Below are positions 1-23,828 of a stretch of DNA of 23,828 bases, one piece after another. Within the stretch, counting starts at the first letter, position 1. Each line of letters opens with the position of its first letter. Below the pieces are notes generated by a model, which saw nothing but the letters and a program-made list of their open reading frames with translations, ran no database searches and was not told where the DNA came from. Made by a program: the position numbers and the translations under genes. Origin of the DNA: a virus; IMG/VR virus record IMGVR_UViG_3300012984_000280, positions 1-23,828 of that record. One strand, given 5' to 3'.

Positions 1-165
1 GCGATGTTCGGTCACCTCGACGTAAACCGGGTCGAGCTTGGAGCGGCCTTCACGCGCCTCGCCTGGTGGCGGCAGCTCGGTGTAGAGGCCGACGAAATGC
101 CGCGACAGAGCGCAGATGCACTCGCCGAGCAAACCCGGGAATTCGGGTGATGCGCGAGAAATCAC
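1..165 (-). CDS. 5' end of an unrecognised gene (partial)
   Basis: Fifty-five codons from a GTG at 165 run to the left edge with no stop. The ribosome site TAGGAG lies seven bases before the start, one of the better ones in the window. The protein begins M-I-S-R-A-S-P-E-F-P-G-L-L-G-E and includes C-I-C-A-L-S-R-H-F-V-G-L-Y-T-E-L-P-P-P-G. No motif is recognised. Its place after the holin-like gene makes a lysis role possible, but no endolysin signature is seen in this part. Confidence 0.55.
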   Translation of the reverse strand, partial: MISRASPEFPGLLGECICALSRHFVGLYTELPPPGEAREGRSKLDPVYVEVTEHR

Positions 166-266
166 GGGCCAGCTCCTAGCGCTTCTTCTTCCCGGCCCGC
201 GCTGCCGCAATCAGCCAGAGCAGCAATGCAGCCCGCCAGTACCACGGCGCATCCCGCACGGATCAC
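162..266 (-). CDS. Alternative 34-residue frame over the same bases (lipobox-like)
   Basis: A GTG-started frame in a different phase, overlapping the holin-like stop as GTGA and the next start as GTGA, which fits the coupling style of the block. It carries V-V-L-A-G-C near residues 8-13, which resembles a lipobox, and ends in an acidic stretch. Only 21 of 34 codons end in G or C, lower than the 27-residue frame. Either frame, or both as nested genes, could be real; I favour the shorter one. Confidence 0.22.
   Translation of the reverse strand: MIRAGCAVVLAGCIAALADCGSAGREEEALGAGP
176..259 (-). CDS. 27-residue membrane micro-protein with basic tail
   Basis: A GTG-started frame of 27 codons three bases after the holin-like stop. 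It has the polar, Trp-rich opening R-D-A-P-W-Y-W-R, a hydrophobic run A-A-L-L-L-W-L-I-A-A-A and the basic end R-A-G-K-K-K-R, a plausible single membrane helix. Twenty-two of 27 codons end in G or C. The stop TAG forms part of the ribosome site (TAGGAG) of the next gene. A second frame over the same bases (162-266) is an alternative, so the confidence is limited. Confidence 0.4.
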   Translation of the reverse strand: MRDAPWYWRAALLLWLIAAARAGKKKR

Positions 267-517
267 GGTGCCTCTTTGCTGATGACTTCAGCGACGCGCG
301 ACGCAACCGCCTGCTCGACCTTGGCGGCCGTTCCGAATGCGGGCAAATAGTGCGCAATGCCGCCAACGGCGCCCGCTGCAGCCGCAATCGCGAGACCGCG
401 CAGGGTGAATGGCGGGTTCGCCAGCGCCTGCTCGAGCGCGACCAGCGCGGCGCTGAGAACGCCAACCACGAATCCGGAGAGGGCTTGTTTTTGAGAGGGG
501 GTGATCTTCAAATTCAT
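263..517 (-). CDS. Holin-like two-helix membrane protein
   Basis: An 84-residue protein starting at the ATG that overlaps the previous stop (ATGA); a longer upstream frame is a shadow. A polar N terminus with Lys (M-N-L-K-I-T-P-S-Q-K-Q) is followed by a membrane segment at about 13-33 (F-V-V-G-V-L-S-A-A-L-V-A-L), a short Pro/Thr/Arg turn, and a second at about 40-60 (L-A-I-A-A-A-A-G-A-V-G-G). The C terminus is a charged amphipathic helix. Size and two-segment layout suit a class II type holin, which opens the inner membrane at lysis. It lies near the end of the late block, the usual lysis position, but no endolysin is visible inside the window to confirm it. Confidence 0.5.
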   Translation of the reverse strand: MNLKITPSQKQALSGFVVGVLSAALVALEQALANPPFTLRGLAIAAAAGAVGGIAHYLPAFGTAAKVEQAVASRVAEVISKEAP

Positions 518-861
518 GGGATATCCTCCTGAACCGCGACCGCGGATAAAACCTGAGCTGTTGCGAGCTTCACTTGCAGCAGCGGCGCCTGTGCCTTCAG
601 CGGGGCAGCAAGCGCATTGACGACGGCCGGCAGCCCGAGCTGTGCAATCGCCACATCCGACACAAGCATGGAGGAATTGTCGGCTCGTAGCTCGCAGTAG
701 CTGCAACCTGGAACGGACTGGCCAAGCAGTATTCGCGCGGCCCAGTCTGGCGGAATATCGACGTGCAAACCTAGGCCTACATGATATCCGCGCACAGGCG
801 GGTCAACCGTGTTGCAAATATTAGCATCTAGCTGAATTGCCCCAGATTGAATCAGCTTCAT
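514..861 (-). CDS. 115-residue protein before the holin-like gene, function unknown
   Basis: Coupled to the fibre gene and to the next gene by ATGA overlaps. The first half (about 1-60) is mixed and contains three cysteines (N-I-C-N-T; G-C-S-Y-C-E-L). The second half is a long Ala/Leu/Val-rich helical stretch (V-A-I-A-Q-L-G-L-P-A-V-V-N-A-L). The N-terminal half shares the lower G+C and A/T-ending codons of the fibre gene, the rest does not, so a composition border falls inside this gene. It could be a fibre-assembly or a lysis-region protein; nothing specific is recognised. Confidence 0.6.
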   Translation of the reverse strand: MKLIQSGAIQLDANICNTVDPPVRGYHVGLGLHVDIPPDWAARILLGQSVPGCSYCELRADNSSMLVSDVAIAQLGLPAVVNALAAPLKAQAPLLQVKLATAQVLSAVAVQEDIP

Positions 862-1862
862 AGCTGCACAATCCCTTGAAAGTACTGCGAAACAGCAGAA
901 TCTACATCTGGGAAACTAGCCACTGCACCAGGCACCCAGGCAACCAATGCGATCTCTACGTTGGCAGGAAAAGCAATAGAAGCAACACCGCCGTAGCTCA
1001 TGTCAGAATCAGCCGAATTGCCTGCGTTAGTGCCCGTTACAGCAGCCGTCGATCCGACCTTGAGAGCATCGCTAGTCGATCCAGTCCAATTGACGATCGC
1101 CCGGTACCACTGATTTAAGGCTTTCCCGGCCTGCCCGTTAGCAAAAGCACCATTATTGTACATCGTAGGATCGTTTGCGTTGGTTGGATTTCCGAAACGC
1201 GAATAAAACGCATGCCCAGTGGATCCGCCGAACACACCCGCTTGTGTGCCCACAGTACCGGTCCAGCGAAATACGAGGTACGTAGAGTGCGGTGTTGTTG
1301 CCGGCGCCGGCAGTGCTAGCGTGGGCGACCTAAGATACGTTGAGCGGGAGGCTTCAAATGTCGCTGTTGTTCTTGTACCCAGCAGACCAAACAAAGGTTG
1401 AGCCGGAGCCGAAACCTGCAAAGCCGTCTTGTTGTTTGGTGATTGATCAGCAATGGCTGCGTACTTCAGTTTCCAGAAGTTTCCAGAAGTTGCCGCCCCG
1501 GCGTTAATCGTGAGCGTCACCCCGTCGCCAGCACCAGTGAGAACCAGCGTCCCAGTACTGATTCCAGACATGGCCGGTGTGCTGCCCAGGTCGTAATAGA
1601 TCTCGTACGTCCAAACACCCAGCGCGCCGCTCGATGTGGCTTTGACCCAGATCGGAACCGGCGGGCCCGTAAGACTACCCGCGGCAGTGATTACCGGACC
1701 AGCGCCGCCCACGTCATGTAGCGTGCCCGCGTACGTTGCACCTCGATCGAATTGCAGTACTTGATATGCTGCAGCGAAAGAGGGCAAGCCCGCGAAATTC
1801 CCATTGAACCGGTTCAGCGGGCTTGCTCGACGGTTCCCATGAACAGCTCGTCGAGCAATCAT
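858..1862 (-). CDS. Tail fibre or spike with LamG-like (lectin) C terminus
   Basis: A 334-residue protein starting at the ATG that overlaps the previous stop (TGATG). The first about 35 residues are basic and then beta-rich. Residues about 55-130 contain a strand-rich repeat-like domain (G-A-L-G-V-W-T-Y-E-I-Y-Y-D-L-G-S-T) common in phage tail proteins. From about 185 to the end the sequence reads like a concanavalin A/LamG sandwich (Y-L-V-F-R-W-T-G; N-Q-W-Y-R-A-I-V-N-W-T-G; V-E-I-A-L-V-A-W). Such domains bind surface sugars, so this is a receptor-binding candidate. Local G+C is low: 33, 29 and 27 of 60 bases at 901-960, 961-1020 and 1141-1200, against 39 of 60 at 17641-17700, which hints at exchange. 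A 10-bp tandem repeat lies inside. Confidence 0.6.
   Translation of the reverse strand: MIARRAVHGNRRASPLNRFNGNFAGLPSFAAAYQVLQFDRGATYAGTLHDVGGAGPVITAAGSLTGPPVPIWVKATSSGALGVWTYEIYYDLGSTPAMSGISTGTLVLTGAGDGVTLTINAGAATSGNFWKLKYAAIADQSPNNKTALQVSAPAQPLFGLLGTRTTATFEASRSTYLRSPTLALPAPATTPHSTYLVFRWTGTVGTQAGVFGGSTGHAFYSRFGNPTNANDPTMYNNGAFANGQAGKALNQWYRAIVNWTGSTSDALKVGSTAAVTGTNAGNSADSDMSYGGVASIAFPANVEIALVAWVPGAVASFPDVDSAVSQYFQGIVQL
1471..1490. repeat. Two-copy 10-bp tandem repeat in the fibre gene
   Basis: The unit ttccagaagt occurs twice in direct succession. Loss of one unit would move the reading frame and meet a TGA stop a few codons on. Two copies only; it may be chance or a minor slippage site. Confidence 0.6.
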
Positions 1863-2278
1863 CAGCCGTCTCGCCCCGCGTTATTGCCGAGGCGTCCGCT
1901 CCACTTGGTGACCTCGAGAGACGTGGGCGCACCGGTGGACGCGCGCGCAAGGTACACAGTCTCGCTTGGTCCAGCCGTAGGCACGAGCACCTGCACGAGC
2001 TCACCTGCCGGTAGCAGCGCCCCTCGCTGCGAACTCAGACCACCAGTAGCGCTCGCAGCAACTGCAGGATCGATCGTTGCCCCGCTGTTCTTGGTGAAGA
2101 AGTAGCGCGAGTCAGCACCGACACTGCGCAGGCCGACGAATTCGCCATACCAGCCCACCGGAATAGGGTCGACGCGACCGCTTCCTGAACCTGCACCGGT
2201 CGCTACCGTGTAGCCGGCGGTGTCGGTCTGATTGGTGCCGTCGCCGAAGCATCCCTTTACGTCGTTTGCTCTGTCCAT
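1862..2278 (-). CDS. Small beta-rich virion protein, function unknown
   Basis: A 138-residue protein coupled on both sides by TGATG overlaps. It opens with M-D-R-A-N-D-V-K-G-C-F-G-D-G and then alternates Gly/Ser/Thr loops with strands (P-V-G-W-Y-G-E-F-V-G-L-R; E-L-V-Q-V-L-V-P-T-A-G). The layout suits a single beta-sandwich. Position before the lectin-like fibre gene suggests a fibre adaptor or a minor tail or capsid protein. No catalytic or membrane motif. Confidence 0.6.
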   Translation of the reverse strand: MDRANDVKGCFGDGTNQTDTAGYTVATGAGSGSGRVDPIPVGWYGEFVGLRSVGADSRYFFTKNSGATIDPAVAASATGGLSSQRGALLPAGELVQVLVPTAGPSETVYLARASTGAPTSLEVTKWSGRLGNNAGRDG

Positions 2279-5184
2279 CAGGTGTCCTGCTGTTGCGCGC
2301 TTGGTAAGCGCATGGAATTGGTGGCCTTGGTCGCGTCGATGCTGCTCTGCGGCGCAGGCTGCACCGGACGATCGCTCTGCTGTGTTTCGCCCGTCTTCTG
2401 CATGTCGGCGAACGTCTGCTGAATCGCCGCCACGTTCTTCGGCTCAAGCGACGAATCGCCAATGAACCCAAACGCCGTCGAGAGGAAGATGGTCTGCTGA
2501 TACGGCAGGTCTTCTTCACGCTCGGCAACGAAGTCAGCGACCTTGCTGCGCAGTGCTTGGAACGTCTTCGGATAGAACTGCTGCACAGCGGCTAACGCAT
2601 CTCGGTCGAGTTCTCCGCGCCCCAAGTCCGCGATCACTGCACGCGGATTCACGGCGCCGCGAACGGTAGCCAAGTAGGTGCGCATCGCGGTCGGCGGCAC
2701 CATCGGCTTCACTGAGCGAGGCGTGAGCGACTTTGCGGGCGAGTTCGCAGCTGGCGGGATCGCCTGCGCCAAGTGCTGATAGATGTCGAGCAGCTTGCGA
2801 CTCGCGGCGCTGCCCACATCGGGGTATTGCGCGCTCAAGCCCTCAACCGTTCCGGACACGTGCTGCCCAGCAATCTCCGGCGTAGCGAGCCTGCGCACTT
2901 GCTCAATCGTTTCATTGAACTGCTTGGCTAGCGCTGGAACCGCCGCGGGCGGGCGCGGCATGTCGTGGGCGCGGCCGGTCTCTACTGCGCGCGGTGAGGC
3001 TTCGAGAGCAGCAATCGAGCTCGCGGCTTCCGTCGTCTTTCCGGTCAGCTTTCGCGCCGTCGATTCGAGCGTGCCGCCCATCTCGGACGCGTCTCGGGCG
3101 AGAGCTGCGAGTGTCGCATTCCCGCGTGTGCGCATCAGGTTGTTCGCGAGCGCGGTCGCGCCGCCGTAGACGAGGCCGCCAAGGGTATGCCCCGATACGG
3201 CGGAAGCCAGAAACGCCGCAATACCAGTGCCGTGGTCGCTCGGGCTCAGTAGGCGATTGCCGTGGTTGATGGTCTTTTTGGCGACCTCACGCAGCGAGAG
3301 CATCGAGTGCAGCTGGCGGGTTAGCGTCTTGTAAGCGTTGGGGTCTTCGCCGAGCGCCGCCAGCGCTGACTCGGCCTTGCCATCCAAATACGTCTTGAGC
3401 TCGCGCTCCATTTTCTCCAGGTACGCAGCGGCTTTCGGCGGCTGCGGCGGGATGCCGCCTGCGCTGCCTGCGCGTGGCTGGAACACGTCGCGCAGACGCT
3501 CTTGCCAGTCTTTGAGCGCGAGGAATCCGGTGCGCTCAGGCGGCAGCGGCGGAGCGACCTCGCGAACCGCGCGAATGTCAGGGCCGGCCTTGGTCAAAGC
3601 GATCGGCATCACCTCATCAGAGACCGCGTTCCCCTCTCTGTCGAAATGGATAACTCGCGCATCGATACTCGTTTCGCCGCGCTCAGCCGCAAGCAGCAGT
3701 CGATGTCTACCATCCCCAACCTGCGGACCGACGTCAGGCCAGACATCAATTCTAGGAGGCCCAAGCCGGTTTCCGGTTTCCGGATGCGCGCGCAGATGCT
3801 CGAAAGAGCTTTCCCGAAGCCCCCGCCGATTGATGGCATCGGCATTCACCTCGATCGTCGGGGCTTGCGCGGCACCCTCAATTTCAACCGGCTCGAGCAA
3901 ATACCCAAGCTGCTTGTCGACCGCGCGAGCCTTGCCGCGATCGGGCCCGTTCTTTAGTGCCTTGTACCAGTCCGAAGACTTCACCTGCTCGACGAATTCG
4001 CGCGCGCTCGGCGCTGCCTTCTGTGCAGCTGGGTTGCTCTGCAGTGCGGAATCAATCTCGCTCATCACGCCGTTGCGCTTGGCGCCCACCTCTTCCACCG
4101 CGTGACTCAGCTTCGCGGCAATGTCGTCAACCTTGTCACCCTTGGCGATGAGCGGTTGCCCGGCGTGCTCGCCGGTTTGCATCGTGTAGTGGAGAGCATC
4201 CGTCGTCGCTTGCGGCGCGAACTTGTCGAGTTTGCGCAACTCCGCCTGTCCACCGATCGCACGCCCCGCGTGCTCCTTGGCGACCTTTTCGAGCGAGCCC
4301 TTCGAGCGCGTGAGCGCAGCTCCGCCAAGCTCGCCGATCGCGCCCAATGTCGCCCCAAGGCCAGCGCCGAGTAGCGCGCCGTGCCCGAGGCCTGAGACGA
4401 AGTTTTCGACCGTTTGGTCATGGTCTTCGAGCGCCTGGTCGCTGATTGCGCCCTGAGCGCCGTACAAGCCGCCCTCGACGGCTCCCTGCGCGCCGAGTTC
4501 GGCCGCCCGCTTCAGGGTCTTTGCGGCGACTCCTTTGCCGCCCAGCGATTCCAGGCCCCTAGCGACGCCACGCTCGACGATGCTTCCGGCACCGCTGATA
4601 GCTCGCGGAACCGTGCCCGCGGCCCGTCCTGTGGCGCGTAGCGCGGCCCCAAGCCCATCCGCTGCCTTGAGCGCACTTGCGGCTTCACCCGCTTCAAGCG
4701 CACCGGTACCAAGGGCGGCGCCTTCGGCCCCCGCGCCAGCGCCCCCAGAGAGCAGCAGGGGAGCAATTGCGCCGGCCACCTCGCCGACACCGCTGGAAAT
4801 GGGGTTCTGGCGCTTCAGCGCCCCGAGGGCGTTCGCCGTTTCGGAGCCACCCAGCGCGCGCGCCGCAACGTCGGAGCCGCCAAAGGTGAGGGTCCGCGCT
4901 GCACCGGCCGCCGCCGCCTTGGCCTCGTTGCCAAAGCCCTTGCCGTACTGCCGTTTCTCGTTGACTGCCGCGAGCTCGTCCGGGTTGACGATCCTAATTC
5001 CCGGGTGCGTCACGTCTGCGGCGTCAACGGTGATGAGCCGATCGCGGGCGTCACGCGCGAAGACGCGCTGTCCCTTCGCAAAGAAGGCTTTTCCAGCGGC
5101 TGCAGCTTCGGCGTACTGCTCCGGCGGGATGACCTTGCCGTCCTCCGTGTACGCTTGCGGCTGAACGAGTGCGGGCTCGGCCAT
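2278..5184 (-). CDS. Ejection-type protein with internal ParB/sulfiredoxin-like domain
   Basis: A 968-residue protein, third of the ejection-type set. Residues 85-290 are Gly/Ala-rich and hydrophobic in stretches (A-G-A-I-A-P-L-L-L-S-G-G-A-G; L-L-G-A-G-L-G-A-T-L-G), compatible with membrane insertion. Residues about 441-520 look like a ParB/sulfiredoxin-like fold: a strand with T-I-E-V, then P-P-R-I-D-V, then the signature V-G-D-G-R-H-R-L-L-L-A-A-E-R-G (489-503) and a closing strand. In this stretch AGA, CCT and ATT codons appear that are unusual for the gene. After it come a Pro-rich linker, helices, another hydrophobic patch (I-A-A-F-L-A-S-A-V-S, 655-664) and a Gln/Thr-rich end. No lytic transglycosylase motif is seen. 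ParB-like domains are known in polyvalent phage proteins delivered into hosts; whether this one is a nuclease is unknown. Overlaps neighbours as TAATG and TGATG. Confidence 0.65.
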   Translation of the reverse strand: MAEPALVQPQAYTEDGKVIPPEQYAEAAAAGKAFFAKGQRVFARDARDRLITVDAADVTHPGIRIVNPDELAAVNEKRQYGKGFGNEAKAAAAGAARTLTFGGSDVAARALGGSETANALGALKRQNPISSGVGEVAGAIAPLLLSGGAGAGAEGAALGTGALEAGEAASALKAADGLGAALRATGRAAGTVPRAISGAGSIVERGVARGLESLGGKGVAAKTLKRAAELGAQGAVEGGLYGAQGAISDQALEDHDQTVENFVSGLGHGALLGAGLGATLGAIGELGGAALTRSKGSLEKVAKEHAGRAIGGQAELRKLDKFAPQATTDALHYTMQTGEHAGQPLIAKGDKVDDIAAKLSHAVEEVGAKRNGVMSEIDSALQSNPAAQKAAPSAREFVEQVKSSDWYKALKNGPDRGKARAVDKQLGYLLEPVEIEGAAQAPTIEVNADAINRRGLRESSFEHLRAHPETGNRLGPPRIDVWPDVGPQVGDGRHRLLLAAERGETSIDARVIHFDREGNAVSDEVMPIALTKAGPDIRAVREVAPPLPPERTGFLALKDWQERLRDVFQPRAGSAGGIPPQPPKAAAYLEKMERELKTYLDGKAESALAALGEDPNAYKTLTRQLHSMLSLREVAKKTINHGNRLLSPSDHGTGIAAFLASAVSGHTLGGLVYGGATALANNLMRTRGNATLAALARDASEMGGTLESTARKLTGKTTEAASSIAALEASPRAVETGRAHDMPRPPAAVPALAKQFNETIEQVRRLATPEIAGQHVSGTVEGLSAQYPDVGSAASRKLLDIYQHLAQAIPPAANSPAKSLTPRSVKPMVPPTAMRTYLATVRGAVNPRAVIADLGRGELDRDALAAVQQFYPKTFQALRSKVADFVAEREEDLPYQQTIFLSTAFGFIGDSSLEPKNVAAIQQTFADMQKTGETQQSDRPVQPAPQSSIDATKATNSMRLPSAQQQDT

Positions 5185-7004
5185 TATTCGACCACCTCTT
5201 GCGCCGACTCAGGCACATCGCTGTCATCGGGTCCGGAATCGCCGGCACTTGGCGCGCCTCGTCCGAGCGATTCCTTGTTCGCCTTGATTTGGTCCTGCAT
5301 CTGGCGCTTGAGCTCGTTGAGCTTCGCTGCTGCGCCTGGTGAGCGGAAGAAGTGTTCGGGGTCGCCGACCATGCGCTCGATGTTCTGCTTGGTGGCTTCC
5401 TGGAACGTGGCGACGCCCATCGCGTCGTGAGCTTCGAACACCAGGCCGCCGAGCAGCGACTCAGCACGCGCGCGGTCATCGTCGCCCCAGGCGCGAGACG
5501 ATGCCGACGAGGTGAGCTGCTGCAGCCGATCGATTTTGCCGATCGCCTCATGCGCTGAGCGCACCACGCGCTGTGCCGCCGTCTTTTCCTTGGCGTTGCC
5601 TGCATAGCGCACGGAGCCGTCAGGGAAGCGCACAGCAAGAGGCGAATTGTCCGACGACGCCAGCGGCTTGCCGTGTACGTCGGTCTTCCCGTTGAGATAG
5701 TCCGAGGTCTGCTTGGCTTCGGCTGCCGCCTTGAGCCCGCGTAAGAAGCTGCCGCCACCGCCGCCCGCTGCGCGCTGCTGCAGCGTGTCTTCAACGGCCT
5801 TTTCGCCAGCCATCTGGATCGCCTGCGCCTTGAGCTGCTGCCGCTGAAGGGCGCCGGCCTGCAAGGCCTCCTGACCCTTCGCATAGGCGTCCGCGTTGCC
5901 GATTTGGTCCAGCTGGTTGGCTAGCATCGCATCGCGCACGGCGTAGGCTCGCGCGCGCATGTCGTTTTCGGCCATCTCGGGCGTGCCGTACAGCGCGAGG
6001 GCCTGTCCATATTGGTTGTCCGCTCGCGCTGCCGTGTCCTTCGATCGCTCATACTTTTCGCGCTCGGTTTGCATCCAGCGATCGATCGAGTCGTTCGCCA
6101 TCTTGAGCCCGACGTTTTCGCCGCCGCGCAGTCCCTGAACATAGCCGCCAAGCGCAATTGCGAGCCCGGTAGCAACCTGCGAAGCGACGCCGCGCTCGCC
6201 CCAATACCGATGCAGGTCTGGCGGGGGCATCGTCGCGACCTCTTGCTCGCGCTGGTCCCGCGTCGTTTGCAGCTGTTGCAAGCGCTCGTTGATGGCCTGA
6301 CGCTGCATGCGCTGGTCAATAACGTCATCCATTTGCCGCGTGAGTTCAGCGTCTCGGCGATCGGTCAGCTCCCTCGCGCTCGCGTTGTGCGTCTCCAGGT
6401 TCGCCGCTTGCGTTCTTTCGAGCTCGTTGCCACGTCGGTTGATGTCCGCGCTCAGTTCTTCCGGAACCGTGCCGTAAGTCGTATATTTCTCGGTGCGCTT
6501 GCCAAGTGCGAGACCTGGCTTTCCGCCACCGCCTCCACCGCGCACGGCCTCGCGAAACGCCAGTTCTTGCTCGGGCGTTAGCGTGAGTTCGCTGCCGCCT
6601 GCAGACTGTTCGCGCTCACCTCGTGGCGCCGAATGCGCAGCTAGTTCCGGGCCAGGTCCGCCGCTCGTTTCCCCTGGGAGAGGGACATCGAACTTGGATC
6701 GGTTCGCTGGCCCGGAATCGTGGGATTGCGGGGCGCGACTGAGCAAGTCGCGCAACACCCGTGCGTTTTCCTCTTGCGGTGTCCGCGGCGCGCCAAACAC
6801 GCCAGCGCCGCCACCAAGATCGCGCGGGTCCCCACTGCCGGGACCAGCCGCCGCGAGCGCTGACATTGCCGAGCGCTGGGCGTTCGCCGAAATCTCAGTG
6901 TGCCCCATCGCCTGTAGCTGCGCGGGTGACAACGCCATCGGCATCACCGTGCCATCAGGCAGATGCACGTCGGAGAGCCCATCAGCGCGGAGCGAATAGG
7001 CCAC
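5184..7004 (-). CDS. Ejection-type coiled-coil virion protein
   Basis: A 606-residue protein with a GTG start directly abutting the previous stop, and a stop overlapping the next start (TAATG). The first about 140 residues are Pro/Gly/Ser-rich and likely flexible. Residues about 180-255 and 300-410 are long charged coiled coils (R-R-D-A-E-L-T-R-Q-M-D-D-V-I-D-Q-R-M). Between them lies a hydrophobic stretch (A-T-G-L-A-I-A-L-G-G-Y-V, about 278-289) that could be a membrane-active segment. The C terminus is acidic (S-G-P-D-D-S-D-V-P-E-S). Size, place in a row of three large proteins after the nozzle, and the helix-hydrophobic-helix layout suit an internal protein ejected with DNA, like P22 gp7/gp20/gp16 or T7 gp14-gp16. 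No enzyme motif is seen. Confidence 0.55.
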   Translation of the reverse strand: MAYSLRADGLSDVHLPDGTVMPMALSPAQLQAMGHTEISANAQRSAMSALAAAGPGSGDPRDLGGGAGVFGAPRTPQEENARVLRDLLSRAPQSHDSGPANRSKFDVPLPGETSGGPGPELAAHSAPRGEREQSAGGSELTLTPEQELAFREAVRGGGGGGKPGLALGKRTEKYTTYGTVPEELSADINRRGNELERTQAANLETHNASARELTDRRDAELTRQMDDVIDQRMQRQAINERLQQLQTTRDQREQEVATMPPPDLHRYWGERGVASQVATGLAIALGGYVQGLRGGENVGLKMANDSIDRWMQTEREKYERSKDTAARADNQYGQALALYGTPEMAENDMRARAYAVRDAMLANQLDQIGNADAYAKGQEALQAGALQRQQLKAQAIQMAGEKAVEDTLQQRAAGGGGGSFLRGLKAAAEAKQTSDYLNGKTDVHGKPLASSDNSPLAVRFPDGSVRYAGNAKEKTAAQRVVRSAHEAIGKIDRLQQLTSSASSRAWGDDDRARAESLLGGLVFEAHDAMGVATFQEATKQNIERMVGDPEHFFRSPGAAAKLNELKRQMQDQIKANKESLGRGAPSAGDSGPDDSDVPESAQEVVE

Positions 7005-9824
7005 TCAGAACGCCCCCGGCTGCGCGTAGAGTGATCGGTCGTAGGCAGGCATCGGGCCAAGCCCTGAGCCCTGTAGCGCGGCCAGTTGCCGCTCGAGATC
7101 CTGCATCTTCTTTTGCTGCTCGCTCAGCGCCGCCGTGTTCACCATCGTGAGCGCGGGCGTGTCGACCACCTTTCCGCGCGGCGTGTCGCGCACAGCGTTC
7201 GCCGCTGCCGTGAGCTCCAAGTCTTGAGCCATCGGCCCCACGTGGCGGCCCGGGGCTGCACCTGGCGCTCCGGGGTCCTTGTATTCGTACGAATAGCCCT
7301 GCGCTGGACGAAGGTCGACGGCGGGCGCCTGCTGCTCGCGAGCGTAAGCGGCATCGAGTGCAGTGGTGTCAGGCGCGCGCAGTTGAAGCGCAGGCGAGAA
7401 TTGCTCGCCATCCCAAGTACCGCCATCGTTTGCGTTCTGCGAGTACTGCGACTCGACGGAAAACGTTGGATGTCCATGCTGCTTGTACGTGTCAGGGAAG
7501 TGGCCCGAGTCTGCGCCGCGACCGACGCCACCCAAGTACGCGCCGCGGTAGTCGTAGTGGCTATCAGGATTGTCCAGGTCACGAACGCGGTTCTGTTTGA
7601 GCCACTGCGCGAATCCAGCTTCCTGCGAGGGGGTGAGGCGCGTTGTTTCGCCATCACGAGGCGGAGCGTCGGCGCTCAGCGCCGCTAGCTGCGTCTCGAG
7701 CGCGCGGATACGCGTCTTGCTGCGCGCATCGGAAAGGCGCTGACCATTGCCGAAATAGCCGCCACTTTCTGTGTCATCGCCACGATTCATCGCTTGCGGC
7801 GCAGGCACGGCATAGGCCGAATCCTGCGCAGCGCCCGAGTAGTGCATTTGGCCTGATGCCGGAGTTGCGGAAGGGTTCGCGCCATTCAGGTAGGCAGCAA
7901 TGTTCGCTGGCAGCGCTGGCGCGTTGAACACGTCACCCCAAGCGGGAGCGGGCGCCGCGACCGGTTGCGGAGCGCTTGAAATCGTGACAGGCCGACCGCC
8001 GAGAAACGCAGCGGAAGGTGCCCCACCGATAGCAGGCGCTCCGCTCAGCATAGAACGCTGTGCGAGGATGTTTGGATTGACGAGCGCCATCGGTGATTCA
8101 GTTTGTGGGGCGCGCGCGCGTCCCTGAAAGGCGCCCTGGCCCAAATCCGAGGTCTTCCCAAGGGTCGACACAAGTGGCCGCGCTCCCGGCTTCGTTGACA
8201 ACGCCGCGATCACGGCATCCTGCGATGCGCTGTGGCCAGCTCCCGCTCCCGGCACCCGGTTGAGTACATCAGTGGGCGCGAACTGGCTCGGTCGGTACGC
8301 GTTGTTCAGCGCGGCGATGGTCTCGGCGTAGCCAGCAATCGGAGCCTGCGCTTCACCGGTGACGCCAATCTTTCCGAGGTCCTGATCGTCCATGGGCGCA
8401 TCGCCGTACGGGCGCAGTACGTTCGTCTTGCCGTTCGCGGTGTACGTGTCCGCGCCGCTGGCGGCCGCTTGGTCCGCAGCGCGGTAGGCGGCCGCTGCCT
8501 CTGGGCTGAATCCGGCGTACTTCTCGGCGTTCTTCGCATCAGTGGTCGGCGACGTGAGCCCGATCGGTTTGATGTTCTTCTTGTTGCGCTCGTCCGAAAG
8601 CCGATCGCTGCTGTTATTGCCCGGATTTCCCTGGCTAGACTGCGCTGCGTTGCTGGATGCCGTGATGTTGTAGTAGGGGCTATCTTTAGGGCTGGTCGAA
8701 GCGATGCCGGTGTCACCAGCTGGGGCAGCGGCGCCCCCATTTGAAGCATTTGCGACAGCATCCGCCGCAGCCCCGAACCCAGACGCGGCCATGTTCATGT
8801 TTGCGGCCTGATGCGCGTTCGCATTGTTCATGTTCGCGATGTTCGTCGCGGTCTGCGAACTCGCTTGCCCAAGGTTCGCGTTGAGCTGCGCCGTCTGCAT
8901 ATTCTGGCCTTGCTGCTGTCCGAACTGGTAGGCGTTCTGACCTTGCTGGTTGGCCTGCATGCCGAGCTGCTGCTGCTGCGCCCCGAGCTGGTTGTAGAGC
9001 CCCGTCGTCTGGTTGTTGATTTGCTGCTGGCTCTGCTGCAGCGCTGCGTTCTGCTGCTGCAGATTCTCGTTTCCGGCGCGCACCGTCGTGGCCTGATTGC
9101 CGGCTTGGCCCGCGAGATTGCCGGCGCTGCCGTACGCGTTCCCAGCGCCCTGGAGGGCTGCGAGCTGCATGTTCTGGTAGTTCTGCTGCTCTTGCAGGCG
9201 CGCGGCTGCAGCCTGCTGGTTCGTGGTCTGATTGATTTGCGCGTTGTTGAACGCAGCCTGATTCATCGCGGCCTGACCGCTGCCGAGCGAGCGCCCAGAG
9301 CGAGCAAGCGCCAGCTGCTGATTCATGGCGTCGCTTTGGCCAAGCCGCAGCTGAGCCTCAGCTACGCTCGGACCCATCGCGCGTGTGCCGATGTCGGTCA
9401 ACAGCCCGCCGGTACTGTTCAGATTGCCGATGCTGGCGTTCGTCGCGCCGAGCGCTGCGAGCTGGCGTTGCTGGTCAGCTGGGCTCGTTGCGATCTGTGC
9501 GGACGCGCGTCCCTGCGCAGCATTCGCAACATCGAAGTTCCCGTTGCCCTGATTGTAGAAGGCAGCTTCGCGCGCGTTCTGCGCTTGCTGCTGCTGCAGC
9601 CCCTCGCTGTACTGCATTGCAGCAAGCTGATTGGTCAGGTCCGCGCCATTGCCGCCGGCAAACTGCGCGGGTGGCGCTTGCGGTGCGGCGTTGTCGCCAC
9701 CTCCTCCGAGCATGCTCAAAAGGAAGCCGCCACCTGCGCCGATAGCGGTTCCCCACGGCCCAAAGGCTGAGCCCACTGCTGCACCGGTGCCTGCTCCTGC
9801 TGCTGCTTTGCCCCAATCGACCAT
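7005..9824 (-). CDS. Ejection-type virion protein with S74-like chaperone tail
   Basis: A 939-residue protein (ATG at 9824, overlapping the nozzle stop as TGATG; a GTG one codon upstream is possible). Residues 6-43 are a Gly/Ala zipper (A-A-V-G-S-A-F-G-P-W-G) able to insert in a membrane, as in podovirus ejection proteins. Residues 50-350 are Gln/Asn-rich; about half of residues 250-319 are Gln or Asn. Two copies of a serine motif, R-L-S-D-E-R-N-K-K-N-I (409-419) and R-L-S-D-A-R-S-K-T-R-I (697-707), match the catalytic start of peptidase S74 intramolecular chaperone domains. The later H-V-G-P-M-A-Q-D-L-E (861-870) matches the core of that domain. Between lies a small conserved-looking segment with D-Y-R-G and H-P-T-F-S. 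The tail is a helix with L-E-R-Q-L-A-A-L. S74 domains fold their trimer and may cut themselves off. Confidence 0.6.
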   Translation of the reverse strand: MVDWGKAAAGAGTGAAVGSAFGPWGTAIGAGGGFLLSMLGGGGDNAAPQAPPAQFAGGNGADLTNQLAAMQYSEGLQQQQAQNAREAAFYNQGNGNFDVANAAQGRASAQIATSPADQQRQLAALGATNASIGNLNSTGGLLTDIGTRAMGPSVAEAQLRLGQSDAMNQQLALARSGRSLGSGQAAMNQAAFNNAQINQTTNQQAAAARLQEQQNYQNMQLAALQGAGNAYGSAGNLAGQAGNQATTVRAGNENLQQQNAALQQSQQQINNQTTGLYNQLGAQQQQLGMQANQQGQNAYQFGQQQGQNMQTAQLNANLGQASSQTATNIANMNNANAHQAANMNMAASGFGAAADAVANASNGGAAAPAGDTGIASTSPKDSPYYNITASSNAAQSSQGNPGNNSSDRLSDERNKKNIKPIGLTSPTTDAKNAEKYAGFSPEAAAAYRAADQAAASGADTYTANGKTNVLRPYGDAPMDDQDLGKIGVTGEAQAPIAGYAETIAALNNAYRPSQFAPTDVLNRVPGAGAGHSASQDAVIAALSTKPGARPLVSTLGKTSDLGQGAFQGRARAPQTESPMALVNPNILAQRSMLSGAPAIGGAPSAAFLGGRPVTISSAPQPVAAPAPAWGDVFNAPALPANIAAYLNGANPSATPASGQMHYSGAAQDSAYAVPAPQAMNRGDDTESGGYFGNGQRLSDARSKTRIRALETQLAALSADAPPRDGETTRLTPSQEAGFAQWLKQNRVRDLDNPDSHYDYRGAYLGGVGRGADSGHFPDTYKQHGHPTFSVESQYSQNANDGGTWDGEQFSPALQLRAPDTTALDAAYAREQQAPAVDLRPAQGYSYEYKDPGAPGAAPGRHVGPMAQDLELTAAANAVRDTPRGKVVDTPALTMVNTAALSEQQKKMQDLERQLAALQGSGLGPMPAYDRSLYAQPGAF

Positions 9825-12800
9825 CACACAATCCGATCTGCGGGCTTGTTGAGCCGCGCGCCTTCCGGTGCACCATTTTCCAACGCGAGAGCTATCAGCG
9901 CGATTCCTTCAGCTGCACTGGTCTCAGAAATCGACACGCGAAGCGCGCTCAGTGAGCGTTGTTCGGTTGAGCCTAGGTCGGTGAGTATCGTGCTGAGCTC
10001 ACCTGGTAGGGTGTCTGGAGCGATTCCGGTGTAGACGCGGGTCGCGGTGTGAGCGACGCCGCGATCGCTCGTTTTGTCGACGGTAAGCGTACACACGTTT
10101 CGGAGCTCAAGCAGGGTCGATAGCCGCTGGACGCTGCCCTGTTCGGTCGGACCGAATGGGCGAATGTCGCCGGTGCGCACCATCATCGTGTAGGCCTGGG
10201 CGCCCGAGTCACCAAATAGACTATCCGTCAGCTTGATTGTCGTCCCGTCGGATTGGCTCGACGTGAACATCGCAATCTCGCCACCGTACCAATTGCCGAT
10301 TCCGTACTGAGCTGCCGGCGTCCCCAGCGAACCGGAGTCGGTGAGCAGGTCGACGCTCCAAACCTTGTGAACCAGGTCATACACGAGCTGCGCACCCTGA
10401 TTGCTCGCATTCACGCAGACCCAGCGCACGGTTTGCTCTGTCGACTTCACGAGCGCCGCGACGCCACAAATGGTCGGATAGGTGGCGAGCGTGTCGAGTA
10501 CGGCGTCGACCGCGATCGGTGTGCCGAACCCGCGAGGCAGCAGGTACAAGCCGCGTGCAGTCTGAAAAAACACGCCGTCATCACACGCGTACACGCTACG
10601 CGGCTCGATGCATCCGAGCTGAAATGGCAAACGAACAAGTGGCCCGAAGTCACCTACGCCGGCATCATCGGGGCCATCCCCACTAGCGACGTAGATGCCC
10701 TCGGCAGTGAACAGCACGAGCGAGTCACACCAGGCGAGCCCGGCACACGCGCTTGGAAGCAAGATGCGAAACCCGTCATTGTCGGCGAATGACGGGGACT
10801 GGTCGCCGAAGATTAATTTTGACGCCTGCACTACGTCCGGGCGAATCAGCCCACCGAGAAACAGCCTGCCTCCGCCCGAGCAGCCAAAGCGCGACGCGGG
10901 CGGGAATGCATTTGGCAGCGTCTGCCCAACCTGCGTGTACAAGGTTTGCTGCGTGGACAGCGTGGTGTCAGAGAGCTGGTCAACGTAGGTGACGGTGCCG
11001 CCGAACAGGTCCGCGTCGACGATCGCCGCCAAGTAAAACGTCTTGTCATCGTGTAGCGTGCGGTAGACTTCGATCGAAACTACGACCCGCTGAGTAGAGC
11101 AGAGCGAGGTGATTGCGAGCGTGTTTTGCGTCTGTCCGACAGCCATCGTGACCTTCACCGGCGGCGATGGGGCCGAGACCTCGAAACGCCCGTTGGCGGC
11201 ACGAGCCTTGAAAACAGTGGAGTAGTAGTACTCGGACGAGGCGGTGAGCGACCCTCCGCCAGCCGGCGTAATCGACTGTATTGCGGGCGAGTGAACGAAT
11301 CCCTCCTCAACCGCTCCTGTCGCATCAACCCGCGTCAGGTTCCCGCACGGAACGAAGCTGCTACGGTCCGCAAACACGGATTGCAGCGACCGATTCCGCG
11401 CACTGTCCGTGTAGTGCTTCGCCTGCAAGACGCGGAAGTCGTGCCCAGTGACAATGCTGGAGCCAACGGCATAGAGCGTCGGCGTCGGCACCGCATATGA
11501 TGCCGTTGCCGCGATCTGAGTCACCGCCGGAACGCCCTTCAGGTCGACCACTGCGGAAGAAAGCAGCAAGTCTTGAACCGACATTTCAATAGGAGCAACA
11601 CAGGATGTGCTGCCCGCAAATGCGGTCGAGAGCTGCAGCAGCGTGGCGTAGCGCGAGCCACTTGCGATCGTGTCGATCGCTGTCCAGAGATATACGCCCG
11701 GCCCAGCAAAGAACGGCACAGATATCGGGTAAAAACCGGCCTGAGTGATTGTGAGCCCGAGCGCTGCCAGCGCCGACACATCGGAGTACTTGAAGCTCGC
11801 TGGGTTAGGCGAGCCGCTCACAACAGAGCTGTGCACGGCTCGCACCCCGCCGGCCGGAACGGGACTCAACAACGGGCGCGATGCATCTGTCGTCGTGAGC
11901 GTGACGGTTCCAACCACGCCGCCGCCGAATCCCGTGGTGTACACCTTCACCTTGGCAGTCGTGCCAACGGTCATCGCATAGCCCAGGTAGACGGGTGTGG
12001 TGGTTGAGCCGACGATGCTTGTCGACGTGACCGGGTTTGCCTCGACGAAGGTGTTTACGCCGGCCTGCGCGAGTGCCGTGTTTAGCGTGCCGACGGTAAC
12101 CTGATTGCCGCCGTAGCTGATGGCGAACAGGCAAGCGGTTGATGTGTACTGGTAGACATCAAAGGAAAGAATGCCGGCGCCAGTGATGACGACTTCGCCG
12201 CCAAAGAAGCTGCCGACGGTCATCGTGCGGCCGCGCAGCGTTGTGGAGTTCGCGTCGAAGTAAACGAGCGCCAGCGTCGTTCCGATGAGGACGAGGCGCG
12301 GGTATTGGATGCCGCCGCCGCCCGCCACGCCAGCCGCATACTCGAACACGTTCACCAGCGTTTGCCCGCTGACATCGGTTGCAGCGATTCGGATCAGCTT
12401 GTCCGTCGGGTTCGCTGGGTCCGTGTATTGGTACGCAGTCCACAAGCATCCGAATGCGTAGCAACTGGAGCAAGGCGTGGTGGTCTGGTTCTTCAGCGAC
12501 TTGGAAGGCACCGGGAAGAACGAAGTCTCAGGCAGCCATCCGCTGACTGCGCCCGCAATGCGCCGCGACACTGAGCCGCCGGTTACTGCACTGACAGCAT
12601 CCGTGTTCGCAGGCAGAACGTAGCCGATGCCGGTCGCTGACCGCGCATAGGTGAAGCATCGGTCCGCAACGATCGCGAACGCCGTATCCGTCGAGCTACC
12701 AACGCAGCGCGGAGGCCCCGATGTCACACCGGAAAAGCCGCTAGCGATGCTAGTGCCGTAGCCGAAGCGCTTGCCGATTCGGCCCGACTTGCGCATGCGC

Positions 12801-12910
12801 GCGTTTTGCAGGTACGAGAGCTGCGGGAGTGGCAGAACTGCGCGCTCGATGCCCTCGTTTTGCCCCTGCTCGAAGACAGCTGCGGTGAGCTTCACCTTCG
12901 GATCGCCCAT
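9824..12910 (-). CDS. Large nozzle/stabilisation-like tail protein
   Basis: A 1028-residue protein starting at the ATG that overlaps the previous stop (TAATG); five further in-frame codons upstream from a TTG are not favoured. The N terminus (L-P-Q-L-S-Y-L-Q-N-A-R-M-R-K-S-G, then K-R-F-G-Y-G-T) matches the opening of podovirus nozzle and stabilisation proteins: a strand, then N-A-x-M, then a K-R-x-G-Y turn. The long middle is entirely strands with repeated G-x-Y and V-Y-x patterns, suiting a beta-propeller. Around residues 700-820 it has F-G-D-Q-S-P-S-F-A-D-N-D-G-F and L-V-L-F-T-A-E-G-I-Y-V-A-S-G-D-G, typical of these propeller repeats. It would close the head and guide DNA out. It is longer than T7 gp12; named by type, not by close match. 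Confidence 0.6.
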   Translation of the reverse strand: MGDPKVKLTAAVFEQGQNEGIERAVLPLPQLSYLQNARMRKSGRIGKRFGYGTSIASGFSGVTSGPPRCVGSSTDTAFAIVADRCFTYARSATGIGYVLPANTDAVSAVTGGSVSRRIAGAVSGWLPETSFFPVPSKSLKNQTTTPCSSCYAFGCLWTAYQYTDPANPTDKLIRIAATDVSGQTLVNVFEYAAGVAGGGGIQYPRLVLIGTTLALVYFDANSTTLRGRTMTVGSFFGGEVVITGAGILSFDVYQYTSTACLFAISYGGNQVTVGTLNTALAQAGVNTFVEANPVTSTSIVGSTTTPVYLGYAMTVGTTAKVKVYTTGFGGGVVGTVTLTTTDASRPLLSPVPAGGVRAVHSSVVSGSPNPASFKYSDVSALAALGLTITQAGFYPISVPFFAGPGVYLWTAIDTIASGSRYATLLQLSTAFAGSTSCVAPIEMSVQDLLLSSAVVDLKGVPAVTQIAATASYAVPTPTLYAVGSSIVTGHDFRVLQAKHYTDSARNRSLQSVFADRSSFVPCGNLTRVDATGAVEEGFVHSPAIQSITPAGGGSLTASSEYYYSTVFKARAANGRFEVSAPSPPVKVTMAVGQTQNTLAITSLCSTQRVVVSIEVYRTLHDDKTFYLAAIVDADLFGGTVTYVDQLSDTTLSTQQTLYTQVGQTLPNAFPPASRFGCSGGGRLFLGGLIRPDVVQASKLIFGDQSPSFADNDGFRILLPSACAGLAWCDSLVLFTAEGIYVASGDGPDDAGVGDFGPLVRLPFQLGCIEPRSVYACDDGVFFQTARGLYLLPRGFGTPIAVDAVLDTLATYPTICGVAALVKSTEQTVRWVCVNASNQGAQLVYDLVHKVWSVDLLTDSGSLGTPAAQYGIGNWYGGEIAMFTSSQSDGTTIKLTDSLFGDSGAQAYTMMVRTGDIRPFGPTEQGSVQRLSTLLELRNVCTLTVDKTSDRGVAHTATRVYTGIAPDTLPGELSTILTDLGSTEQRSLSALRVSISETSAAEGIALIALALENGAPEGARLNKPADRIV

Positions 12911-13335
12911 TAGCTCGCCCACCAATTCGCGCCGTCGTAGTAGATGGCGAATAGCCCGACCGTGCCCGCTCCGTAAGCCTTGCTGGCCGCGCCGTTGATG
13001 AGTCGCGCCGCATTGTTGGCCATGCCCGACGGGCGCACCGTGACCGTGTTCGTCGTGGCGCGCTTGGCGATCCAGAGAAACCCTGGTTTGCCATCAGCGG
13101 GAGCTGATAGAGCAAAGGCGATATTGCCAGTCGACAGATCGCACAGCGCGATTTGCCGAGTGGTAAGCGTCTTGTCGACGCTAGTTTGCGGCGTGAATCG
13201 CACCTGTTGCGGCTGCGCCACCATGCCATCGAACAGCGCAGCAAGCTCGGTAGCTACGTTCTGTTCGAACTGCGAAAGCTGCTGCTCGAGGCGGCGAGCG
13301 TTGTCGGTGATGAATTGTTTGATGAGTGAAAGCAT
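12910..13335 (-). CDS. Coiled-coil protein with fibre-tip-like C terminus
   Basis: A 141-residue protein starting at the ATG that overlaps the adaptor stop (TGATG); the longer open frame upstream is a shadow of the adaptor gene. Residues 1-36 are a helix with heptad-like spacing (I-K-Q-F-I-T-D-N-A-R-R-L-E-Q-Q-L). The C-terminal about 90 residues are beta-rich and end in Y-D-G-A-N-W-W-A-S. The motif T-V-R-P-S-G followed by a final D-G-x-N-W is common at the ends of phage fibre and spike proteins. It could be a small trimeric fibre, a tail plug or a needle-like part. Placement between adaptor and nozzle favours a tail-tip or tail-side structure. Role inferred. Confidence 0.55.
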   Translation of the reverse strand: MLSLIKQFITDNARRLEQQLSQFEQNVATELAALFDGMVAQPQQVRFTPQTSVDKTLTTRQIALCDLSTGNIAFALSAPADGKPGFLWIAKRATTNTVTVRPSGMANNAARLINGAASKAYGAGTVGLFAIYYDGANWWAS

Positions 13336-14081
13336 CAAATCCACCGCCGGTCTGCAGCCCACTCGGGGAACTGACGGTAAGCGTCGATGTCGACCACTTG
13401 CGGCGTGGCACCTTGCGCGCGCTTGTCCGCCATCTCCTGCACACGATCGCGCTCGAGCTGGAATAACGCCATCAGGTCGGAGGCGTCGAGCTTGGCAATC
13501 ACACGCATCTCGATCGCGGCCTTGAACGCGATGATTTTCTGCCAGCCGTTGACGGTTGTGAAAAAGTCCGTCGTCACGTTGGATAGCGGCGTGAACGCCG
13601 GCACGTAGCGCAGCGTTGCCCCGATAGCCGTCGTCGGAACCGGCAGAAATTCCACCTGCGAAGTCGTTGTCGCGCCCGACGCGAGCGACTGCGCACCCCT
13701 GATTCGGTAACCCTTTGGAGTGCGGCGCCCCCACGTCTGAAAATTCATCAGCCGCATGCGCTCAGCCTGCTCGAATGGCGCGACGTACTCCCAGTCGTCC
13801 GACGCCCACGGCAAGTGAATCGTCTGCTCCTGGTAGAAGTCGCTCGGTAGGTCGTAGACCGACGTGGCGGCCACGATCGGAATCGTCGCGTCCTTTACGT
13901 AGTACTCGTGCCCACCGCTCGCCACGAGCAGGTCGTACAGCTCACCGATCGCGCCATTGATTAGCGTTGTGACGGAGCCGCTGCCAGTGTCCGGAATGAA
14001 CGCGTTTGCGCCACCCGGACGCTGGTCGGAGTAGAGCCGGGCGAGGTCAATCAGCCCCTGGAGATTGATTTCACTCGCCAC
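13335..14081 (-). CDS. Head-tail adaptor protein
   Basis: A 248-residue protein with a GTG start and the ribosome site GAGAGG six bases before it, in a ten-base gap. The N terminus has the adaptor-like layout: helix L-I-D-L-A-R-L-Y-S-D-Q-R, then I-N-G-A-I-G-E-L-Y-D-L-L, then a strand ending V-Y-D-L-P-S-D-F-Y. The remainder is mixed, and a long charged helix with R-V-I-A-K and F-Q-L-E-R-D-R-V-Q-E-M lies near the C terminus. Such proteins (P22 gp4 and T7 gp11 types) sit under the portal and receive the tail nozzle. Its neighbours, the capsid genes and a nozzle-like gene, support this. Confidence 0.6.
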   Translation of the reverse strand: MASEINLQGLIDLARLYSDQRPGGANAFIPDTGSGSVTTLINGAIGELYDLLVASGGHEYYVKDATIPIVAATSVYDLPSDFYQEQTIHLPWASDDWEYVAPFEQAERMRLMNFQTWGRRTPKGYRIRGAQSLASGATTTSQVEFLPVPTTAIGATLRYVPAFTPLSNVTTDFFTTVNGWQKIIAFKAAIEMRVIAKLDASDLMALFQLERDRVQEMADKRAQGATPQVVDIDAYRQFPEWAADRRWI

Positions 14082-14091
14082 GGCTTACCTC

Positions 14092-14316
14092 TCACGCTTC
14101 GTCGGACTTGTACTTGCTCTGGCAATTGAGGACGAAGGTCTCCAGCGCTTCGGACGCTGCAGACCAATCCTTGCGGGCGCCCGCTTCGTAGAAGTCGCGC
14201 GCAGCGGTGACGTTCGAATCCTCTTCGTCGTCACCGCCTTCGCCTTCCGGCATCTCGTCTTTGCCCAAGCCTTTCGGCAAAAGCGCGAGCAGCGCGGAGC
14301 CTCCCTTGTCTGCCAT
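14092..14316 (-). CDS. 74-residue acidic helical protein, function unknown
   Basis: Starts at the ATG that overlaps the previous stop (TGATG). Residues 1-20 are mildly hydrophobic with Lys and Gly (S-A-L-L-A-L-L-P-K-G-L-G-K). An acidic loop (E-G-E-G-G-D-D-E-E-D) follows, then two helices (about 37-66) with W51 and C64. A larger upstream frame exists but lies inside the previous gene. A small helical protein here could be a head-tail or assembly factor; nothing specific is recognised. Confidence 0.58.
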   Translation of the reverse strand: MADKGGSALLALLPKGLGKDEMPEGEGGDDEEDSNVTAARDFYEAGARKDWSAASEALETFVLNCQSKYKSDEA

Positions 14317-14717
14317 CAGACTTGCCCCGAGTCGCACACGATAACGGTGCCGCTGATGAAATTCTGAGCGCCGGCAGCGGGTGGGTCCTGCACGGCGTTT
14401 GCGTTGTCGACGATGAGGATGTCGACGGTTGCCGGAGTCGATGTGCCGAAATTGGCAATCGGACCCGGTTGAGCCCAGCGCTGCACGCCAGTGCCTGCAA
14501 CATTGAGCTCGCACGACGTTCCGCAATGGAGCTTCCAAGCATCCGCAAGCGTCAGACGAAAGACACCTTGGCTAACGCGCACAAAGCTCGTGATGAACAA
14601 GTTTTGCGGATTGCCCGGATTCGTGGGCGGGTTCGCCGCGTCCACGAAAAACTTGAACTCGATGTAACGGACGCCGGGAGTGTTCTCAGCGCCGTGATAC
14701 ATGCCACGGTCAGCCAT
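14316..14717 (-). CDS. Small virion-like beta-rich protein
   Basis: A 133-residue protein three bases downstream of the previous gene and overlapping the next start as TGATG. It opens with M-Y-H-G-A-E-N-T-P-G-V-R-Y-I-E-F and has many short strands and Pro/Asn-rich loops (A-N-P-P-T-N-P-G-N-P-Q-N). Three cysteines are present (L-H-C-G-T-S-C and V-I-V-C). Like its neighbour it lacks any enzyme or membrane motif. The pair may be two capsid or head-completion proteins; there is no clear sequence similarity between them by eye. Confidence 0.5.
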   Translation of the reverse strand: MADRGMYHGAENTPGVRYIEFKFFVDAANPPTNPGNPQNLFITSFVRVSQGVFRLTLADAWKLHCGTSCELNVAGTGVQRWAQPGPIANFGTSTPATVDILIVDNANAVQDPPAAGAQNFISGTVIVCDSGQV

Positions 14718-14720
14718 GGC

Positions 14721-15227
14721 TCAGTTCCCCGTGAACTCGCCGCGACGTAGGCGGACTGCGATTTGCGAGATGGGCACCACGACGCCAGTGCCGGACTTCG
14801 CGATGTTGAGCCAAATACCGCCACCGGGCGGAATGGCTGCGCCCGCGGACGTGAGCAGCGTGAACGCTTTCGGCTGGTTCGCGGTGATGTTGCCCGAGTC
14901 CGTGATCGCCGTGGTGATGCTCAGGCCCGTTGCTGTTGCGCCACCCACACCATCGTTGCTCTTCAGCGCGATGGTTGCGAAGTTGGAGTTATCCGCCGTG
15001 ATGCCTGCGCCGGTGCAAGTCAGCCGAGCGCTGACCATGTATACGGTGAAATCGTACGGATTCGTCCACAACAGCGTATCTGCCGTCGCAGTGGAAGCCA
15101 TGCCGTCCGCCGCGAGCTTGTCGAAGCGCTCGTGGAAGTCGTACGCCTGCGCGACGGTAGGACCGCCGCCGTAGGGGCTCGCTGTGCTGCCTGCCTGAGC
15201 CTTTTGGTATTCGCCAATGTTTGACAT
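14721..15227 (-). CDS. Putative capsid decoration or minor virion protein
   Basis: A 168-residue beta-rich protein immediately after the capsid gene. The first about 45 residues are polar and flexible (S-P-Y-G-G-G-P-T-V-A-Q-A-Y-D-F-H). The rest is alternating strands rich in Thr, Ala, Gly and Ile with one cysteine, ending basic (R-L-R-R-G-E-F). No enzyme motif is present. Position, a strong ribosome site and a single-domain beta fold suit a protein that cements or decorates the capsid surface. The alternative is a head-completion protein. Confidence 0.5.
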   Translation of the reverse strand: MSNIGEYQKAQAGSTASPYGGGPTVAQAYDFHERFDKLAADGMASTATADTLLWTNPYDFTVYMVSARLTCTGAGITADNSNFATIALKSNDGVGGATATGLSITTAITDSGNITANQPKAFTLLTSAGAAIPPGGGIWLNIAKSGTGVVVPISQIAVRLRRGEFTGN

Positions 15228-15236
15228 CTGGGTTTT

Positions 15237-15243
15237 TCCTTTC
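15237..15243 (-). promoter_or_regulatory. Strong ribosome site of the capsid-decoration candidate
   Basis: GAAAGGA on the minus strand lies nine bases before the ATG at 15227, inside a 19-base gap after the capsid gene and followed by a run of A. It is one of the best Shine-Dalgarno sequences in the window and implies a highly made product. Confidence 0.6.
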
Positions 15244-15246
15244 GGC

Positions 15247-16482
15247 TCAGAAGGTCGCGATCACGCAGTCGGCCGGCGTGTCGTTCTCGTTGTTGAAGTA
15301 GGCGCCCAGGCGGTACTGGTAGTCGTCGCCGTTGGGGTTGCGCATGAACATCTTGAGACCATCGAAGTTGAGCAGCATCGGCACGTCGCCTGCGCTGCGC
15401 CGCGTCCACGAACCCGGACGCAACAGCCAGCAATTGCCGCGCTGCACGTCGGTCTCGTCGTGGCACCGGATGCTGCCGTTTCCGGTCAGCAGCTCGATCG
15501 CCTTGTAGCCGACCTTCGGCGAATCCGTCGCGACGTCGATCACCTTGTAGGTGCTCTGGTCCTTGAAGATATCGCGCATGTCGAGCGGGTTCAGGTACGC
15601 GTCCGTGACGTTGACGTTTGCGTCGCGCGCTTCCGCTCCGGCGTCGATCAGCGTCTGCGCTTTCGGACCCGAGCTGCCCACCCGGAAGCCTGAGAGGTAG
15701 TTCACATCACCCGCCGTGCCGCGGTTGATGCCCAAGAATGAGTCGCCGCCACCCGGTTGAATGATGGGGTTCCAGCCGAGCACGCCGATCGGAACGAGGT
15801 TTTGGTCACCCTCGCGGATGATGATGTCCGACGCCGCAGCCGCCGCGATTTGGTTCCAGTTGCCGCTGGAAAGCGTCAAGGTCGCGTTGTTCGAGCCGTC
15901 GTTACGCACGACAGAACCGATTTCAACCGAGCGCCCAGAGTCCCGAAGGATGCCGGTAGCCGGGTTGATGAGCTGCACCTTCATGCCCTTGAAGAAGCCA
16001 GAAACCTGGGACTTCGCCGAAAGGGTGATGGTGCCAGTCGCGACGTTCGAAGTGCTCGAGATGATGCCGCGCTGACCGGAGCCATCCGACCAGAGCGATC
16101 GAGACTCAGCGCGCGCGAACGAGTAGCGCGAGCGATCCATCTGGTGCTTCAGGAGCTCGACGATTGCACCCTTGCCCTTTTTGCCAGAGACGAATGCCTC
16201 ACCCGTGATGCTGCCGACTTCGTACAAGCGGCGGCGACCGAGCGAGAAGCGAACCTCTTGAGTCGCGCCGATGTTGCCGATTGCGGACGAGATGGTTGCC
16301 GAGCCGCCTGCGCCAGGCGCGATGCTCACGACAACGTATTTGGTACCTTCACCAGTAAACTCGGTGTCTTTGCCCATCTGTCCGATGAGCTTTGAGGCCA
16401 TGTAGCCCGGAATGCTGATTTCATCCGGGTAGAGAACTTTGAGTAGATTTGTGCTGTTTGCGACGGATTGGGGACCGGCCAT
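15247..16482 (-). CDS. Major capsid protein (HK97-type fold)
   Basis: A 411-residue protein directly after the scaffold, the expected size and place. It begins with the N-terminal region A-N-S-T-N-L-L-K-V-L-Y-P. An extended-loop-like segment rich in Gly, Val and Thr follows (about 45-80). Then comes a long helix with R-R-R-L-Y-E-V-G and K-H-Q-M-D-R-S-R-Y. Residues about 145-225 are a beta-rich part with repeated Gly-Thr-Ile-Thr-Leu strands, possibly an inserted domain. The core resumes with P-I-G-V-L-G-W-N-P, a pattern common in podovirus coat proteins. There are two cysteines (in S-I-R-C-H-D and G-N-C-W-L-L) plus one near the end. The gene has its own ribosome site in a 42-base gap, suiting high expression. 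Confidence 0.78.
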   Translation of the reverse strand: MAGPQSVANSTNLLKVLYPDEISIPGYMASKLIGQMGKDTEFTGEGTKYVVVSIAPGAGGSATISSAIGNIGATQEVRFSLGRRRLYEVGSITGEAFVSGKKGKGAIVELLKHQMDRSRYSFARAESRSLWSDGSGQRGIISSTSNVATGTITLSAKSQVSGFFKGMKVQLINPATGILRDSGRSVEIGSVVRNDGSNNATLTLSSGNWNQIAAAAASDIIIREGDQNLVPIGVLGWNPIIQPGGGDSFLGINRGTAGDVNYLSGFRVGSSGPKAQTLIDAGAEARDANVNVTDAYLNPLDMRDIFKDQSTYKVIDVATDSPKVGYKAIELLTGNGSIRCHDETDVQRGNCWLLRPGSWTRRSAGDVPMLLNFDGLKMFMRNPNGDDYQYRLGAYFNNENDTPADCVIATF

Positions 16483-16491
16483 AGGCGTGCT

Positions 16492-16509
16492 CCGCGTGGT
16501 GAGACGCGG
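16492..16509 (-). promoter_or_regulatory. Hairpin overlapping the ribosome site of the capsid gene
   Basis: In the 42-base gap before the capsid gene the mRNA sequence CCGCGT-CTCACC-ACGCGG forms a perfect six-pair stem with a six-base loop. The last two G of the 3' arm belong to the GGAG ribosome site (complement of 16490-16493), seven bases before the ATG at 16482. Folding could limit or time translation, or mark an RNA-processing site. The pairing is seen directly; its role is inference. Confidence 0.4.
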
Positions 16510-16524
16510 TGCAAACGCAGAGGA

Positions 16525-17679
16525 CTATTCCTCGCCTTCGTTGAGCAGGGCTCCAAGTCCAATGTCTCGGAAGAAGCTCGCCGGTGTTTGCCGCGCGATC
16601 TCGGCAACCCGCTCCGCTTCGGTCATTGGCCGGCGTGTGCCGCCGGTCAGCTCCGAAAGGGCTGCGGGAATCGTTGCTCGGGGCGGCGGGCTCGGCGCCT
16701 GTTTCGCGGCTTCGGTTCGAGCTGTCGCGGGCTCGCCCAGCGCAGGGCTGGCAGTTCGTCTTTCGTCCGTCGCTTGAGCGTTGCTGGCGTGGACCGGCTG
16801 GAACAACTCCGATTGCGCTTGTAGGCGCCGCTCCAAGATACCGAACGCGCCCGCATTGTCAAGTGCAGCACCCCGCTGGGTGTAGTAGTCGGTTTTGATC
16901 GCGGCCAGGTGCTCCCGAATTTCCACGCGTGTTCGCGGGTCTGCAGCAAGACGGGCGGTGAGCGGGAAGTGCTGCGCGGCCTCCGGGGACGCTGCGACCG
17001 TAACCATCTGCTCCTTCAAATGCTCGATGGTTTGCTCACGCTCGCGGCTTGGTCCCTGCTCGGCCAAGCTCTGCAGCTGCTGCCGCATCTCGGTCAGCTG
17101 CTGCATGATTTCGGGTGGGACGGAGGACTTTTGGACCTTGCCGCCGGCTACCGCGTGCGAAATCTCGGTCCAAAACTCAAGCGGGTCCTTGCGGGAAAGG
17201 TGCCCCAAGGTCTCGAGCACGATTTTTGGGTCGCCGCTGTTGAGCCCACGCTCGATGGCGGACAGCATTGTGCCCCGTGCCTCAACCTGCTCCTTCAGCT
17301 CGAGCGTTTTGCCCTTCGTTTTTTCGAAGCGCTCCTCTTTCGCCGTAGCTCGAGCAACCGCCGCGTTCGCTTTTCGCGTGGCCTCCCGTGCCGCGTCACG
17401 CGCCGCGCGCAAACGATCGCGAATCTCCTTGGCGCGCTCAGCGGTGAACGGCTTGGAGTCGTCGTCCAGGTCGTCCAGCGTGTCTTCGGGTTGGAATTTG
17501 CCCTTTTCATCCCGCGCTTTCGCCGCTGCGGCTTCCTCGCGCGCGACTTCGCCCGGTTCATTGCTCGGCTCATCGTCGAACAGCCCCAAGCTCGATACGA
17601 ACTCGTCGAGGGCGGCGCTGGGCGCGACTTCGGCGGTCGTTCCCGTTGGCGTGGTCACTGCTGCGGCTGCTTCTGACAT
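16525..17679 (-). CDS. Capsid scaffolding protein
   Basis: A 384-residue, highly charged, helical protein between portal and capsid genes, the usual place for a scaffold. The N terminus (about 1-75) is acidic and probably disordered, with L-F-D-D-E-P and a run of Asp (D-D-L-D-D-D-S). Residues about 78-140 are a strong Ala/Arg/Glu/Lys coiled coil. The middle has further helices (M-R-Q-Q-L-Q-S-L-A-E-Q-G) and the C terminus ends acidic. There is no cysteine or catalytic motif, and no protease domain, so it is a scaffold rather than a protease fusion. Scaffolds direct coat assembly and then leave the head. A spaced ribosome site (GAGGA overlapping the portal stop) precedes the ATG. Recognition is by composition and order. 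Confidence 0.75.
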   Translation of the reverse strand: MSEAAAAVTTPTGTTAEVAPSAALDEFVSSLGLFDDEPSNEPGEVAREEAAAAKARDEKGKFQPEDTLDDLDDDSKPFTAERAKEIRDRLRAARDAAREATRKANAAVARATAKEERFEKTKGKTLELKEQVEARGTMLSAIERGLNSGDPKIVLETLGHLSRKDPLEFWTEISHAVAGGKVQKSSVPPEIMQQLTEMRQQLQSLAEQGPSREREQTIEHLKEQMVTVAASPEAAQHFPLTARLAADPRTRVEIREHLAAIKTDYYTQRGAALDNAGAFGILERRLQAQSELFQPVHASNAQATDERRTASPALGEPATARTEAAKQAPSPPPRATIPAALSELTGGTRRPMTEAERVAEIARQTPASFFRDIGLGALLNEGEE

Positions 17680-17685
17680 GGGTCC

Positions 17686-19668
17686 TCACTGCATCGGGGC
17701 GCCCATGGCGGGCGCGGGCATCGGTTGGGGTTGCACAGGCGCAGGAGGCGCCATGTTTGGCGCGGCAAGGCCAGGGTTTGCGCTCTGCTGCGTGATTTGT
17801 GACGCGGTTGCCTGCGCTTGGCTCAAGGCCTGAGCTCGAAGCGCTGCCGCCACGTCGATGTCTTTCTCGAACTTGATTAGCCGCTCGATTTTCTCCGGCG
17901 GTTCCCGGTCGGCTTCGAGCCGATTGAGCCGGCGCACCGTGAGGCGCTTCGCGAGGTCGAGATCCATGTACGGAGTCGGCATCAGCTCGGCGGTGTACGC
18001 TTTGGCCTTACAGATATCGTCCAGCCGCTGCTCGATGTTTCGCTCCGGCGCAAGCGTGTCGCCGAGTAGCGCTTCCGAGTCCGGATTGTCCATGTTGGAC
18101 AGGGCCTGCTCTTTGGTGACAAGGCCCTCTTTCATCCACTCGATCTGCTGCTCGGCGCGCGCGGCCGGGTCGGTGGCGAAAAGATTGGTCGGTCGGCAAC
18201 GCAGCTTGAACTGGTCTGCCTTCAAATCGATCTCGGTGAACTTCACGCGCCGCAAATCCTTGTCGTTACCGAGCATCACCTCGTAGTCCGGGCTGTGCTC
18301 AGCAAGTACGCGTGCGCAACGCATGAGATTCTTCGCGCCGCCGGTGTGAAAGCGCTCCCAACTGCGGAACTCAAGCGTGTGGCGCACGTTCTCACGGTCC
18401 TGCAGATGGCGCATGGGCGGCGCGCTTGTGATGCCCTGGGGGCGCGCGGCCTGCATGCTCAGGTCACTGAGGCCAACCTGGTCGCGTCCGTCTGCACGGA
18501 GCTGCGCGTTGCGCTGAAAGAGCTCCGGTGGCACGCCCGGGCTCTGCAGGTACTGCATCGCTTGAGCTGGCGGGACCTTGCTCTCCAAGATGTTTGCCAG
18601 TTCGTTCGTGATTCGCGCGGGCATGATGCCGGCGTTCTTCCACGTGACAAGCATCGGGCGCGCGTGGCGGTCGATGATCCGGTCAATGCGCTCATCCCAC
18701 CGATTCATGGTGAGCTGCACCGGCGCCAGAATCTCTGGCAGACCTCGCGACCAGAATTGCCCAGGCACCAAGTAGGGTCGAAACCACGACTGCGGAAAGA
18801 AGTCGTACGGCCATGGCGACTCCGTGAGCACGAACCCGTCTTCGAGTGTGCAGATGTGGCGCCCGTCGTGATTCGGCGCTGTCTTGCGGCCATCCTTTTC
18901 GCCCTTGCCCCACGCGCGCGGGTCTTCGAGGTCGACGCGACCGCTCGGCAGGTGCCAGGCCTTATAAATCACCACCATGTCGCTGATGGTGCCGTCGCGA
19001 TAGGTGTCGTGGTCGGCATCCTCCGGCTTCACTGGCGCCTGGTCCTTGATGCGTTGGATCACATCCTTCGATGCGTCGGCGTAAAACGCGAGCAGTTCGC
19101 CACGGTCGACGGTGACACGCGAGAAATGCTGCTTGGGGCGACGCGATCGCGCCTCACGCTTTGGAACGAAGTGCTCCCACGGCTCGCACTTGGTGGCGAT
19201 GATCCGGTTGTTCGCGATGTCCGCGTCCCACTCGACGCCGCCGCCCTCAAAGAGCATGCCGTAGGTGCAGACCTCGGCGCCCAGGTCGCCGTAAATCTCT
19301 TCCTCCTCGAACTCCCCTTCGATGAAGTCCTGGTAATTCTGGGCGCGTTCGCGCAGCTCGGAGTCGCCGCGCTTCGTCACGAACAGCGGGCGCACGCGGT
19401 TCTGCACAAGCTGATTGATGAGCGTGTTCGCCGTGGCCTGAATCAGGTTGTACGCCGCCGCGTCCTGCAGAATCGAGTCGATGACGGTAAGAATCGACGC
19501 CGCACCGCTGAGCGAATACTTCATCGAGCCGGCGTAGAGCGCGAGGGCGAGGTTTGCGATCTCGCGTCGCTGCCGGCCCTCTTGCTCCCAATACGTCGAG
19601 ACGATGGTCGAGATGGTCGTGCCGGCGTCTTCGGTGTCCTTGCGGAACCAAGCTGAATCATAGGCCAT
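17686..19668 (-). CDS. Portal protein (head-tail connector ring)
   Basis: A 660-residue protein. The start at 19668 overlaps the preceding stop; a 14-residue longer frame is not favoured. Portals form the dodecameric ring through which DNA enters and leaves. Evidence is size, position between terminase and scaffold, and the family-like layout: an N-terminal helical section (T-I-V-S-T-Y-W-E-Q-E-G-R), a wing rich in Glu, the core with F-V-P-K-R-E-A-R-S-R-R and M-N-R-W-D-E-R-I-D-R-I, and a long C-terminal helix. The last about 45 residues are low-complexity Pro, Ala, Gln and Met, which may be a disordered tail. It is longer than typical siphovirus portals and fits large podovirus (P22-like) ones. 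The scaffold gene follows after six bases. Confidence 0.8.
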   Translation of the reverse strand: MAYDSAWFRKDTEDAGTTISTIVSTYWEQEGRQRREIANLALALYAGSMKYSLSGAASILTVIDSILQDAAAYNLIQATANTLINQLVQNRVRPLFVTKRGDSELRERAQNYQDFIEGEFEEEEIYGDLGAEVCTYGMLFEGGGVEWDADIANNRIIATKCEPWEHFVPKREARSRRPKQHFSRVTVDRGELLAFYADASKDVIQRIKDQAPVKPEDADHDTYRDGTISDMVVIYKAWHLPSGRVDLEDPRAWGKGEKDGRKTAPNHDGRHICTLEDGFVLTESPWPYDFFPQSWFRPYLVPGQFWSRGLPEILAPVQLTMNRWDERIDRIIDRHARPMLVTWKNAGIMPARITNELANILESKVPPAQAMQYLQSPGVPPELFQRNAQLRADGRDQVGLSDLSMQAARPQGITSAPPMRHLQDRENVRHTLEFRSWERFHTGGAKNLMRCARVLAEHSPDYEVMLGNDKDLRRVKFTEIDLKADQFKLRCRPTNLFATDPAARAEQQIEWMKEGLVTKEQALSNMDNPDSEALLGDTLAPERNIEQRLDDICKAKAYTAELMPTPYMDLDLAKRLTVRRLNRLEADREPPEKIERLIKFEKDIDVAAALRAQALSQAQATASQITQQSANPGLAAPNMAPPAPVQPQPMPAPAMGAPMQ

Positions 19669-19943
19669 TACGTCTTCACTCCAAGCTGGCTGAGTCCGTG
19701 GCGCTCGCACAAATGCGGAGCGAAGTGGAAGCCAGCGCGCTCCTGGCAGCCGGCGTAGGCGCAGGTTCCAGCTGGCTTCGTTTCGGCTTCCGGCTCGAAG
19801 TCGAGAGCAGGCGCGGGGATGGTGTCGCCCACCGGCTCGAGCTCAATCTCCAGCACACCATGCGCCTCAGCCTGCGAAGGGCTGAGCACTACGCGACGGA
19901 CTCCCGCAAGCCGCATGCTGGCAACGATGCTCTCCATGCTCAC
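19668..19943 (-). CDS. Small protein with C-terminal zinc-finger motif
   Basis: A 91-residue protein with a GTG start that overlaps the previous stop as GTGA; an ATG two codons later is an alternative. Residues 1-37 form a likely beta-alpha segment. An acidic, Pro-rich linker (about 38-58) follows. The C terminus carries Cys61-x4-Cys66-x12-Cys79-x2-His82, a plausible single zinc site. The stop overlaps the portal start (TAATG). It is the second zinc-binding candidate in the small-gene cassette between terminase and portal. A DNA- or portal-binding accessory role is possible; I know no named family for it. Confidence 0.65.
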   Translation of the reverse strand: MSMESIVASMRLAGVRRVVLSPSQAEAHGVLEIELEPVGDTIPAPALDFEPEAETKPAGTCAYAGCQERAGFHFAPHLCERHGLSQLGVKT

Positions 19944-20416
19944 GACGGCACCGACTCCACTAGCGCCTTCAGGATACCGTCAATCATCCGGCGCCCGATG
20001 GCCTCACCGAACTTCTCCGGCGTCTCGCCATCGCGCATGAAGCGAATCACGTCGTCGTAGTGGTAGTCGATGTGGCCCTGCTGAGCCGATTCGCCGCGCT
20101 TGGTCCAATAGAACCGGAAGCCGCGCCCCATGTGTTCGGGGTCTACCCGCGGCACACGGAAGCCGAGCGAGGCGGCGCGGCGGTCGAGCTCGAAGCGTAC
20201 CTGCTCGGCGAACGAGCGGAACAAGTGCTCCTCATCGCGACTGAGTTCGCGGCCCTCGAACACCTCTTGCCGCTCGGGGATGAGGTCGCATTCGCGCTCA
20301 AGCGCTTCGAGCACGCCGTCGACGTACTTGTCGGCGACGATGCCGGCCGGGGCTTGACCCGTCTCAATTGGAGCCGGCTTGTTCCACTCAACTGGGAACT
20401 CTTCTTGATTAGCCAA
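19940..20416 (-). CDS. Helical charged protein with TTG start, function unknown
   Basis: A 158-residue protein. I place the start at a TTG at 20416, because the sequence GAGGT lies five bases before it, inside the end of the upstream gene; a second TTG at 20431 would add five residues but has no such site. The two genes overlap by eight bases. The protein is rich in Glu, Arg and Asp with several long helices (about residues 29-53, 58-82 and 119-153). It has an aromatic patch R-F-Y-W near residue 100 and His/Tyr/Asp-rich residues I-D-Y-H-Y-D-D after it. No known motif is recognised. Its location just before the portal suggests a head-assembly or packaging role, which is inference only. Confidence 0.65.
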   Translation of the reverse strand: MANQEEFPVEWNKPAPIETGQAPAGIVADKYVDGVLEALERECDLIPERQEVFEGRELSRDEEHLFRSFAEQVRFELDRRAASLGFRVPRVDPEHMGRGFRFYWTKRGESAQQGHIDYHYDDVIRFMRDGETPEKFGEAIGRRMIDGILKALVESVPS

Positions 20417-20660
20417 TTGGCACCTCGTCAAAAGTCGTGACGTGGCCGGCGCGAATCACCCCGCGTGGGCCACCTGGTTGCAGGTCGAGAAAGCCGCCAG
20501 CCTTGAAGTCGGTCGCCACCGTGCCGTGGAAGTCGACGCGCAGCGCACGCACCGTGGCGTCCCCGCGGCGCACAACCCACACGCGATCGTCGATAGCGGT
20601 ACGGTCGTACCAGACGATAGCCGGCTCGGGGCCTGGCACGATGGTGGCGCGGTCGGTCAT
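20409..20660 (-). CDS. Small beta-rich protein, function unknown
   Basis: An 83-residue protein starting at the ATG that overlaps the zinc-ribbon stop (ATGA); an in-frame upstream ATG would add 12 residues inside that gene and is not favoured. The sequence alternates short hydrophobic strands (A-I-V-W-Y-D-R, R-V-W-V-V-R-R) with Gly, Asp and Arg turns, typical of a small beta barrel or sandwich. It has no cysteine, membrane segment or catalytic motif. Its final codons contain the ribosome site of the next gene. Confidence 0.6.
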   Translation of the reverse strand: MTDRATIVPGPEPAIVWYDRTAIDDRVWVVRRGDATVRALRVDFHGTVATDFKAGGFLDLQPGGPRGVIRAGHVTTFDEVPIG

Positions 20661-20770
20661 GTGCCTGGATACCTTTTGCCAAACACCACGCCGCAAAGGC
20701 TACAAGACCAGCCGCGCGTCTTGATGAACACAACCCAGCCACTGTGATCACATTTTCCACCGATGGTCAT
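20657..20770 (-). CDS. 37-residue mini zinc-ribbon protein
   Basis: An ATG-started frame of 37 codons, coupled by ATGA overlaps to both neighbours. The protein has Cys7-x-His9 and Cys23-x2-Cys26-Gly, a compact four-ligand zinc knuckle with aromatic and basic residues between the pairs (G-W-V-V-F-I-K-T-R-G-W). This ligand pattern is very unlikely by chance in so short a frame and supports a real gene. Zinc ribbons of this size bind nucleic acid or a protein partner. Its place between terminase and portal could suit a packaging accessory, but the partner is unknown. About 59 percent of codons end in G or C, lower than in the neighbouring micro-gene. Confidence 0.62.
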   Translation of the reverse strand: MTIGGKCDHSGWVVFIKTRGWSCSLCGVVFGKRYPGT

Positions 20771-20880
20771 GCGAGCAGCGGCCTCTTGTTGAGGCGCAGC
20801 GCGACCAGCGGCGCCAGGTATGGCAGCACCGAAAAGAAGCGAGGGAACGGCGTCTCAAGGCTGGCGAGATTGCGAATCAC
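20767..20880 (-). CDS. 37-residue hydrophobic micro-protein
   Basis: A GTG-started reading frame of 37 codons filling the space between the membrane protein and the mini zinc ribbon. It overlaps the upstream stop as GTGA and the downstream start as ATGA, so it is coupled on both sides. Thirty of 37 codons end in G or C, as expected for a coding frame in this GC-rich phage. The middle (residues 14-28, F-F-S-V-L-P-Y-L-A-P-L-V-A-L) is hydrophobic and is flanked by Arg and Lys, so it may be a membrane or membrane-surface peptide. Function unknown. Confidence 0.5.
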   Translation of the reverse strand: MIRNLASLETPFPRFFSVLPYLAPLVALRLNKRPLLA

Positions 20881-21137
20881 GACTTCGGCGGCTCCGGATT
20901 CACGGCGTCAACCTTGGCCTTCAGCGCGTCGAGCGCATCGGCGGCGGCGATGATAGGGGTTTCGTCAACCGGCGGCGCGGGCGGTGGGATGCGCGCAATC
21001 AGCGCATCAACGGATGCAGTTGCGGCTTGCACGGAAGCGGTGAGGCGGTCGGTTGCTGCGGACATGATTCTTGCTCCTGCGTAAATGGTTGTGGTGACGA
21101 GTAACGCGCCCGCTGCTATCGCGAACACGGCGGTCAT
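20877..21137 (-). CDS. Small membrane-anchored protein
   Basis: An 86-residue protein. The start at 21137 is chosen because it overlaps the previous stop as ATGA; a longer reading with 17 extra residues exists but lies wholly inside the preceding gene. Residues 2-22 form one hydrophobic membrane segment (A-V-F-A-I-A-A-G-A-L-L-V). An amphipathic helix (about 23-50) follows, then a Pro-rich linker (P-P-P-A-P-P) at about 51-57 and a last helix rich in Ala, Leu, Lys and Asp. One anchor with a helical soluble part could suit a holin-antiholin partner or an inner spanin, but it is short for a spanin and far from the lysis end of the block. Function unknown. Confidence 0.6.
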   Translation of the reverse strand: MTAVFAIAAGALLVTTTIYAGARIMSAATDRLTASVQAATASVDALIARIPPPAPPVDETPIIAAADALDALKAKVDAVNPEPPKS

Positions 21138-21370
21138 TTCTTCGGCTGCTCTTTCGCGACTGAGCACGGCTCTGACACAAGCGCCCACGGCACGAGCACC
21201 GTGAGAGGCTCATCGCGAGCAATCGGGACCTTGCAGTCTTCGAGGCGCACGACGACGACGCCCAGCGACGTGGCGGTGATGTCGTAGCCCTTGGCGGACT
21301 CGTACTGATGCCGCGCCGGCTGTTCGTGATAGGTGGCGGGTCGGAGGATCGAAACCTTGTCGAGCTTCAT
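21134..21370 (-). CDS. Small conserved-looking phage protein, function unknown
   Basis: A 78-residue protein coupled to the large terminase (ATGA) and to the following membrane protein (ATGA). It contains the stretch LRPATYHEQPARHQYESAKG at residues 9-28, followed by alternating hydrophobic strands (V-V-V-V-R-L-E-D and L-T-V-L-V-P-W), so a small beta-rich fold is likely. There are two cysteines and no clear metal site. There is no signal or membrane segment. Position between the terminase and portal suggests a packaging or head-assembly accessory, but I recognise no function. Confidence 0.65.
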   Translation of the reverse strand: MKLDKVSILRPATYHEQPARHQYESAKGYDITATSLGVVVVRLEDCKVPIARDEPLTVLVPWALVSEPCSVAKEQPKK

Positions 21371-22893
21371 GCGAGCATGCTCTCCAGTGCGTTGTTGTAT
21401 GGGCTGCGCCCTGTGTTGACGAGCGCCTCAATCGCGAGGCGCTCGTCTTCGGTCATGGTCGACACGTCGTTAGCCACCGCCGCTTCGGGCAGCGCCTGCA
21501 TGCCGAGCAGCAGCGCTGCCGCGTAGTCGCAATGGCGACCGTCGGCGGTCTTCGGGAACACAATCTGGCTGCCGCCCTGTTGTCGCGGGCGCTTCTTCAG
21601 CGCGATGAGGTCTGCACGCAGCTGGCGATTCGCAGGCAGCGAAAGCCGGCGCGCACCGAACAGGGTTTCGAGGCGCTTGCCGTCAACGGCGTCATCTCGC
21701 GTGAGCATCGTAAACACGAGCCCGGTGTTTGCGAGCTCGGCGATGTTCTGCAGCAGGTCGAACCCCCACTGGTCGGTGTAGACCTCAAAGAGCTCGTAGG
21801 GCAGCAGGTCCGCCGCCATCTCGGTCAACACGTCGGATGCACGCAGCGGCTCCTGACGCGAGCCCGTCCACTGCCGCGCGAGCACGACTTGCCACAGGTC
21901 TCCCGGCGCCATCGTGAGCACGAGCAGTGTCCAGCTATTGCCGCGCGTTGCCGGGTCCATTACGGCCGCGTAGTGCTGGCCGTGCACGTACGGGATGATG
22001 TTGTCGTTCGCGCGTGCGCAAGCTGCCACGTCGACTGAGCTCAGCATGGCGTCTTCAGGGTCGGCGAACTTGCTCAGCACGTCGCTGTTGTATGTGCGGT
22101 CGTCGTCGGCCTGAATCTGGGCGCAGTACTCGGGTGTGTAGAGGTCGGGGCGCAGTTGCGGTCCGCTCGCGATGATTACCACCACGTCCGCTCCCGGCTT
22201 GCCGAAGCGCGCTTGCACCAAATCGAACACCGGACCGCGTGGCGCCCACAACGAGCCGACCAGAAATATCTGAGCGCGCGGGCGCATGCGGGCGCGGATT
22301 GCTGACAGCGCGTCGTCTAGGTTCACGACGCCATCGGACTGGCCGAGCATGCGCGGGGCTTCGTCGAAAATAGCGCCGAGGCACCAGCGCGAAATCAGCG
22401 TTTCACCAGCGCGGGCGCCGGCCACCATCTTGATTTCGACGGGCCAGCCCGAGTGGTTGCGAATCGTCACCGAGTCCTTGCCTGGTCGGCCGACGAGCAG
22501 CGACGACAAGTGCGGACTGTTCACGATTGCGCCGACGAGCTTGGAGAAAGTCTCCTTGGCCTTGTCCAGGTCGACGCTCACGATATTGATGCGTGGCACC
22601 TCACCGTTGGCCAACCCGGAGCAGTCGCCGTTATAGGCCGCACACACAGCAGCAGCCGCAACGATTGTGGACTTGGCACAACGCACTGCAGCGCCGAGGC
22701 ACACGAGGCGAGGGGGCGCAGACGGCAGCGCGGCGACCGCCTGCGCGCCTCCGACCATCGCAACCACGTTGTCGTTCGCTGCGAGCTCTGCGAGCGGCTC
22801 ACCTGCAATCATTCGGCACACTGCGCGCTGCGCATCGCTCGCAGTGACGAGGGCAAAGCCCTCTGGGTCGGTGAGAACGGCCTCCAAGTCCAT
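21367..22893 (-). CDS. terL: Terminase large subunit (ATPase and nuclease)
   Basis: A 508-residue protein, normal length for the family. It would bind the portal, pump DNA into the prohead using ATP and cut the concatemer. The N-terminal ATPase has a Walker A-like loop at residues 67-76 (G-A-A-V-R-C-A-K-S-T, Lys74), in which the usual second Gly is Ala73. Walker B is I-F-D-E at 175-178 with the catalytic Glu178. The C-terminal RNase H-like nuclease shows acidic positions at Asp313 (V-M-D-P-A-T), Asp373 (V-Y-T-D-Q-W-G-F-D) and Asp456 (R-H-C-D-Y-A), the expected triad order. Its start overlaps the small subunit gene and its stop overlaps the next start (ATGA). The identification is firm; the packaging type (cos, pac or direct terminal repeats) cannot be read from the sequence alone. 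Confidence 0.9.
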   Translation of the reverse strand: MDLEAVLTDPEGFALVTASDAQRAVCRMIAGEPLAELAANDNVVAMVGGAQAVAALPSAPPRLVCLGAAVRCAKSTIVAAAAVCAAYNGDCSGLANGEVPRINIVSVDLDKAKETFSKLVGAIVNSPHLSSLLVGRPGKDSVTIRNHSGWPVEIKMVAGARAGETLISRWCLGAIFDEAPRMLGQSDGVVNLDDALSAIRARMRPRAQIFLVGSLWAPRGPVFDLVQARFGKPGADVVVIIASGPQLRPDLYTPEYCAQIQADDDRTYNSDVLSKFADPEDAMLSSVDVAACARANDNIIPYVHGQHYAAVMDPATRGNSWTLLVLTMAPGDLWQVVLARQWTGSRQEPLRASDVLTEMAADLLPYELFEVYTDQWGFDLLQNIAELANTGLVFTMLTRDDAVDGKRLETLFGARRLSLPANRQLRADLIALKKRPRQQGGSQIVFPKTADGRHCDYAAALLLGMQALPEAAVANDVSTMTEDERLAIEALVNTGRSPYNNALESMLA

Positions 22894-23177
22894 CAGTGCG
22901 CCGCCGGCTCGGGTCGCTGTTCTTGCCGCTGCTTTTCGAAGCGCCTCAAGTCGGCAACGCCGGGCACTTCGATCACCGCCGCCATATCGCAGGCGCCGGT
23001 CAGCCGCGCGGTGAGTTCGAGCCCGCGCAAGATGGTCGCCTCTTTCTCGGTTTGGTCGAGAACTTCGCCGACCATCTCGAGCAGCTGCTTGCGGATTTCG
23101 CGCTTGCTGCTGATGTCAGCGAGCGCGACGAGTCGTGCGACGTAGCTGAGCTTTTGGCGCGGCGTCTCCTCGGCCAT
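22893..23177 (-). CDS. terS: Putative terminase small subunit
   Basis: A 94-residue, mostly helical, charged protein directly upstream of the large terminase and overlapping it by one base (TGATG). Residues 1-50 hold helices with mixed charge (K-R-E-I-R-K-Q-L-L-E-M-V), and the end is rich in Arg, Gln, Glu and Pro. Small terminase subunits recognise phage DNA, form rings and regulate the large subunit; they diverge strongly in sequence, so the call rests on position, size and composition rather than on a motif. No convincing helix-turn-helix is seen. The start at 23177 gives a weak Shine-Dalgarno only. An alternative is an unrelated accessory protein. Confidence 0.5.
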   Translation of the reverse strand: MAEETPRQKLSYVARLVALADISSKREIRKQLLEMVGEVLDQTEKEATILRGLELTARLTGACDMAAVIEVPGVADLRRFEKQRQEQRPEPAAH

Positions 23178-23184
23178 GCGCCAT

Positions 23185-23232
23185 GTTGACGCCCGATGTC
23201 AGGATTATGTCAACTTTACCGGGAAAGATTAA
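23185..23232 (-). promoter_or_regulatory. Candidate promoter/operator before the packaging genes
   Basis: On the minus strand TGACAT occurs twice (complement of 23207-23212 and 23196-23201), 11 bases start to start, so both copies face the same side of the helix. The outer sequence GTTGAC (complement of 23209-23214) is answered by GTCAAC (complement of 23185-23190), giving an inverted repeat. A weak sigma-70-like pair is possible: TTAATC (complement of 23227-23232) and CATAAT (complement of 23204-23209) with 17 bases between them. The site lies directly upstream of the putative small terminase. The repeats are seen directly; promoter or operator function is inference. Confidence 0.35.
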
Positions 23233-23244
23233 GGCGCTTTCCGG
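23219..23244. other. Imperfect hairpin at the lipoprotein stop codon
   Basis: On the plus strand the arms ccgg-g-aaag (23219-23227) and ctttccgg (23237-23244) pair with one bulged base and a 9-base loop. The structure spans the end of the lipoprotein gene. No run of T follows the stem on either strand, so it is not a classic intrinsic terminator. It may be an RNA stability or partial termination element before the terminase genes. Confidence 0.3.
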
Positions 23245-23507
23245 CACCAATACAGCCGGACCTGGCTCTCCCCGAAGCCTCCACAGCTGCAGACGAAGTA
23301 GGCGTCCGCAGCCCCGAGCTTGGTCAGGGTCGCCCGCCCGGTCGTCTCGTCGCGTGAGTAGGCGCACTGGTCGCCAAGCTCCTCGCAGCTCACGACGCCG
23401 CGCGCCATTCGCTGGTAATCGGGGTCGCAATTCGCCTCCGGATCGCGCTCGCCACTCGCCGAGCACCCAGCCAAAACCAACGCAATCAGACCCCATATTA
23501 CCCGCAT
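23229..23507 (-). CDS. Cysteine-rich secreted lipoprotein
   Basis: A 92-residue protein with a short N-terminal signal (M-R-V then a hydrophobic stretch, residues 4-14) ending in the lipobox L-A-G-C. Cys15 would be the lipidated residue. Ser follows at +2, which in enterobacteria favours the outer membrane. Six further cysteines (27, 41, 48, 73, 75, 88) could form three disulfides outside the cytoplasm. No catalytic motif is visible. The gene is not coupled to its neighbours: about 30 bases lie upstream and 51 downstream, so it may be controlled separately. Some phages encode small lipoproteins that block their own receptor (Llp of T5 is the known case); an outer-membrane spanin is another option but the protein is larger and richer in cysteine than Rz1. 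It could also be a lysogenic-conversion gene. The lipoprotein call is solid, the role unknown. No good Shine-Dalgarno is seen before the ATG. Confidence 0.7.
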   Translation of the reverse strand: MRVIWGLIALVLAGCSASGERDPEANCDPDYQRMARGVVSCEELGDQCAYSRDETTGRATLTKLGAADAYFVCSCGGFGESQVRLYWCRKAP

Positions 23508-23538
23508 GAGTTACAGAGTTGGGCCGCCACGCGTCGAG

Positions 23539-23772
23539 TCAAGAACGCGTCACCTGTTCAGCCGCAGCAGCCAATAGCGCCCGCCGAGCCCATTCCGACC
23601 AGCCGAGCCCCGACCGCTCGACGGCAGCGTCTACGGTTGCCCACAGATAGGCGTCGCCGCGCAGAAGGCGTCCTTCCTGCTTGTTCTTGCCGGATGGCCC
23701 GCCGCGGCGCTTCTTGTCTGGCGCGGGGCCGGCAGGGGCAGCCCGAGCCGCCCCCGTGGTCCGCTTGCTCAT
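23539..23772 (-). CDS. Small basic protein, possible ribbon-helix-helix DNA-binding tail
   Basis: A 77-residue protein. Residues 1-35 are rich in Lys, Arg, Gly, Ala and Pro and are probably disordered. Residues 38-75 form two likely helices around the segment AVERSGLGWSEWARRALLAA. The spacing of a first helix, a Gly turn, then S-E-W-A-R-R-A-L resembles the helical part of Arc/CopG-type ribbon-helix-helix proteins, though a clear N-terminal beta strand is not obvious. The start overlaps the preceding stop (ATGA). A 31-base gap separates its end from the lipoprotein gene. A DNA-binding role, as repressor or as a packaging accessory next to the terminase genes, is possible. The alternative is a small basic virion or DNA-compaction protein. 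Reality of the gene is likely; function is a guess. Confidence 0.55.
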   Translation of the reverse strand: MSKRTTGAARAAPAGPAPDKKRRGGPSGKNKQEGRLLRGDAYLWATVDAAVERSGLGWSEWARRALLAAAAEQVTRS

Positions 23773-23828
23773 ACCGACTCGGCCTCGACGGCGGCGAACT
23801 TTTCGATCACTGATTCGAGCACCGCAGC
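23769..23828 (-). CDS. 3' end of an unrecognised gene (partial)
   Basis: Nineteen in-frame codons followed by TGA are visible; the gene continues beyond the right edge. The visible tail reads AAVLESVIEKFAAVEAESV, which looks helical and acidic. Its stop overlaps the start of the next gene as ATGA, the same coupling seen along the rest of the block, and this is the main reason to believe the frame. No function can be given from so short a piece. Confidence 0.5.
   Translation of the reverse strand, partial: AAVLESVIEKFAAVEAESV

Follow-up and report, generated by a model that had tools for sequence, protein, structure and literature searches.

A ParB/sulfiredoxin-fold domain as putative exchangeable cargo of a podovirus ejection protein

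The window considered here, that is, the whole stretch of DNA that was analysed, coincides with an entire IMG/VR record of 23,828 bases, in which podovirus-type late genes are clustered on the minus strand and in which a portal and a major head protein are matched by PHROGs. As relatives, designated below by the letter L and a number, are 37-41 kb in length, this record is probably a fragment. The minus-strand genes of interest lie at 9824-12925, 7005-9827, 5184-7004, and 2278-5184, an order that is identical in L008. The gene at 2278-5184 encodes a 968-aa ejection-type protein in what is a gp16-like position, i.e., the third of three large proteins, with a tail/nozzle gene preceding and a fibre coming after, and it is syntenic with same-order genes of L002, L003, and L008. 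It is this protein that carries the domain under study. Cysteine is absent from all four of the proteins checked, including from the whole of the 968-aa protein.

A tblastn search of 50,697 phage records with the portal protein of the window (17686-19710, minus strand) gave no match at 1e-5, and the podovirus lineage thus seems to be without a cultured relative in that collection. A neighbouring gene (7005-9827, minus strand) encodes a Gln/Ala-rich ejection-type protein with a match to Peptidase_S74, i.e., the chaperone of endosialidase, near its C-terminus (E 4e-8). An SDxRxKxxI motif is present in two copies in that neighbour (411 and 699) and in three in its L008 equivalent (861-3302). Repeated S74-type motifs within an ejection-type protein look unusual.

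From synteny and layout, the 968-aa protein would be a gp16-like ejection protein, one that is packaged in the head and ejected ahead of the DNA. PHROG 342, a T7-type internal virion protein family, matches two of the relatives, weakly (P0006 at E 9e-5 and L014 at E 0.0015), and does not match the window protein. Hydrophobic blocks of the window protein span residues 127-294 and 652-681. The former includes Gly/Ala-rich block 1 (residues 127-164; 4693-4806, minus strand) and Gly/Ala-rich block 2 (residues 258-294; 4303-4413, minus strand), both before the domain, while the latter is block 3 (residues 652-681; 3142-3231, minus strand), to its C-side. The preliminary description of this locus, made from the sequence without database searches, had placed the domain between Gly/Ala-rich, membrane-type regions, and that placement holds not just here but also in L002, L003, L018, L008, and L021, the domain always lying between blocks found on both sides. 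With L030 an N-terminal hydrophobic block alone is seen. For T7 gp16, the equivalent portion has been assigned to the cytoplasm of the host (PMC8954989). When residues 323-652 were modelled (pLDDT 70, from nine sequences), the result consisted of helices, a low-confidence linker, an alpha+beta domain, a second low-confidence linker, and then helices again. VIA comparison of this 330-residue model returned generic long-helix matches only (F1 gamma, flagellin, SMC hinge; Z of 5.3 or less), which were discarded as evidence.

The domain itself, of what is described here as type B, covers approximately residues 442-531 (3592-3861, minus strand), as judged by profile, AlphaFold2 model, and structure comparison. 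This is slightly beyond the residues 441-515 previously proposed, which do correspond exactly to window positions 3640-3864 on the minus strand. Within that interval are located, as had been described, a P-P-R-I-D-V strand (residues 476-481; 3742-3759, minus strand), of which one proline is nearly invariant among 17 relatives, and, C-side of it, the stretch VGDGRHRLLLAAERG (residues 489-503; 3676-3720, minus strand). The latter forms, in the model, the end of strand 2 plus the start of a helix, and includes a GxxR phosphate-binding, or P, motif (as defined in PMC12704722). To the N-side is a junction (residues 432-441; 3862-3891, minus strand), with identity to L002, the nearest relative, ending just after residue 431 (...DKQLGYLLE). 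To the C-side is a linker (residues 532-552; 3529-3591, minus strand) which is low-confidence in the model, with identity to L002 resuming at residue 553 (GFLxLKDWQExLR).

The earlier suggestion of a ParB/sulfiredoxin (Srx) fold is supported by modelling. An AlphaFold2 model of the domain, built from an alignment of 17 family sequences, has a pLDDT of 84 and a pTM of 0.69, with strands at model residues 39-43 and 47-52, a helix at 54-62, and further strands at 67-75 and 81-92. The GxxR P motif, G492-R-H-R495, which is preceded by D491, falls at model residues 53-56, i.e., at the strand-helix junction. In VIA comparison of this model the first 29 rows all are members of the ParB/Srx superfamily, with Z from 5.3 to 3.1 (sulfiredoxins 5.3, Noc 4.7, ParB 4.5, SbnI 4.0, and PadC along with free serine kinase 3.9), while the highest unrelated row has a Z of 2.6. 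It is the uniformity of that list which gives the result its weight, as Z values under 8 are modest by themselves.

Membership of the domain in a wider family was addressed using two motif-based scans of a viral collection along with profile scoring, giving 17 members. A profile made without the window scores the window domain at 53 bits (E 6e-16). L036, L037, and L040, chance matches of the motif scan which served as a negative control, score 15 bits. Invariant across the 17 diverse members are the DGRHRL core as well as model residues A60 and G64, though as some members were retrieved via the DGRHRL motif the invariance of that core is partly built in. L033, L035, and L039, too, were found through the motif, which is a bias, but with the 13-residue motif masked a type-B profile of those three still gives the window domain 19.5 bits (E 1e-5), as compared with a best of 2.3 over 300 shuffles, while the all-family profile, similarly masked, drops to background (7.7 versus 7.8 bits). 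Scores above background and shuffles indicate a similarity of the domain that exceeds chance. PHROG 1033 (ParB-like) is matched by 10 of the 17 members, at best with E 8e-7, and by the window domain alone weakly, at E 0.038.

More general searches recover little. Pfam, NCBIfam, and PHROGs give no significant match with either the window protein or its domain, nor does PF02195 reach the domain, and tblastn of protein or domain against the 50,697 phage records and against plasmids returns nothing significant. Standard annotation therefore would overlook the domain. The same tblastn with relatives of the window protein also yields nothing significant, the best being Bacillus phage G gp284 (‘ParB-like nuclease’) at E 0.2. 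A profile search of genome contigs found none with type A and, with type B, a Streptomyces ParB-type regulator only, and a single-protein scan using the window domain as query found no match. In a PDB sequence search with the profile only ankyrin repeats outscore ParB, a result set aside as a chance DGRxxL similarity. Pfam's ddrB-ParB is matched by 0 of 17 members at E of 1 or less, and the extra, DdrB-type helix, which bears a conserved tyrosine and precedes the final strand, is absent from the model, in which strands 67-75 and 81-92 are directly consecutive.

Sulfiredoxin activity was rejected since the catalytic cysteine of GCHR is absent, the motif being GRHR in what is a cysteine-free protein. 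Rejected as well was a canonical ParB CTPase clamp: An ENxxR clamp motif is not found anywhere in the 968-aa protein, nor is there a Pfam match, hence none to an HTH or to a C-terminal dimerisation domain. With the GxxR motif present, and with both the sulfiredoxin cysteine and the ParB clamp motif absent, NTP binding would be the most likely activity.

The domain-encoding DNA differs from the rest of its gene in codon use, as the preliminary description had noticed and had taken to mean that the domain may have been acquired later. The deviation is real. GC3 is 0.60 for codons 441-531 versus 0.75 for the remainder of the gene, a value reached in 0.1% of draws when synonymous codons are resampled from that remainder (P = 0.001), and for codons 441-515 alone the equivalent P is 0.0002. 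All three of the gene's AGA codons are found within the domain (478, 493, and 516), as compared with seven in total across 12 long genes, and the CCT-CCT and ATT-GAT pairs previously pointed to are present at codons 476-477 and 479-480, respectively. Codon 426 is the start of the gene's lowest-CAI stretch. Upon sliding-window analysis the domain again is low, but less extremely so, with 2-6% of plain windows equally low. The codon signal thus is genuine but not spectacular. The equivalent domains in L002, L003, and L008 display codon use that is close to that of their own genes.

What had been acquired, and when, is better seen through comparison with relatives. The window protein and that of L002 are 74-78% identical overall, with the backbone 83% identical but the domain, at the same site, just 31%; the flanks of the domain are 83% identical on one side and 85% on the other. 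Opposite discrepancies are seen as well: L003 and L008 have backbones that are 27% identical versus domains, at differing sites, that are 69% identical, and with L002 and L018 these values are 31% and 66%. L003 and L018, however, have diverged equally in backbone (58%) and domain (57%), and differences in rate therefore cannot explain the other pairs. The version of the domain that is present in L002 occurs at the same place in L003, L004, and L018, the backbones of which are just 31-37% identical to that of L002. In trees, the window and L002 are sisters for the backbone at 100/100, while for the domain that sisterhood is rejected (AU p = 0.007), with the window domain placed instead, on long branches, with L033, L035, and L039. 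As its long branch joins to another long branch, the exact nearest relative of the window domain would seem to be unsure.

The event in the window therefore looks like a recent replacement of one version of the domain by another, and not like a first acquisition. That is, ‘acquired later’ would be correct to the extent that the replacement is late, but a ParB-like domain is found already at this site in L002, L003, L004, and L018, and the domains of L002 and L003, which are the two of these four that were measured, lack deviant codons. A separate observation is that L003 and L004 share, at gene positions 457-1715, an identical tract of 1258 nt, with 60 differences elsewhere in the gene, which suggests recent recombination; as the tract is not domain-specific, identity of these two within the domain was dropped as an argument.

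A swap as seen in one record also could be an artefact, i.e., a chimera of two phages generated in the course of metagenome assembly. The record is indeed a metagenome contig and is the single known copy of this domain version. Both borders nonetheless are exact as to frame and site, the flanks on either side belong to the same lineage, and L002, L003, L008, and L014 independently show the same kind of exchange, all of which makes the chimera a highly improbable explanation.

Comparison of the gene with and without the segment, as had been proposed, is possible in the L008 group. In L008 the domain is found at residues 264-384, while the flanks of the site that is used in the window match L008 residues 449-537 (E 2e-14) plus 539-653 (E 2e-5), i.e., uninterruptedly. 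In L014, which is 97% identical to L008, as well as in L015 and L016 (94%) and L017 (74%), a short linker is found in place of the domain. This group thus displays presence/absence of the domain along with a second site, a pattern that either gain or loss would fit. Taken across relatives, sequence comparison shows the domain to be an accessory module, one which a few lineages of phages have acquired or lost, shifted in position, and exchanged for another version.

These same comparisons bear on the idea of the domain as a functional element in the machinery of DNA entry, e.g., an NTP-controlled clamp or gate around incoming DNA, as akin to the ParB CTP clamp. ParB and Noc are among the structural matches, T7 gp16-C is a DNA binder for which clamping of the genome has been suggested (PMC8954989), and the window domain occupies the corresponding segment. 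An essential gate, however, would tolerate neither its absence from L008-group proteins which are 94-97% identical nor a shifting of site between lineages. The missing ENxxR motif along with the lack of an HTH or other Pfam match, as well as the domain's net acidic charge (15 D/E versus 11 K/R), also speak against this possibility, and a ParB-type clamp consequently is considered to be unlikely. At the other extreme, the domain could be an inert passenger, i.e., filler of sequence space in a tolerant loop which has spread via illegitimate recombination. The low-confidence linkers on both sides are as would be expected of a loop that tolerates insertion as well as loss. Filler should not, though, possess an invariant DGRHRL core (itself part of the search pattern for some members), invariant A60 and G64, and that nearly invariant proline, nor turn up again both within virion proteins of unrelated kinds and as a gene by itself, and I view inertness as improbable.

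That recurrence can be described as follows. In five members of the family (L019, L020, L025, L026, and L035) the domain is fused to Phage_Mu_F (PF04233). In L034 (2514-6371) and L038 (7466-10993) it is found, along with a GNAT acetyltransferase, in polyvalent proteins of 1176-1286 aa, with that of L034 additionally possessing an ADP-ribosyltransferase (PF03496). L039, a 209-kb contig, has a stand-alone ParB-like frame of 105 aa (3262-3579), adjoining which is a reverse-strand frame (3576-4193) that by eye is 2H phosphoesterase-like. MuF and polyvalent proteins are considered to be carriers of injected effectors (PMC5512222), and the tie to injected phage proteins that the preliminary description had drawn is strengthened by finding the same domain in fusions of both kinds.

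Fusion to domains of toxin type would suit also a ParB-like nuclease effector, one that nicks or degrades host DNA upon entry. Nuclease activity has been reported for several ParB-like proteins and has been proposed for DdrB-ParB (PMC5512222). The founding claim of nuclease activity has been questioned (PMC3482391), however, and the domain, which is acidic overall, has beyond D491 no obvious metal-binding acidic cluster among the residues that are invariant over the 17 members, none of which is matched by Pfam's DdrB-ParB. A nuclease role thus is possible but is not favoured.

Favoured instead, with a probability of roughly 0.55, is that the domain is exchangeable effector cargo of a podovirus ejection protein, NTP-binding and likely anti-host, its function being putative. 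Under this reading, the carrier protein would exit the virion together with the DNA or ahead of it, and its middle, helical segment between the hydrophobic blocks would enter the host cytoplasm. The ParB/Srx-fold domain, per the models, would be tethered within that segment on flexible linkers, presumably acting on a host target during the first minutes of infection. Most likely, though as the most fragile of these steps, that target would be host defence or instead host nucleotide or nucleic-acid metabolism. In-frame gain or loss, movement, and swapping, i.e., the exchange that is observed among relatives, would then mark an arms-race component, as opposed to a part of the DNA conduit, with the replacement in the window having been recent enough that foreign codons may persist. 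That relatives differ in this manner points, by analogy to the T4 proteins Ip1-Ip3, to selection through host defences that vary. More speculatively, the middle segment might be a general ‘docking bay’ into which small effector domains are cassette-exchanged in frame, with the ParB-like one being NTP-dependent and aimed at host defence. Polymorphic effectors would in that case be brought into the cytoplasm by the DNA-entry machine itself, just as entry takes place.

Aspects of this system are known from others. A survey of phage proteins with the ParB-CTPase fold (PMC12704722), based on PF02195 plus TIGR models, describes fusions as well as stand-alone forms of about 100 aa, some of which bind CTP, ATP, or GTP. 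The fold and the GxxR P motif are common to these proteins and the window domain, but PF02195 misses the latter, and the main text of that survey does not mention MuF or virion proteins. The DdrB-like ParB of P1 DdrB (PMC5512222) likewise is a ParB/Srx domain within a large, head-packaged, late-gene protein that is thought to be injected, whereas the carrier in the window is a putative ejection protein of gp16 type and its domain is exchangeable at two sites. As with T7 gp16 and P22 gp16-type proteins (PMC8954989), the carrier is the last of the large ejection-type genes and has hydrophobic blocks around a helical middle, and swapping of lysozyme domains between ejection proteins is already known. 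The window protein differs in having no detectable sequence match to these proteins and in that the swapped item is a domain of nucleotide-binding type. T4 Ip1-Ip3 (PMC12373910) are injected proteins which vary between relatives, each blocking one specific restriction-enzyme subtype, and as such are a model for cargo variation. They are small, separate proteins, however, and no link to a ParB/Srx fold is described in PMC12373910. Lastly, the mosaic polyvalent proteins of jhp1044 type from H. pylori phages, with their PBECR domains (PMC5512222), are virion-linked orthologues that differ by domain exchange, though there the domain has an RNase fold and the carrier is different.

Phage proteins with ParB/Srx domains, polyvalent proteins that are injected, and ejection proteins that are mosaic therefore all are known already. 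What is new is the combination, i.e., a family undetected by Pfam which ejection proteins carry at either of two sites, and which is present in some and absent from others of a set of nearly identical proteins. In the open library searched, no paper was found that connects ParB in such a sense to ejection proteins or to internal proteins of the virion. If the favoured reading is true, then a podovirus ejection protein would be both conduit and carrier of interchangeable effectors, as also are MuF and polyvalent proteins. Proteins that share 97% identity yet differ in whether they possess the domain, along with the domain's two sites, represent a natural experiment, one that allows direct testing both of the portion of an ejection protein that enters the cytoplasm and of the role of an injected ParB-fold domain.

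As a further, minor observation, the ejection-like protein of L021 (12189-14591) possesses, directly N-side of its ParB-like domain, an unassigned block of about 90 residues (approximately 405-500, RPVRFYRVQPKGLGVLGHK...) which may be a second cargo domain.
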